In this document: piece by piece, positions 1-58,278 of the stretch | Layout: each line of letters begins with the position of its first letter | Numbering within the stretch: position 1 is the stretch's first letter | Notes under the pieces: model-generated | Database searches by the model: none | Told to the model about the DNA's origin: nothing | The model's input: only the letters and a program-made list of their open reading frames with translations | Translations under genes and position numbers: made by a program | DNA from: Bacteroidales bacterium | GTDB lineage: Bacteria > Bacteroidota > Bacteroidia > Bacteroidales > ML635J-15 | Direction: 5' to 3' | DNA length: 58,278 nucleotides | NCBI GenBank assembly: GCA_028702675.1 | Contig: JAQVOJ010000005.1 | Span: forward strand, 1 to 58,278

Positions 1-17
1 ATATGGTTCAAAAAAAA

Positions 18-446
18 TCAATACTCAGGTAAATTACGATACAACTCACTAACGTAAGTTTTTTGCCCCTCCTTAAATATATTGGTAACATTAAAATTTA
101 TAAGCAATCCTTCAGGAGATTCAAGCAGTTTCATATAAGTAATGATTTGTGCTTCATGTACAGGTAAAATATATTCTACAGCCTTAAGTTCAACTGGTAA
201 AATATCTTCGATAAAAAAATCACATCTTAGTTCTGCATCCAAGTTCTCTCCTTTGTATTCAATTGGAATAATAAGCTCTGATATAAACCGTATTTTGCGT
301 AATTTAAGTTCATGTTTCATACATCTGTGATATACGCTTTCAAGCAGTCCAGGACCAAGTGATTTATGTACTTCAATAGCAGCACCATTAACTTGATAAA
401 TCAAATCCTGCAATCCTTGTTTAGAAGAATACTTTTTACGTACCAT
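18..446 (-). CDS. GxxExxY family protein
   Basis: A 142-residue protein of the GxxExxY family (PDDEXK_3-like). The family signature is visible as GPGLLESVYHRCMKHEL near residues 31-47, and the VELKAVE segment near residue 85 fits the E-x-K half of a PD-(D/E)XK nuclease-like core. The family is common in Bacteroidota, and its biological role is not established; nuclease activity is only a fold-based inference. The length is complete for the family. It lies 5 bp downstream of the DUF4293 gene on the same strand, so the two are probably co-transcribed. Confidence 0.85.
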   Translation of the reverse strand: MVRKKYSSKQGLQDLIYQVNGAAIEVHKSLGPGLLESVYHRCMKHELKLRKIRFISELIIPIEYKGENLDAELRCDFFIEDILPVELKAVEYILPVHEAQIITYMKLLESPEGLLINFNVTNIFKEGQKTYVSELYRNLPEY

Positions 447-451
447 AATTT

Positions 452-916
452 TTATCTAATCCTATCTATAGAACGAATTAGAGCTTCGTCTTTACCAATT
501 GCTCGAATTGCTAAATAGCTTAATATCGCAGCAATCAGTGGAAAAACTATTAAAATATTATAATTAGTTTCGATTGAAAAGGTATTTGCTGCATGATTCA
601 TAAAATAATACATTATCCCGATGCTACCAAACATCAAAATGATATTAAATACACAAATTCTTATTTGAATAATCCTTTTTTTATAAAACAAAATAGTTAT
701 TAATAGCAAGAAAACAATTAAACAGACAAGCAAACCCAAAGGCAATGCACTAAAATGCTCGACACCGTTTTCAATTGTTGGTATATCGGCCCCAAAAACA
801 GTAAAATCAATTAAATCTCCATTAACTAAAAGAAGTTGCCCATAAGGAACAAATAAAACAACCAGCATTAATAATAATGCTATAATCAAATAAAACGTTT
901 GAATTCTCTGTAACAT
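452..916 (-). CDS. DUF4293 family integral membrane protein
   Basis: A 154-residue membrane protein. The N-terminus (MLQRIQTFYLIIALLL) is the typical start of DUF4293, a Bacteroidota-restricted family. About four hydrophobic segments are visible: residues 8-28, 55-77, 85-103 and 120-138. The C-terminus is short and charged (IRSIDRIR), as in the family. Function is unknown. It is transcribed divergently from the MoxR gene and a good -7 element lies about 30 bp upstream of its ATG. Confidence 0.8.
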   Translation of the reverse strand: MLQRIQTFYLIIALLLMLVVLFVPYGQLLLVNGDLIDFTVFGADIPTIENGVEHFSALPLGLLVCLIVFLLLITILFYKKRIIQIRICVFNIILMFGSIGIMYYFMNHAANTFSIETNYNILIVFPLIAAILSYLAIRAIGKDEALIRSIDRIR

Positions 917-941
917 AATCTTTAATTATAATTTTAAGTAG

Positions 942-949
942 CAAATTTA
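942..949 (-). promoter_or_regulatory. -7 element for the DUF4293 gene
   Basis: Read on the minus strand this is TAAATTTG, a perfect match to the Bacteroidota -7 consensus TAnnTTTG, placed 25-33 bp upstream of the DUF4293 ATG. No TTTG lies at the usual 19-21 bp upstream; one is found at 13 bp spacing (963-966). Confidence 0.4.
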
Positions 950-1027
950 ATCAATATTTTTGCAAACTATATTTTTAAGTAATCTTCTAATCATAATTTC
1001 ACACTTTTTTACCTTGAATTTTCGTTG

Positions 1028-1035
1028 TACATTTG
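1028..1035 (+). promoter_or_regulatory. -7 element for the MoxR gene
   Basis: TACATTTG matches the Bacteroidota TAnnTTTG consensus and ends 24 bp before the moxR ATG. A T-run at 1005-1010 stands where a -33 TTTG would be expected, so the upstream element is only partial. Confidence 0.45.
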
Positions 1036-1059
1036 TTTTTGAATTTTAAATAATGTAGA

Positions 1060-2028
1060 ATGAAATACAGTAATGATGTAGAAGCAGTAGATGCACTTAG
1101 AGAAAAGTATCAGCAATTAACAAACGAGATTAATAAAAAAATATACGGTCAGGAACAAGTAGTTCGTGAAGTACTTACATGCATTTTTAGTAGGGGACAT
1201 GCATTACTTATTGGTGTACCCGGTTTGGCTAAAACACTTTTGGTAAATACAATCGCTGAAGTGCTCGGCATAAAAAACAACAGAATCCAATTTACTCCCG
1301 ATTTGATGCCATCAGATATAATTGGAACCGAAATACTTGGAGAAGATCGCCAGTTTAAATTTATTAAAGGACCAATATTTGCAAATTTTATTTTAGCAGA
1401 TGAAATAAACCGTACTCCGCCAAAAACACAAGCTGCTTTACTCGAAGCAATGCAAGAAAGATCTGTTACGGCAGCAGGAAATTTTTATAAGCTAGACGAC
1501 CCATTTTTTGTTATGGCTACACAAAATCCGCTTGAGCAGGAGGGAACTTATCCTTTACCCGAAGCTCAGCTTGATAGATTTATGTTTAATATTATTGTAG
1601 ATTATCCAATGTACGATGATGAAATTACAATTGTAAAACACACAACCGACGACCGCAACTTTGAAATTAAAAATGTGCTTACCGCTCAAGAAATTATTTA
1701 TTTCCAACACCTTATTCGTAAAGTACCTATTAACGATAATGTATTGGAATATGCCGTTAAGCTTGTTAATAAAACACGTCCAGGTAATGGTATGGCACAC
1801 GAAATAACCAACAAATATCTAAATTGGGGAGCAGGTCCTCGTGCTTCACAATATTTAGTTATTGGAGCAAAGGCTAATGCTGTGCTAAGCGGGAAGTATT
1901 CGCCGGATATAGAGGATGTTAAAGCTGTTGCTAAAATTATTTTAAGACATAGATTAATTAAAAACTATAAAGCTGAAGCCGAAGGTATTAGTATAGATTA
2001 TATTATTGACGAGTTGATTAAATCATAA
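1060..2028 (+). CDS. MoxR-family AAA+ ATPase
   Basis: A 322-residue AAA+ ATPase of the MoxR group, which act as chaperone-like ATPases often linked to von Willebrand-type proteins and cell-envelope processes. Walker A is GVPGLAKT (residues 52-59), Walker B is LADEIN (111-116) and sensor region ATQNPLEQEG follows near residue 163. The C-terminal lid domain is intact. No vWA-domain (BatA-type) genes follow; instead the OstA-like gene starts 1 bp after the stop, so the pair is probably translated from one mRNA. Its substrate here cannot be deduced. Confidence 0.93.
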   Translation: MKYSNDVEAVDALREKYQQLTNEINKKIYGQEQVVREVLTCIFSRGHALLIGVPGLAKTLLVNTIAEVLGIKNNRIQFTPDLMPSDIIGTEILGEDRQFKFIKGPIFANFILADEINRTPPKTQAALLEAMQERSVTAAGNFYKLDDPFFVMATQNPLEQEGTYPLPEAQLDRFMFNIIVDYPMYDDEITIVKHTTDDRNFEIKNVLTAQEIIYFQHLIRKVPINDNVLEYAVKLVNKTRPGNGMAHEITNKYLNWGAGPRASQYLVIGAKANAVLSGKYSPDIEDVKAVAKIILRHRLIKNYKAEAEGISIDYIIDELIKS

Positions 2029-2029
2029 A

Positions 2030-3553
2030 ATGAAGGCTTTTTGCCATATATCAACATTAATAATTCTGTTTGTATTTAGCGTAGAATCTTCTACAGCTCA
2101 GCAAATCAGAAAAATCGAAATCATTAGTGCCAAAAGCATGGAGTATGATGAAAAAATCGGTAATCGTGCTATGCGTCTTATTGGAGATGTAGTCCTTAAA
2201 CACGAAGATGCTTATATGTATTGTGATAGTGGATATTTGTATCGCGAAACAAATTCTTTTAAGGCTTTCAATAATGTGAAAATACTACAAGGAGACTCAT
2301 TACTGCTTACCGGAACTTCTCTAGATTATTTCGGAAATACTAAGTTAGCCAAAATGCGTGACTCAGTTGTTCTTAAACATTACAACTCTTATCTCGAAAC
2401 AGATTCTTTAAACTATGATAGAAATGATGATGTAGCTTATTATTTTGGTGGTGGCGAAATTTTCGATATCGAAAATCATCTTGTAAGTAAACGAGGATAT
2501 TATTACACAAACGATAAAGAGTACATTGCTGTTGATTCTGTAATACTCGTAAATCCTCAGTATAAAATGTATGCAGATACTTTAAAATATAACACAGAAA
2601 CAGAAATCGCCTATTTTTATGGACCTACAAATATTATTAGCGACTCAAATTTTATTTATTGCGAAAATGGGTTTTATGATACCCGTAAAGATTTATCGGC
2701 TTTTTCAGAAAATGCATATTTAATTAATGGAGAACAAACTTTAAAAGGCGATAGCTTGTTTTACGACCGAAATAAAAGAATGGGAGAAGCTTTTATTAAT
2801 GTGTCAGTTATTGATACTGTTGAAAACCTTATTGCAGAAGGGAATTATGCCCTCTATTTTGAAACTCCTCAACATGCAATGTTAGTGGATAGTGTTTTCG
2901 TTACATACATTACTGACGGTGATAGTGTATTTATGAACGCTGATACTGTGCTTATTGATATTGATACAGCAGATAATAAATTAATACGTGCATACAGACA
3001 TGTACAGGTATTTAAATCTGATGCACAAGCAAGATGCGATTCATTAGTTTATAATTCTGTGGATAGCATTTCTGAGATGTTTGGGAAACCAATAATCTGG
3101 GCTGAAGGAAACCAACTGACTAGCGATAAAATGGAACTCCATTTTGTTGATGATGAGGCTCATCATGTTATTATGATGGGATACGCTTTTATTGTTAACC
3201 CCGAAGATACTGTGCATTTTTCTCAAATTAAGGGTAGAAAACTTGTAGCATATTTTCGTGAAAACGATATCTATAAAATTGATATTTTTAATGATAGCCA
3301 AACATTATATTACGTTAGAGATGAGGAAACAGAAGAACTTATTGGACTTAATAAAGTGGTGTGTAACGATATGGTAGTATTTAGAAATAATAAAACAGTC
3401 GAAAAAATATTGTTTTACGATAAACCGGATGGGAACTTAACTCCAATTGAACAGCTATTACCCGAAAATAGCTTCTTACCTGATTTTATTTGGTTAGACG
3501 AATATCGACCAAAATCGAAGTTTGATATTTTTTATTGGGAAAATATTAAATAA
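2030..3553 (+). CDS. OstA-like protein (LPS-transport-like beta-jellyroll)
   Basis: A 507-residue exported protein with a signal peptide at residues 1-24 (cleavage near STAQQ). The rest is a run of OstA/LptA-like strand repeats: segments such as LTGTSLDYF, LETDSLNYDR, MYADTLKYN and LKGDSLFYDR recur about every 30-40 residues, each describing one rung of a beta-jellyroll. In other bacteria this fold forms the periplasmic lipopolysaccharide bridge (LptA/LptD N-terminal domain). In Bacteroidota this longer OstA-like family is common and its exact role in LPS transport is inferred rather than shown. Confidence 0.8.
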   Translation: MKAFCHISTLIILFVFSVESSTAQQIRKIEIISAKSMEYDEKIGNRAMRLIGDVVLKHEDAYMYCDSGYLYRETNSFKAFNNVKILQGDSLLLTGTSLDYFGNTKLAKMRDSVVLKHYNSYLETDSLNYDRNDDVAYYFGGGEIFDIENHLVSKRGYYYTNDKEYIAVDSVILVNPQYKMYADTLKYNTETEIAYFYGPTNIISDSNFIYCENGFYDTRKDLSAFSENAYLINGEQTLKGDSLFYDRNKRMGEAFINVSVIDTVENLIAEGNYALYFETPQHAMLVDSVFVTYITDGDSVFMNADTVLIDIDTADNKLIRAYRHVQVFKSDAQARCDSLVYNSVDSISEMFGKPIIWAEGNQLTSDKMELHFVDDEAHHVIMMGYAFIVNPEDTVHFSQIKGRKLVAYFRENDIYKIDIFNDSQTLYYVRDEETEELIGLNKVVCNDMVVFRNNKTVEKILFYDKPDGNLTPIEQLLPENSFLPDFIWLDEYRPKSKFDIFYWENIK

Positions 3554-3600
3554 TATGATATTATTTTAATATCTTTAAAGTCTTGATAACTACATCTATT

Positions 3601-4095
3601 ATGGATGATAAATTACTAATAGCAGTTTTAGGTAACTACCGCTCAGGTAAAACTACAACATGGACAAGCCTCTTTAATAAAACTGTAAGAACAGGTAAGC
3701 TTGAAAGAACCCTTAAAATTAGAAATGTTGAAATCCCTGTATTTCTAATAAATGGTGCTCCACTAGAACGCCGTTCCGAACTTAAATACATAATGCCCAA
3801 ACACGATCCTTCAATAGTGTTATGTTCTTTTCTTTACCATAAAAATGTGAAAGCTAATTTCGACTATTTCATTAATAGAAACTATGAAATATACTTACAA
3901 TGGTTAAACCCAGGATACGAAGATGAACACGATAAAACCTTATTTTACAATATTGGTATAATAAATTATCTTATGCAAAATAATGCATTAGTTAGTGTTA
4001 GAAATGGGAAGCACAATCCAGAGCCAAGAGTCGCAGATATACGCGAATATATATTAGGATGGTACCTTACTCGTACAGCACAGACAGACGATTAA
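3601..4095 (+). CDS. Small P-loop NTPase of unknown function
   Basis: A 164-residue cytoplasmic protein. A clear Walker A motif, GNYRSGKTT, lies at residues 11-19, near the N-terminus as in small GTPases and kinases. No convincing NKxD or DxxG motif was seen, so the nucleotide and reaction are unknown. An in-frame TTG lies 18 bp upstream (3583), but the ATG at 3601 places the P-loop at the usual distance and is preferred. It stands alone, 47 bp after the OstA-like gene. I do not recognise the family. Confidence 0.7.
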   Translation: MDDKLLIAVLGNYRSGKTTTWTSLFNKTVRTGKLERTLKIRNVEIPVFLINGAPLERRSELKYIMPKHDPSIVLCSFLYHKNVKANFDYFINRNYEIYLQWLNPGYEDEHDKTLFYNIGIINYLMQNNALVSVRNGKHNPEPRVADIREYILGWYLTRTAQTDD

Positions 4096-4228
4096 TACAA
4101 GGATTGGATATTAATAGGTTAGTAGTGTGTAGCTTTTTTTTGTTAGTGATATATATATAATTGTTATTATTTCATATAATATTCTAATAAAATTAAAAAA
4201 AATAGTTCTATTAAGTAACCTTATTGTT

Positions 4229-4236
4229 TACATTTG
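4229..4236 (+). promoter_or_regulatory. -7 element for the TfoX-like gene
   Basis: TACATTTG matches TAnnTTTG and lies 40 bp before the ATG at 4277. No clear TTTG is present 19-21 bp upstream. Confidence 0.4.
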
Positions 4237-4276
4237 CGAAACATCTTACTATTATTTCGTTAAACATTACTGAACT

Positions 4277-4546
4277 ATGACACTTTTACTTGAATCTAAA
4301 AACATCGGTAAGGTTCTCGAATTAAAATTACACAGTCTTGGTATTGAAACCATCGAAAGACTGAGAGAATTAGGTACCGAAGAAACATTTCGCCAACTTA
4401 AAAAGATTGATAGAAAAGCTAGTAGAGCTTTACTATTTGCCATCGAAGGAGCAATTCAGGATGTCCGTTGGCATAATCTTGATGAGGATAGAAAAACACA
4501 ATTACGAGACTTCTATGACGAAATGGAAAAAAAATTGAATCTATGA
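4277..4546 (+). CDS. TfoX C-terminal-domain protein
   Basis: An 89-residue protein consisting only of a TfoX/Sxy C-terminal-like domain. It has the helix-hairpin-helix-like phrase ESKNIGKVLELKLHSLGIET, then a RELGTEETFRQL motif and a final GAIQDVRWHNL motif, all typical of the family. TfoX in gammaproteobacteria regulates competence, but stand-alone C-terminal domains in Bacteroidota have no shown role. It is monocistronic, bounded by its own promoter element and a strong terminator. Confidence 0.8.
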   Translation: MTLLLESKNIGKVLELKLHSLGIETIERLRELGTEETFRQLKKIDRKASRALLFAIEGAIQDVRWHNLDEDRKTQLRDFYDEMEKKLNL

Positions 4547-4552
4547 ATTAGA

Positions 4553-4583
4553 GCCTGTCAAATACTGTGACAGGCTTTTTTTT
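4553..4583 (+). terminator. Rho-independent terminator after the TfoX-like gene
   Basis: A perfect 8-bp stem (GCCTGTCA at 4553-4560, TGACAGGC at 4568-4575) with a 7-nt loop is followed by eight T residues. It sits 7 bp after the stop codon. Confidence 0.9.
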
Positions 4584-4670
4584 AAACTTAGAAATTAACA
4601 CAATTTCCAAGATCATTAATTCATAAATTAATTATTCTAAGGTGGTAATGTACTTTATCTTATCAGACTT

Positions 4671-6014
4671 CTAAAAAATACTTCCGTATATTAAACCCGA
4701 AATGGTTGCCATTACTACAACAAGGCTAATAAATACTAGTGTTTTTTGTGTGCCGAGTACACCTCTTATTACTAACATATTTGGTAAGGATAATGAAGGA
4801 CCTGCAAGTAGAAGAGCCAAAGCCGGACCTTTACCCATACCCGATGCAATAAGTCCCTGAAGTATTGGGACTTCGGTGAGTGTTGCGAAATACATAAATG
4901 CACCAACTATTGAAGCAAAAAAGTTTGAAAACAAAGAATTTCCGCCAACTAAATCAGCTACCCATTGTTCGGGAATAATGCCTGGAATTGAATATCCGTC
5001 GTGAGTAGAACCCAATAAAAAACCTGCTGCTACAACTCCAATTGCTAATAATGGAAGAATCTGTTTGGTAAAGCCCCAACTCGACAAAGTCCATTCTTTA
5101 TTGTCGGGGTCACGTTTGTCAAGTAATGTTATTGTGCTAAGTGCCACAATACCTACTACCATAGGAACAAGGGGGATGATTTTGGGGTTTTCGATGAAAT
5201 GATTCGATAAAAAAACTGATGCAATAGTAGCTATAGTAGCCATTAAAACCCATTGCCATTTAATCTTTAGAATTTTAATGAGCGAATAGATTAGCATTAA
5301 TGAGAAAAAGCCTGTTATGTACCATTTATAGTCCCAAATATAAAACCACGCACTGCTTGTATCTCCACTTGTCGGTTTGCCCCAATTGGCAAATACCAAA
5401 ATCAGCACCAAAGTAAAAAAGTGATACGAAGTTTGCCACATAGGTCTTTTCTCAGGTGGCGGAGTAATGTTCATTTGTTGTTCTTTTTTTATGTTTTCTT
5501 CTTTACGGTATATAATCGACATTGTAAAGCCAATTACAATACTAAAAACAACAGCACCTATTACTCTGGCTAGACCCATTTCGAAGCCTAAAATTCTGGC
5601 TGTGAGAATTATAGCTAAAATGTTTATTGCCGGACCTGAATATAAAAATGTGATAGCCGGACCCAATCCTGCACCTCGTTTATGAATACTTGAAAACAGA
5701 GGTAATATTGTACAACTGCAAACCGCCAAAATTGTTCCCGAAACTGATGCAACTGAGTAAGCAAGCCACTTTTTTGCATTAGCTCCAAAATACTTTAAAA
5801 CAGAACCCTGACTCAAAAAAACAGCTATAACTCCGGCAATGAAAAATGCCGGTAATAAGCAAAGTATTACATGTTCGCGGGCATACCATTTTACTAAATC
5901 AAAAGTTGCAGCAATTGCAGTATTAAATCTTTCACTCTCTAGGGGTAAAAAGAATGCCGCAAGAAAAATAACTACAATCCAAAATAGGATTTTAAATTCT
6001 TTTTTAATTTCCAT
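4671..6014 (-). CDS. ArsP-like permease (DUF318/UPF0718 family)
   Basis: A 447-residue polytopic membrane protein of the permease family that includes ArsP, the exporter of trivalent organoarsenicals. The conserved VCSCTILPLFSSIHKRGAG segment near residues 101-119 and the SGPAINILAI segment that follows are family hallmarks; a second matching half (LTEVPILQGLIASGMG, then LLAGPSLSLPNMLV) reflects the internal duplication. About 10-12 hydrophobic segments are visible. It is the last gene of the ars operon, 33 bp after acr3. Substrate specificity is inferred from family and context. Confidence 0.8.
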   Translation of the reverse strand: MEIKKEFKILFWIVVIFLAAFFLPLESERFNTAIAATFDLVKWYAREHVILCLLPAFFIAGVIAVFLSQGSVLKYFGANAKKWLAYSVASVSGTILAVCSCTILPLFSSIHKRGAGLGPAITFLYSGPAINILAIILTARILGFEMGLARVIGAVVFSIVIGFTMSIIYRKEENIKKEQQMNITPPPEKRPMWQTSYHFFTLVLILVFANWGKPTSGDTSSAWFYIWDYKWYITGFFSLMLIYSLIKILKIKWQWVLMATIATIASVFLSNHFIENPKIIPLVPMVVGIVALSTITLLDKRDPDNKEWTLSSWGFTKQILPLLAIGVVAAGFLLGSTHDGYSIPGIIPEQWVADLVGGNSLFSNFFASIVGAFMYFATLTEVPILQGLIASGMGKGPALALLLAGPSLSLPNMLVIRGVLGTQKTLVFISLVVVMATISGLIYGSIF

Positions 6015-6047
6015 CTCACTTAAATATTATTTCAACAACATCAATTA

Positions 6048-7118
6048 CTAAAAATATTTTTTCTTAAAGAAAAATGCCAGATTTACAAGGGCAATCATTA
6101 CCGGTACTTCTACAAGGGGACCTACAACTGCCGCAAGTGCTTCACCCGATTGCATACCAAAAACGGCAATGGAAACTGCTATAGCCAATTCAAAGTTATT
6201 ACTGGCTGCCGTAAACGATAGTGTTACAGTTTGTTTATAGTTAGCTCCAACTTTTCTGCTCATAAAAAACGATATTACGAACATCAAAATGAAGTAAATC
6301 AAAAGGGGTAGAGCTATAAGTGCTACGTCAAGGGGTAATTTAATAATGTATTCGCCTTTTAATGAGAACATCACGATTATTGTAAATAGTAAAGCTATCA
6401 AGGTGAGAGGGCTAATTTTAGGAATGAATTTGGTATGATACCATGTTTTGTCCTTTACTCGTATAAGAATAAATCTTGTGAGAAAACCTGCAAAAAACGG
6501 AATGCCTAGGTAAATAAGCACACTCTCGGCAATTTGTGTTATGGTAATGTTTTCTACTGCTTCGTTAGTTGGAATTCCAAACCAACCGGGTAAAACGGCA
6601 ATAAAGAAATATGCGTAAATAGAAAAGAATATTACCTGAAAAATTGAATTAAATGCAACAAGTCCTGCTGCATATTGTGTGTCGCCTTTAGCCAAGTCGT
6701 TCCAAACTATTACCATTGCAATGCATCTTGCTAAACCAATCATTATTATACCGTACATATATGGTAGATTGGCATTATTCTCGCCCGGAAAAAGTTTAAA
6801 AAAAACAATAGCGAGAGCGAACATAAGTACGGGACCTATCACCCAATTTTGAACCAGGGATAAACTTAATACTTTATAATTTTTAAAAACATCGCCTAAC
6901 TCCTCGTATTTAACCTTTGCCAATGGAGGATACATCATTAAAATTAATCCTATTGCCAGTGGAATATTAGTGGTGCTATCAGGTGAGGATTTTAAACTTT
7001 CCCAAAAACTGATCAAACCCGGAAATAGATATCCTGACAATACGCCGATAAACATGGCTAGAAAAATCCACAATGTAAGGTATCTGTCTAAAAATTTTAA
7101 TCTTGGTTTTGAAGGCAT
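6048..7118 (-). CDS. acr3: ACR3-type arsenite efflux permease
   Basis: A 356-residue inner-membrane transporter of the ACR3 family that exports arsenite using the membrane potential. About ten membrane helices are visible. The essential cysteine of the family is present as C132 within [13 protein letters not shown], and the second signature [20 protein letters not shown] lies near residue 305. Length matches the family. It follows arsC by 14 bp, so reduction of arsenate and export of the product are translationally coupled. Confidence 0.93.
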
Positions 7119-7132
7119 GACTCAAAAAATAA

Positions 7133-7990
7133 TTATTTAAAATTCGATTTTCTTCCTGTATTGCTTCTTAGCATGCATGCACATTGTCCGTGCAGTGTTT
7201 CTGAAGGATTGATTATCACATTAAAGCCCGATCGTTCCCAGTCCACTATTCCACCTGCTAAATTTATAATATGCTGATATCCCTTTTCTTTTAAAAACAA
7301 TACCGCTTCCTTGCTACGCAATCCTACACTATCGGCAATTATTAGTAAGAAATCTTGCGGCAAATTATTATAAGTTTCTTCTAGTTCAGAGTTTGGTAAA
7401 AAGATTACTCTTTCAATATCAAACTGTCGTGCTGCTGTTTCGTATTCCTCGCGAATGTCAATTAAATAAACGCTGTTGTTTTTACACAATTCTAAAACTT
7501 CTTTACCTCCAATGTGAATAATTTCACCAATTTTATTACCTATGTTTTGATAATCAGGTATCATATTAACTAATCTATTTTTTATCTTTTGATAAAAGTC
7601 TGTAAACTCTTTTTTAATTAAATCTCGGGTTTTTCTGAATTCATTCATTACATATTCTTCAGAACCTCGTGCATCTGAAGGGTCATCAAATCCAATGTGT
7701 AATCTATGTTGAACTTTACCTAAAAATGCAGGGCAAACTTCTTTTGCTCCACCGCATACAGTAATTACATAGTCCCATTCATCATTTAAGTAAATATCTA
7801 CAAGCTCAGGTTTATGATTAGAGATATCTAAGCCAATTTCACTCATTACCTTAATTGCTTTAGGATTTACTTCGTTTGCCGGTTCTGTGCCAGCAGATTC
7901 TACATTTAAGTTTTCGTCTAATGATTGTAAAATGCCATGTGCCATCTGGCTTCTACAACTGTTTCCTGTACAAAGAATTAGAATTTTCAT
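7133..7990 (-). CDS. arsC: Arsenate reductase fused to a rhodanese-like domain
   Basis: A 285-residue two-domain protein. Residues 1-135 are a low-molecular-weight-phosphatase-type arsenate reductase: the P-loop CTGNSCR (C7 to R13), the resolving cysteines C79 and C86, and the acid-loop DDPSDARG (102-109). Spacing of C7/C79/C86 is the same as C10/C82/C89 of the thioredoxin-coupled S. aureus ArsC. Residues about 150-258 form a rhodanese-like domain, but the catalytic Cys position is Asp (D220 in IADSVGLRS), so sulfurtransferase activity is unlikely. A short tail carries a CxC pair (C270, C272). Confidence 0.9.
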   Translation of the reverse strand: MKILILCTGNSCRSQMAHGILQSLDENLNVESAGTEPANEVNPKAIKVMSEIGLDISNHKPELVDIYLNDEWDYVITVCGGAKEVCPAFLGKVQHRLHIGFDDPSDARGSEEYVMNEFRKTRDLIKKEFTDFYQKIKNRLVNMIPDYQNIGNKIGEIIHIGGKEVLELCKNNSVYLIDIREEYETAARQFDIERVIFLPNSELEETYNNLPQDFLLIIADSVGLRSKEAVLFLKEKGYQHIINLAGGIVDWERSGFNVIINPSETLHGQCACMLRSNTGRKSNFK

Positions 7991-7996
7991 GTCTTA

Positions 7997-8698
7997 TTAT
8001 ATAAAAAAGATTATTATGTAATAAATACCTACTATAATAAAAATGGCAGCTACAATACGTCTAAACCAAAACTCAAACTTTTTTAAACCATTATAAAATT
8101 TGCCAACATTCGATAAGGTAAATGCTATCAGGTACGCAAAAATAATTACAGGTAAGCCTGTAGCAACAGCAAAAACTATGGGTAAAAATAAGCCTCCAGT
8201 ACTTGAAATTGATAAAGGTATTAACATTCCAAAATACAATACACCACTATAAGGGCAGAAAGCCAGAGCAAATAAAACTCCCATCAGAAAAGCACTTATT
8301 CCGCTTCCTTTTTTACTGCTTTTTTGAAATCTATCGGTTAGTTTACCGGTTCCGGGGAATCTTATTTTAATGAAATCGAGCATAAAAATTCCGATAATGA
8401 GCAATATAGGACCCAAAAACTTTTCACCATTAGTTTGAAAAAAAGATGCTACATGAAATCTACTTGCTCCATAATACAAGACTATACCTAATACTGTATA
8501 GCTGAATGCTCTACCGAGTGTATATATCAATCCGTTTACGAAAACTCGTCGTTTGTTCTCTATATCTTTCCCTATAAAAGCTATAGCAGTAATATTTGTA
8601 GCTAACGGACATGGACTTATAGCAGTCATTATTCCTAAGATAAAAGCTGATAGAAACGGTAAATTATTTCCATCTAATATGCTTTGTAAGAATTCCAT
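7997..8698 (-). CDS. ArsG-family / CcdA-like membrane permease
   Basis: A 233-residue protein with about six membrane segments, related to the CcdA/DsbD transmembrane family. Conserved Pro-Cys-Pro (SPCPLATNITAIAFIG, residues 28-43) and FCPYSGVLYFGMLIP (about 147-161) segments are visible. In Bacteroidota arsenic operons this position is annotated as the ArsG family, named after an efflux permease for trivalent aromatic arsenicals. A thiol-electron-transfer role like that of CcdA is the alternative. The two thiol proteins encoded just upstream would be natural partners in either case. Confidence 0.8.
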   Translation of the reverse strand: MEFLQSILDGNNLPFLSAFILGIMTAISPCPLATNITAIAFIGKDIENKRRVFVNGLIYTLGRAFSYTVLGIVLYYGASRFHVASFFQTNGEKFLGPILLIIGIFMLDFIKIRFPGTGKLTDRFQKSSKKGSGISAFLMGVLFALAFCPYSGVLYFGMLIPLSISSTGGLFLPIVFAVATGLPVIIFAYLIAFTLSNVGKFYNGLKKFEFWFRRIVAAIFIIVGIYYIIIFFI

Positions 8699-8706
8699 AA
8701 AATAGA

Positions 8707-9105
8707 TTACAGTAAATTTTCTATTTTTTCTGACATAGCTTTTGAAAAGGCATCGTAATTATTAGTTCTGGCATAATCTCTAACAATGTCAGAAATATCA
8801 AGACTTTTGGATTTGCCTCTTTTCGTGCTTACTAAAACAACAGTTTGCGACTTAGCATCGTATTGTTCCACTAAAGCCTTGTTAGCTTCCTCGTCAAGTT
8901 TAATTTCCTTGAAAGCAATGTCTTTGTCGTTAAAGTTTTCGTTTATTAGTTTCTTTACATCTGCTTCTAATTGATTGCAAGCACGAGCTTGGCAGCAACT
9001 AAGACTAGCTTTAAAATATAAAACTTCAATAGCCGTTTTGTTTTGTGCCTGAGATACAAATACACTTCCTAATACCATAGCGAAAATTAAAACAATAGTT
9101 CTCAT
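8707..9105 (-). CDS. Exported ArsF-like cysteine protein (CC-x4-C type)
   Basis: A 132-residue protein with a signal peptide at 1-20 (FVSQAQN cleavage region). A thioredoxin-like strand (IEVLYFKAS) is followed by C37, C38 and C43 in SCCQARAC. It is similar in layout to the preceding gene product (strand, cysteine motif, helix with LEADVKKLI, then a conserved KEIKLDEEANKAL region), so the two look like an ancient duplication. Automatic annotation often calls such proteins 'ArsF family'; the nitroreductase function attached to that name has not been shown for these small proteins. Confidence 0.75.
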   Translation of the reverse strand: MRTIVLIFAMVLGSVFVSQAQNKTAIEVLYFKASLSCCQARACNQLEADVKKLINENFNDKDIAFKEIKLDEEANKALVEQYDAKSQTVVLVSTKRGKSKSLDISDIVRDYARTNNYDAFSKAMSEKIENLL

Positions 9106-9116
9106 AATTATAAAAT

Positions 9117-9554
9117 TTAATTAATTAATTCATCAATAGTTTCTTTTAATCCATCTTTAAACTCTTCGGGTTGGGTACGAGAATACGAAAAGGCAAAATT
9201 TGTTAAATCGTGGTCTTCCTCCTCACCATCGTTAATGCTAACTAGATGTAAAGATGCCCCAAATGCTTCGAAACGTTCAGCTAAATCTTTATTTTCTTTA
9301 TCATCTAAGTTTAAAGATTCAAATGCAATAATGCCTTCTTCTAATTCATTTTTGTATTCGGTTTTGAGCAATTCTTTAACATTGTTTTCTATGCTATTGC
9401 AGGTAACGCATCTATTGGTAAGGTGAAAATAATAAATCTGAAGTTTTAAATTTTCATTTTCTGATAAATCTAAAGACTCTTTAGATTCTTTATTACCTTG
9501 ATTACATGAAATAGCAACAAATGCAGCTAATAATAAAAAAATGTATTTCTTCAT
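9117..9554 (-). CDS. ArsF-like lipoprotein (CxxC type)
   Basis: A 145-residue probable lipoprotein: signal peptide 1-16 with lipobox AISC, so C17 would be the lipidated residue. The mature part has the strand IYYFHLTNR followed by CVTC (C49, C52), a thioredoxin-like redox or metal/arsenic-binding site, then helix and the ESLNLDDKENKDLAERF segment that matches its paralogue downstream. It is 10 bp after the small thioredoxin gene and 11 bp before the second ArsF-like gene. Role in arsenic handling is inferred from context and the vicinal cysteines. Confidence 0.75.
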   Translation of the reverse strand: MKKYIFLLLAAFVAISCNQGNKESKESLDLSENENLKLQIYYFHLTNRCVTCNSIENNVKELLKTEYKNELEEGIIAFESLNLDDKENKDLAERFEAFGASLHLVSINDGEEEDHDLTNFAFSYSRTQPEEFKDGLKETIDELIN

Positions 9555-9564
9555 AAGTCAAAGT

Positions 9565-9810
9565 TTAATTATTAGTTTCTATAATAGTTAATAACTCACT
9601 TTTTGATGGAAGTCGCCCACTAAGCACAACTTTACCGTTAATTACCAAACCCGGAGTTGCCATAACTCCAAAATTCATTATTTCTACAATGTCTTCAACT
9701 TTTTTAACTTCTGCACTTATATTATTTTCTTCAAGTGCATCTTTTGTTAATTTTTCTAGTTGCTTACATTTTGGGCAACCTGTTCCTAAAATTTTTATTT
9801 CCATAATCAT
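9565..9810 (-). CDS. Small thioredoxin-family protein
   Basis: An 81-residue glutaredoxin-sized redox protein (redox-active disulfide protein 2 type). The active site is GTGCPKCKQL (C12 and C15), and the cis-proline region is ATPGLVINGKVVLSG. Its likely role is to deliver reducing power to ArsC or to the exported thiol proteins. Two in-frame ATGs (9810 and 9804) are possible starts; the second gives MEIKILG. A palindromic operator-like site and a -7 element lie directly upstream, between this gene and arsR. Confidence 0.88.
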   Translation of the reverse strand: MIMEIKILGTGCPKCKQLEKLTKDALEENNISAEVKKVEDIVEIMNFGVMATPGLVINGKVVLSGRLPSKSELLTIIETNN

Positions 9811-9821
9811 TAAAATTTAAA

Positions 9822-9844
9822 TTCGTAGTTCGTAAAACTACGAA
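9822..9844 (-). promoter_or_regulatory. Palindromic operator-like site upstream of the thioredoxin gene
   Basis: A perfect inverted repeat of 9 bp (TTCGTAGTT at 9822-9830 and AACTACGAA at 9836-9844) with a 5-bp spacer. It lies at the predicted transcription start just downstream of a minus-strand -7 box (9845-9852) and 12 bp before the thioredoxin ATG. Position and symmetry suit repressor binding, with ArsR the obvious candidate. No T-run follows, so it is not a terminator. Confidence 0.6.
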
Positions 9845-9852
9845 CAAAAATA
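9845..9852 (-). promoter_or_regulatory. -7 element for the ars structural genes
   Basis: TATTTTTG on the minus strand matches TAnnTTTG. It lies 11 bp after the arsR stop codon and directly abuts the palindrome at 9822-9844, suggesting an internal, ArsR-controlled promoter for the structural genes. The -33 match is poor. Confidence 0.4.
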
Positions 9853-9862
9853 TGAAATTTTT

Positions 9863-10156
9863 TTATTCCAATAAATTTTTCAATAAATTTTTTGCTTCAT
9901 TAAATATTTCATTGTTTAAACAATACCTAATTCTTGGTAATTCAATTTCTCCCTGTATTAAACCGGCATTTTTTAGTTCTTTGAGATGCTGCGAAAGGGT
10001 AGATTTAGCAATGGGTAATATATCAGTTAAATCTCCACTATAGCAGCAAGACTGTTCTGATAAATGTCTTATAATAAAAATCCTAACAGGATGTCCTAGT
10101 GCTTTTGCATACCGAGCAGCTTTCTTATCCTCTTCTGTAATGAATGATTGTTCCAT
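9863..10156 (-). CDS. arsR: ArsR-family arsenic-responsive repressor
   Basis: A 97-residue winged-helix repressor. The dimer/HTH core reads from AKALGHPVRIFIIRHL (17-32) through AKSTLSQHLKELKNAGLI (50-67), with the wing near ELPRIRYCLN. Likely As(III) ligands are C37 and C38 (SCCYSGDL) and perhaps C79. The frame is open for 25 further codons upstream, but the ATG at 10156 gives the family's usual N-terminus and follows a good -7 box. It is the first gene of the ars operon and should repress it until arsenite binds. Confidence 0.92.
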   Translation of the reverse strand: MEQSFITEEDKKAARYAKALGHPVRIFIIRHLSEQSCCYSGDLTDILPIAKSTLSQHLKELKNAGLIQGEIELPRIRYCLNNEIFNEAKNLLKNLLE

Positions 10157-10172
10157 CTTTAATAATTTAAAA

Positions 10173-10180
10173 CAAAAATA
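10173..10180 (-). promoter_or_regulatory. -7 element for arsR
   Basis: TATTTTTG on the minus strand matches TAnnTTTG, 17-24 bp upstream of the chosen arsR ATG. A TTTA is found at about the -33 position. It supports the start at 10156 rather than the longer reading frame. Confidence 0.45.
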
Positions 10181-10207
10181 CAAAATATTTAAAAATCTGT
10201 AAATAAA

Positions 10208-10239
10208 TTTGCAAAATGAACATATGTTCATTATATTTG
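10208..10239 (+). promoter_or_regulatory. Promoter of the DUF134/ORP-like operon
   Basis: TTTG at 10208-10211 and TATATTTG at 10232-10239 are exact matches to the Bacteroidota -33 and -7 consensus, separated by 20 bp. The start codon at 10247 would leave almost no 5' leader. The spacer is filled by a perfect palindrome, so the promoter is probably repressed. Confidence 0.65.
10215..10232. promoter_or_regulatory. 18-bp perfect palindrome, SmtB/ArsR-type operator
   Basis: AATGAACATATGTTCATT is a perfect 18-bp palindrome. Its TGAACA...TGTTCA core is the pattern bound by SmtB/CzrA/ArsR-type winged-helix repressors. It fills the -33/-7 spacer of the DUF134 operon promoter and lies about 50 bp upstream of the arsR promoter, so one repressor could control both divergent operons. 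Confidence 0.65.
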
Positions 10240-10246
10240 CAGTGTT

Positions 10247-10765
10247 ATGTCACCAAGAATTAAGAAAAATAGAATAATAAGAGGTGTGCCAATTGCACAT
10301 TCGTACAAGCCTGTGGGTATTCCGGTAACTGAAACACAAAAAGTAGAGCTTGGTGCTGACGAATTTGAAGCATTGCGTTTAGCTGATTATGAGCATTTAT
10401 CACAGGAAGAAGCTGCTTCTCAGATGGGTGTGTCAAGACCTACATTTACAAGAATATATAATGCAGCTCGAAAAAAGATTGCACTAGCATTGGTTGAAGG
10501 GAAAACTCTGATTTTTTTATCTGATGTTTCAGTTGAGCGAGGAAGAAGGCGTTGTGGTAGGTGCCATGGTGTTTACATAAGTGATATTGATAAAGATGAA
10601 AATTGTCCTGAATGCAACGAGATTGAAGATTTTGACAGTAGCATAAATAGGAAATGTGAATGCATTAGGTGCGGTTATGAAATGAGTGCAAAGTTGGGTA
10701 TTCAGTGCCGTCAGCTTACTTGTCCACAATGTGGAAGCAGAATGAGAAGAAAAAATATTGTTTAA
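10247..10765 (+). CDS. DUF134 HTH protein with C-terminal zinc-ribbon extension
   Basis: A 172-residue likely DNA-binding regulator. Residues 1-95 are DUF134: an N-terminal basic segment, then VELGADEFEALRLADY and a sigma-70-region-4-like HTH (LSQEEAASQMGVSRPTFTRI). The C-terminal 75 residues hold ten cysteines in CGRC/CPEC and CIRC/CPQC pairs, fitting two zinc ribbons or Fe-S sites beyond the short form of the family. It leads the ORP-like operon, 17 bp before the DUF5320 gene, and may autoregulate it. Ligand and target are unknown. Confidence 0.85.
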   Translation: MSPRIKKNRIIRGVPIAHSYKPVGIPVTETQKVELGADEFEALRLADYEHLSQEEAASQMGVSRPTFTRIYNAARKKIALALVEGKTLIFLSDVSVERGRRRCGRCHGVYISDIDKDENCPECNEIEDFDSSINRKCECIRCGYEMSAKLGIQCRQLTCPQCGSRMRRKNIV

Positions 10766-10782
10766 CTTTAAAATTTAAAATT

Positions 10783-11022
10783 ATGGCAGGATTTAACAGA
10801 AAAGGACCTTTGGGAGAAGGACCAATGACAGGAAGGGGTTTAGGTAGATGTAACCCGAAGTCTGAAATTGATGAAAATGAAATTAAGACAGACGAAAGAC
10901 CATTACGTTTAGGTCGTAGAGCAAATTTAGGTACTAAAGAACCCGGTTCAGGATTAAGAGGTGCCGGACGTGGATTAGGCAGAGGTGCAGGAAGAGGACA
11001 AGGGCGTGGTCGCAGAAATTAA
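10783..11022 (+). CDS. DUF5320 family Gly/Arg-rich small protein
   Basis: A 79-residue protein starting at the ATG at 10783 (MAGFNRKGPLGEGPMTGRGLG), the canonical beginning of DUF5320. The C-terminal half is Gly/Arg-rich (GLRGAGRGLGRGAGRGQGRG), suggesting a flexible basic tail. The family is typically found beside NifX/ORP-like and MinD-type Fe-S ATPase genes in anaerobes; its function is unknown. An in-frame extension upstream overlaps the DUF134 gene and lacks family similarity, so it was not used. Confidence 0.82.
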   Translation: MAGFNRKGPLGEGPMTGRGLGRCNPKSEIDENEIKTDERPLRLGRRANLGTKEPGSGLRGAGRGLGRGAGRGQGRGRRN

Positions 11023-11053
11023 TTAGTAGTATTAAAAATCAAATTTTGAATTA

Positions 11054-11395
11054 ATGAAAAAGATTATTGCTTTACCGGCAGATAATGGTGCTGTGTGTAT
11101 GCATTTTGGACATTGTCCTTACTTTGCAGTTTATGTGGTTGATGATAATAAGATTATAGAAGAGCGAAAACTGGAAGCACCTCCACATCAACCAGGATTA
11201 TTACCTGGATGGTTAAAAGAAAAGGAAGTTACTGATATTATTGCTTGCGGAATGGGTCAGAGAGCCATAGATCTTTTCAATCAAAGTGGTATTAATGTTA
11301 TTGTTGGTGTTGATCCGGGAAAACAAATTGATAGCTTAGTTAGCGAATATATTGCCGGAAAGCTAGCTGGTGGTGGAAATTACTGCGACCATTAA
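11054..11395 (+). CDS. NifX/ORP-like metal-cluster-binding protein (copy 1)
   Basis: A 113-residue protein of the NifB/NifX (dinitrogenase iron-molybdenum cofactor, PF02579) fold. The conserved start (KIIALPADNGAVCMHFGHCPYF) with cysteines and histidines, the IIACGMGQRAIDLF loop and the Gly-rich C-terminus ending in YCDH are visible. In Desulfovibrio the related orange protein binds a Mo-Cu-S cluster. No nitrogenase genes are present, so a role in nitrogen fixation is unlikely; metal-cluster binding is a family inference. Confidence 0.85.
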   Translation: MKKIIALPADNGAVCMHFGHCPYFAVYVVDDNKIIEERKLEAPPHQPGLLPGWLKEKEVTDIIACGMGQRAIDLFNQSGINVIVGVDPGKQIDSLVSEYIAGKLAGGGNYCDH

Positions 11396-11401
11396 TTGTT
11401 T

Positions 11402-12283
11402 ATGGATTACCGTTGCTACAATTGCTTGGTAAGATCATTCGCTCGCTTATTAGAGAAATTTCAGCCAAAAGCACAGAATAATGAAATTCTTATGAAAGAG
11501 TTTCTCAGCTATTTGTCAAAAACCGACGAAAGCCATACTGCTCCTTATATTACAGGTTACATGCAAGAAATTATTAAAAAAATGATTGGAGTCGATGACC
11601 TGTACTTTGAGGAAAAGGAATTTGCTAATAATATGTTGTTGGCAAAATATCAAGAACTTAAAAAGGTAGTAAGTGTCGCAGATTGCTCTTTTACAAGAGC
11701 TTTGCGCTTGGCAATTGCCGGTAATATTATCGACTATGCTGCCAACCCCGATTTTGATATTATGGAAACAATAGAATATGTTCTTGAAAATGATTTTGCC
11801 GTTGACGATTCGCAGGAATTAATGCAGGAGATTATTAATGCAAAAAATGTACTCTATCTCGGAGATAATGCCGGTGAGATTGTGCTTGATAAACTATTTT
11901 TAGAAACAATTGGTCGTAGAGATATTGTATTTGCAGTAAGAGGAAAGCCTGTAATCAATGATGCAACTATCGAAGATGCAAAAAAAGTAGGAATTACTAA
12001 TTTAGTGCATGTTATTGATAATGGTAGTAAGTTACCTTCAACGGTAGTAGATGAATGTAGCCCCGAATTTGTCAAATATTTTAATAATGCTGATTTAATA
12101 ATTAGTAAAGGTCAAGGTAATTTAGAAGGCTTGATAAATACTTTGGATAAGAATATTTATTTTCTATGCATGGTTAAATGTAATGCAATAGGTGAAGCAC
12201 TAGGTGTTACTAAAGGCAGTTTTGTAGTAATGAATAATAAACGTTTAAACAAAAAACATTCAAAAGCAGTTTTAGAATTATAG
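11402..12283 (+). CDS. DUF89 / ARMT1-like family protein
   Basis: A 293-residue protein of the DUF89 (ARMT1-like) family, whose characterised members are metal-dependent damage-control phosphatases. The N-terminal CYNC pair (C5, C8) defines the prokaryotic subgroup, DNAGEIVLDKLF (near residue 153) carries the metal-binding Asp/Asn, and ISKGQGNLEGL (near 237) is the second active-site loop. The ATG at 11402 follows the preceding stop by 6 bp; a TTG two codons earlier is less likely. It probably acts on a phosphorylated by-product, substrate unknown. Confidence 0.85.
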   Translation: MDYRCYNCLVRSFARLLEKFQPKAQNNEILMKEFLSYLSKTDESHTAPYITGYMQEIIKKMIGVDDLYFEEKEFANNMLLAKYQELKKVVSVADCSFTRALRLAIAGNIIDYAANPDFDIMETIEYVLENDFAVDDSQELMQEIINAKNVLYLGDNAGEIVLDKLFLETIGRRDIVFAVRGKPVINDATIEDAKKVGITNLVHVIDNGSKLPSTVVDECSPEFVKYFNNADLIISKGQGNLEGLINTLDKNIYFLCMVKCNAIGEALGVTKGSFVVMNNKRLNKKHSKAVLEL

Positions 12284-12302
12284 AGAGCAAAAAAGATAAC
12301 AG

Positions 12303-13169
12303 ATGAAGATAGCAATAGCAAGTGGAAAAGGGGGGACAGGTAAAACATTAGTTTCGGTAAACCTCGCTTATTTGTGGAGCGAAATATATAATACAAAGAC
12401 AGTATTGGTCGATTTAGATGTTGAAGAACCAAACGACCACGTGTTTTTTCAAGAAAAAATTTCTTCGAGTACTGAGGTTTTTCGACCTGTACCTAATTTT
12501 ATTAAAGAACGATGCATTTTTTGCAGCAAGTGCCATGACGTGTGCCGATTCAATGCCATTACCATGTTTCCTGATACCGTTATTGTATCGCCCGAATTGT
12601 GCCACTCGTGTTATGCTTGTGCCGAGCTTTGCCCAAGTAATGCATTAATAATGACTCACAAAAAAAATGGTGTTATTCGAAACTATGGTAAAGATAATGT
12701 TCTGTTATATGATGGATTATTAGATGTTGGTGAAGCATCTGCTGTACCATTAATTACAGAGTTAAAGAGTCAAGTTCTAAGTAAACATAATAATTCTGTT
12801 GATTATTTTTTCGATTCTCCACCAGGTACATCATGTCCAATGATCGAATCTATAAGAGATGTAGATTTTGTAATCTTAGTGGCTGAACCAACACCTTTCG
12901 GAATCCACGATATGGATTTGGCAATTCAAACTGTACAATTATCTGACACACCCTTAGGGGTTGTTATAAATAAAGATAATGAAAATTCACAAAAGATTTA
13001 TGAAAAATGTAAGGAATACAATGTCCCTATATTGGCTGCAATTCCTCATAAGCGAGAAATAGCAAGCTTCTTGGCTAATGGAGGTTTAGCAACTCGTAAA
13101 TTTGATGAAATTAAAATCAGTTTAACACAGCTTGTTGAAGAGTTGAAAATAAGGATTAATAATAATTAG
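12303..13169 (+). CDS. MinD/ParA-type ATPase with 2x[4Fe-4S] insert (copy 1)
   Basis: A 288-residue P-loop ATPase of the MinD/ParA/Mrp superfamily. The deviant Walker A is GKGGTGKT (8-15) and the switch region is DLDVEEPN (37-44). A ferredoxin segment is inserted, with two CxxCxxCxxxC clusters: C71/C74/C77/C81 and C100/C103/C106/C110. DSPPGTSCPMI follows as Walker B. Proteins of this kind pair with a second copy in ORP modules; Fe-S cluster transfer or electron-coupled ATP use is inferred. Confidence 0.9.
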   Translation: MKIAIASGKGGTGKTLVSVNLAYLWSEIYNTKTVLVDLDVEEPNDHVFFQEKISSSTEVFRPVPNFIKERCIFCSKCHDVCRFNAITMFPDTVIVSPELCHSCYACAELCPSNALIMTHKKNGVIRNYGKDNVLLYDGLLDVGEASAVPLITELKSQVLSKHNNSVDYFFDSPPGTSCPMIESIRDVDFVILVAEPTPFGIHDMDLAIQTVQLSDTPLGVVINKDNENSQKIYEKCKEYNVPILAAIPHKREIASFLANGGLATRKFDEIKISLTQLVEELKIRINNN

Positions 13170-13178
13170 CGATTAGAA

Positions 13179-14054
13179 ATGAAGGAACTTGTTGTTTTGT
13201 CGGGAAAAGGCGGTACAGGAAAAACTTCGGTAAGTGGAGCATTAGCATATTTATTAGGAAAAAATGCATTATTAGGAGATTGTGATGTTGATGCCTCAAA
13301 TTTGCACTTAGTTACAGGTGCAAAAAATACTATTAGCGAAGACTTTTTTTCAGGATGTATTGCTGAGATTAATAATTTAAAATGTACAAATTGCGGTAGA
13401 TGTGCAAATATTTGCAGATTCAATGCAATAGAATATATAAATAACACTTATGTCATTAATCCTATGCACTGCGAGGGCTGCGGTTATTGTTACGAAATTT
13501 GTCCCAAAGAGGCTATTATTCTTAACCCCGGGCATACAGGATATTTAAAGGTATCTGAAACTAGATTCGGTTCTACTCTTGTGCATGCGTCTTTGAATAT
13601 AGGTGCCGAAAATAGTGGCAAGCTTGTTAGTCGCGTACGTGAAAAACTTAATCAGATTGCTGATGATAGTAATGCAAATTTAATTATTACAGATGGCTCT
13701 CCGGGTATAGGTTGCCCTGTTATCGCTACAATTACAGGTGCATCTCATATTTTAATTGTTACCGAGCCTGGAATGTCTGCTTTGCATGATATGGAAAGGC
13801 TAATTAAACTTGCTCAAGCATTTAAAATATCTGTGTCGTGTATTATTAATAAATATGATATAGAAAACGACTTAACTAAAAACATTGAAGAATATTTAAA
13901 ACAAAATAATATACCACTTTGGGGTAAATTACCTTATAATGATGTGTTTAGAATTGCAGTAAGTGATTTAAAAACAGCCCCTGAGTTGAATCATGAATTA
14001 ATTAATAAAGAGTTTAAAAAAATTGTTGAATTTGTAAAAAATAAATTATTATGA
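13179..14054 (+). CDS. MinD/ParA-type ATPase with 2x[4Fe-4S] insert (copy 2)
   Basis: A 291-residue paralogue of the preceding gene, 9 bp downstream. Walker A is GKGGTGKT (9-16), the switch region DCDVDASN (34-41), and the ferredoxin insert has C69/C72/C75/C79 and C98/C101/C104/C108. TDGSPGIGCPV is the Walker B region. The two copies differ clearly outside the motifs, which suits a heterodimer. Its stop overlaps the start of the following NifX-like gene (ATGA), implying translational coupling. Confidence 0.9.
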   Translation: MKELVVLSGKGGTGKTSVSGALAYLLGKNALLGDCDVDASNLHLVTGAKNTISEDFFSGCIAEINNLKCTNCGRCANICRFNAIEYINNTYVINPMHCEGCGYCYEICPKEAIILNPGHTGYLKVSETRFGSTLVHASLNIGAENSGKLVSRVREKLNQIADDSNANLIITDGSPGIGCPVIATITGASHILIVTEPGMSALHDMERLIKLAQAFKISVSCIINKYDIENDLTKNIEEYLKQNNIPLWGKLPYNDVFRIAVSDLKTAPELNHELINKEFKKIVEFVKNKLL

Positions 14055-14389
14055 TTATAGCTATTACATCGAAAGGTGAAGGATTAAATTCTGTTGCCGA
14101 CCATCATTTTGGTAGGGCAGAAGGATTTACATTTTATAATACAGAGTCTGATACTATTGAGTTTGTATCAAACTTATCAAATAAAAATGCTTCGCAAGGT
14201 GCAGGAACGCAATCGGCCGCAATTATGGCTCACTATAAGGTTAAGGCTGTTGTATCAGGTTCTTTTGGACCAAAAGCAGAACAATCTTTAAGTGCACAAA
14301 ACATCAAAATGTGGACGTTTAAAGGTGAATTAACTATTCAAGATATAATCGAACAAATAAAAGCAGGTAAGATTGGCGATATTGAGTAA
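14051..14389 (+). CDS. NifX/ORP-like protein (copy 2)
   Basis: A 112-residue protein of the NifX/ORP fold with the conserved start MIIAITSKGEGLNSVADHHFG, the AIMAHYKVKAVVSGSFGPKA core and a short helical C-terminus. Unlike copy 1 it has no cysteines, so any cluster would need other ligands or a partner. It overlaps the second ATPase gene by 4 bp and ends the operon; the convergent lipase remnant begins 1 bp later. Confidence 0.82.
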   Translation: MIIAITSKGEGLNSVADHHFGRAEGFTFYNTESDTIEFVSNLSNKNASQGAGTQSAAIMAHYKVKAVVSGSFGPKAEQSLSAQNIKMWTFKGELTIQDIIEQIKAGKIGDIE

Positions 14390-14390
14390 T

Positions 14391-15478
14391 CTATTTCTTC
14401 TTAAGTTTGCCGGCTAAATAGTAATATCCACGTAGTGAGTGGTGCTGAAAGGTATGTCGCCTTTTTGCATAATCATTAAAATATACAGAATCGGGTTCTA
14501 AAACAATTTGATGACCTGCACGGCTATAATACTGAGAACCTGTAAATTTAGGTATTTCATAATTTGGTAAATACGATTGAACGTATGTGCCAGCTTTATT
14601 TCCGAGATATTTATCAAATCTTTTTGCTGACTTGTTTAATGGTCGGCGAAGTTTATTAAATATTCTTCTGATAAAGATGCGTGCAGGCCATTTCTGTGAT
14701 TTTATAGATTTATCAGCATTTCTATAAGGATTGACATCCGAGAAATCATCAATTGTTTGAATACTGAACGGACTCTGTGGTACCCAATCTAGAGGATTAA
14801 CAATATTAAATGCCCAACCGCCATATGTAATTTGTTCAAAATCGAATGCATAAAAAATATTCCCGGGTTTTGGTGCTGCAGAACAATATGTTTTTATTTT
14901 TATGTCATTGGGCAATTGCCCTTCTTCAATTTTATAATACAAATAAGACCTTAGCAAATAAGCTATAGCGCCGCCTTGACTATGTCCGATTATCAGAATA
15001 TTTTTTTGCCTAAATTGTAAATTGAGTCAATCTTAGATGTAATATCATCTGCCATAGAGGCTAATCCTATTGTCCAACCTGCATGTACATATGCATCGGA
15101 GTTATTTGATAATTTGTATTCAAAGACATCATCCTCATAAATTTTAATACTTCCAATAGCGGGTATCATCCCTGTATGAAAATTTGAGAGCCAACTTCCT
15201 GTTGTATTTACTGTACCTCTAATTGATATTACTGCCAATCCTTTTGGATTTATCCACAAATCCCACATATTGAATAAACCTGTTTCGGGAGAACGATAAA
15301 CTAAGTTGAAGCCATCGGGGTAGGGGAGCGTAATAGCGACCCATGGAGTATCTGATTGACGTGCAGATATGCAGAGTAAATTCATGTATTCGTCAGGATC
15401 GAAACCTGGTCTTAATTCCTGAGAATTAAAGTTTAACGTGTTAAAAATTGAAATTATTAGAAAAAGTATATATTTCAT
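14391..15478 (-). pseudogene. Class 3 lipase, interrupted by a single-base frameshift
   Basis: An exported class 3 lipase-like gene split into two frames. The first part (15478 to 14993) has a signal peptide, the family's IRGTVNTTGSWLSNF segment and AYVHAGWTIG, then ends at a TGA. The next frame carries NILIIGHSQGGAIAYLL with the nucleophile elbow GHSQG (14973-14987) and continues to 14391. Adding one A to the A7 run at 15001-15007 (minus strand) restores one uninterrupted reading frame of about 360 residues. It may be a true mutation, a phase-variable tract or an assembly error. Confidence 0.8.
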
Positions 15479-15576
15479 AAATTAGTTTTTTGGGTATCTA
15501 AATATATTACTTATTAAGTAATTAAACAAAGCTTTATTTTATGTGTTTATTAGTTGTAAACTAAATTTTAAATAAT

Positions 15577-16167
15577 ATGAAGAATACAATAGATAAAAAA
15601 GCTAAAACTAATTATGGAATAATGCCCTTAATTGCAGAACGTTGGAGTCCTGTGTTGTTTAGTGATAAACAAATAGAAGAAGAAAAATTAATGCAGGTAT
15701 TTGAGGCTGCACGTTGGGCACCAAGTAGTCGAAACGAGCAGCCTTGGCGGTTTATTTACGCACATAATGGTACTCCTGAGTTCAATAAAATGATTGAAGC
15801 TTTAATGGAGGGTAATCAAGATTGGGCAAAAGACGTTCCGGTTTTGGTAATTGTGTTGTCCGAAAAGTTCTCATCATTTAATGGTGAACCAATGTTTCAT
15901 TATATGTACGATACAGGAGCAGCTAGTATGCAAATGCAATTACAAGCTTTAGAGCTTGGAATTTATAGTCATACAATGGGAGGATTCTATGCCGAAAAAA
16001 CAAAGGACTTGTTCAAAATCCCCGAAAATTTAGAAATTGTTTCGTTTGTGGCTTTTGGTTATCCTACTGATAAAATTAATAATAGACCAAGTCATCTGCA
16101 GGAAAGAGATAAATCGCCAAGAGATCGTAAGCCTCTTAGCGATATAGTATTTAAGGGTGCTTTTTAG
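15577..16167 (+). CDS. Nitroreductase-family flavoprotein
   Basis: A 196-residue FMN-dependent nitroreductase-like protein. Visible motifs are RWSPVLFSDKQI at the N-terminus, the FMN-binding ARWAPSSRNEQPWRFIY (about 47-63), a dimer/cofactor region AASMQMQLQALELGIYSHTMGGF and FVAFGYPTDK near the C-terminus. Length is usual for the family. It probably reduces quinones or nitro compounds with NAD(P)H; physiological substrate unknown. It is transcribed alone and ends at the repeat-type terminator. Confidence 0.9.
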   Translation: MKNTIDKKAKTNYGIMPLIAERWSPVLFSDKQIEEEKLMQVFEAARWAPSSRNEQPWRFIYAHNGTPEFNKMIEALMEGNQDWAKDVPVLVIVLSEKFSSFNGEPMFHYMYDTGAASMQMQLQALELGIYSHTMGGFYAEKTKDLFKIPENLEIVSFVAFGYPTDKINNRPSHLQERDKSPRDRKPLSDIVFKGAF

Positions 16168-16186
16168 CAGTCAGTCAGGGCTTCGA

Positions 16187-16239
16187 AGTCAGGGCTTGAC
16201 TTCGAGTCAAGCCCTGACTCTGAGTCAAGCCCTGACTCT
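16187..16239. repeat. GC-rich inverted/tandem repeat cluster between convergent genes
   Basis: A perfect 15-bp inverted repeat (AGTCAGGGCTTGACT at 16187-16201, AGTCAAGCCCTGACT at 16205-16219) with a 3-nt loop is followed by a tandem 18-bp unit, GAGTCAAGCCCTGACTCT, at 16204-16221 and 16222-16239. Partial copies (GTCAGGGCTTCG) precede it at 16174-16185. It sits between the convergent nitroreductase and TonB-receptor genes, where a bidirectional terminator is expected, but lacks a T-run. Confidence 0.85.
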
Positions 16240-16243
16240 GATA

Positions 16244-18616
16244 CTAATAGCCCATTTTCCCGTTTCCTAGTTTAAATCCGAAATAAATAGTACGTGGTTC
16301 TGCTGGTCCGTATATATAACCGGGGTCCCTCATTATTCCTGTATCAAAATCGTTTTGATATGAATTGAACATATTCTTAACTCCTGTGAATATTTGCAAA
16401 CACATACCATTTAGTTTTATTGTATATCTTACTTTGATCCCGAGATCAAAGAAATTTGGAGATTCGCGTAATTCTCCAATATCAGGGTTTTCTGACAAAG
16501 GACCAAAATAAGGCACAAGCATTTTACCAGTCTGAATACCGTTAACCGATAACCCGAAATGCTTAAATGCTTTATAATCTATTGATAAAAAACCATATTG
16601 ATTTGGTGTACGAAAAAAAAGTTTTTCATCAAACTCCTGTTCTTCGCTATATTCGCTTTTTTGGAAAGTATAACCTGCTGATATCGTTAATTTGTGAATA
16701 GGTCTGGTTTTTAACTCAAGATTTACCCCTTTTACGGTTGCTGTACCATCAGCGTTTACACGTGTATAAACAACAGTCCCTTCGCTGTTAGGAGTCCCAA
16801 ATTCGTTTGCAAAAGGATCGTTTAAAACAGTATAAAAACCTTCGGCAAGAAACTCAATTGCCATATCTCCATACGAATGATGTGTGTCAATTGATGCGGA
16901 TATACTATGACTAGTTTCTGGTTTTAAATCTAAAGAATTAGTATGAATTACTCTTCGTGAGCCTGAGGTTTCTATGTGCAAATCTTCATCATAAATTTGA
17001 GGAGTGCGATAACCTTGTGCATAGCTTAGCCTAGTTTGTAACCATGGTAAAAAATTGTACATTACGCTAAGCCTGGGACTTATTACATTTCCTGTTTTGT
17101 CGTTATTACCCTCGTTTGTTAAGTCAAGTATAGTATAATTATCGAAACGTGCTCCGGTTGTTAATTTAAATCTTTCTAAATTTAATTCGTATTGTGCATA
17201 GATACCTGTGGTATTAAGCATTTGATGAGCAATTAATACATTATCGGTATGATTAATATCTCCCCCTGTATAATTTTCTAAATCGGGATAAGCTAACTTT
17301 GTGTCTTGTAGCCAACTACCTGAGTTTTCAATACCTAAACTAATATTCATATTGCTATACACAAAGTTGTATAAAGCTCCTGCAGCGTAAGAGAAATCTT
17401 CGGTTTTTCCATAATCACTCAAAGATTGGTTTGCTCCGTAATATGAGTCTCTATCTACGTGCTGTCCTGATACATAAACCGACAATTTATCGTGTTTTCT
17501 TACAAATTGATCAAAATTTAATGCAACTGATGTAATATTATGATTTACAGATTCGGTAATATCTGTTTGGTGCATTGGTAAATCAAATTTATTTCCGCCT
17601 CTACGGTCTTCATTAATTACAAATAAATCTGCAGATATTTTACCTCTTGTACCTGTTCTGTAAAAGAACCTACTACCTGCTGTTAAATTCTTAATTTTAC
17701 TTAGTTCAGAGTAAGCATCATCGTTTGCATCAAAAGGTTCACGAGTTCTATAAAATCCGTAAACAGTCATACCTGATTTTGCGTCGGATGAAATAAGACT
17801 GGTATTCATGTGTATTCTATAATCGTGTGCAGGAGAATTAGCTTTGCTTAAACCCATTCCAATTAAATTTGAAGTTGTCCCAAATTCGTAAGTATTGCTT
17901 ATCGGGTCTTTAAGTATTAAATTAATAGTTCCGGCAATGGCGTTACTGCCATATAAAGCGGATCCGCCTCCTCTTACTACCTCAATTCTTTCGAGCATAT
18001 TTGCTGGAATAAGTTCTAGCCCATAAACTCCTGCTAAACCACTAAAAATCGGGCGGCTGTTAATAAGAATTTGAGAGTATGGACCTTCCATCCCGTTCAT
18101 TCTTACCTGATTAAAACCGCAATTTTGACAATTGTTCTCGGTGCGGATTCCTGGAGAAAAATTTAGCCCTTCGCTTAAAATACTGCTTTGGGTTATGCTT
18201 AAGTCTTTGGCAGATAGACTGTTCACAATCACAGGCGATTCATGTCTATTAATTTCATTACGATTGCCTGTTACTGTTACTTCGTTAAGTCCTAATACGT
18301 CTGATTCTAAATTAAAATTTATCTCTTGAGAGTTTCCCCTGCTTATTGTGATTTCTATATCTTCAGTTTTATAGCCTAAGGCTTGAGCTGAAATAATATA
18401 AGTACCTTCAGGTAAGTTTACTAATTTATAATGCCCGGTATGGTCGGTACTTGTGCCTATTGTTGTGTTTTTTAGAAAAATGTTTACATAGGGTAAGTGT
18501 TTTTCTCCGGCAAGTACATGCCCAAAAATATTGGCATCAGTGTTTTTGGGTTGTGCGGTAATGTTAATGTTTAGTATTAGTAAAACTATAACACTACCTA
18601 AAATCTTAATATTCAT
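16244..18616 (-). CDS. TonB-dependent outer-membrane receptor
   Basis: A 790-residue outer-membrane active-transport receptor. Order: signal peptide 1-22; a carboxypeptidase-regulatory-like domain 28-105 (IFGHVLAG to FNLES); plug domain about 115-235 with IEVVRGGGSALYGSNAIAGTINLI; 22-strand barrel to the C-terminal GFKLG. The plug holds a CxxC pair (C163, C166 in NNCQNCGFNQVRMNG). No SusD gene follows, so it is not a glycan-uptake pair. The CxxC plug and the His-rich gene upstream suggest metal or metal-chelate uptake, which is inference. Confidence 0.92.
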   Translation of the reverse strand: MNIKILGSVIVLLILNINITAQPKNTDANIFGHVLAGEKHLPYVNIFLKNTTIGTSTDHTGHYKLVNLPEGTYIISAQALGYKTEDIEITISRGNSQEINFNLESDVLGLNEVTVTGNRNEINRHESPVIVNSLSAKDLSITQSSILSEGLNFSPGIRTENNCQNCGFNQVRMNGMEGPYSQILINSRPIFSGLAGVYGLELIPANMLERIEVVRGGGSALYGSNAIAGTINLILKDPISNTYEFGTTSNLIGMGLSKANSPAHDYRIHMNTSLISSDAKSGMTVYGFYRTREPFDANDDAYSELSKIKNLTAGSRFFYRTGTRGKISADLFVINEDRRGGNKFDLPMHQTDITESVNHNITSVALNFDQFVRKHDKLSVYVSGQHVDRDSYYGANQSLSDYGKTEDFSYAAGALYNFVYSNMNISLGIENSGSWLQDTKLAYPDLENYTGGDINHTDNVLIAHQMLNTTGIYAQYELNLERFKLTTGARFDNYTILDLTNEGNNDKTGNVISPRLSVMYNFLPWLQTRLSYAQGYRTPQIYDEDLHIETSGSRRVIHTNSLDLKPETSHSISASIDTHHSYGDMAIEFLAEGFYTVLNDPFANEFGTPNSEGTVVYTRVNADGTATVKGVNLELKTRPIHKLTISAGYTFQKSEYSEEQEFDEKLFFRTPNQYGFLSIDYKAFKHFGLSVNGIQTGKMLVPYFGPLSENPDIGELRESPNFFDLGIKVRYTIKLNGMCLQIFTGVKNMFNSYQNDFDTGIMRDPGYIYGPAEPRTIYFGFKLGNGKMGY

Positions 18617-18676
18617 TAATATAGTTATTTGAAATTACGTAATAAATGTCTTATTTTCACAAAGAAGGGGTAAGTT

Positions 18677-19039
18677 TTATTGGAAGAAAGGTGGGGCTCG
18701 TGATAATTTATTACTGTAGTATATAACTTTAAGATTATTTGAAAAATATACTATTTTTTTATAATGATTAAAAAGATTATAAAAAACTATTCCTACAATA
18801 AACACTATTATTAATGTTTGCAATTGCAAAAGTAAAAGAATCTCACTATTCGTATGATTATGTTGATTGTGATTGGGAAGATTCTCTGATTTATTGTACG
18901 GATGTGAGTGTGCTATAATATTTCCGTCAGGTAATTTATGAATATGAATAAATAGAGCGTTATTTATTATAAGCAGTAAGCTCACTAAAAGCAAAATTGA
19001 TGCTAATGTTTTTATAACGATATGATTTATTCTATTCAT
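18677..19039 (-). CDS. His-rich small membrane protein
   Basis: A 120-residue protein with two hydrophobic segments (about 8-25 and 68-86). The loop between them is His-rich: FIHIHKLPDG, AHSHPYNK and NHNQHNHTN, about ten histidines in some 40 residues. Such loops bind Zn, Cu, Ni or Co. The frame opens 14 codons earlier, but the ATG at 19039 starts directly before the hydrophobic segment. It is 60 bp upstream of the TonB receptor gene and probably co-transcribed with it. No characterised function is known to me. Confidence 0.65.
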   Translation of the reverse strand: MNRINHIVIKTLASILLLVSLLLIINNALFIHIHKLPDGNIIAHSHPYNKSENLPNHNQHNHTNSEILLLLQLQTLIIVFIVGIVFYNLFNHYKKIVYFSNNLKVIYYSNKLSRAPPFFQ

Positions 19040-19139
19040 CGGTACAAAATTAAAGTTTTTACTTAAATAAATGACAGACAAAAGTCATATTTAGTCTAAA
19101 TAAAAACTTAAAAACTTTAATTGCTTGAATATATGTTAT

Positions 19140-20231
19140 TTACACAAGTCTATTGAATATGTCAAGAATTTTTTCAGATTCAATTTCCCAATTTAGCTCT
19201 ATTGAAGCTTTTTGGCTATTGTTGTGGTAAAAATTAAGCTTATCAGTTGAATTAATAATTCCATTTATTTGTTGAGCAAGTTCTGCACTAGATTTACCTG
19301 TAAATGTTTCACCTACTTTATATGTTTCAACTATTTTTGCCATTTCTGGTAATGCCGATACTAAAATGGGTACACCTGCTTGTATGTAATCAAAAATTTT
19401 ATTTGGTAAAGCATACCGATAATTAAGTCCCATGTCTTCCTCAAGGGAGAAACCTAATATTGCTTGTTTGGTATAAGTTTGCAATTCCTTAGGGTTTACT
19501 CGTCCAATAAATTTAATTTTATTATCAAGATTATATTTCTTGCATAATTTATAAAGTGAGTGCTCAATGTCTCCTTGCCCTGCTATTATAAGTTTCACAT
19601 TATCAACAAATTGTATTGCAGTTATAAGCGATTCTAAACCTCTGCCAATATTTAATGCACCTTGATAAATAAGTAGTCTTTCTCTTTTTGCAATATTTTT
19701 ATAGTCAGTATATTTTTTAGGGAGATTACGTATAACAGCAAAGTCTATATTGTATAAATCCTTATAGTAAAGGGCAATTGGTTTTGAAACCGTATAACAA
19801 TTTTTTAATTGTGGGATAATCTTTTTCTCAATCCTTGCCCAAATATTTTTAATCTTTGGTCGATTTATTAATTCCGGTACCTCAGTAAACAATTCATGAC
19901 TATCGTAAACTAAAGATTTGTGCCTAATTCTTGATGCAAAATAGTTTGCCGGCAAAGTATCAAGGTCGTTTGACAGAAAAACATCAGCTTTTGCAAATAA
20001 AAGGTAGAAAAATAGTCTTATGTTGAAGCATGCATAAAAAAGAAAGCCTTTTTTAAATAAAAGCTTAAATCTTTTGGTTTTGTAAGGTAAATTTATCGAA
20101 CATTTTTCGGAATTTATGATTCTGCCAATTAGTACAATATTATAAGAATTGTCGTGCAATGTTTTACAAACACGTTGTACACGTTGGTCTGTAACTAAAT
20201 CATTAGTAACCGAAACTATTACTTTTTTCAT
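19140..20231 (-). CDS. Family 4-type glycosyltransferase
   Basis: A 363-residue GT-B-fold glycosyltransferase. The N-terminal domain begins VIVSVTNDLVTDQRVQRVC and includes VYDSHELFTEVPEL; the C-terminal domain has the donor-site region FIGRVNPKELQTYTKQAILGFS and LPNKIFDYIQAGVPILVS, typical of GT1/GT4 enzymes. It likely adds a sugar to a cell-envelope glycan; donor and acceptor cannot be told. It is divergent from murB. Confidence 0.88.
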   Translation of the reverse strand: MKKVIVSVTNDLVTDQRVQRVCKTLHDNSYNIVLIGRIINSEKCSINLPYKTKRFKLLFKKGFLFYACFNIRLFFYLLFAKADVFLSNDLDTLPANYFASRIRHKSLVYDSHELFTEVPELINRPKIKNIWARIEKKIIPQLKNCYTVSKPIALYYKDLYNIDFAVIRNLPKKYTDYKNIAKRERLLIYQGALNIGRGLESLITAIQFVDNVKLIIAGQGDIEHSLYKLCKKYNLDNKIKFIGRVNPKELQTYTKQAILGFSLEEDMGLNYRYALPNKIFDYIQAGVPILVSALPEMAKIVETYKVGETFTGKSSAELAQQINGIINSTDKLNFYHNNSQKASIELNWEIESEKILDIFNRLV

Positions 20232-20250
20232 TATTTAAAATAATATTTAA

Positions 20251-20258
20251 CAAATGTA
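20251..20258 (-). promoter_or_regulatory. -7 element for the glycosyltransferase gene
   Basis: TACATTTG on the minus strand matches TAnnTTTG and lies 20 bp upstream of the glycosyltransferase ATG. No clear -33 element. Confidence 0.4.
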
Positions 20259-20302
20259 TGATTTTGACAGGAAATAGATTTATTATTTGATTAAAAACTT
20301 AC

Positions 20303-20310
20303 TACTTTTG
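20303..20310 (+). promoter_or_regulatory. -7 element for murB
   Basis: TACTTTTG matches TAnnTTTG and ends 20 bp before the murB ATG. A TTTG is present upstream (20286-20289) but at only 13 bp spacing. Confidence 0.4.
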
Positions 20311-20330
20311 TCTGCATTATAGTATAAAAT

Positions 20331-21338
20331 ATGTATAAAGAACATTACCCATTATTAAATCACAACAGTTTTGGTATAGAGTCGTATGCCGATTATTTTT
20401 TTGAGTTTTGTGAAGTTTCAGAATTAGATGAATTTTTATTGGAACAAACATTAAATACCAACAATATATTTATCTTAGGAAAAGGTTGTAATGTGTTGTT
20501 TACCAAAGATTTTGAAGGATTAATTATTCATCCCAATAATAATGGCATTGATATAACTTACGAAGATGATAAGTCTATTGAGATTAAAGTACAATCGGGC
20601 GAAGATTGGGATGAGTTTGTCGAGTTTACAGTTAGTAATTCATGGTATGGTTTAGAGAATTTATCGTTGATTCCAGGAAGTGTTGGAGCTGCACCTGTTC
20701 AAAATATTGGGGCTTATGGAGTAGAAGTTAGAGACTATATAGTGAGTGTAGAATGTGTTGAGATTGGTACTGGCAAGCATTTCGTTTTAAGTAATAGAGA
20801 GTGCTGTTTCGATTATAGAAATAGTGTTTTTAAAAACGAATTAAAAAATAAATGTGTTATTGTAGCTGTTAGTTTTAAGCTTTCAAAGATTCCTGTGATT
20901 AATATTAATTACACTGAGCTTAAAAACAAATTACAAAAAGATAAAAATATTGATGTTCGTAAAATTCGTAATGCAATTTGTGAAATTAGGAATAGTAAGT
21001 TGCCCGATCCTGAAAAGATTGGAAATGTAGGAAGTTTCTTTAAAAATCCTATAATATCAGATAATGATTATCAGGTTTTACTGAAAAATTTTCCTGATAT
21101 TGTAGGGTATAAAATCGATAATAAAAATGTTAAACTAGCAGCAGGTTGGTTAATTGATAAATGTGGATGGAAAGCTTATTCTGAAAATGGAGTTGGAGTG
21201 CACGAAAATCAGGCTTTGGTTTTGATCAACAAAGGAACTAAATCGGGAAATAATGTTTTAAACCTTGCTCAAAAAATTAGAACAGGGGTGTTAAATAAAT
21301 TTGGTGTTTATATGGAATTTGAAGTTAATATATTGTAA
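20331..21338 (+). CDS. murB: UDP-N-acetylmuramate dehydrogenase
   Basis: A 335-residue FAD enzyme that reduces enolpyruvyl-UDP-GlcNAc to UDP-MurNAc in cytoplasmic peptidoglycan synthesis. FAD-binding GKGCNVLFTKDFEGLII, LIPGSVGAAPVQNIGAYGVEV and the YRNSVFK segment are present; the catalytic serine lies in GNVGSFFKNP, and the C-terminal glutamate region is VHENQALVLIN. It is the longer type I form, as in E. coli, with the extra segment between the substrate loop and C-terminus. Confidence 0.95.
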   Translation: MYKEHYPLLNHNSFGIESYADYFFEFCEVSELDEFLLEQTLNTNNIFILGKGCNVLFTKDFEGLIIHPNNNGIDITYEDDKSIEIKVQSGEDWDEFVEFTVSNSWYGLENLSLIPGSVGAAPVQNIGAYGVEVRDYIVSVECVEIGTGKHFVLSNRECCFDYRNSVFKNELKNKCVIVAVSFKLSKIPVININYTELKNKLQKDKNIDVRKIRNAICEIRNSKLPDPEKIGNVGSFFKNPIISDNDYQVLLKNFPDIVGYKIDNKNVKLAAGWLIDKCGWKAYSENGVGVHENQALVLINKGTKSGNNVLNLAQKIRTGVLNKFGVYMEFEVNIL

Positions 21339-21358
21339 AACTTAAAATATAATTTTAT

Positions 21359-21868
21359 ATGAGAGGTTTAATCATTTACAAAAGTAAGTACGGTAGTACA
21401 GAAGAATATGCAAGTTGGATTTCGGAAGAAACCGGTTTTAGCAAAAAGTCAATTAAAGAAGTAAGCAAAGACGATATAAATAATGCTGAAATTATAATTA
21501 TTGGTTCTCCTGTTATGGCTGGTAAATACATTATTGCCGGCTGGCTTAAAAAGCATTGGCATGAATTAAAAGATAAGGCTGTGGCATTCTATTCTGTTTG
21601 TGCTACCGATTTAAAAGATACAGAGCAAATAGAAAAATTCTGGGTAGCAAGTTTCTCTGATGATATTAGGAAAGCAATGCGTTTTTTTATGTTTGGAGGG
21701 AGAAAAGAATTTGATAAACTAAGCCCTGTAATAAAATTTATGTTAAAAACAGTATCTAAAATGGAAAAGGATCCAAAAGTAAAAAAAGAATTACTTATGG
21801 ATGTTAATAATATGAATAGCGATTTTATAAAACCTCTTATTGAATATATTGATTCACTAAAATCATAA
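21359..21868 (+). CDS. Flavodoxin-like protein
   Basis: A 169-residue flavodoxin-domain protein related to HemG-type menaquinone-dependent protoporphyrinogen oxidase. The FMN phosphate loop is IYKSKYGSTEEYA (6-18) and the second loop is IIGSPVMAGKYIIAGWL. No haem-synthesis genes are nearby, so function as a general flavin electron carrier is equally possible. It follows murB by 20 bp and ends in a strong terminator. Confidence 0.8.
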   Translation: MRGLIIYKSKYGSTEEYASWISEETGFSKKSIKEVSKDDINNAEIIIIGSPVMAGKYIIAGWLKKHWHELKDKAVAFYSVCATDLKDTEQIEKFWVASFSDDIRKAMRFFMFGGRKEFDKLSPVIKFMLKTVSKMEKDPKVKKELLMDVNNMNSDFIKPLIEYIDSLKS

Positions 21869-21896
21869 AAAAGAGCGGCAATTGCCGCTCTTTTTT
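21867..21896. terminator. Bidirectional terminator
   Basis: A perfect 30-bp palindrome, A6-GAGCGGC-AATT-GCCGCTC-T6 with the centre at 21881/21882, lies between the convergent flavodoxin-like and SprB-repeat genes. Either strand gives a GC-rich hairpin followed by T residues. Confidence 0.92.
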
Positions 21897-21904
21897 ATAG
21901 TTAT

Positions 21905-24900
21905 TTATTTGAATACGGTTACTTGACCGGAGTAAGTATGGTCTTTTCCGTATTTGTCTTTTAAAGTAATAATCCAAACGTACATACCTTGTGGAACGTA
22001 ATCTCCTTTATTTTGACTGTATCTACCTTTCCAATGTTCATTAATATCGTTAGTTGTGAAAATTAACTCTCCCCATCTGTTGTAAACTTCAAATTTATAA
22101 GAATCATAGTCGAATCCCACACCTTTTGGATATAATTCATCATTGCCGGGAGTTCTGATATTAATAGCAGTTGGCATATACAGTCTGTGGTCTTCAATAA
22201 TTTCTACATTATGAACAACTGTATCAATACATCCCTCTTGACTAAATGCGATAAGCATTACAGGAAACTCGCCTTGGTCGTAATAAACATGTGTTGGGTT
22301 TTGTTCACCGGTTTGATGTCCGTCTCCGAAATGCCATTCCCAAGCATATGCATCTATACTTTGGTCGGTAAAATCAATTTGAGAATCGAATAAACCTGTT
22401 GACCATGGATGTGCGATAAAATCTGCAATTGGTGAAGTGTGTACTCTTACTGTAGTTGTTCCTCTTTCGGTACAGCCTGCTGCTGTTGTAATATCTACGC
22501 TTACCAAATAGTTACCTGGTTCTTCAAATAGGTGTGTTGGGCGTTTTAAGTTAGACCAATTATTTTCACCTGATTCTGCATCAGCAAAGTTCCAATCGTA
22601 AGTATAAGTAAGGTTTGTAGTTTCGTTGTCGAAAGTAACCAGTAGGGGAGAGCAACCTTTGTAAGGTGTTTTTGTAAGATTAATTTCCGGTCCTGGTGCT
22701 ACGTTTACTGTAACTTCTACGGTATCGTTTGGTGTTCCGCATCCATCACTTAACACAATTTGATAAGTAGTGTTCTCTGTTGGGCTAACAAGATGCGTAT
22801 TTTCAACTGTTACACTATTGTCGTCGCTCCAATGATATAGATAATTACCATCTCCACCTTCTGCAACAGCTACGAGTTGAGCATTATCTCCTTCGCAAAT
22901 TGAAGGAGGAATATTAACAGTAAGATCTAACGGCGGATTTACTGTAATATGTACTTGTCCTGTAGCCGATTCACATCCATTTGCATCTATTGCAATTACA
23001 TTGTAATCTGTTGAAACTATTGGGTCAACAAAGTATGATGGACCATATCCTAAATCTTCCCATAAGAAAGTATAAGGAGGAATACCACCTGAAGCAGAAG
23101 CAGAAACTATGGTGCTATCTCCGATACAAATAGTTCTATCACCATCAGTAAATAGTTCTATTTCGGAAGGACTTCCAATTGGGAAGGTTGTGTAAACTTC
23201 GCAACCATCTGCATCAACAATTGTTACAGCATAAATATTGGTAGTGAGTTCGTAGCTAGCCCATTCATCTGTAACATCAGGCGACCAATTGTATTCATAC
23301 GGAGGCATCCCTTGCGAAACATATATTTCTGCGTAACCATCGTTTCCTCCAAAGCATGTTACATCTCCATAATTTACATTATCTAGTTGAGGCGGTTGAG
23401 TTACACCAATGCTTACTTGATAGCTTTCGTTACATCCATTGATGTCTGTAATTAAAACTTCGTATAAACCGGGAGCTGCATTATAAATACTATCAGAGGT
23501 GTATCCTCCGGGGTTCCATAAATATGTATAGCCTCCTGATCCGCCATAAATAGAGCTTACCCATGCGCTTCCATTATCCATGTCGCAAGTAGCATTGTCG
23601 GTATCAAAGCTTGCTTGTATAGGTGGTGGTTGAGTAACAACAAATGTTTCTTGTACAAAACAACCTGCATCACTTGCATCGTAAACAATTACGGTATGTG
23701 GTCCGGCACATAAGCCTTCAACTACCATAGTATTTTGACCTAATTGAGGCCAGTCAACAGAATAATTATTATGTCCACCACTTACAGTAAGTGTAATAAC
23801 GCCATCGCAAGAACCATAGCAAGTTGCGGGTGTAATAATTGCATCTACTTCAATTGGGTCGGGTTCTGTGATTTCAAACTCAACAGAATCTATACAACCA
23901 TTGGCATCAGTAACAGTTACTACATAAAGCCCAGCACATAGTCCTGTAGCGTTATGTCCTGTTTGTCCTCCATTCCATGTAATTGTTAAAGGTAATGTGC
24001 CCCCGTAAGTTTGCACTATGGCAGATGCATTGCAGAAGCCATTACAAGTTACATGGTTAATATTAGCAACTTCAATACTCACAGGATTAGGTTGTGTAAT
24101 AGTAAATGATTCTGATGCACTACAATTATTTTCATCTGTGATTGTTACAGAATATGTTCCTTCTGCAAGATTAATAGCAATAGGACCGTTTTGTCCATTG
24201 CTCCATGCTATGGTATTACTTGGTGTTGTACTAGTAAAAATTACTTCTGCTGTTCCATCTGAATTTCCTGAGCACTGAACATTTGAAATTATGATATCTG
24301 TAATTTCAGGTGCCGAAATATCACTTATGCTTACACTATGAAAATCAGAGCAACCATGCGAATCTGTAACAGTTACGGTATAAGTTCCTGCCGGAATATT
24401 GTTTAGGGTGTTTGATGATCCTCCTGGATCTGACCAAATATAAGAATATGGTGGGACTCCTCCAACAACAGATACTGCAACCATACCATCGGAATTGCTA
24501 CAATGTGGTTGGATAGTATTTTGTGTAACAATATCTAAAATATTAGGACCGGTAATACTCCCTGATGTGTAAACATTACATCCATTAATATCAATAACTG
24601 TAAGATTGTAAATTCCGGAACAGAGATTATTAATAATTGAATTTGTTTCGTTGTTTGACCATAGATAAGTAAATGGAGCAGAACCTCCTGTTACTATTGC
24701 TTCAATTTCTCCGTCACAACTATTGTAGCATGTTTCGTTGGTTGCGTTAATTTGTACATTGATTACAGGTGGTTCGTTAATGTATATACAAGTATCTATT
24801 TCACAGCCATTATTATCAGATACAGTTACACAATGTTGTCCTGCCGGCAGATTAATGGGTGAAGAATTTGTTGAACCATTACTCCATAAAAAATCATAAG

Positions 24901-27900
24901 GAGGTGTTCCGCCTGTTGGTATTACTTGTATATTGCCACTTGAGCCTCCATAACACAGTACGTCATCAACTGAAACATTAGCAAAACTTAATTGTGTTGG
25001 TGAATTAACTGTAACAACATTTGTCTCGCTACATCCATTATTATCATAAACAGTTACAGTATATGTTCCTTCGCATAATCCAACAGCAGTTTGAGTTGTT
25101 TGAGCATTATCACTCCACAAGTAAGTATAAGGAGGTGTTCCACCATAAGGAGATGCAGTAGCAGTTCCATTACACAAACCATTACAACTTGTTAGAGTTG
25201 ATGATGTAGGAATAGTAATAAAGTCTGGTTCATCAACAGTATAATCATTTGTAAGTATGCAACCGTTGTCGTCAATTATTGCTACGGTATAATCTCCATG
25301 ACATAAATTGTAAATGTCTTCGTCATTTGGTATTGTGCCAGGTCCTGTCCAGTTGAAACTATACGGTGGGGTTCCATTGTATGGTGTTAGCTCAATACTA
25401 CCATCACAGTCGTTGTAACAGCTTGTATTTTCAACTGTACTCAAACTTGCTAGAGCTAGAGGTTCTGTGATTGTTGCACTAGTTGTAGCAATACAACCGG
25501 TAATTAAATCATTTACAGTAACAGAATAGTTGCCTGCACAGAGATTTGTTGCCGTTGCACTAGTTTGTGCCGGTGTAGTACTCCAGTTATATTGGAAAAT
25601 TCCTGAGCCACCAACTACATTAACTGTAATTGTACCATCACAAACTCCGAAGCAACTTACATTTGAACTTGCACCTATAGTGGCTACTGGTCCTGTAATA
25701 TCATTTACGGCAAAATTCAATATAGCTTGGCATCCTTTATTGTCGGTTACTGTAACTATATAAGTGCCAGCTGAAATATTTAATAAATCTTGAGTTAAGT
25801 CTCCAGTATTCCATAAATATGAATAAGGTGTACTTCCTCCAGTTACATCAACATCAATTGAACCGTTTGCTTGTCCGCAGTCTGATTCTGTTATATCTCC
25901 TGTAATAATAATAGGTTCGTTTTCTAATATAGTAACATCATCACTAATTGTACAACCATGTGCATCTGTTATTGTTACAGAATAGTCTCCGGCACATAGT
26001 CCACTATTGAGTAAAGTAGTATTTAAATTGCTCCAAATTGGGGAATAAGGTGTAGTACCACCTGTAACTTGTGCAAATGCTTCACCACTACAGTTTCCGA
26101 AACAATCAATTGCATTAGGTAATATGTTCAAAGTTAATAGTCCTGGTTCGTTAATGGTAATTCCTGCAGTTGTAGTACAACCAATTTGATCTGTTACAGT
26201 AACTTCATAATAGCCCATTCCAAGTCCCATAGCTGTAACCGCAGTTTGAGGAGGTGTTGTGTTCCATATATAAGTATAGTTGGGTGTACCTCCACCAACA
26301 GAAACAGTTGCTTGTCCGTCGCTTAATCCGGCACAAGTTACATCGTTATATGATGATATACTTGCAGATGGCCCGGCAATATCATTTACAGTTACAGAAG
26401 CAGTTTGTGAGCAACCGTTGTCGTCGGTAACTATTACAGTATATGGACTTCCGGCAGCACTCAAGCCTGTAACTGTGCTATTGGTTGATGGTGTGCCGGC
26501 ACTCCATTGGTATAAATAATCACCTGCAACAGTTCCACCTGAAGCTGTTACACTTGCGCTGCCATCGCTGTTGCCACAATTTGCATCTATTACGGTTGTG
26601 CTTAATACAATAGGTGCTGGTTGAGTTATTGAATAACTTATTGAAGCAGAGCAAGCATTATTATCTGTTACTGTTACACTATGTGTGCCTGCACATAAAT
26701 TAGTATTAGTGGCTGCATTAGGATTATTCCCACTACCCCATGAATAAGATACCGGAGGTGTACCTCCCGTATAACTAATGGTTACAGTACCATCACAATC
26801 ACCGTTACATGTTGTTGGTGTTGTATTATCGACAGCTAAAACAAGAGCAGGAGGTTGTGATATTGTTGCATTGGCTTGTGCTGTACAGCCTGAGGCGTCA
26901 GTTACTATTACAGACACAGGTCCTGCTCCAACTGTTATAGTATTAGTTAGGTCTGGTGTTGTAGTACTCGATCCGGTGCTCCATAAGTAAGTGAAGTCTG
27001 CAGTTCCGCCGCTTACATGAGCTGTTGCACTCCCATCTGTAGAGCCATTACAAGAAGCAGGTAAGGTTGTTATATTAACGCTTACGCCTCCTAAGTCAGG
27101 AACATTAGCATTAAATGATTCGGTGCAGCCATTATCGTCTTCAACAGTAACACTATAAACACCGGCTACGAGATTAGTAGCTGTTGCTGAATATTGTGCA
27201 GGTGTTGAACTCCATTCGTAGGAATAATCACCACTAACAGTTCCGCCACTTGCAGTTACTGTTGCTGATCCATCAGGTAACCCGCAGTGTGATCCAACTG
27301 TGCTTGTCGTAGCTGTTATTGCTGGGGGTTCTGATATTGATACACTAGCATTTACTTGACATAGACCTTCTGCCACTGTAACATAATGTGTCCCATCGCA
27401 TAAGCCTGTAACAGTCTGTGAATTAGGATTACTTCCACTACTCCATGTATATGAAAATGGTCCTGATCCACCTGTTACTGTAACAGTTGCAGAGCCATCA
27501 CAATAATTATTGCAGGATGCATCTGATACAACTGATGTTGAAATTGAAAATGGTACGCCACCATCTATTACGCTTACACTACCTTCTACCGTACATCCGT
27601 CTCCATCAGTAACAGTAACAGTATAATTTCCGGCTAAAATATTATTAATTGTACCTGTAATGCCGCCGTTAGACCAATTATAACTATATGGATTACTACC
27701 TCCACTTACAGATACGGATGCGCTACCATTTGCAAGACCACAAGTGGCATCTGTACTACTCATCGTTAAGCTCATGCCTGCAGGGTCACTTATTGAGAAA
27801 TTCTCTATTGTGTAACATGCTGGATTTGTTGCATCAGCAACAGTAACAGTATAATTACCTGCACACAGTCCCCCTGTGCTTTGATTATTAGGAGTTGTTC

Positions 27901-30277
27901 CATCCGAATAAGTATAAGCGTAACTTGGAGCTCCGGTTGCATTTACTGTAGCCGTAGCGTTACAATCTCCAGGACATACAGGGGGTGTAGTAACAACATT
28001 AGCATTTGGTATGCTTCCAGAACTATTTATTGTAAAAGTATTGGAGCCAATGCATCCGTTAGAATCTTGAACAGTAACAGTATATGTACCGCTACATAAA
28101 TTATTCTCGGTAATACCTGAGCCTCCTGATGACCATGAGTATGACGAATAAGAAGTAGTTACAGTTGCTGTACCATCACAAATACCGCAGTTTTCGTTTG
28201 TGGTAGTTATACTTGGGACAGGATCGGGATAAACTGTAATATCAACACTCTCAGTATCTGTACAGCCACTTGCCCCTGCAGAAATTGTTAAAGTTACAGT
28301 ATGTGTGCCAGGAGAATTAAATGTAATTCCGGTAGGGTTGTGTGCAGTTGAGGATGCCGGAGTTCCACCTCCAAAATTCCAACTATAACTTTCACTGGGT
28401 ACAGGAGTGCCTGTATGTGTAAAATTGAATGATTGACCTGTAAAGCATTGGTTCCCATTATATGTAAATGTTGCATCAGGTATGTCCGGTGCAACAAGAG
28501 TAACACTATTAGTATTTTCACACCCATCTGCGTCTGTAAGTGTTAGGTTATAAGTACCCGGACTTAGATTTGTAAACGTATGGCTTACAGTAACCCCTGA
28601 TTGGGTCATTGAGTTAGCTTGAACAGTAAATGGTGGTACTCCCGATGTAGGAGTAATCGTAATACTACCATTATTCCCTGCACAGCCAGGGTTGGTAGTA
28701 GATACATTTGCCGCAACAGGGGGCGGGGCATTTAAGACTAATGTCTCTGTCCACTCACATAACCCATTTGAGTCTCCAATTGTTATAGTATAAGAACCCG
28801 GAGCTAAACCTGTAAGATTTTGTTGTGTTGATGTAAAACCTGATGGTCCTACCCAATTAAAATTGTAAGGAGAAGTTCCTCCTGATACACCACTAATTGT
28901 TATAGTTCCATCATTAACATTATAGCAACTCGGATCAGTATATGCTCCTGTTGCTGTTATACCATCTATTGTAAAGGTAATACTACTTTGAGGAGAATAA
29001 TTTCCACAAATATCTGTAACTCCTCCACCTACGGCAGTTAAAGTATATGTGCCATCGTGCTGTAAGTAATCGCCTAATGCAAAATTCCAAATATCATCAT
29101 AATAGGTGTCGCCATAAGTACTACCTAAACCGGCTTGACAAAAGTCACTCCAAACATCATTTATTGTATATGTCCCATTTGGACCTGTAAGTGTAAAGTC
29201 TGATGCGTTAACACCGGTGCACCATATTTTTTCTGAAAACTGAACAGTAAGATATGATGAGCCACAATATGGAGCATAGATTAAATGGTCTATATAGGCT
29301 GGATCATTATCAACAATAGATGCTGTACTTCCCGAAAAATTTATATTATAACCGTTAGTTGAGGCAGAAAAGTTACTTACATTAATAACATAAGTATCTC
29401 CGGCAGTAACGGTTAGTGGACTATTATAATTTGAACAGCTATTGGGACCTTCACACGAAGTTGAACCTGAACCTAATCCTGTAGGTCCGGTAGTTCCACA
29501 ATAATTACAACTTAAAGGTGGATTGGCACTATAATTAATCAAGTCTTCGCATGTAACACTTGAAGATAGTCTCCATAATGCCCAGTCGTAATCGTCAGCA
29601 GAATTTACAGGATTAATTAAAAATGCTAAAGAACCACTTGAGGCAACAGTAAATGTGTACCACATATTATTATCTTCGCCTGAGACCAGACAGTTCGGAC
29701 AATTGTTAACATTAACCGCCATCCCATCATTGGTGTTAAAATCGTACAGATCAGTATAATTCCCTTCACCTGATGCTGAAATAGTATGAGTATTGCTAAC
29801 GTCGCATAATGGTAATGCACCTAAACAGTCGGCTTCAGATGGGGGGGTTAATACTCTGTAAGCCATTGTTCCAATTGATGAGCTGGTAGTATTACAATTA
29901 TATCTGTAGATAACAACACTATAAACGCCATTTGCAGGAGGTGTAAATGTTATGCTACTACCAAGACCGCAAAAATCATCATTATATGCATAAACGGTTG
30001 CTCCACTAGCATCGCATATTTCTAACTGAGTATCGCCGCTGTAGCTACCTCCACCTTCGCAAAAAGTAAATATATAAGTCATATAATCAACTCCTGCAAA
30101 AGTGTAACGAGTTCCTGAATTAACATTGATTGTTTGATAATATTCATGTAGAGTTAGAGCTCCTGCGTTAGTAGTTGAGGTTCCACTATTACATTGTGCA
30201 TATATGCTGTTTGAACTTAACGAAAATATGCTAAGCCAAAATAAAATTATTAAGTAGTAGTAAAGCTTTATTCTCAT
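21905..30277 (-). CDS. Giant SprB-repeat surface protein with T9SS C-terminal domain
   Basis: A 2790-residue cell-surface protein. Order: signal peptide 1-27 (SIYAQ); a Cys-rich CUB/pre-peptidase-like region 28-140; a second adhesin-like region 150-435; about 24 SprB repeats of some 75-80 residues (441-2371), interrupted once by a PKD-like domain after repeat 2; two Ig-like modules 2372-2528; two PKD domains 2529-2617 and 2618-2698; and a gliding-motility-associated C-terminal domain 2699-2790 (YMPTAINIRTPGNDELYPKG to SGQVTVFK), which directs secretion by the type IX system. SprB is the gliding adhesin of Flavobacterium; adhesion here is inferred. Probable operon with the three genes upstream. 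Confidence 0.93.
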   Translation of the reverse strand: MRIKLYYYLIILFWLSIFSLSSNSIYAQCNSGTSTTNAGALTLHEYYQTINVNSGTRYTFAGVDYMTYIFTFCEGGGSYSGDTQLEICDASGATVYAYNDDFCGLGSSITFTPPANGVYSVVIYRYNCNTTSSSIGTMAYRVLTPPSEADCLGALPLCDVSNTHTISASGEGNYTDLYDFNTNDGMAVNVNNCPNCLVSGEDNNMWYTFTVASSGSLAFLINPVNSADDYDWALWRLSSSVTCEDLINYSANPPLSCNYCGTTGPTGLGSGSTSCEGPNSCSNYNSPLTVTAGDTYVINVSNFSASTNGYNINFSGSTASIVDNDPAYIDHLIYAPYCGSSYLTVQFSEKIWCTGVNASDFTLTGPNGTYTINDVWSDFCQAGLGSTYGDTYYDDIWNFALGDYLQHDGTYTLTAVGGGVTDICGNYSPQSSITFTIDGITATGAYTDPSCYNVNDGTITISGVSGGTSPYNFNWVGPSGFTSTQQNLTGLAPGSYTITIGDSNGLCEWTETLVLNAPPPVAANVSTTNPGCAGNNGSITITPTSGVPPFTVQANSMTQSGVTVSHTFTNLSPGTYNLTLTDADGCENTNSVTLVAPDIPDATFTYNGNQCFTGQSFNFTHTGTPVPSESYSWNFGGGTPASSTAHNPTGITFNSPGTHTVTLTISAGASGCTDTESVDITVYPDPVPSITTTNENCGICDGTATVTTSYSSYSWSSGGSGITENNLCSGTYTVTVQDSNGCIGSNTFTINSSGSIPNANVVTTPPVCPGDCNATATVNATGAPSYAYTYSDGTTPNNQSTGGLCAGNYTVTVADATNPACYTIENFSISDPAGMSLTMSSTDATCGLANGSASVSVSGGSNPYSYNWSNGGITGTINNILAGNYTVTVTDGDGCTVEGSVSVIDGGVPFSISTSVVSDASCNNYCDGSATVTVTGGSGPFSYTWSSGSNPNSQTVTGLCDGTHYVTVAEGLCQVNASVSISEPPAITATTSTVGSHCGLPDGSATVTASGGTVSGDYSYEWSSTPAQYSATATNLVAGVYSVTVEDDNGCTESFNANVPDLGGVSVNITTLPASCNGSTDGSATAHVSGGTADFTYLWSTGSSTTTPDLTNTITVGAGPVSVIVTDASGCTAQANATISQPPALVLAVDNTTPTTCNGDCDGTVTISYTGGTPPVSYSWGSGNNPNAATNTNLCAGTHSVTVTDNNACSASISYSITQPAPIVLSTTVIDANCGNSDGSASVTASGGTVAGDYLYQWSAGTPSTNSTVTGLSAAGSPYTVIVTDDNGCSQTASVTVNDIAGPSASISSYNDVTCAGLSDGQATVSVGGGTPNYTYIWNTTPPQTAVTAMGLGMGYYEVTVTDQIGCTTTAGITINEPGLLTLNILPNAIDCFGNCSGEAFAQVTGGTTPYSPIWSNLNTTLLNSGLCAGDYSVTITDAHGCTISDDVTILENEPIIITGDITESDCGQANGSIDVDVTGGSTPYSYLWNTGDLTQDLLNISAGTYIVTVTDNKGCQAILNFAVNDITGPVATIGASSNVSCFGVCDGTITVNVVGGSGIFQYNWSTTPAQTSATATNLCAGNYSVTVNDLITGCIATTSATITEPLALASLSTVENTSCYNDCDGSIELTPYNGTPPYSFNWTGPGTIPNDEDIYNLCHGDYTVAIIDDNGCILTNDYTVDEPDFITIPTSSTLTSCNGLCNGTATASPYGGTPPYTYLWSDNAQTTQTAVGLCEGTYTVTVYDNNGCSETNVVTVNSPTQLSFANVSVDDVLCYGGSSGNIQVIPTGGTPPYDFLWSNGSTNSSPINLPAGQHCVTVSDNNGCEIDTCIYINEPPVINVQINATNETCYNSCDGEIEAIVTGGSAPFTYLWSNNETNSIINNLCSGIYNLTVIDINGCNVYTSGSITGPNILDIVTQNTIQPHCSNSDGMVAVSVVGGVPPYSYIWSDPGGSSNTLNNIPAGTYTVTVTDSHGCSDFHSVSISDISAPEITDIIISNVQCSGNSDGTAEVIFTSTTPSNTIAWSNGQNGPIAINLAEGTYSVTITDENNCSASESFTITQPNPVSIEVANINHVTCNGFCNASAIVQTYGGTLPLTITWNGGQTGHNATGLCAGLYVVTVTDANGCIDSVEFEITEPDPIEVDAIITPATCYGSCDGVITLTVSGGHNNYSVDWPQLGQNTMVVEGLCAGPHTVIVYDASDAGCFVQETFVVTQPPPIQASFDTDNATCDMDNGSAWVSSIYGGSGGYTYLWNPGGYTSDSIYNAAPGLYEVLITDINGCNESYQVSIGVTQPPQLDNVNYGDVTCFGGNDGYAEIYVSQGMPPYEYNWSPDVTDEWASYELTTNIYAVTIVDADGCEVYTTFPIGSPSEIELFTDGDRTICIGDSTIVSASASGGIPPYTFLWEDLGYGPSYFVDPIVSTDYNVIAIDANGCESATGQVHITVNPPLDLTVNIPPSICEGDNAQLVAVAEGGDGNYLYHWSDDNSVTVENTHLVSPTENTTYQIVLSDGCGTPNDTVEVTVNVAPGPEINLTKTPYKGCSPLLVTFDNETTNLTYTYDWNFADAESGENNWSNLKRPTHLFEEPGNYLVSVDITTAAGCTERGTTTVRVHTSPIADFIAHPWSTGLFDSQIDFTDQSIDAYAWEWHFGDGHQTGEQNPTHVYYDQGEFPVMLIAFSQEGCIDTVVHNVEIIEDHRLYMPTAINIRTPGNDELYPKGVGFDYDSYKFEVYNRWGELIFTTNDINEHWKGRYSQNKGDYVPQGMYVWIITLKDKYGKDHTYSGQVTVFK
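23165..28957 (-). repeat. Array of about 24 SprB-type coding repeats
   Basis: Each unit follows the plan C-x3-(C/x)-DG, GG(T/S)PPY-x-Y-x-W, L(C/x)AG-x-Y-x-VTV-x-D-x-x-GC. Units are diverged at DNA level, so the array is old rather than recently amplified. Eleven units carry two extra cysteines, the others neither. Confidence 0.85.
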
Positions 30278-30319
30278 ATTATTTCGTTTTTACAGATGCG
30301 TTTGTAGTTTGGGACTATA

Positions 30320-30949
30320 TTATTTAATAATGTACTTTTTCGTGTTATTTAAAACTTCTATTTGTTTTTCTTCGTCTAACTTATTAAAATCTTCTTTAGA
30401 AATTTCAATAATATGATTTTCATCTAATTCATGTAACATTTCCTGATATTCTAAAGGATTCGCTTCTACCCATTGTTGTTTGCGTTTTGCATAATCCTTC
30501 TTGTCATCTTGTTTGTTTCCTGTATCATTATATTTTGGAAAACCCGGATAGTTAACATCGTTTCTTTGTAATTGGTCTCCATCGCTAATATTAGTAGCTG
30601 CAGAGTTTTCAATAGTTCCATTTATTGAAACTGTCGAAAAATCATAATCTACATTATGAGTAAGTAGGATATTTCTAACATATTCGGCAGTAATATCATT
30701 ACTACATTGAATATGAAAACGGTCTTTACCTTGACTTGATAAAAAATATCTTGCAAATGAAATCTTTGAATCATCTAATAAACTCTGAACTATAGCATCT
30801 GCCTGTTCATCATTATTAAGTCCTTTTACATGAAAATAAATGCTTGATTCATTACCAAGTGGCTTTTTTAAAGTAAATTCCAATACGTCTTGTGAATAGC
30901 TAAAGCATGTAAATGCTAACAATCCTAAAATCATATAAAACTTTTTCAT
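30320..30949 (-). CDS. Exported protein of unknown function
   Basis: A 209-residue protein with a signal peptide at 1-20 (CFSYSQD). Residues 22-112 look like a beta-alpha-beta-beta-alpha-beta (ferredoxin/HMA-like) domain: SSIYFHVKGLNNDEQADAIVQSLL then SSQGKDRFHIQC and AEYVRNILLTHNVDYDFS. The rest is charged and probably extended or helical (KKDYAKRKQQWVEANP). It lies between the anti-sigma-like gene and the giant SprB gene (34 and 42 bp gaps) and may assist secretion or regulation of that protein. I do not recognise a named family. Confidence 0.75.
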   Translation of the reverse strand: MKKFYMILGLLAFTCFSYSQDVLEFTLKKPLGNESSIYFHVKGLNNDEQADAIVQSLLDDSKISFARYFLSSQGKDRFHIQCSNDITAEYVRNILLTHNVDYDFSTVSINGTIENSAATNISDGDQLQRNDVNYPGFPKYNDTGNKQDDKKDYAKRKQQWVEANPLEYQEMLHELDENHIIEISKEDFNKLDEEKQIEVLNNTKKYIIK

Positions 30950-30983
30950 ATTAAGTAGTTTATTTAGTTTCTAATATTATTTT

Positions 30984-32270
30984 TTAATTACCTATAAGAT
31001 TTACTTGTCCTTTTCTAACTTTTGAATTACCATATTTGTCAATAGTAATAATTTCCCATAAATATATACCAGGTTCTGCCATTTCACCTATATTATTTAT
31101 TTTACCATTCCATAAATTATCTAATCTATCTGTTTCAAAAACGAGTTTTCCTGTTCTGTCGAAAATAAGCATTCTAATTGTATAATCTTCTAAATAATCG
31201 CCAATTGGACCAAATTCAGCATTAATCCCGTTACTTAATGGTCTAAATGCTGTTGGAACAAAATAGTTGTGCTCTATTTCAATATCTATTATTTTACTTG
31301 ATGTAGATTTACAACCTTGATTATTAATAACGGTGTGTTTAACTGTAAATCTACCATCTTTAGTAAACTCATATTCAAAAGAACGTTCAGTTTCAATAAT
31401 TCCATCAAGTTCCCATTTATGCAAAACTTCTTGTTCAGAAAAACTATTAAAAGTATAAAAATTATTATTTATATCAAAAGAAAAATCTGAAACTGGGGTA
31501 TTAAATATTTCTATAATTTCAAATGAACGTGTTTTAACTACCTTGTCGTTCTGATCGTATATGGTGAGAGTTGGTTCGTATAGACCGTGCTTTTCGTATG
31601 TGTGTGAAATATTTTTCCCATTTGATTGTTTATTGTCCCCAAAATTCCATACAGCTTTCATGTTTTTAGACAAATTTTCCACTTCAAACTCAACTAAGCC
31701 TGGCACACATTGATTTATTATATTAATATTTGATCTAATAGATTCTATATCAAATGAAAGCTTGTCTGCTAAATTATTTTCTTCTGAACCGCTCTCTTGT
31801 GAATTAATACTTGTATTATCCTCAATATTATTATCCTCTTCAAAATCGGATTCTGTAATTTTATTTACTGTATAATTTGTACTTTCTGTGTTGTTCTTTT
31901 GTAAATTGCTTGTATTATTATTCTCTACAAATGTTGTGGTATTATTATTATCGGTAGAGTTGCTATTTTCGCTTGATATTGAATCATTAGATTTAATTAT
32001 AGGTTTTTCGTTTTCTGAACTTAAATTGATATTTTCTTGTTGATTTTGTTGTTTTTCTTCTGATATTGTTTTGTTATTGATTGAGTCGATTACAACAAAT
32101 GCAACAATAGAAATAACAGCAACAGTAATACTGCTGATAATCCAATGCTTATATCCCCAGCTTGTTGGTTTATGTGTTTTAGAAATAAATTCTTCCCATG
32201 CACCACTGCTTACAGGTGCATTGTAGTTTTCTAATTTATTTCTTATTTCTTTTTCAAATTTATTCATCAC
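30984..32270 (-). CDS. Anti-sigma-like membrane protein with PKD and T9SS-type C-terminal domains
   Basis: A 428-residue protein. Residues 1-40 (FEKEIRNKLENYNAPVSSGAWEEF) resemble the cytoplasmic part of Bacteroidota anti-sigma-type proteins; one membrane helix spans 42-61; a Ser/Asn/Glu-rich linker follows to about 180; a PKD-like domain lies at 195-262 (VWNFGDNKQSNGKN); and a gliding-motility-associated C-terminal domain is at 336-428 (YFVPTAFRPLSNG, then GIYLWEIITIDKYG). Its start overlaps the sigma-factor gene by 11 bp. It probably restrains that sigma factor and senses a periplasmic or secretion cue. Confidence 0.82.
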   Translation of the reverse strand: MMNKFEKEIRNKLENYNAPVSSGAWEEFISKTHKPTSWGYKHWIISSITVAVISIVAFVVIDSINNKTISEEKQQNQQENINLSSENEKPIIKSNDSISSENSNSTDNNNTTTFVENNNTSNLQKNNTESTNYTVNKITESDFEEDNNIEDNTSINSQESGSEENNLADKLSFDIESIRSNINIINQCVPGLVEFEVENLSKNMKAVWNFGDNKQSNGKNISHTYEKHGLYEPTLTIYDQNDKVVKTRSFEIIEIFNTPVSDFSFDINNNFYTFNSFSEQEVLHKWELDGIIETERSFEYEFTKDGRFTVKHTVINNQGCKSTSSKIIDIEIEHNYFVPTAFRPLSNGINAEFGPIGDYLEDYTIRMLIFDRTGKLVFETDRLDNLWNGKINNIGEMAEPGIYLWEIITIDKYGNSKVRKGQVNLIGN

Positions 32271-32838
32271 TATTTTCGTAATATTTTTCGTATAATAATT
32301 TTAATTTTGCTTTAGCTTTAGCTAAATTTGATTTTGATGTACCTATACTTATATTAAGCATCTCTGCAATTTCTTTATGCGAATAATCTTCTACAACATA
32401 AAGATTAAATACGGTTCGGTAGCTTGGTGTAAGTTCTTGAATTAATTCAATAATTCGTTCTGCTTTTAATTTGGCTATTTTCATCTCTTCAATTTCATTG
32501 TCTGAATCATCTTCTAAGCGACTAAATTTGTGTTCTCCTTCAAATTCAAAATACATCTTTTTATTCTTTCTAAAATAGTCAATAGCATTATTAACTATTA
32601 TTCTTCGTATCCAACCTTCGAAAGAACCTGTGTGCTTAAAATTATTCATCTTTTCAAAGACCTTAATAAATCCGTCGTGTAACAAGTCCTTAGCTTCTTC
32701 ACGATCTGATGCGTACCTTAAACAAAGACCTAGCATTTTGCCGTAAACAGCCTCATATAACTGTCTTTGGCAGTTGTTGTCGCCCCTGATACAACCCTGT
32801 ACTATTCTATCAACATTTTCACTGCTGCTCAGGTCCAT
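32260..32838 (-). CDS. ECF-type RNA polymerase sigma factor
   Basis: A 192-residue ECF sigma-70 factor. Region 2 spans about 30-95 (YASDREEAKDLLHDGFIKVFEKM and FEGWIRRIIVNNAIDYFRKNKK) and region 4 about 128-180 (LTPSYRTVFNLYVVEDYSHKEIAEMLNISIGTSKSNLAKAKAKL). No region 3 is present, as expected. It heads the operon that ends with the giant SprB gene; overlap with the anti-sigma-like gene suggests coupled translation. Its target promoters are unknown, but the downstream genes are the obvious candidates. Confidence 0.92.
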   Translation of the reverse strand: MDLSSSENVDRIVQGCIRGDNNCQRQLYEAVYGKMLGLCLRYASDREEAKDLLHDGFIKVFEKMNNFKHTGSFEGWIRRIIVNNAIDYFRKNKKMYFEFEGEHKFSRLEDDSDNEIEEMKIAKLKAERIIELIQELTPSYRTVFNLYVVEDYSHKEIAEMLNISIGTSKSNLAKAKAKLKLLYEKYYENSDE

Positions 32839-33097
32839 AATTACACTTTTCGGTTTTTAGACGTGAATTTTATAAGTTAGTTGTCTTGACTTATTAAAAT
32901 TTAGCCTTAAATATATTATTTTTTTTTAACATATTATTATTGATGTTAAAATTTAATGGCATGTAGCTTTTAACTTTTGGTTTATTTTATTTAAGTTTGT
33001 TCGTATTTAAATGATTAAATTAAATGTTTAATGATAAGATTGTTAAATTATTATATTTTTATTTTTAAAAAGTGTGTGTTAATATAAAACAACAATT

Positions 33098-34267
33098 ATG
33101 AATATTCACGAATATCAGGCAAAACAAATTTTAAAGGAATACGGTGTACCTGTGTTAGATGGCTATGTCGCTTCTACTACACAAGAGGCTGTTGAAGCTG
33201 CTAAAAAGCTTAAGTCTTCTGTTTTTGTTGTAAAAGCACAAATTCATGCCGGCGGCAGAGGTAAAGGTGGGGGAGTTAAAATTGCAAAGAATTTTGACGA
33301 AGTATATAAGTATGCTAAGGAAATCTTAGGGATGAATTTGGTAACTCATCAAACGGGGACAAAAGGTAAACATGTAAATCTTATATATATAGAATCGGGA
33401 GCGAAGATTATCAAGGAATTTTATTTCGGAATTACTCTTGATAGAATTTTAGAAAAGCCGGTGATTATGGCTTCTGCAGAAGGTGGTGTTGAAATCGAAA
33501 AGCTTGCAGAAGAAACTCCTGAAAAAATATTTAAGTTGGTAATTGATCCCCTTTTTGGACTTCAAGAATTTCAAGCTCGAAATTTGGCTTACAAGCTTGG
33601 TTTTAACAATAATCAAGTAAAACAATTCGTAAAATTTGCTTTGGCCGTATATGAAGCATATATGCAAAAAGATGCTAATTTAGTAGAAATAAATCCATTA
33701 GCATTAATCGAAGATGATAAACTAATTGCATTAGATGCAAAAATGAGCTTTGATGATAACGCATTGTATAGAAATTTAGATGTGGCTAAAATGAGAGACT
33801 TATCCGAAGAAGACTCTGCCAAAATTGAAGCAGCAAAATATTCTTTGAATTATATAAAGCTAAGTGGGAATGTTGGTTGTATGGTAAATGGTGCCGGATT
33901 GGCAATGGCAACAATGGATATAATTAAGCATAAAGGTGGAGAACCTGCAAATTTTCTTGACGTTGGTGGTGGAGCCAGCCCTGAAACTGTAGCTAAAGGG
34001 ATGCAAATTATCCTTGAAGACAAAAATGTCAAGGCATTATTTATTAATATTTTTGGTGGAATTGTTCGCTGCGATAGAATTGCTAATGGTATTATTGAGG
34101 CAACTCAAAATATTAATATTGATGTTCCTGTAATAGTAAGATTAGATGGAACTAATGCTGAAGAAGCAGCTGAATTATTAAAAAAATCTGGTATAAAACA
34201 GCTAATTTCAGCACAAGACTTAAACGAAGGAGCCGAAAAAGCAGTAGAAATTGTAAAAAAATCATAA
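33098..34267 (+). CDS. sucC: Succinate-CoA ligase, beta subunit
   Basis: A 389-residue ATP-grasp subunit of succinyl-CoA synthetase, which interconverts succinate + CoA + ATP/GTP with succinyl-CoA. The N-terminus [19 protein letters not shown] is canonical; [16 protein letters not shown] is the nucleotide loop and [15 protein letters not shown] near residue 318 contacts the alpha subunit. In this block it probably feeds succinate toward propionate. sucD follows by 2 bp. The 259 bp upstream (32839-33097) show no clear promoter motif. Confidence 0.96.
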
Positions 34268-34269
34268 TC

Positions 34270-35154
34270 ATGAGCATACTTGTTAATAGAGATACTAAAG
34301 TAATTGTACAGGGATTTACAGGGAAAGAAGGATCTTTCCATGCACAGCAGTGTATCGAATATGGTACAAATATACTTGGTGGAGTTACACCTGGTAAAGG
34401 CGGTGCTCTGCATCTAAATAAACCGGTGTTTAATTCTGTTGAAGAGGCCGTTAAAGCTACAGGTGCAGAACTTAGTTTGATTTTTGTGCCTCCGGCATTT
34501 GCAGCTAATAGTATTATGGAGGCTGCTGACGCAGGTATTAGGCTTGTTGTGTGTATTACCGAAGGCATTCCTGTTAAAGATATGATTATGGTAAAACAGT
34601 TTCTAAAAAATAAACAATGTTCGTTAATTGGACCTAATTGCCCTGGAATTATTACCGCTGATGAGGCTAAAATTGGAATTATGCCAGGCTTTGTTTTTAA
34701 AAAAGGTAGGATAGGTCTTATTTCAAAATCAGGAACTTTAACTTACGAGGCTGCTAACCAAATTGTAAATGCAGGTTTTGGTATATCTACGGCTATTGGG
34801 ATTGGTGGAGACTCAATTATTGGATATTCTTTTATCGATTTGTTAGAATTATTTGAAAAAGACGAGCAAACTGATGCAATGGTAATGATTGGAGAAATTG
34901 GAGGAGACCTCGAAATTAAAGCAGCAGAGTATATCAATAATAATATTAAAAAGCCCGTTGTAGCTTTTATTGCCGGCCAAACTGCACCTAAAGGTAAAAG
35001 AATGGGACACGCAGGTGCAATTATTGCAGGAAGTAAGGGGACAGCAAAAGAAAAAATTGACGCGTTAAAAAAAGCTGGTGTACGTGTAGCTGATTCTGCA
35101 GCTGAAATAGGATTGTCCTTGAATGAAATAAAGCATATTCTAAAAAAAAAATAA
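34270..35154 (+). CDS. sucD: Succinate-CoA ligase, alpha subunit
   Basis: A 294-residue CoA-binding subunit. CoA site: [20 protein letters not shown] at the N-terminus; phosphohistidine: H247 in RMGHAGAI (His246 in E. coli); the C-terminal [10 protein letters not shown] is usual. It forms the complex with SucC. Some 130 bp without a recognisable gene separate it from the fumarase genes, so those may have their own promoter. Confidence 0.96.
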
Positions 35155-35284
35155 AATAATAAAAAAATGATAATTATACATAAAAATTGAGAATATGTTG
35201 TAAAACAAAATTAATAGCCCGTCTTACCTTTTCTTTTAGGCAATAAAGCATTACTTTAGATTTTTTAAATAATAAGTATTGTCT

Positions 35285-36130
35285 ATGAGGGATGTGAATC
35301 TTGAATTAATTACCGAAGTTGTTAAGTATTTGTCGATTGAGGCGAGTACAATAGCAAATGATGGTTTAGTAAAATCCTTACAAAAAGCACTTAAAACAGA
35401 GGCTTCTCCGGTAGGTGTTGAAATTTTGGAACAACTATTAGAAAATATTGAAATTGCCAAAACTGAAAAAATCCCAATTTGTCAAGACACCGGTTTTACT
35501 GTTGTATATGCAGATATTGGTCAAGATGTACATTTTGTGGGTGGAGATTTTAATGAAGCAATAAATAAAGGTGTTGCTCAAGGATATACTGACGGATTCT
35601 TACGAAAGTCTATAGTTGCAAATCCTATTACTGAACCCCAAAATACCGGTGATAATACTCCTGCAATTATTCACACACATCTTGTGCAAGGAGATAAAGT
35701 TAAATTAACTCTTTTGCCTAAAGGAGGTGGATCCGAAAATATGAGCCGTTTAAAAATGATGACACCGGCAGATGGTGTTGAAGGAGTTAAAAACTTTGTG
35801 GTAGAAACAGTAAAAATAGCAGGACCTAATCCTTGTCCACCAATTATAGTAGGGGTAGGCATAGGAGGTACTTTCGATTATGTTGCTTACTTGGCAAAAA
35901 AAGCAATTACAAGAGAATTAGGACAAAGGCACCCTAATCCAACTATTGCAAGCTTCGAAACAGAATGGCTAAAAGAAATAAATAAACTTGGAATAGGCCC
36001 TGCAGGGCTTGGTGGAAATACAACGGCTCTTGAACTGTTTATCGAAGAATTCCCGAGACATATTGCTACTTTCCCTGTTGCGGTAAATATTCAATGTCAT
36101 GCTGCAAGAGTTAAAACTGTAATTATTTAA
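35285..36130 (+). CDS. Fe-S fumarate hydratase, alpha subunit
   Basis: A 281-residue subunit of the two-gene class I fumarase (TtdA/FumA N-terminal family), which interconverts malate and fumarate with a [4Fe-4S] cluster. PICQDTGFTVVYADIG holds the first cluster cysteine, GGGSENMSRLKMM the second-half substrate loop, and GLGGNTTALELFIEEFPRHIA the C-terminal signature. A TTG two codons upstream is possible, but the ATG at 35285 is preferred. L(+)-tartrate dehydratase is the alternative; gene context favours fumarase. Confidence 0.88.
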   Translation: MRDVNLELITEVVKYLSIEASTIANDGLVKSLQKALKTEASPVGVEILEQLLENIEIAKTEKIPICQDTGFTVVYADIGQDVHFVGGDFNEAINKGVAQGYTDGFLRKSIVANPITEPQNTGDNTPAIIHTHLVQGDKVKLTLLPKGGGSENMSRLKMMTPADGVEGVKNFVVETVKIAGPNPCPPIIVGVGIGGTFDYVAYLAKKAITRELGQRHPNPTIASFETEWLKEINKLGIGPAGLGGNTTALELFIEEFPRHIATFPVAVNIQCHAARVKTVII

Positions 36131-36141
36131 TAATATAAGGA

Positions 36142-36693
36142 ATGAGTATAAAAATCGAAACACCAATTAATGACCAAAAAGTAAAGCTGTTAAAGATTGG
36201 AGATACAGTCGAAATTTCAGGATATATATATACTGCCAGAGATTCTGCACATAAAAATTTAGTCGATTTATTGAAAAACGGAGAGGATTTGCCCTTTGAT
36301 ATAAAAGGTAGCATAATCTATTATGTAGGACCTTCTCCAGCTAAACCCGGGCAGGTAATTGGTGCAGCCGGACCAACAACAAGCTATCGTATGGACCCTT
36401 ACGTCGAAGATTTAATGAAAGTAGGAATGAAAGGAATGATTGGAAAAGGTTCGCGAAGCGAAAATGTAATTAACTGCTTACAAAAATATACAGGTGTCTA
36501 TTTTGGTGCAACAGGTGGAGCAGCAGCTTTAATTTCAAAAAAAATTATAGAAGCAGAAGTAATTGCATTCCCCGAATTAGGACCAGAAGCTATAAGAAGA
36601 CTCAAAGTTAAAGACTTGCCAGTGGTTGTTATTAACGATTGTTATGGCAATGATCTTTATGTTGAGGGTAAAAAAAAGTGGGCAAAAGAATAG
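36142..36693 (+). CDS. Fe-S fumarate hydratase, beta subunit
   Basis: A 183-residue partner of the preceding gene (FumA C-terminal / TtdB family). VEISGYIYTARDSAHKNL is the conserved start, YYVGPSPAKPGQVIGAAGPTTSYRMD the substrate-site region, and ELGPEAIRRLKVKDLPVVVIND the C-terminal part. It follows the alpha subunit by 11 bp. The split form is usual in archaea and anaerobic bacteria. Confidence 0.9.
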   Translation: MSIKIETPINDQKVKLLKIGDTVEISGYIYTARDSAHKNLVDLLKNGEDLPFDIKGSIIYYVGPSPAKPGQVIGAAGPTTSYRMDPYVEDLMKVGMKGMIGKGSRSENVINCLQKYTGVYFGATGGAAALISKKIIEAEVIAFPELGPEAIRRLKVKDLPVVVINDCYGNDLYVEGKKKWAKE

Positions 36694-36722
36694 TTAGATA
36701 ATTTATAATTAAAATATAAAGT

Positions 36723-37421
36723 ATGAGTAATTTTATTCAATCGTCAATAGGCAAAAAATTTATAATGAGCATTACAGGATTATTCCTAATATTGTTCCTA
36801 TTGGTGCACCTTGCTGTTAATTCAATGATAGTTTTCGATAGTTCTGGAGAACTATTTAACAATGCTGCTCACTTTATGACTACTAATCCTATCATTAAAA
36901 TAGTTGAACCTATTCTTGCTGCTGGATTAATTATCCATTTGTGGTGGGCAAGTATGATAACTTTACAAAATCAAATTAAAAGAGACAATAATAATATAGG
37001 TTTTAAAAGATATAAAATAAGAAAAAATAATTCTACAAGTAAATGGGTTTCGCGTAATATGTATATTCTTGGCACTTTAATAATTGTTTTTTTAGTTATT
37101 CACTTAGCTAATTTTTTCTGGAAAATGAAGTTTACAGGCGACCCCTTACTTGCCCACGATTCAAATGGAGTTGAAAATGCATACGCTTTGGTTACATCAG
37201 CTTTTATTAGTTGGAAATGGATAGTTGCTCTTTATGTTGTTGGAGCTATTGCACTTGGCTTACATCTATATCATGGAGTATGGTCTGCATTTCAAACTCT
37301 AGGATGGAGTAATAAAAAATGGAGAAGAATCTTTAATGGTTTTGGGATATTCGTTTCTATTATTCTCGGAGGTGGTTTTGCATTTATCCCCTTATTTGTA
37401 ATGATAAAATCAATGATTTAA
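36723..37421 (+). CDS. frdC: Fumarate reductase / succinate dehydrogenase cytochrome b subunit
   Basis: A 232-residue membrane anchor with five helices, type B, diheme. Candidate haem ligands are histidines in LLVHLAVNSM, LIIHLWWASM, LVIHLANFFWKM and LGLHLYHGVWSAF. It passes electrons from menaquinol to the flavoprotein. The gene order C-A-B is that of Bacteroides-type enzymes, which run as fumarate reductases during anaerobic growth. Confidence 0.93.
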   Translation: MSNFIQSSIGKKFIMSITGLFLILFLLVHLAVNSMIVFDSSGELFNNAAHFMTTNPIIKIVEPILAAGLIIHLWWASMITLQNQIKRDNNNIGFKRYKIRKNNSTSKWVSRNMYILGTLIIVFLVIHLANFFWKMKFTGDPLLAHDSNGVENAYALVTSAFISWKWIVALYVVGAIALGLHLYHGVWSAFQTLGWSNKKWRRIFNGFGIFVSIILGGGFAFIPLFVMIKSMI

Positions 37422-37444
37422 ATTGTACAAAATAAAATAAATAT

Positions 37445-39364
37445 ATGACTGTATTAAATTCAAAAATTCCTGATGGACCTTTGTCGGAAAAGTGGACAAA
37501 TCATAAGAACTCATTAAAATTAGTAAGCCCGGCAAATAAGAAAAAACTGGATATTATAATGATTGGTACAGGAGTTGCCGGTGCTGCTGCTGCTGCAAGC
37601 CTTGGCGAAATGGGATATAATGTTAAAGTTTTCTGTTATCAAGATTCACCTCGAAGAGCGCATTCTGTTGCTGCTCAAGGTGGTATTAATGCTGCCAAAA
37701 ATTACCGTAACGATAACGATTCGGTATATCGACTTTTTTATGATATGATAAAAGGTGGAGACTTTAGGGCTCGAGAAGCAAATGTTTATCGCGACGCAGA
37801 AGTGAGTAATGCTGTAATAGACCAATTGGTTGCTCAAGGAGTACCATTTGCTCGCGAATACGGTGGAGACCTTACTACGAGATCTTTTGGGGGAGTGCAA
37901 GTTTCACGTACTTTTTATGCTCAAGGGCAAACAGGGCAGCAAGTCTTGCTCGGAAGCTATAATGCTCTAAAAAGACAGGAAGCTAAAGGTACAGTTAAAA
38001 TGTACCCTCGTAGGCAAATGCTGGAAATTGTAAAAATTGATGGAAAAGCACGAGGAATTGTGTGCCGAAATTTAATTAACGGAGAAATTGAAAGGTATTC
38101 TGCACATGCTGTTGTACTAGCATCAGGAGGATATGGTACAATTTATTTCCTGTCAACTTTGGCAGTTAATTCTAGTGGTGCAGCAGCTTATGCAGCATAT
38201 AAAAAAGGAGCCTTTTTTGCTAATCCGAGTTTTATTCAAATACACCCCTCATGTATTCCGCAATTAAACGACTATCAATCAAAACTTACCTTAATGTCAG
38301 AATCATTACGTAACGATGGAAGAGTTTGGGTGCCCAAAGGCAAAGGCGATAAGCGTCATCCTAATGAAATCTCTGCCGAAGAACGTGATTATTATTTAGA
38401 ACGCAGATATCCAGCATTTGGAAATTTAGTGCCACGGGATATTGCTTCACGTGCTGCTAAGGAGAGGTGTGACGCAGGATTTGGGGTGGGCGAAACAGGT
38501 TATGCTGTTTATTTAGATTTCTCAGATGCCATTAAGGCACAAGGGAAAAAAACAATTAAAAATAAATATGGTAATCTTTTTGACTTATATAATAAAATTA
38601 CTGGTGAAGACCCATATACACAACCAATGAAAATCTATCCTGCCGGTCATTATACTATGGGTGGCTTATGGGTAGATTATAACCTAATGACTACTGTACC
38701 TGGACTTTATGCAATTGGTGAAGCAAATTTCTCAGATCATGGTGCTAATCGGTTGGGGGCTAGTTCTTTAATGCAAGGTTCCTGCGATGGATATTTTATC
38801 TTACCTTATACTATTGGAGACTATCTGGCAGACGAAATTAATACCGGCAAAATTTCAACTGATACTACTGAATTCGATTTAGCCGAAAAAGAAGTGAAAA
38901 ATAAAATTGATAACTTGATGAGTATCAAAGGCAATACTTCTGCTCATACATTTCATAAAAAACTTGGTAAAATAATGTGGGATTATTGTGGAATGGCTAG
39001 AAATGAAAATGGGCTACTAAAAGGACTTGAGGAAGTAACAAAGTTGGAAGAAGAGTTTTATAAAGATTTAAAAATTACCGGTGATACAAAAACAATAAAT
39101 CAAAGTCTGGAAAGAGCCTTGCGATTAGCTGCATCTTTCGAAATTAGTAGATTGCTCATTAGAGATGCTCTTAATCGAAAAGAATCTTGCGGAGCTCACT
39201 TTAGAGAAGAGTATCAAACTCCCGAAGGAGAAGCTTTGCGTAATGATGAAGATTATTCGTATGTCGCAGTTTGGGAATATACAGGAGACGGAAAAGAACC
39301 GAAATTGCATAAAGAACAGTTGGTATTCGAAAATGTAAAAGTTACACAGCGTAGTTATAAATAA
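37445..39364 (+). CDS. frdA: Fumarate reductase / succinate dehydrogenase flavoprotein
   Basis: A 639-residue catalytic subunit. FAD-binding motif [18 protein letters not shown] (40-57); covalent flavin attachment at H73 in [13 protein letters not shown]; catalytic region [17 protein letters not shown]-terminal FAD/dicarboxylate segment [20 protein letters not shown]. Length matches Bacteroidota type-B enzymes. It reduces fumarate to succinate on the cytoplasmic side of the membrane. Confidence 0.95.
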
Positions 39365-39372
39365 AGCGTATT

Positions 39373-40134
39373 ATGAAACTTACTTTAAAAATTTGGCGGC
39401 AGAGATTACCTAAAGAAAAAGGTAAATTTGAGACATACTATATAGAAAATGTGTCAAGAGATATGACTTTCCTTGAAATGATGGATTCCTTAAACGAAAA
39501 ATTAATTCAAGAAGATAAAGACCCGGTTGCCTTTGACCATGACTGTAGAGAAGGTATATGTGGTTGTTGTAGTATGGTTATAAATGGAAGACCGCATGGA
39601 CCCGGTACCGAAATTACAACATGTCAGCTTAATATGAAAGCTTTCAAAGATGGTGATACAATTGTAGTAGAACCATGGAGGGTTAAGTCTTTTCCGGTAA
39701 TTAAGGATTTAATTGTTGATCGAAGTGCTTTTGAAAAAATTATGGCTGCAGGTGGTTTTGTAAATGCTGATGTTGGTTCAGCTCCTGATGCTAATTCCAT
39801 AAAAATCCCAAAGGATAAATCAGATGAGGCATTTGATGCTGCTGCATGTATTGGTTGCGGCGCTTGTGTAGCTGCTTGCAAAAATTCTTCTGCTATGTTA
39901 TTTGTAGCTGCAAAAGTTTCCCAGTTTGCCTTATTGCCACAAGGAAAAACCGAAGGATTAAAACGAGCTTGGGATATGGTAATGAAAATGGATGAACTTG
40001 GCTTTGGTTCTTGTACTAACACAGGCGATTGCGAAGCCGAATGCCCTCAAGGTATTAGCCTTACTCATATAGCGAGGCTTAATCGTGAATTTATTCGTGC
40101 TGGCTTCCATAAAGCTGCTGCAGAAAACAAATAA
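39373..40134 (+). CDS. frdB: Fumarate reductase / succinate dehydrogenase iron-sulfur subunit
   Basis: A 253-residue electron-transfer subunit. [2Fe-2S] ligands C58, C63, C66 and C84 ([10 protein letters not shown] and TTCQ); [4Fe-4S] motif [11 protein letters not shown] near 159-169; [3Fe-4S] region [14 protein letters not shown] near 215-228. It links the cytochrome b to the flavoprotein. Its stop is 14 bp before the malic-enzyme gene. Confidence 0.95.
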
Positions 40135-40148
40135 ATGAAAATTATTAT

Positions 40149-41606
40149 ATGGAAAAAATAAAACTTGATTTAAGTAACCTTGATAATGTTTTTCCCGAAG
40201 ACTTTACTCAAGAACAAATAGCTAAAGCTAAAACAGTATTTTTGAAAAACCTTGCTTATTCTGCACATTCGTTTTATGGCGGAAAAATACAAACTATCCC
40301 GAAAGCTCCTGTGCCGGGATTCAATTGGTTCAATGTATGGTACACACCGGGTGTATCAAAAATTTCAACTTCAATTCGCGATAATAATAATGAATCGTTT
40401 TATTTATCAAATCGTGGTAACATGGTTGCCGTTGTGAGTGACTCTACAAGAGTATTGGGAGATGGTGATGTTACTCCGCCCGGAGGCTTAGGTGTTATGG
40501 AAGGTAAAGCATTTTTAATGAAGTACTTAGGTGGTGTTGATGCAGTAGCTCTTTGTGTTGATAGTACTAATAGTAAAGGAGAAAAAGACCCCAATAAAAT
40601 TATTGATTTTGTTAAAATGTTACAACCTAGTTTTGGTGCTGTTAATCTCGAAGATATTTCTCAACCTAATTGCTTTAAAGTTTTAGATACCTTACGTGAA
40701 AAATGTGATATCCCCGTATGGCACGACGACGCACAGGGTACGGCTTCTGTTACTTTGGCAGGTTTAATTAATGCTTTGAAAATTGTAAATAAAGAAATCA
40801 ATAATATTAAAATTACTTTTCTTGGTGCAGGAGCTTCAAATACTACTATTGCCAGACTTTTAATCGCAGCTGGAGCTACACCTACTAATATAATAATGTT
40901 TGATTCAAAAACTTCTTTACATAAAGACAGAGACGATATTGAACAAAACAAAGAATTCTATAGAAAATGGGAATTATGTAAAAAAACAAATCCCAACAAA
41001 ATAGAAAATTTTGCCGATGCAATAAAAGGTTCAGATGTCTTGATTGCATTGTCAAAACCAGGACCAGATACTGTAAAACCTGAATGGATATCAAGTATGG
41101 CAGATAAATCAATTGTGTTTGTTTGTGCTAATCCTGTTCCCGAAATATATCCTTATGCAGCTAAAAAAGCCGGTGCCTACATAGTTGCAACAGGTAGAGG
41201 CGATTTCCCAAATCAAGTGAATAATTCTTTAGGATTCCCAGGTATTCTTAAAGGAGCTTTAATGGTTAGAGCAAAAAAAATAACCGATAATATGGCTATT
41301 GCTGCAGCTAAATCTCTTGCTCTTTATGCCGAGAAAAGAGGAATAAACGCTGATAATATTATCCCTAAAATGGACGAAAGCGCCGTATTTCCACAGGAGG
41401 CTGCCGATGTTGCTATGCAAGCTATTAAAGATGGTGTAGCTAGAGAATCCTTAACTTGGAATGAAGCGTTTATTAAAGCTAAAAAAGACATCGATTATGC
41501 CAGAAACCTCACTCATCACCTAATGAAGGATAATTTTATCGAACCTGTACCACAAAACTTGTTGGATGAAGCTCTTGAAGGAGCAATTAAGGAAGTTAGT
41601 AAATAA
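40149..41606 (+). CDS. Malic enzyme (NAD(P)-dependent)
   Basis: A 485-residue malate dehydrogenase (oxaloacetate-decarboxylating). YTPGVSKISTSIRDNNNE is the N-terminal signature; HDDAQGTASVTLAGLINAL holds the metal-binding Asp residues; FLGAGASNTTIARLLIAAGA is the NAD(P) fold; and ALSKPGPDTVKPEWI follows. There is no C-terminal phosphotransacetylase-like domain, so it is the short form. In this cluster it supplies or drains malate between pyruvate and fumarate; NAD versus NADP preference cannot be read. Confidence 0.9.
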   Translation: MEKIKLDLSNLDNVFPEDFTQEQIAKAKTVFLKNLAYSAHSFYGGKIQTIPKAPVPGFNWFNVWYTPGVSKISTSIRDNNNESFYLSNRGNMVAVVSDSTRVLGDGDVTPPGGLGVMEGKAFLMKYLGGVDAVALCVDSTNSKGEKDPNKIIDFVKMLQPSFGAVNLEDISQPNCFKVLDTLREKCDIPVWHDDAQGTASVTLAGLINALKIVNKEINNIKITFLGAGASNTTIARLLIAAGATPTNIIMFDSKTSLHKDRDDIEQNKEFYRKWELCKKTNPNKIENFADAIKGSDVLIALSKPGPDTVKPEWISSMADKSIVFVCANPVPEIYPYAAKKAGAYIVATGRGDFPNQVNNSLGFPGILKGALMVRAKKITDNMAIAAAKSLALYAEKRGINADNIIPKMDESAVFPQEAADVAMQAIKDGVARESLTWNEAFIKAKKDIDYARNLTHHLMKDNFIEPVPQNLLDEALEGAIKEVSK

Positions 41607-41620
41607 TATGTGATCCTGAT

Positions 41621-41646
41621 AAAAATTATTTTACAAGATAATTTTT
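41621..41646 (+). terminator. Weak A/T hairpin after the malic-enzyme gene
   Basis: AAAAATTAT (41621-41629) pairs with ATAATTTTT (41638-41646), followed by one more T. It has no G-C pairs, so terminator function is doubtful, but the position between two transcription units fits. Confidence 0.3.
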
Positions 41647-41723
41647 TGTAATCCTTTAAAAAATCTATTGAAAAACATGTTTTTTATTGCAAAATATTGT
41701 AGTGAATTTCCAATGCTTTTACT

Positions 41724-41731
41724 TACATTTG
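41724..41731 (+). promoter_or_regulatory. -7 element for the mce-mmd operon
   Basis: TACATTTG matches TAnnTTTG, 27 bp before the mce ATG and after a 150-bp gap, marking a new transcription unit. The -33 element is not clear. Confidence 0.45.
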
Positions 41732-41744
41732 CACCTATTTATAC

Positions 41745-41752
41745 AAAAGGAG
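41745..41752 (+). promoter_or_regulatory. Shine-Dalgarno site of mce
   Basis: AAAAGGAG lies 6 bp before the ATG at 41759. Strong Shine-Dalgarno motifs are rare in Bacteroidota and in this window, so this gene may be unusually well translated. Confidence 0.55.
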
Positions 41753-41758
41753 TAAATT

Positions 41759-42169
41759 ATGGAAGTAACGCATATCGAACATATTGGCATTGCGGTTGAA
41801 AATTTAGAACAAAGTATTGCATTTTATGAGAATGTAATGGGACTCAAATGCTATGGTATTGAAGAGGTTCAAGACCAAAAAGTGCGAACAGCTTTTTTTA
41901 AAGTTGGTGATACCAAAATCGAATTATTAGAAAGTACATCACCAGATGGACCAATTGGAAAATTTGTTGAAAAAAAAGGGCAAGGAATGCATCATATTGC
42001 TTTTGCTGTAAAAAATATTGAGGATAGTTTGAAAAATGCAGAAGAAAAAGGTGTTAAATTGATTGATACAACCCCACGAAATGGAGCAGAAGGGCTTAGT
42101 ATCGGGTTTCTACATCCAAAATCAACTAATGGTGTGTTAACAGAATTATGTGAAGATAAAAACAAATAA
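41759..42169 (+). CDS. mce: Methylmalonyl-CoA epimerase
   Basis: A 136-residue glyoxalase-fold enzyme that interconverts (R)- and (S)-methylmalonyl-CoA. HIEHIGIAVENLEQSIAFYE and KGQGMHHIAFAVKNIEDSL are the two beta-alpha-beta halves with metal-binding histidines; ELLESTSPDGPIGKF and a terminal glutamate motif (GVLTELCE) complete the site. It connects methylmalonyl-CoA mutase (not in the window) to the decarboxylase encoded next. Confidence 0.95.
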   Translation: MEVTHIEHIGIAVENLEQSIAFYENVMGLKCYGIEEVQDQKVRTAFFKVGDTKIELLESTSPDGPIGKFVEKKGQGMHHIAFAVKNIEDSLKNAEEKGVKLIDTTPRNGAEGLSIGFLHPKSTNGVLTELCEDKNK

Positions 42170-42187
42170 ATATTTATAAATTTTATT

Positions 42188-43747
42188 ATGGCATTTGAGG
42201 ATAAAATAAAAGAACTCATCAATAAACGGGAAATGGCTCGTTTGGGTGGTGGTGAAAAAAGAATTGAAGCACAACATGCCAAAGGCAAACTTACAGCAAG
42301 AGAACGTATCGAATTATTACTTGACGAAGGCAGCTTCGAAGAGTTTGATATGTTTGTAACACATCGTTGTAATATGTTTAAGCTTGAAGAACAAAAAGTT
42401 CTAGGAGATGGTGTAGTAACCGGTCATGGAACTATTGATGGCAGAGTTGTGTACGTATTTTCACAAGATTTTACAGTTTTTGGCGGAAGCTTATCGGAAA
42501 TGTTTGCACGCAAAATCGTTAAAGTAATGGACGAAGCCCTAAAAGTTGGAGCTCCGGTAATTGGGATAAACGATTCTGGTGGTGCTCGAATTCAGGAAGG
42601 CGTACTTTCGTTAGCCGGATATGCAGATATTTTTCAAAGAAATATCGAAGCATCTGGCGTAATTCCACAGATTTCAGCAGTATTTGGTCCTTGTGCAGGT
42701 GGTGCTGTTTATAGCCCAGCTTTAACCGATTTTATATTAATGTCGGAACAGCAAAGCTATATGTTTGTAACAGGTCCTAAAGTTACAAAAACAGTTATTG
42801 GTGAAGATATCTCTATTGAAGACTTAGGAGGGTACAAAGTCCATTCTGTGAAGTCAGGAGTTACTCATTTTGTTGCCGAAACCGAAGAGGAAGGCTTGAT
42901 GATGCTTCGAAAATTGCTTTCATATTTGCCTCAAAACAATCTAGAAGAATCACCACTATTCGAATGCTCAGACCCTATTGACAGAATTGAGGATAGTCTT
43001 AATCACATTATCCCCGATGATGTAAATAAACCGTATGACGTACTTGACATTATTGGAGCTATTGTAGATAATGGCGAATTTATGGAAGTGCACTCTGCTT
43101 ATGCTAGAAATATGGTTGTAGGATTTGCTCGATTTAATGGGCAAGCTGTTGGTATTGTAGCAAACCAACCTAATTTCTTAGCCGGAGTTCTTGATGTGGA
43201 CTCATCGCGTAAAGCAGCACGTTTTGTTAGATTTTGCGATGCTTTTAATATCCCGATTATTACATTGGTAGATGTGCCTGGATTTATGCCGGGTAGTGCC
43301 CAAGAATACGGAGGCATTATTATTCATGGCGCAAAACTTATGTTCGCTTATGGTGAAGCAACAGTCCCGAAAATTACAATTACTCTACGAAAATCATATG
43401 GTGGAGCTCACGATGTAATGGCTTGTAAGCAACTTAAAGCCGATTTGAATTATGCTTGGCCATCTGCCGAAATTGCGGTAATGGGAGCCAGTGGGGCAGT
43501 ACAAATTCTTAATGCTAAAGAAATAAAAAATATCGAAGACCCTAATGAGCAAGCTCAATTTGTTGTTGATAAAGAAGAAGAATATCGCAAATACTTTGCT
43601 AATCCATATCAAGCAGCACAATTTGGTTTTATTGATGATGTTATTGAACCTAGAAATACTAGATTCAGAATTATCAGAGGATTGAGTTTATTACAAACCA
43701 AAAAAGAAACCAGACCTCCTAAAAAACACGGAAATATACCATTATAA
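42188..43747 (+). CDS. mmdA: Methylmalonyl-CoA decarboxylase / acyl-CoA carboxylase carboxyltransferase subunit
   Basis: A 519-residue carboxyltransferase, alpha subunit of the biotin-dependent decarboxylase. Crotonase-fold halves are visible: [24 protein letters not shown] with [17 protein letters not shown] in the N-terminal half, and [23 protein letters not shown] with [12 protein letters not shown] in the C-terminal half. It moves CO2 from (S)-methylmalonyl-CoA to biotin, giving propionyl-CoA. Propionyl-CoA carboxylase subunits are homologous; the Na+-pump genes downstream favour decarboxylase. Confidence 0.92.
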
Positions 43748-43756
43748 AAACGATTA

Positions 43757-44167
43757 ATGATTATGATAATAAATCAAATAAGCTTTGACTTCTCTGCATT
43801 AAATCCTGAAGCATGGACAGTATTTATTGTTGGATGGATTGTAGTTTTTGCTTCGTTAATAGCCTTATCTTATATTTTTATATTTATGCCTAACATTTTG
43901 GGTATAAAACAAAAACATAAAGAATTTGTAGAGAGAAGAAAAGAACAGAAAGCAAAAAGAATAAATAATACTAATGAGGAAGTTAAAGAAAATCAGTGGG
44001 ATGACATGATTACAGGAGAGTTAACAGCGGCAATTTCTTATGCTCTACATCTTTATTTTGATGAGCTGCATGACGAGGAAGAACGAAAACTTACTGTGGT
44101 ACATAAGTCAAGGAAGTATTCTCCTTGGAACTCGAAAATATATAATGTAATGAATTTCAGACGTTAA
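43757..44167 (+). CDS. OadG-family small membrane subunit of the Na+-pumping decarboxylase
   Basis: A 136-residue protein with one membrane helix at about 22-46 (AWTVFIVGWIVVFASLIALSYIFIFMPNI) followed by a charged cytoplasmic part, with LTAAISYALHLYFDELHDEE near 92-111. This corresponds to the gamma/delta-type anchor subunit (OadG/MmdD) that holds the complex together. Start could be the ATG at 43757 or 43763. Confidence 0.85.
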   Translation: MIMIINQISFDFSALNPEAWTVFIVGWIVVFASLIALSYIFIFMPNILGIKQKHKEFVERRKEQKAKRINNTNEEVKENQWDDMITGELTAAISYALHLYFDELHDEEERKLTVVHKSRKYSPWNSKIYNVMNFRR

Positions 44168-44179
44168 AGTCATAAAAAA

Positions 44180-44605
44180 ATGAAAAAATTTAAATTTAAA
44201 ATTAACGGAACCCTTTTTGACGTTCATGTTAAAAATGTTGAAGGTAAAATTGCTGAACTCGAAGTAAATGGTTCAACTTATAATGTTGAACTCGAACAAG
44301 AAGTCAAAAAAGTAAAAACTCCAACAATTGTAAAAAGAGAAATACCAGCACCCGAAAAGAAAGAAACAAAAATGAAAAGCGATGGTGCTGTAAGTAAGGT
44401 TTTTGCTCCATTACCAGGAGTTATCCTTTCAGTAAAAGTTAAAGAAGGAGATAAAATTGAAAAAGGAGCTTTGTTACTTGTGCTTGAAGCAATGAAAATG
44501 GAAAATAATATTTTTTCGGATACCGCCGGAACAGTACAAAGCATTAAAGTTAAAGATGGTGATACAGTGTTACAGAATGATACACTTGTAGAAATTACAT
44601 TATAA
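44180..44605 (+). CDS. mmdC: Biotin carboxyl-carrier subunit
   Basis: A 141-residue biotinyl protein. The biotinylation site is K106 in VLEAMKMEN, at the end of a lipoyl/biotinyl domain (about 70-141: FAPLPGVILSVKVKEGDKIE). Residues 1-45 form a small N-terminal strand domain, then a Pro/Lys linker. It carries CO2 from MmdA to the membrane beta subunit. Confidence 0.95.
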   Translation: MKKFKFKINGTLFDVHVKNVEGKIAELEVNGSTYNVELEQEVKKVKTPTIVKREIPAPEKKETKMKSDGAVSKVFAPLPGVILSVKVKEGDKIEKGALLLVLEAMKMENNIFSDTAGTVQSIKVKDGDTVLQNDTLVEITL

Positions 44606-44621
44606 TAAAGTAAAAACAAAA

Positions 44622-46238
44622 ATGAGAAAAAGTTTAATCTTTTCGATTGTCATATTATTATTTAGTCAATTATTGTATGCCGACAATATTGATGTTGATA
44701 AACTTACTAGTGGCAAATGGGTTAATCGTTCTGATGGTTATATCCCAAATCCTTTAGGAGAGTCTGACAGAAGAGTGATGAGAACGAAAACTATAAATTT
44801 TGAAGTTGATAATACCTTTGAAATGGACTCTGCCAAACAAAGATATACCGGCAAATGGCACTTCGAGGGCGATGTTATTGTTTTAGAATTTAATCCAACA
44901 AAAGTTGTACACTATAGTAAAAATACTGACCCTAATAATATGTCATCTAATTATGTATGTTCAGATGATGTTGTTGAATTAGGTGTACGAACAGGTGTTT
45001 TTAAAGGGAAAACATTACTTCTGAGTGATGGCTTTACGTATAAAAATAAGAGTGCTAGTATCGCCGGTTTGCAAAATTTTTGGGAGTTTACAGGTTTTGC
45101 TAACGCAATGCCCGGAAACTTTGTTATGATTTTTATAGCATTAATATTTATTTTTCTTGCTATTAGATTTCATTACGAACCTTTACTCCTTATTCCAATT
45201 GGTGTTGGGATTATCATAGGCAATATACCTATGTTTCAGGCTGTTGATTTCAATCTTAAGCTTGGAGTTTATGAGCCTGGCTCAGTAATGAATATTTTAT
45301 ATGGTGGTGTAGTTCAAGGTTGGTATCCGCCATTAATCTTTTTAGGTATTGGGGCTATGACCGATTTTTCATCACTAATATCTAAACCTCGATTGATGCT
45401 ACTTGGTGCTGCTGCACAGTTTGGAATATTTATTACATTTCTTTTAGCACTTACTGTTGGTTTTGCTCCTCCCGAAGCCGGTGCAATCGGTATTATTGGA
45501 GGTGCAGACGGACCTACGGCAATTTTTGTGTCATCAAAACTCGCAAACGGCGTAAATCTCATGGCAAACGGGCAACCTGTTAAGAATTTAATAGGCCCGA
45601 TAGCTATTGCTGCATACTCATATATGGCTCTAGTGCCTGTAATTCAACCGCCAATTATTAATTTGCTTACATCTAAACGAGAAAGAAAAATTAAAATGCG
45701 ACCACCACGAGCAGTTTCTAAACTTGAAAAAATAATCTTCCCAATAGTAGCTCTATTACTTACTGCATATATTTCTCCTACATCATTACCTCTTTTGGGG
45801 ATGTTGTTCTTCGGAAATATTCTAAAAGAAAGTGGTGTAACTAGAAGATTAGCTGATACAGCCGGAAATGCATTAATTGATATTATTACAATATTATTGG
45901 GTCTTACAGTAGGTGCATCTACTCAAGCTGATGTTTTCTTAACAACTGACTCAATATTAATCTTTGTAATGGGAGCTCTTTCTTTTATGTTTGCAACTGC
46001 TATGGGAGTACTTTTCGCTAAACTTATGAACTGGTTCTCCCCTAAAGATAATCCTATTAATCCAATGATTGGTGCTGCCGGTGTTAGTGCTGTTCCCGAT
46101 AGTGCTAGAGTGGTTCAAGAATTAGGAATTAAAGCAGACCCAAGTAATTATTTACTTATGCATGCCATGGCTCCTAATGTGAGTGGTGTAATTGGTTCGG
46201 CTGTGGGTGCTGGTATATTACTGAGTTTCCTTATGTAA
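44622..46238 (+). CDS. mmdB: Na+-translocating decarboxylase beta subunit with an N-terminal exported domain
   Basis: A 538-residue protein. The C-terminal 380 residues are the OadB/MmdB Na+ pump: GGADGPTAIFVSSKLA carries the essential Asp motif and GAAGVSAVPDSARVVQ plus HAMAPNVSGVIGSAVGAG the second. The first 20 residues form a signal peptide (LLYAD) and 21-155 a soluble, beta-rich, lipocalin-like region (GKWVNRSDGYIP, YTGKWHFEGDVIVLEF), absent from usual beta subunits of about 380-430 residues. Its stop overlaps the convergent DUF62 gene by 8 bp. Confidence 0.92.
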   Translation: MRKSLIFSIVILLFSQLLYADNIDVDKLTSGKWVNRSDGYIPNPLGESDRRVMRTKTINFEVDNTFEMDSAKQRYTGKWHFEGDVIVLEFNPTKVVHYSKNTDPNNMSSNYVCSDDVVELGVRTGVFKGKTLLLSDGFTYKNKSASIAGLQNFWEFTGFANAMPGNFVMIFIALIFIFLAIRFHYEPLLLIPIGVGIIIGNIPMFQAVDFNLKLGVYEPGSVMNILYGGVVQGWYPPLIFLGIGAMTDFSSLISKPRLMLLGAAAQFGIFITFLLALTVGFAPPEAGAIGIIGGADGPTAIFVSSKLANGVNLMANGQPVKNLIGPIAIAAYSYMALVPVIQPPIINLLTSKRERKIKMRPPRAVSKLEKIIFPIVALLLTAYISPTSLPLLGMLFFGNILKESGVTRRLADTAGNALIDIITILLGLTVGASTQADVFLTTDSILIFVMGALSFMFATAMGVLFAKLMNWFSPKDNPINPMIGAAGVSAVPDSARVVQELGIKADPSNYLLMHAMAPNVSGVIGSAVGAGILLSFLM

Positions 46239-47037
46239 AAAGGGAATCTTCTTGTTGTATTATTTCTGCAAAAATTTCAGAATTGGTATCTATTTTTAAC
46301 ATCTGAGATATATTACTCTCTCGTTGAGCAATTTCGAGTAAGCCTAAAGTATTGAAGATTGCAACTAAATCGCCTTGCCCAACGTCAGAATAATTGTAGT
46401 GTATTTTTGCAATTTTATTACGCATATTATTTATGTATAAAGCAAAATTATGCCCGTTTATATGTTCGTCCCATATCGTTTTAGAGATATTTGTAATTGC
46501 ATTCCCATACGAATCAATATAAATAACTTTCCCTATAATTTTATTATTATCGATAATTGGAACAAAGCCGGATGATTGTTTAACAGAATTTACTCTAATA
46601 CCTAATTCGGAGATGTTACCACCTTCAAGTATATAAGATGCAACTCTTGCAAATATTGTTAATTCGGGAAAACTAGAACCGGAATAATTCCCCTCTGATT
46701 GTAGTAGTATTATCTCTTCAGGTGGTTCAGAAAAAAGTAAAGAAAATATACCGGTGTCGTTACCAATAAAATACTGACCATGGTATTTTATTACACTGTG
46801 TGCAGTATTTTTACCATCATCACTCTTTATACCAATAATATGTATTGTACCCGGTGCAAAAAACTTATATACAGAGCGTAAAATAAAAGCTGCCTGCACA
46901 ATGCTATATGTTTGTATATTATTGTTAATAGAAACTATATTTGCTTCAGGATGTTTGGATAAAATAGCTGCATGGATAGCTGCAACATAATAATCGTTTT
47001 TGTGCCAATCGCTTGTTAATGTTATGGTTGCAGCCAT
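46231..47037 (-). CDS. DUF62 / SAM hydroxide adenosyltransferase family protein
   Basis: A 268-residue protein of the family that includes SAM-dependent fluorinase and chlorinase; most members hydrolyse SAM to adenosine and methionine. ITLTSDWHKNDYYVAAIHAAIL is the N-terminal SAM region, VGIKSDDG-like HIIGIKSDDG and FIGNDTGIFSLLF follow, and YIDSYGNAITNI is the C-terminal signature. The usual first motif is TDFG/TDYG; here it is TSDWHKND, so active-site loops are altered and activity is uncertain. Confidence 0.85.
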   Translation of the reverse strand: MAATITLTSDWHKNDYYVAAIHAAILSKHPEANIVSINNNIQTYSIVQAAFILRSVYKFFAPGTIHIIGIKSDDGKNTAHSVIKYHGQYFIGNDTGIFSLLFSEPPEEIILLQSEGNYSGSSFPELTIFARVASYILEGGNISELGIRVNSVKQSSGFVPIIDNNKIIGKVIYIDSYGNAITNISKTIWDEHINGHNFALYINNMRNKIAKIHYNYSDVGQGDLVAIFNTLGLLEIAQRESNISQMLKIDTNSEIFAEIIQQEDSLFT

Positions 47038-47119
47038 TTAATAAAAATATTCTAATTGTTTTGCCGTGAAATTCTAAAACTGTAAATTTAGCTATTTTGT
47101 TGAAACACTAAAATTCATT

Positions 47120-48085
47120 ATGGCAGAAAAAAGTATTCTTATTGATATATCTGATGTCCGGCAGTTTTATGGTACTAATGATAAGCATCTTCAATTACTT
47201 AAAAGACATTTCTCGAAGCTTAAAATAGTGGCTCGCGAAGATTATATTAAACTTATTGGAAGTAATGAAGACATTGATGAGTTTGAGCATAAGCTTAATA
47301 ATATTTACGAGTATTATAATAAATACAATTGCATAAATGCTGAAATATTAAAAACCATTCTTAATTCAGACGACGAGCGTTTTAATGAAAAACTAAAAAG
47401 CGATTCTGATGTATTATTATACAATGTAAGTGGTAAACCTATTACAGCAAGAACCAAGAATCAAATAAAACTTGTAAAGGCTTCTCAAAAAGCTGATTTA
47501 ATGTTTGCTATTGGTCCTGCCGGTACAGGTAAAACCTATACTGCAATTGCGCTGGCAGTAAAAGCCCTAAAAGAAGGTCGAGTTCAAAGAATAATATTGA
47601 GTCGTCCGGCAATTGAAGTAGGCGATACACTAGGATTTTTACCCGGAGATATTAGAGATAAACTTGATCCATATTTGCAACCACTCTATGATGCATTACT
47701 CGATATGCTACCTTTCAAAAAGTTAGAGAGAATGATTGAAGAAAAAATTATTCAGATTGCTCCTTTAGGATTTATGCGTGGGCGTACATTAAGCAATGCT
47801 TTTGTAATTTTAGACGAAGCTCAGAATTCTACTACTCAACAAATGAAAATGTTTCTGACGCGAATGGGCGAATTTTCTAAGTTTGTAGTAACTGGCGATA
47901 TTACGCAGATTGATTTACCTAAGAACTTAAGTTCAGGATTAATTGAAGCTCAAAAAGTCTTAGCAAATGTTAACGAAATATCTTTTATTGTTTTTACAAA
48001 AGAGGATATTATCAGACATAGTTTAGTAAGCAGTATTGTTGATGCTTACGATAATTTTGTAAATAAACAAACAAACAATGAATAA
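47120..48085 (+). CDS. PhoH-family ATPase
   Basis: A 321-residue PhoH-like P-loop protein. Walker A GPAGTGKT (132-139), Walker [21 protein letters not shown] near 228-247, and [11 protein letters not shown] near 258. The N-terminal 110 residues hold the usual KH-like region. PhoH proteins are implicated in RNA metabolism. It overlaps the next gene by 8 bp if purC starts at 48078. Confidence 0.92.
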
Positions 48086-49031
48086 AATGGAAGCATTAAC
48101 AAAAACAAACTTTAGCTTTAAAGCTCAAAAAGATGTTTATCACGGTAAAGTTCGCGATGTTTACAATATCAATGATGATTTGTTGGTAATGATTGTTACA
48201 GATCGAATTTCTGCGTTTGATGTAGTACTCCCTAAAGGTATTCCATATAAGGGGCAGGTTTTAAATCAAATAGCTGCGAAGTTTTTAGACGATACTGCAG
48301 ATATAGTACCTAATTGGAAAATTGCAGTACCAGACCCCATGGTTACAATTGGACATAAATGTGAGCCATACCCTGTTGAAATGATTGTTAGAGCATATCT
48401 AACAGGAAGCAGTTGGCGGGAATATAAAAATGGTAAACGCAGTATTTGTGGTGTTAATATTCCTAATGGAATGAAAGAGCATCAAGCTTTTGAACAGCCA
48501 ATTCTTACACCAACCACTAAAGCCGAACAAGGGCAGCACGACGAAAATATTTCTCGTGAAGAAATTATTAAGCAGGGTTTAGTAAGCGAAGAAGAATATG
48601 TTATGTTAGAAAAGTACTCATTAGATTTGTTTAAAAGAGGCACTGAAATAGCTGCAAAGCAAGATTTAATATTAGTTGATACTAAGTACGAATTCGGAAA
48701 AAAGGACGGTAAAATTTATCTTATAGACGAAATTCATACTCCAGATTCTTCTAGATATTTCTATAAAGACGGATATCAGAAACGTCTTGATAATGACGAA
48801 CCTCAAAGACAGTTGTCAAAAGAGTTTGTAAGAGAGTGGTTAATCGAAAATAATTTTACCGGAGAGAAAGATCAACTACTTCCTGAAATGACAGAAAGAA
48901 GAATTAAGGAGATTTCAGACAGATATATTGAACTTTACGAGAAAATCATAGGTAAAAAATTTGCAAAATCTGATGCGATAAACATAGAGGATAGGATTAA
49001 TAAAAATGTTTCAAATTTTTTAAATTCTTAG
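48078..49031 (+). CDS. purC: Phosphoribosylaminoimidazole-succinocarboxamide synthase
   Basis: A 317-residue SAICAR synthetase that joins CAIR and aspartate with ATP in purine synthesis. Key segments: [54 protein letters not shown], and [30 protein letters not shown]. Start may be 48078 (overlapping PhoH) or the ATG at 48087; the latter gives MEALTKTNF. It is longer than the bacterial 240-residue form and resembles the longer fungal/Bacteroidota type. Confidence 0.95.
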
Positions 49032-49078
49032 ATAAAATAGAAGTCAAGTTAAGTTCCATATAGTGTACACTTAGAATA

Positions 49079-49131
49079 AGTTTTTGGCATGTGTTTTTGC
49101 AAGCAAAAAGCAAAAAACCATGCCAAAAACT
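49079..49131. terminator. Bidirectional terminator after purC
   Basis: A 13-bp inverted repeat, AGTTTTTGGCATG (49079-49091) and CATGCCAAAAACT (49119-49131), with further internal pairing of TGTTTTTGC with GCAAAAA. It lies between the convergent purC and outer-membrane-protein genes. Confidence 0.75.
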
Positions 49132-49136
49132 ATCCT

Positions 49137-50465
49137 TTAGAACAACCAGTTCATACCAATATATATACCCATGCCTCCATCTCTTTTATCAGCAGGAAAT
49201 CCCAACTCGGCTGCAATCACAAAATTTTCATTCATAGCTATATGCAATCCGGCGCCGTAAGTAAAGTGAAAAGTCTCATCAGAAGTCCTAAAGTAATCTT
49301 GTTTGATACTGTCTGGTACTCCCGATAAGTCAAGTTCTGATTTTTGTACTGTACGCCCTACATCGAAAAAAGGATTAATTGCCAAATACCATTTTTGATT
49401 AATAAAGTTGAAACGTACAAGCTTCCATCGAATTTCAAAATTGCCATATGCAACACCTTTAGCAACCAATCTATTTCTTATCATGCCTCTAACAGATTTG
49501 GAACCTCCTAAACCATCAATAGTTGATGAAGGCATATACGAATAAACCATGTAAGGAAGCATGTAAAATGGTGCCTCTCCGTAAACAATCCCTTGATAAC
49601 CTAAACGATATGCAAGTGAAACATTCTTAGGAATAAGTGTAAAATATTGTCTATGAGTAAATGCTAATTTCCCAAAATTAAAACTTTCTGAAAAACTGTT
49701 AAACAATACTAACTCTGTCCATATTCCGCTCATAGGGCAAGGTTCATTATCTCTTGTATCGTAAACCAATCCTAATTTTAAGCTATTGTGCATGCCACCA
49801 TCTGCTTCATTTGCATCAATTATTCCCCAATCAATATAGTCATCGTAAAGCCCATTTACATTTGGAAGCATATCTGACTCATCTTTGCCTTCATTAAGCT
49901 TATCAATCGGAACAGAACCAATATCTACATTCATAAATTCGTAACCAACAGCCCAATTTAAATTTTTTAACCCTGTACCACCTTGAAAATCAGCTTTAAA
50001 ACGTAAAATATTCCGTTGGTGCTTATAATACATCCTCGATTTATAGATTGAGTCTGGTTGTGTATCGTCTCTCCATGTTTCATTGTAAATAGCATTATAG
50101 CCATTAAAACCAAAAAAATCTAATGCCTGATCCGGTAGATAACTTAGGTCGGCAGTGAGTCGTATGCCAGGAATCAAGTATTCACTATCATAAAACAAAC
50201 GATAAATTCCTGAACCTTTTGTATATCTACTAACTTCTGCATATATACTGTGATAATACTTTGGAAAAACTTTCCCGTCACCATAATTATATACATTAGT
50301 TAAAACACCATACTGAAATCCAAGATCAGAGTTGTAAGATACTACGGGTAAAAGCCCAAAATTCCATCCTGTTTTTATGTCTTTATCTGCTGTTTCGTCC
50401 TGTGCAGTTATATTTGCCGCAATTACTGTAAGGACTATTAATAAAAAAATATTTTTCAAGTTCAT
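49137..50465 (-). CDS. Omp85/BamA-like outer-membrane beta-barrel protein
   Basis: A 442-residue exported protein with a signal peptide at 1-22 (ANITAQD). Barrel features of the surface-antigen (Bac_surface_Ag) family: GLVYDTRDNEPCPMSGIWTELVLF, SVRGMIRNRLVAKGVAYGNFEIRW (the RG-x motif of lid loop 6) and a terminal FVIAAELGFPADKRDGGMGIYIGMNWLF. No POTRA domains precede it, so it is a barrel-only form. The promoter upstream supports this ATG rather than an in-frame one 16 codons earlier. Cargo unknown. Confidence 0.85.
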   Translation of the reverse strand: MNLKNIFLLIVLTVIAANITAQDETADKDIKTGWNFGLLPVVSYNSDLGFQYGVLTNVYNYGDGKVFPKYYHSIYAEVSRYTKGSGIYRLFYDSEYLIPGIRLTADLSYLPDQALDFFGFNGYNAIYNETWRDDTQPDSIYKSRMYYKHQRNILRFKADFQGGTGLKNLNWAVGYEFMNVDIGSVPIDKLNEGKDESDMLPNVNGLYDDYIDWGIIDANEADGGMHNSLKLGLVYDTRDNEPCPMSGIWTELVLFNSFSESFNFGKLAFTHRQYFTLIPKNVSLAYRLGYQGIVYGEAPFYMLPYMVYSYMPSSTIDGLGGSKSVRGMIRNRLVAKGVAYGNFEIRWKLVRFNFINQKWYLAINPFFDVGRTVQKSELDLSGVPDSIKQDYFRTSDETFHFTYGAGLHIAMNENFVIAAELGFPADKRDGGMGIYIGMNWLF

Positions 50466-50488
50466 AAGTATATATATTTTTTGAAATT

Positions 50489-50518
50489 CAAATATAGACA
50501 TTTTGAAATTCACTCAAA
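50489..50518 (-). promoter_or_regulatory. Promoter of the Omp85-like gene
   Basis: On the minus strand TTTG (50518-50515) and TATATTTG (50496-50489) are separated by 18 bp, close to the Bacteroidota consensus. The start site would fall about 15-20 bp before the ATG at 50465. Confidence 0.55.
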
Positions 50519-50695
50519 GTAAATCTGAAGATTAGCTAAAAATAATTATCAACTTATTTGTATAATTATTAACTTTTATTTGTTAAAAAACAGGATAAGA
50601 TTTAACATTATATTTATTCCATTATCTGTAATTGCAGGGGCTAATAAAATACTGTATATCAGGTAAATTAGTATTTGTATTTTAGTTGTTTTTAG

Positions 50696-50974
50696 TTGTT
50701 TGTGTCAATTTATTTTATATATTTGGTTAATCAAATTGATAATTGTGAAACACAAATACTTTACAACTCAAGTACTTACAGTTTTTCCATAAGTGCTTGT
50801 GAGTCTGGTTATTTAAATATATTTGATGTGTATGGAAAAAATATTTATTCAAAAAAAATATTTCAAGGACGTTCAATTATAAACGCTAGTTTTCTTTTAC
50901 CAGGAATTTATATTGCAATACTTAACGATGGTTTTTCATTAAATTCTGCAAAAATTGTTGTCGAGCAACACTAG
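50696..50974 (+). pseudogene. Orphan T9SS type A sorting-domain fragment
   Basis: A 92-codon frame that opens with TTG directly after an in-frame stop and has no ATG at its beginning. The residues from about 34 on (SGYLNIFDVYGKNIYSKKIF, then LLPGIYIAILNDG and a KIVVE-like end) match the C-terminal sorting domain of T9SS cargo, normally fused to a large exported protein. Nothing of a cargo protein remains upstream. It is probably the remnant of a deleted gene; a tiny expressed protein with a hydrophobic start cannot be excluded. Confidence 0.5.
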
Positions 50975-51124
50975 TTATTATTTAGTTATTTTAAATATTG
51001 GACTTATATAAATATTAAAATTAGTGAACATTACTTTAACTTTTTATATTGTTAAATTAGTGTTAATACTGATACTATACCCTGTTTTAATTAGTAATTT
51101 TACACAAAATTAAAATGTTTAATT

Positions 51125-53254
51125 ATGAAAAAAGTCTTCTATATTATTGTAACTGCGAGTATTGCAGTATCTTGTGGAAACAAGGAATTTAAAAAAATAG
51201 AGTTAGAATATCCTGAAACTAAAAAAATTGATCAAGTGGATAATTATTTTGGAATTGAGGTAGCCGACCCATATCGTTGGCTCGAAAATGATACAGCACC
51301 TGAAGTTGAGACATGGGTAAAAAAACAAAATGAAGTTACCTTTGGGTATCTCGAACAAATTCCTTTCAGAGATCAAATAAGAGAAAGATTAACGAAATTG
51401 TGGGATTACCCCAAAATTTCGGCTCCATATTTAAAAGGAGATAAATATTTCTATTATAAAAATGATGGTTTACAAAACCAAAGTGTTTTGTATTATAAAA
51501 CCGATCTTGAAGGCGAAGAAACTATGTTGCTTGATCCTAACGAATTGTCTGACGACGGTACTGTTTCACTTGCTGCAACATCCGTTAGCGAAGACGGTAA
51601 ATATATAGCTTATGCAATTTCAAGAGGTGGAAGCGATTGGAGAGAAATTTATGTGCGTAATATTGAAACCTTAGAAGATACTGACGATGAAATCAAGTGG
51701 GTAAAATTTTCAGGAATTTCTTGGTTAAACGACGGCTTCTTCTATAGCAAATATCCAACACCCGAAAAAGGAAAAGAATTGTCGGCTGTTAACGAAAACT
51801 GTAAAATTTATTATCACGAAATTGGTACTCCCCAGTCTAGTGATGTCTTAGTTTACGAAGATTTGGATAATCCAAGAAGAGGTTTTTCTGCCGGAGTTAC
51901 TGATGATAATGAATACCTAATTATTTCTGCTACCGAATCAACTTCAGGAAATGCCTTCTACTTTAAGTCTTTAAATAGCGAACAAGATGAAATTCATAAA
52001 GTTGTAGATGATTTCGAAAACGATTATTTTGTTATAGACCACATTGATGGGAAATTTTATGTAATAACTAATTATGATGCACCAAAGTATAAACTAATAG
52101 CTATTGATACAGAGAACTATAAACCTGAAAATTGGACTGATGTAATTGCGGAAGCCGATGGTGTTCTCGAAAGTGTAAATATCTTCAATGATAAGATTAT
52201 AGCCCGCTATATGATTGATGCTCACTCAGTTGTGAAGGTTTATGATATAGAAGGGAATTATTTATATGATATAGATTTGCCAGTATTAGGTTCGGTTAGT
52301 GGTTTCGGAGGGAAACGTCATCATACCGAAACTTTCTTTACTATAACATCATTTATAACTCCTGCTACTGTATATCGCTACGATATCACAAACAATACAT
52401 ACGAACTCTATCAAGAATCTCAAATTGATTTTGATGCAGCAGATTACGAAACGAAACAAATATTCTATAAATCAAAAGATGGAACAGAAATCCCCATGTT
52501 TATTGTACATAAAAAAGGTATAGCTCTTGATGGTAACAATCCAACTTTACTATATGGATATGGAGGCTTTAATGTTTCTCTAACACCCTATTTTAGTGTA
52601 GTTAGATTGACTTGGTTAGAACAAGGTGGAGTTTTTGCAATGCCAAATTTGCGTGGAGGTGGAGAATATGGTGAAACATGGCACAAAGCTGGAATTCTTA
52701 CGAAAAAGCAAAATGTATTCGATGACTTTATTGCTGCTGCTGAATATTTAATCGATAAAGAATATACAAATCCCGAAAGATTGGCAATCCAGGGTGGATC
52801 TAATGGTGGATTATTGGTCGGTGCTGTTGTAAATCAACGACCTGAATTGTTTGCCGTAGCACTTCCCGCTGTTGGGGTAATGGATATGCTTAGATATCAC
52901 TTGTTTACTATTGGTAGATATTGGGCAACAGATTATGGAACTAGTGAGGATAGTAAACAAATGTTCGAATACTTATATGCCTATTCTCCTTTGCATAATA
53001 TTAAAAAGGATATAGATTATCCCGCCGTTTTAGTTACAACTGCCGATCACGACGACAGAGTTGTTCCTGCTCATTCTTTTAAATATATTGCAAGCTTACA
53101 AGAAAAACATACAGGAGAAGCTCCTACTTTAATACGAATTGACACAAAAGCAGGTCATGGAGCCGGAAAACCAACCGATAAAGTTATTCAAGAATATGCA
53201 GATTTATATGCATTTACTTTTTATAATTTAAAATTTACTCCATTATTCAATTAA
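51125..53254 (+). CDS. Prolyl oligopeptidase family serine peptidase (S9A)
   Basis: A 709-residue exported lipoprotein peptidase: signal peptide with lipobox AVSC (C17). Residues about 35-420 form the seven-bladed propeller beginning YFGIEVADPYRWLEND; the C-terminal hydrolase has GGSNGG with nucleophile S559, the Asp in ADHDDRVVP and the His in KAGHGAG. It cleaves after proline in short peptides, probably in the periplasm. A terminator follows 35 bp after the stop. Confidence 0.95.
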   Translation: MKKVFYIIVTASIAVSCGNKEFKKIELEYPETKKIDQVDNYFGIEVADPYRWLENDTAPEVETWVKKQNEVTFGYLEQIPFRDQIRERLTKLWDYPKISAPYLKGDKYFYYKNDGLQNQSVLYYKTDLEGEETMLLDPNELSDDGTVSLAATSVSEDGKYIAYAISRGGSDWREIYVRNIETLEDTDDEIKWVKFSGISWLNDGFFYSKYPTPEKGKELSAVNENCKIYYHEIGTPQSSDVLVYEDLDNPRRGFSAGVTDDNEYLIISATESTSGNAFYFKSLNSEQDEIHKVVDDFENDYFVIDHIDGKFYVITNYDAPKYKLIAIDTENYKPENWTDVIAEADGVLESVNIFNDKIIARYMIDAHSVVKVYDIEGNYLYDIDLPVLGSVSGFGGKRHHTETFFTITSFITPATVYRYDITNNTYELYQESQIDFDAADYETKQIFYKSKDGTEIPMFIVHKKGIALDGNNPTLLYGYGGFNVSLTPYFSVVRLTWLEQGGVFAMPNLRGGGEYGETWHKAGILTKKQNVFDDFIAAAEYLIDKEYTNPERLAIQGGSNGGLLVGAVVNQRPELFAVALPAVGVMDMLRYHLFTIGRYWATDYGTSEDSKQMFEYLYAYSPLHNIKKDIDYPAVLVTTADHDDRVVPAHSFKYIASLQEKHTGEAPTLIRIDTKAGHGAGKPTDKVIQEYADLYAFTFYNLKFTPLFN

Positions 53255-53288
53255 TTGTAAATATTATATCATAAAAAAAATATTTTAG

Positions 53289-53326
53289 AAGTAATTCCCA
53301 TAAGTTTTGTGGGAATTACTTATTTT
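53289..53326 (+). terminator. Terminator after the prolyl oligopeptidase gene
   Basis: A 12-bp perfect stem, AAGTAATTCCCA (53289-53300) with TGGGAATTACTT (53310-53321), is followed by ATTTTT. It lies just before the deoxynucleoside kinase ATG and supports the start at 53334. Confidence 0.8.
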
Positions 53327-53333
53327 TACCCGC

Positions 53334-53966
53334 ATGTTAAGATTTTTAGTTATAGAGGGAAATATTGGTGCAGGTAAAACCTCATTATCTAAGATGATAG
53401 CAAGAGATCGTAATGCAAAACTTGTACTTGAGCGTTTCGCCGATAATCCGTTTTTACCAAAATTTTACAAAAATCCTGATCAATACGCATTCCCCCTAGA
53501 AATGTCTTTTCTTGCCGACAGATATAATCAGCTCAAAAGTGATTTAAGCATGCCGGATATTTTTTCAAATTTAGTTGTAGCCGACTACTATTTTAATAAA
53601 TCACTAATATTTGCACAAAATACACTTAAAGATGATGAACTAATTTTATATCGGCAGTTTTTTGATATTGTATATGCTCGTCTCCCTAAACCGGATTTAT
53701 ATGTTTATTTAAATATTAGTACAGAACGACTGATTAAACAAATTTATAAACGAGGACGAGACTACGAAAGCAATATTTCAGCAAAATATCTTAAAAATAT
53801 TCAAGAAGGATATTTTACTTATTTTAAACAACAAAATGAGTTTCCTGTTGTAGTAATAAATGCCGAAAACATTGATTTCGTGTGCAATAAGACTGATTAT
53901 AAAACCTTGTTGGATGTGATTTTTAATAAAACTTACGAGATTGGAATTAACAGAGTTACATTATAA
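53334..53966 (+). CDS. Deoxynucleoside kinase
   Basis: A 210-residue kinase phosphorylating deoxyribonucleosides for nucleotide salvage (deoxyadenosine/deoxyguanosine kinase type). P-loop GNIGAGKTS (8-16), substrate-site ERFADNPFLPKFY, PDLYVYLNISTERL and the lid RGRDYESNIS are present. The frame opens 9 codons earlier, inside the terminator, so the ATG at 53334 is used. Confidence 0.9.
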   Translation: MLRFLVIEGNIGAGKTSLSKMIARDRNAKLVLERFADNPFLPKFYKNPDQYAFPLEMSFLADRYNQLKSDLSMPDIFSNLVVADYYFNKSLIFAQNTLKDDELILYRQFFDIVYARLPKPDLYVYLNISTERLIKQIYKRGRDYESNISAKYLKNIQEGYFTYFKQQNEFPVVVINAENIDFVCNKTDYKTLLDVIFNKTYEIGINRVTL

Positions 53967-54014
53967 ATATTGAGAAAGTTATGTTTTAGTGTTTTTATTA
54001 TTAAAAAACATTAT

Positions 54015-54022
54015 TATTTTTG
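54015..54022 (+). promoter_or_regulatory. -7 element for the OmpA/TPR lipoprotein gene
   Basis: TATTTTTG followed by C matches TAnnTTTG(C), 59 bp before the ATG at 54082. Only a T-rich stretch stands at -33. Confidence 0.45.
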
Positions 54023-54081
54023 CAGTATATTTACAAATTAAAGTATTTAAGAATTATAAATTTTATTAAAACTATACAATT

Positions 54082-55788
54082 ATGAAAAAAGTGCTTTACA
54101 TCTTTATCGCCATTGCGCTGGTATTTTCATTTTCATCATGTAACGGACTTAAAAAGATGATGGAAGATGCCGAGGATATTAATTACAAAATAGAACCCGA
54201 AGTTTTAGAAATGCACGGCGGAGAAGTTGAAGTTAAAATATCAGGACAATTTCCCGAAAAATATTTTAACAAAAAAGTTCAAGCCGAAGTAACTCCGGTT
54301 CTCGTTTACGAAGGTGGAGAAAAAGCTTTATCTCCTGTTTATGTTCAAGGAGAAAAAATCGAAGGTAATGGTACAGTAATTCAGTATCAACCAGGTGGAC
54401 AATTTTCTTATACAGATAAGTTTGACTTTGTTGATGAAATGATGGTGTCAACTTTAGAGATTAGAATTAAAGCAAGTAAAGGCAGTAAAGAAGTAGAATT
54501 TGATCCCGAACCAATTGCTAAAGGTGTTGTTGCTACTCCTAAATTAGTTGAAACTTACTCAAAGACTAAAGCAGGTGATGATAAATTCGTAAAAGATATT
54601 GCTGATAAACAATTAGCAGTAATTTATTACGATAAAAATCAAGGAAACATAAAACATTCAGAACTTACTAAAGATGATGTTAAAGCTTTAGAAGATTATA
54701 TCAAAATTGCTAACGAAAACGAACGTAGAGAATTTAACAATATTGAAGTAAAAGCTTATGCTTCTCCTGAAGGTTCTCAAGAAATTAACACAAAAGTATC
54801 GGGAGATAGAGCAAAATCAGCTCAAGGTATGCTTGACAAAAAGCTTAAAGAAGTAGAAGAAGCAGAAAATGACGATTTTATTGAAGCTGAAACAACCGTT
54901 GAAGACTGGGACGGATTCAAAAAAATGGTTCAAGAATCTGATTTGGCCGAAAAAGATATGATTTTACGTGTTGTTCAAATGCATAGCGATCCTGCTCAAA
55001 GAGAAGAAGAATTACGAAAAATGACTAAAACATTCGATGAACTAGAAGATGTTATTCACCCACAACTTCGCCGTTCCGAAATAGCTGTTAACATTACATT
55101 AATTGGTCATTCAGATAATGAAATTAAAGAACTTTACGAAAACGATACTGATAGCCTTACACAAGAAGAGCTACTGTATGTTGCTACATTATACGAAGAC
55201 CTAAACAAAAAACTTGAAATCTATACAGCTTATACCGAAAAATACAACAAAGACTGGAGAGGTTTCAATAATGTTGGGGTAATACAATACGAATTAAATA
55301 ATATTGATGCAGCTAAAACAGCTTTAGAAAAAGCTAAAAGTTTAGATGCTAATGCTACAGTTGCTAATAACCTCGGTAATGTTGCATTATTAGAGAATGA
55401 TATAGAAGCTGCTATGGAATATTTTGAAACAGCTACTGGTGTAAACGAAGCTAGTTACGGCCTTGGTATAATTAATATTAAAAAAGGTGTTTATGGACAA
55501 GCCGTTGACTATTTTGGAGACGATTGTTCATTCAATGCCGGTCTTGCTAAATTATTAAACGGCGACACAGATGGAGCTATTGCTGCTGTTGATTGTGCTA
55601 CCGATGATAATCCTAAAAATTATTACCTAAAGGCTATTGCTTATGCTCGTAAAGCAAATAAAGATGAGGTTATGAATAATCTCCGTAATGCTTGTGGTAA
55701 AGACCCAGTCTTAAAATCTTATGCAGCTAAAGATATGGAATTCCATATGTATTTCGATGATCCTACATTCAAAGAGATTGTTAAATAA
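54082..55788 (+). CDS. OmpA-like/TPR lipoprotein
   Basis: A 568-residue outer-membrane lipoprotein candidate: signal peptide with lipobox FSSC (C20). Residues 30-155 are an Ig-like beta domain (KIEPEVLEMHGGEVEVKISG). About 190-345 is OmpA-C-like: NNIEVKAYASPEGSQEINTKVSGDRAKSA is the peptidoglycan-binding-type signature, interrupted by a charged insertion. From about 365 to 560 are TPR-like helical repeats (GVIQYELNNIDAAKTALEKAKSLD). Similar proteins are common in Bacteroidota; function is probably envelope structure. Monocistronic, ended by a strong terminator. Confidence 0.8.
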   Translation: MKKVLYIFIAIALVFSFSSCNGLKKMMEDAEDINYKIEPEVLEMHGGEVEVKISGQFPEKYFNKKVQAEVTPVLVYEGGEKALSPVYVQGEKIEGNGTVIQYQPGGQFSYTDKFDFVDEMMVSTLEIRIKASKGSKEVEFDPEPIAKGVVATPKLVETYSKTKAGDDKFVKDIADKQLAVIYYDKNQGNIKHSELTKDDVKALEDYIKIANENERREFNNIEVKAYASPEGSQEINTKVSGDRAKSAQGMLDKKLKEVEEAENDDFIEAETTVEDWDGFKKMVQESDLAEKDMILRVVQMHSDPAQREEELRKMTKTFDELEDVIHPQLRRSEIAVNITLIGHSDNEIKELYENDTDSLTQEELLYVATLYEDLNKKLEIYTAYTEKYNKDWRGFNNVGVIQYELNNIDAAKTALEKAKSLDANATVANNLGNVALLENDIEAAMEYFETATGVNEASYGLGIINIKKGVYGQAVDYFGDDCSFNAGLAKLLNGDTDGAIAAVDCATDDNPKNYYLKAIAYARKANKDEVMNNLRNACGKDPVLKSYAAKDMEFHMYFDDPTFKEIVK

Positions 55789-55806
55789 AATATTGAAATA
55801 TTTTTT

Positions 55807-55845
55807 AAAAGCGGCTCAATTATAACAACTGAGCCGCTTTTTTTT
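55807..55845 (+). terminator. Rho-independent terminator
   Basis: AAAAGCGGCTCA (55807-55818) pairs with TGAGCCGCTTTT (55830-55841) and is followed by a total of eight T residues (55838-55845). Confidence 0.92.
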
Positions 55846-55858
55846 ATAATTTTATGTT

Positions 55859-56437
55859 ATGATACATTTAGTAATTGCCGGACCTCCCGGCTCAGGTAAA
55901 GGTACTCAGGCTCAACTAATTGCCGAAAAGTACGGGCTAACACATATTTCAACTGGTGCAGTGTTACGCGATGCTATTAACAAAGGTTCTGTATTAGGAA
56001 GATTAGCAAAAACAAAAATAGAACACGGTGAATTTGTATCCGACGATGTTGCCAAAAGAATTATTGAAGAATTTCTTCAAGAGAATCAAGAAGCTAAGGG
56101 ATTTATTTTCGATGGCTACCCTAGAACTATTGTGCAAGCTCAAATGTATGACGAAATGATTAACTCATTAAATGCAAACCTGTCGGGATTTATTCTGCTT
56201 GATGTTGACAAAAATATAATTATTGAAAGATTGCTGGCACGTGCAAAAGTTAGTAAACGTGCCGATGATGCTGATTTGGGAGTTATTATGCATAGAATCG
56301 AAATATATAATCAACGAACCCTCCCTTTAATTGAGTATTACGATAAAAAAGATGTATTATATAAAATTAGTGGTAACGAAACAATAGAAGTAGTGTTTAC
56401 TAAAATTTGCGATGTAATTGATAAAATAATTAACTAA
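55859..56437 (+). CDS. adk: Adenylate kinase
   Basis: A 192-residue short-type adenylate kinase (AMP + ATP to 2 ADP). P-loop [10 protein letters not shown] (8-17), AMP site [27 protein letters not shown], and a short lid region [14 protein letters not shown] in place of the long zinc-type LID. Its stop (TAA) shares its last base with the ATG of obg, so the two are translationally coupled. Confidence 0.95.
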
Positions 56438-57444
56438 TGGGAAATTCAAATTTTGTTGATTATGTGAAAATCTTTTGCCGTTCGGGCAAAGGCGGAGCAG
56501 GTTCGAGGAGTATGCGTCGCGAAAAATACGTCCCTAAAGGTGGTCCCGATGGTGGAGATGGTGGAAGAGGAGGACATATTATTTTAAGAGGTAATCAACA
56601 ATTCTGGACGCTTTTACACCTTAAATATCATAAGCACATATTTGCTGAACATGGACAAGCGGGAAGTAGTGCATTAAAATCAGGCGCTAATGGTAAAGAC
56701 GAAATTATTGAAGTGCCACTAGGAACTATTGCACGAATTGCTGAAACTAACGAAATAATCGCCGAAATTACCGAAGACGGTCAAGAGGTAATTATCCTCG
56801 AAGGAGGAAAAGGTGGACTTGGTAATAACCATTTTAAATCTTCTACAAATCAAACTCCTAGATACGCTCAACCCGGAATACCTTCAATCGAAATGTGGAT
56901 AATTTTGGAGCTGAAAGTTTTAGCTGATGTCGGCTTAGTTGGTTTCCCAAATGCAGGTAAATCAACTTTGTTGTCCGTAATTTCTGCTGCAAAACCCAAA
57001 ATCGCTGATTACGAATTTACAACTTTAAGACCTAATCTTGGAATTGTTTCGTATCGCGATAACCAATCTTTTGTAGTGGCTGATATACCTGGTATAATTG
57101 AAGGTGCAGCCGAAGGAAAAGGACTAGGTCATAGGTTTTTAAGGCATATAGAACGAAACTCTGTTCTTCTGTTCATGGTACCATCCGATTGCAAAAGTAT
57201 AAAAAAACAGTATGCAATTTTACTCGATGAGCTTAAAAGGTATAATCCAGAACTTTTAGATAAACAAAGAGTTCTTGCTATTACAAAATCTGATTTATTA
57301 GACGATGAACTTACACAATTAATAAAAAAGGAACTACCAAAAGATATTACACATATATTTATATCCTCTGTGGCTCACAAGGGATTGAACAATCTGAAAG
57401 ATATTCTATGGCAAAAACTACAATCATTTGATTTCGATATTTAA
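56437..57444 (+). CDS. obg: Obg GTPase
   Basis: A 335-residue ribosome-associated GTPase. N-terminal glycine-rich Obg fold 1-158 ([16 protein letters not shown]); GTPase domain with G1 GFPNAGKST (169-177), switch [17 protein letters not shown], and G4 TKSD. The C-terminal OCT domain is absent, as in most bacteria outside Firmicutes. It probably acts in large-subunit assembly. The last 17 bases overlap the next frame. Confidence 0.96.
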
Positions 57445-58018
57445 ATATTTGGAAAATATAGACAAAGAATTATTTCTTTTCTTAAATGGCTTAAACCGAG
57501 ATGGTTTAGACCAGATTGTGTTTTTTATTTCTTCACATTGGTTTTGGCTTCCGGTTGTAACAGTTATTTTAGTTTTAATAATTAGAAAATATAAAAAACA
57601 TGCATGGTTGCCTATTTTAGTAATAATTTTTACTTATATTTTTACAGAACAAGTAACAAATTTTGTTAAATATGCAGTAGAACGTTTTAGACCTACACAT
57701 AATACCGACATCTCTCATCTGGTACATATTGTAAATAACTATAAAGGGGGAGTTTATGGCTTCTTTTCAGGTCATGCTGCAAATAGTTTCGGACTTGCTT
57801 TGATTTCGGCTTTATTTATTAAAAATAAATACTATACAATCGCTATTATATTGTGGGCTATAATTGTTTCTTATAGTAGAATTTATTTAGGGGTTCACTA
57901 TCCTTCTGATATTTTTGCAGGTGCTTTGTTTGGTGTAATGGCTGCCTTGATATTTTATCGTATTTGGAAATTTTTATGCAATAACTTAATCAAAAGTGTT
58001 GATACTAAAGATAAGTGA
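57428..58018 (+). CDS. PAP2-family membrane phosphatase
   Basis: A 196-residue integral membrane phosphatase of the type 2 phosphatidic acid phosphatase family. The signature is KYAVERFRP (K-x6-RP), GFFSGHAAN and [12 protein letters not shown]; five or six hydrophobic segments are visible. Likely substrates are undecaprenyl pyrophosphate or lipid phosphates. There is no ATG at the start: TTG at 57428 (overlapping obg) or TTG at 57449 are the candidates. Confidence 0.9.
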
Positions 58019-58117
58019 TTTCAAAAGATAAGATTATTTCTCACTATATTATTGCTTTATTATAAGTCTTTCTGAATTTGCCGGATTAATGCTTTTTGTT
58101 TGTTCCCTTATAAGTAA

Positions 58118-58158
58118 AAAACAAATCCATCAAAGCTTATCTTTAATGGATTTGTTTT
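58118..58158. terminator. Bidirectional terminator after the PAP2 gene
   Basis: A 13-bp stem, AAAACAAATCCAT (58118-58130) with ATGGATTTGTTTT (58146-58158), has a loop that adds an AAAG/CTTT stem. It separates the convergent PAP2 gene and the gene entering from the right end. Confidence 0.8.
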
Positions 58159-58181
58159 AATTGTTTATTATCTAAATCTTA

Positions 58182-58278
58182 TCAATTTTCAGTGTTTATC
58201 CAATTAACAAGACCTTTTTTCTCTATTATTTTCATTAATTTATCAGGAAGTGGCTCGAAGTGGAATTCTTTGTCGTTA
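58182..58278 (-). CDS. Partial C-terminus, possibly LeuD/aconitase small-domain family
   Basis: The last 31 codons and stop of a minus-strand gene entering from beyond the right edge. The residues (DKEFHFEPLPDKLMKIIEKK and GLVNWINTEN) resemble the C-terminal helix and GGL motif of 3-isopropylmalate dehydratase small-subunit-like proteins, but the fragment is too short for a firm call. Confidence 0.4.
   Translation of the reverse strand, partial: NDKEFHFEPLPDKLMKIIEKKGLVNWINTEN

Follow-up and report, generated by a model that had tools for sequence, protein, structure and literature searches.

Coupled cysteines predict disulfide staples between neighboring repeats, and an optional bond within them, in a giant SprB-repeat protein of Bacteroidales

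Giant SprB-like proteins serve as the surface adhesins in Bacteroidota gliding, and they leave the cell through the type IX secretion system (T9SS). The stretch of DNA analyzed here (hereafter the window; 58,278 nucleotides of contig JAQVOJ010000005.1 from a Bacteroidales bacterium) encodes a protein of this kind, P0001, whose repeats carry cysteines at recurring positions. This raises the question of which of these cysteines bond to which. From its N terminus to its C terminus, P0001 consists of an N-terminal region, an Ig-like/Big domain, 24 SprB repeats (numbered 1 to 24 from the N terminus), two Ig-like domains, two PKD domains, and a CHU_C sorting domain; one PKD domain interrupts the array between repeats 2 and 3. 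It matches the SprB repeat family (Pfam PF13573) with 460.5 bits over 25 stretches (cut-off 28) and CHU_C (PF13585) with 43.0 bits against a cut-off of 27, as expected of T9SS cargo; its score for the NCBIfam T9SS type B model (TIGR04131) is 19.6 bits, with a cut-off of 35. The main features are:

21905..30277 (-), gene of the SprB-repeat protein P0001, 2,790 aa
28721..28963 (-), SprB repeat 1 (alignment)
23165..28963 (-), array of 24 SprB repeats (Pfam PF13573, 25 stretches; repeat alignment)
23165..23392 (-), SprB repeat 24 (alignment)
21920..22144 (-), CHU_C type IX sorting domain, residues 2712-2786 (PF13585)

We refer to the first and second cysteines of the motif C-x3-C-[D/N]-G as C1 and C2, to the cysteine of L-C-x-G as C3, and to that of D-x-x-G-C as C4. 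The preliminary description of this locus had reported that 11 repeats carry both C2 and C3, that the other 13 carry neither, and that there is no mixed case. Listing all 99 cysteines of P0001 and aligning the repeats bore this out, and reproduced the order of the two classes along repeats 1 to 24 (- - + + - + - - + - - + - + + + - + - - + + - -, where + denotes both cysteines), an order that the description had suggested may tune the stiffness of the long stalk. C1 and C4, previously given as nearly invariant, are both invariant columns among the 24 repeats. Some details had to be corrected: the distance between C2 and C3 is 28-35 residues rather than 35-40; repeat 3 has C-x2-C rather than C-x3-C; and repeat 17, rightly said to lack C2 and C3, is not plain, since it has an extra pair of its own in strands F and G. 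The chance that C3 would fall on the same 11 of 24 repeats as C2 is 1/C(24,11) = 1/2,496,144, or ~4e-7 (hand calculation), a figure computed for repeats that arise by duplication and are thus partly dependent. The extra pairs, from the listing of cysteines, are:

28094..28180 (-), repeat 3, C700/C728
27863..27964 (-), repeat 4, C772/C805
27398..27502 (-), repeat 6, C926/C960
26693..26797 (-), repeat 9, C1161/C1195
25994..26092 (-), repeat 12, C1396/C1428
25538..25642 (-), repeat 14, C1546/C1580
25301..25408 (-), repeat 15, C1624/C1659
25073..25174 (-), repeat 16, C1702/C1735
24788..24832 (-), repeat 17, alternative pair C1816 (strand F)/C1830 (strand G); also from the model and the orthologs
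24620..24718 (-), repeat 18, C1854/C1886; also from the model
23936..24034 (-), repeat 21, C2082/C2114
23708..23809 (-), repeat 22, C2157/C2190; neither cysteine at this place in five orthologs

The same coupling was observed across the phylum in a sample comprising the SprB proteins of the same genome, 75 loci across Bacteroidota found with a two-repeat query, and the orthologs of P0001. In an HMM alignment of 1,574 repeats, C1 is present in 95%, C2 in 31%, C3 in 27%, and C4 in 96%. When DNA patterns with fixed spacings were used instead, C3-x-G stood at the expected spacing from every, or almost every, C1-x3-C2-[DN]-G site in most loci. Four loci that appeared in these pattern counts to have C2 without C3 (L079, L039, L041, L042) do possess C3, either as LCATTY and not LCxG or at a shorter spacing. 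We then have, for the window and 26 loci, classes read by eye from the translations: ~790 repeats, among them ~315 with both cysteines, 477 with neither (counts of this last class may be off by a few), and 2 mixed. Counts are given as both/neither/mixed:

Window: 11/13/0
L034: 0/38/0
L035: 0/11/0
L041: 2/2/0
L042: 2/2/0
L059: 10/14/0
L060: 15/39/0
L061: 9/14/0
L062: 0/46/0
L064: 29/1/0
L067: 32/4/2
L068: 0/28/0
L070: 19/12/0
L077: 36/3/0
L079: 14/4/0
L080: 0/37/0
L084: 32/1/0
L090: 0/44/0
L092: 27/6/0
L093: 10/34/0
L098: 0/35/0
L101: 7/25/0
L109: 19/9/0
L144: 10/14/0
L145: 10/14/0
L146: 10/14/0
L147: 11/13/0

Family members with many mixed repeats, the observation that the preliminary description had named as counting against its proposal, were looked for, and the search yielded just 2 such repeats in ~790. 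Both belong to L067 and have C3 without C2, together with another extra cysteine ahead of C3 (GPLCSAAP, GPVCNPNPG); because of this replacement, their number of cysteines stays even. On the other side, a lone extra cysteine occurs in a few repeats elsewhere (YFC in L077, TYTC in L109 and L092, TATCTG in L060). In the second half of L093, and from repeat 10 onward in L061, repeats with and without the pair alternate strictly, so that neither neighbor offers a C3 to a given C2, and the partner within the chain must lie in the same repeat. The optional second disulfide proposed earlier, between C2 and C3 of one repeat, is thus a well-supported prediction from these patterns.

Six proteins, those of the window, L059, and L144 to L147, are orthologs with the same 24 repeats; L059 is 54% identical to P0001 over the whole length, and identity in the N-terminal part is 48-67%. 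None of their 144 repeats has a single C2 or C3. All six share the same class at 22 of the 24 positions, an order that is therefore not random. At the two remaining positions, repeat 22 bears the pair in the window only and repeat 11 in L147 only, both cysteines changing together each time, and the simplest reading of these alignments is two joint gains of C2 and C3. The strand F/strand G pair of repeat 17 is found in 6/6 orthologs, and L059 alone has such a pair, with both cysteines, in repeat 10. The contig carrying L059 (JAQIDD010000268.1) is labeled Candidatus Delongbacteria; its frame of 2,805 aa equals the length of the match in a genome of the window's own family (G005), and the label is probably a binning error.

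Structure prediction for repeats 17-19, based on an alignment of 85 rows, gave a confident model (mean pLDDT 97.1, pTM 0.80). In each repeat C1 follows strand A, in the A-B turn, and C4 lies between strands F and G, in the F-G turn; in repeat 18, strand B begins right after C2 and strand F right after C3. The model shows beta-sandwiches arranged in tandem, as expected of a tandem Ig-like stalk, and in a fold search they resemble GhpA, NCAM, and titin. By the established topology of Ig/FnIII domains, the lower pole bears the A-B and E-F turns and the upper pole the F-G turn. Together with the strand order of the model, this topology would put C2 and C3 together at one pole and C1 and C4 of a given repeat at opposite poles, and the A-B turn of each repeat would face the F-G turn of its successor.

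The pattern of losses of C1 and C4 bears on their partners. In four loci with repeats lacking C1, the next repeat lacks C4 in 23/23 cases. Ten repeats of L080, a Tenacibaculum protein of 3,574 aa, keep C4 without C1, and in 10/10 the next repeat keeps C1 without C4; no repeat of this protein lacks both (hypergeometric ~4e-8, hand calculation uncorrected for duplication). The loss of C1 goes with loss of C4 in the next repeat also in L098, a relative of L080 (9/9), in L060 (2/2), and in L034, a protein of 2,788 aa (2/2). L080 and L098 are homologs with duplicated blocks, so their coupled losses are not independent; those of L060 and L034 occur in unrelated contexts. One exception is common to L080 and L098, where a C4-less repeat (LCKGEETAEL / PCFGDSKAVL) follows a repeat bearing C1.

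The ends of the arrays follow a related rule. Twenty-three proteins bear C4 without C1 in their final Ig-like domain, the one that precedes the sorting domain or a change of domain type (P0001, P0003, L041, L042, L059, L060, L061, L062, L064, L067, L068, L070, L077, L080, L084, L090, L093, L098, L101, and L144-L147). Four other proteins (two in L034, one each in L035 and L079) do have C1 in this domain, and in them another cysteine comes directly behind it. In P0001 itself, beyond repeat 24, the two Ig-like domains have C1 and C4 (C2384/C2435 and C2461/C2513), and the C-terminal PKD domains would close the series:

22229..22654 (-), predicted end of the staple chain, C2542 (C1 of the first C-terminal PKD) with C2683 (C4 of the last PKD, which has no C1), from sequence reading

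A minimal version of this arrangement is found in P0003, encoded two genes upstream of P0001 in the same direction, with P0002 in between. The whole protein has exactly two cysteines, one in each of its PKD domains:

30984..32270 (-), P0003, two PKD domains and CHU_C (Pfam)
31707..31709 (-), C188, C1 position of PKD 1 (this domain has no C4)
31311..31313 (-), C320, C4 position of PKD 2 (this domain has no C1)

A model of this PKD pair, made without an alignment, was poor (pLDDT 49), and agrees only in the places of the cysteines, beside strands B and G. Coupled losses, the rule at chain ends, and the cysteines of P0003 are all as expected if C1 of one repeat bonds to C4 of the next, and are left unexplained by a bond between C1 and C4 of the same repeat. 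We therefore suggest, as the most likely arrangement, a bond from C1 of repeat i to C4 of repeat i+1, by which neighbors would be stapled together.

The preliminary description had instead taken C1 and C4 of one repeat as the first disulfide, with C2-C3 as a second bond inside the same repeat. In most repeats the cysteine content expected is the same under either scheme, C1 as well as C4 being near-invariant, and the schemes differ where cysteines are missing: C1-less repeats of L080, L098, L060, and L034 keep C4 while the next repeat lacks it, 23 proteins end their chain in a domain that has C4 without C1, each PKD of P0003 has a single cysteine, and the strand order of the model would put C1 and C4 at opposite ends of the sandwich. 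The C1-C4 bond within a repeat, as the main disulfide, is probably wrong; that scheme is largely refuted, and we now give it little credence.

Doubt could also be raised about the C2-C3 bond. Co-occurrence alone proves neither oxidation nor an intramolecular bond, and the two cysteines might be free thiols, a metal site, or bonds between neighboring stalk molecules. This seems slightly more improbable still: the protein is exported through the oxidizing periplasm, a metal site would be expected to have more than two cysteines, and the alternating arrays put the within-chain partner in the same repeat, with nothing to suggest a partner in a second chain. The least probable of the alternatives is that the two classes are old paralog clades in which C2 and C3 were copied together without bonding. 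Repeats do spread by duplication, and blocks recur, with a period of two repeats in L061 and of three in L075. Yet at repeats 22 and 11 the orthologs, compared position by position along the chain, differ by both cysteines together, the coupling holds phylum-wide in very different backgrounds, the only two repeats with C3 and no C2 carry another extra cysteine, and a different extra pair (strand F/strand G) behaves alike.

With C1(i)-C4(i+1) staples as the preferred pairing, P0001 is very probably a surface stalk in which tandem Ig-like SprB repeats carry disulfides of two tiers, the second being C2-C3 within a repeat. A point against a scheme in which all cysteines are paired is their total in P0001, 99, an odd number. 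In the first tier, the bond would run from the A-B turn of one repeat, where C1 sits at the lower pole, to the F-G turn of the following one, where C4 sits at the upper pole, linking each repeat to the next down to the last PKD. In the second, present in some repeats, C2 (at the start of strand B, four residues after C1) would bond to C3 of its own E-F turn; lying at the same lower pole, this bond would lock the staple-bearing turn to the E-F turn. Only ~26 residues separate C4 of one repeat from C1 of its successor (e.g., C1900 and C1926), so two repeats, or ~152 residues, would be crossed by ~26 residues plus one S-S. The stapled chain would thus be a series of overlapping covalent loops, and the stalk could hardly lengthen even with its domains unfolded.

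A nearly inextensible stalk, if real, would suit an adhesin that carries pulling force, and would pass on the force of the moving track without unfolding. Such a stalk would have to cross the outer-membrane channel folded and already cross-linked, or else be oxidized outside. We consider it likely, with somewhat less assurance than for P0001, that the SprB-type giant adhesins of Bacteroidota are disulfide ladders, in which all repeats are stapled and nearly inextensible, and conserved, position-specific extra bonds stiffen selected junctions. The pairing rule (C1 with the next C4, C2 with its own C3) could also serve to check domain boundaries, order, and completeness in genes that are hard to assemble.

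The SprB repeat family and tandem Ig stalks as a kind are already known. In the papers searched, which are largely from outside the subscription journals, neither inter-repeat staples nor the C2-C3 class were described, and our literature search for inter-domain disulfides in tandem Ig adhesins gave nothing on point. The Pfam model PF13573 spans 37 residues only and leaves out C3 and C4. Like SprB of F. johnsoniae, described as having ~6,500 aa and forming a ~150 nm filament (PMC13104615), P0001 is a giant T9SS protein with tandem PF13573 repeats and a C-terminal CHU_C sorting domain. The gene of P0001, unlike that of the SprB gliding adhesin, has no adjoining PorP/SprF gene: there is no carrier gene of this type beside it, and the ten PF11751 matches in the genome include none on the window's contig. 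Its neighbors are an ECF sigma factor gene, P0003, and P0002. Positions 30320-32838 of the window comprise the sigma factor gene followed by P0003 (a membrane segment, two PKD domains, and CHU_C) and P0002, all upstream of P0001 and in the same direction; P0003 might be an anti-sigma-like partner. Elsewhere in this genome, a 1,315-aa SprB protein and the SprF gene that follows it gave identical scores on two contigs (C30 and C87), reflecting either an assembly duplicate or a real duplication.

The best match in the PDB, by both sequence and fold, is grappling hook protein A (GhpA) of Aureispira (9flp to 9flx). It also has tandem Ig-like domains with cysteines at the places of C1 (ICEG) and C4 (DANGC, LDGC), and its structures may already show the inter-domain staple; it differs in its ~20% identity (fold alignment) and in having no C-x3-C-DG/LCxG pair in the alignments seen. 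In the PKD domains of P0001 and P0003, cysteines occupy the places of C1 and C4, and these domains appear to be part of the staple chain, although by sequence they belong to another family and have no C2-C3 pair. Disulfides are known to carry mechanical coupling in gliding and the T9SS, in SprF-GldK and PorG-GldK (PMC12635249); within SprB itself, the papers searched describe none. Those bonds join envelope proteins and the track, whereas the ones proposed for P0001 would be structural and inside the exported stalk.

Other cysteines likewise occur as pairs. One such pair, the third optional one, has a member in strand F (Y/H-C-V-T-V) and another in strand G (x-C-x-I), and in most cases is either complete or absent; it is found in the window (24788-24832), L060, L093, L101, L059, and L144-L147, and in repeat 48 of L060 it occurs together with C2-C3. 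L077, L109, L084, L070, L067, and L092 have more extra cysteines, again in twos, of two types: a pair in the B-C loop before Trp (e.g., FTCGDEPCTIAW), and a cysteine of strand B accompanied by another immediately ahead of the LxAG motif. The repeats that alternate strictly with the C2-C3 repeats in the second half of L093 are of another type, with C after DxNxC and often YC...CC, and their numbers of cysteines fit a bond to a cysteine in the following linker.
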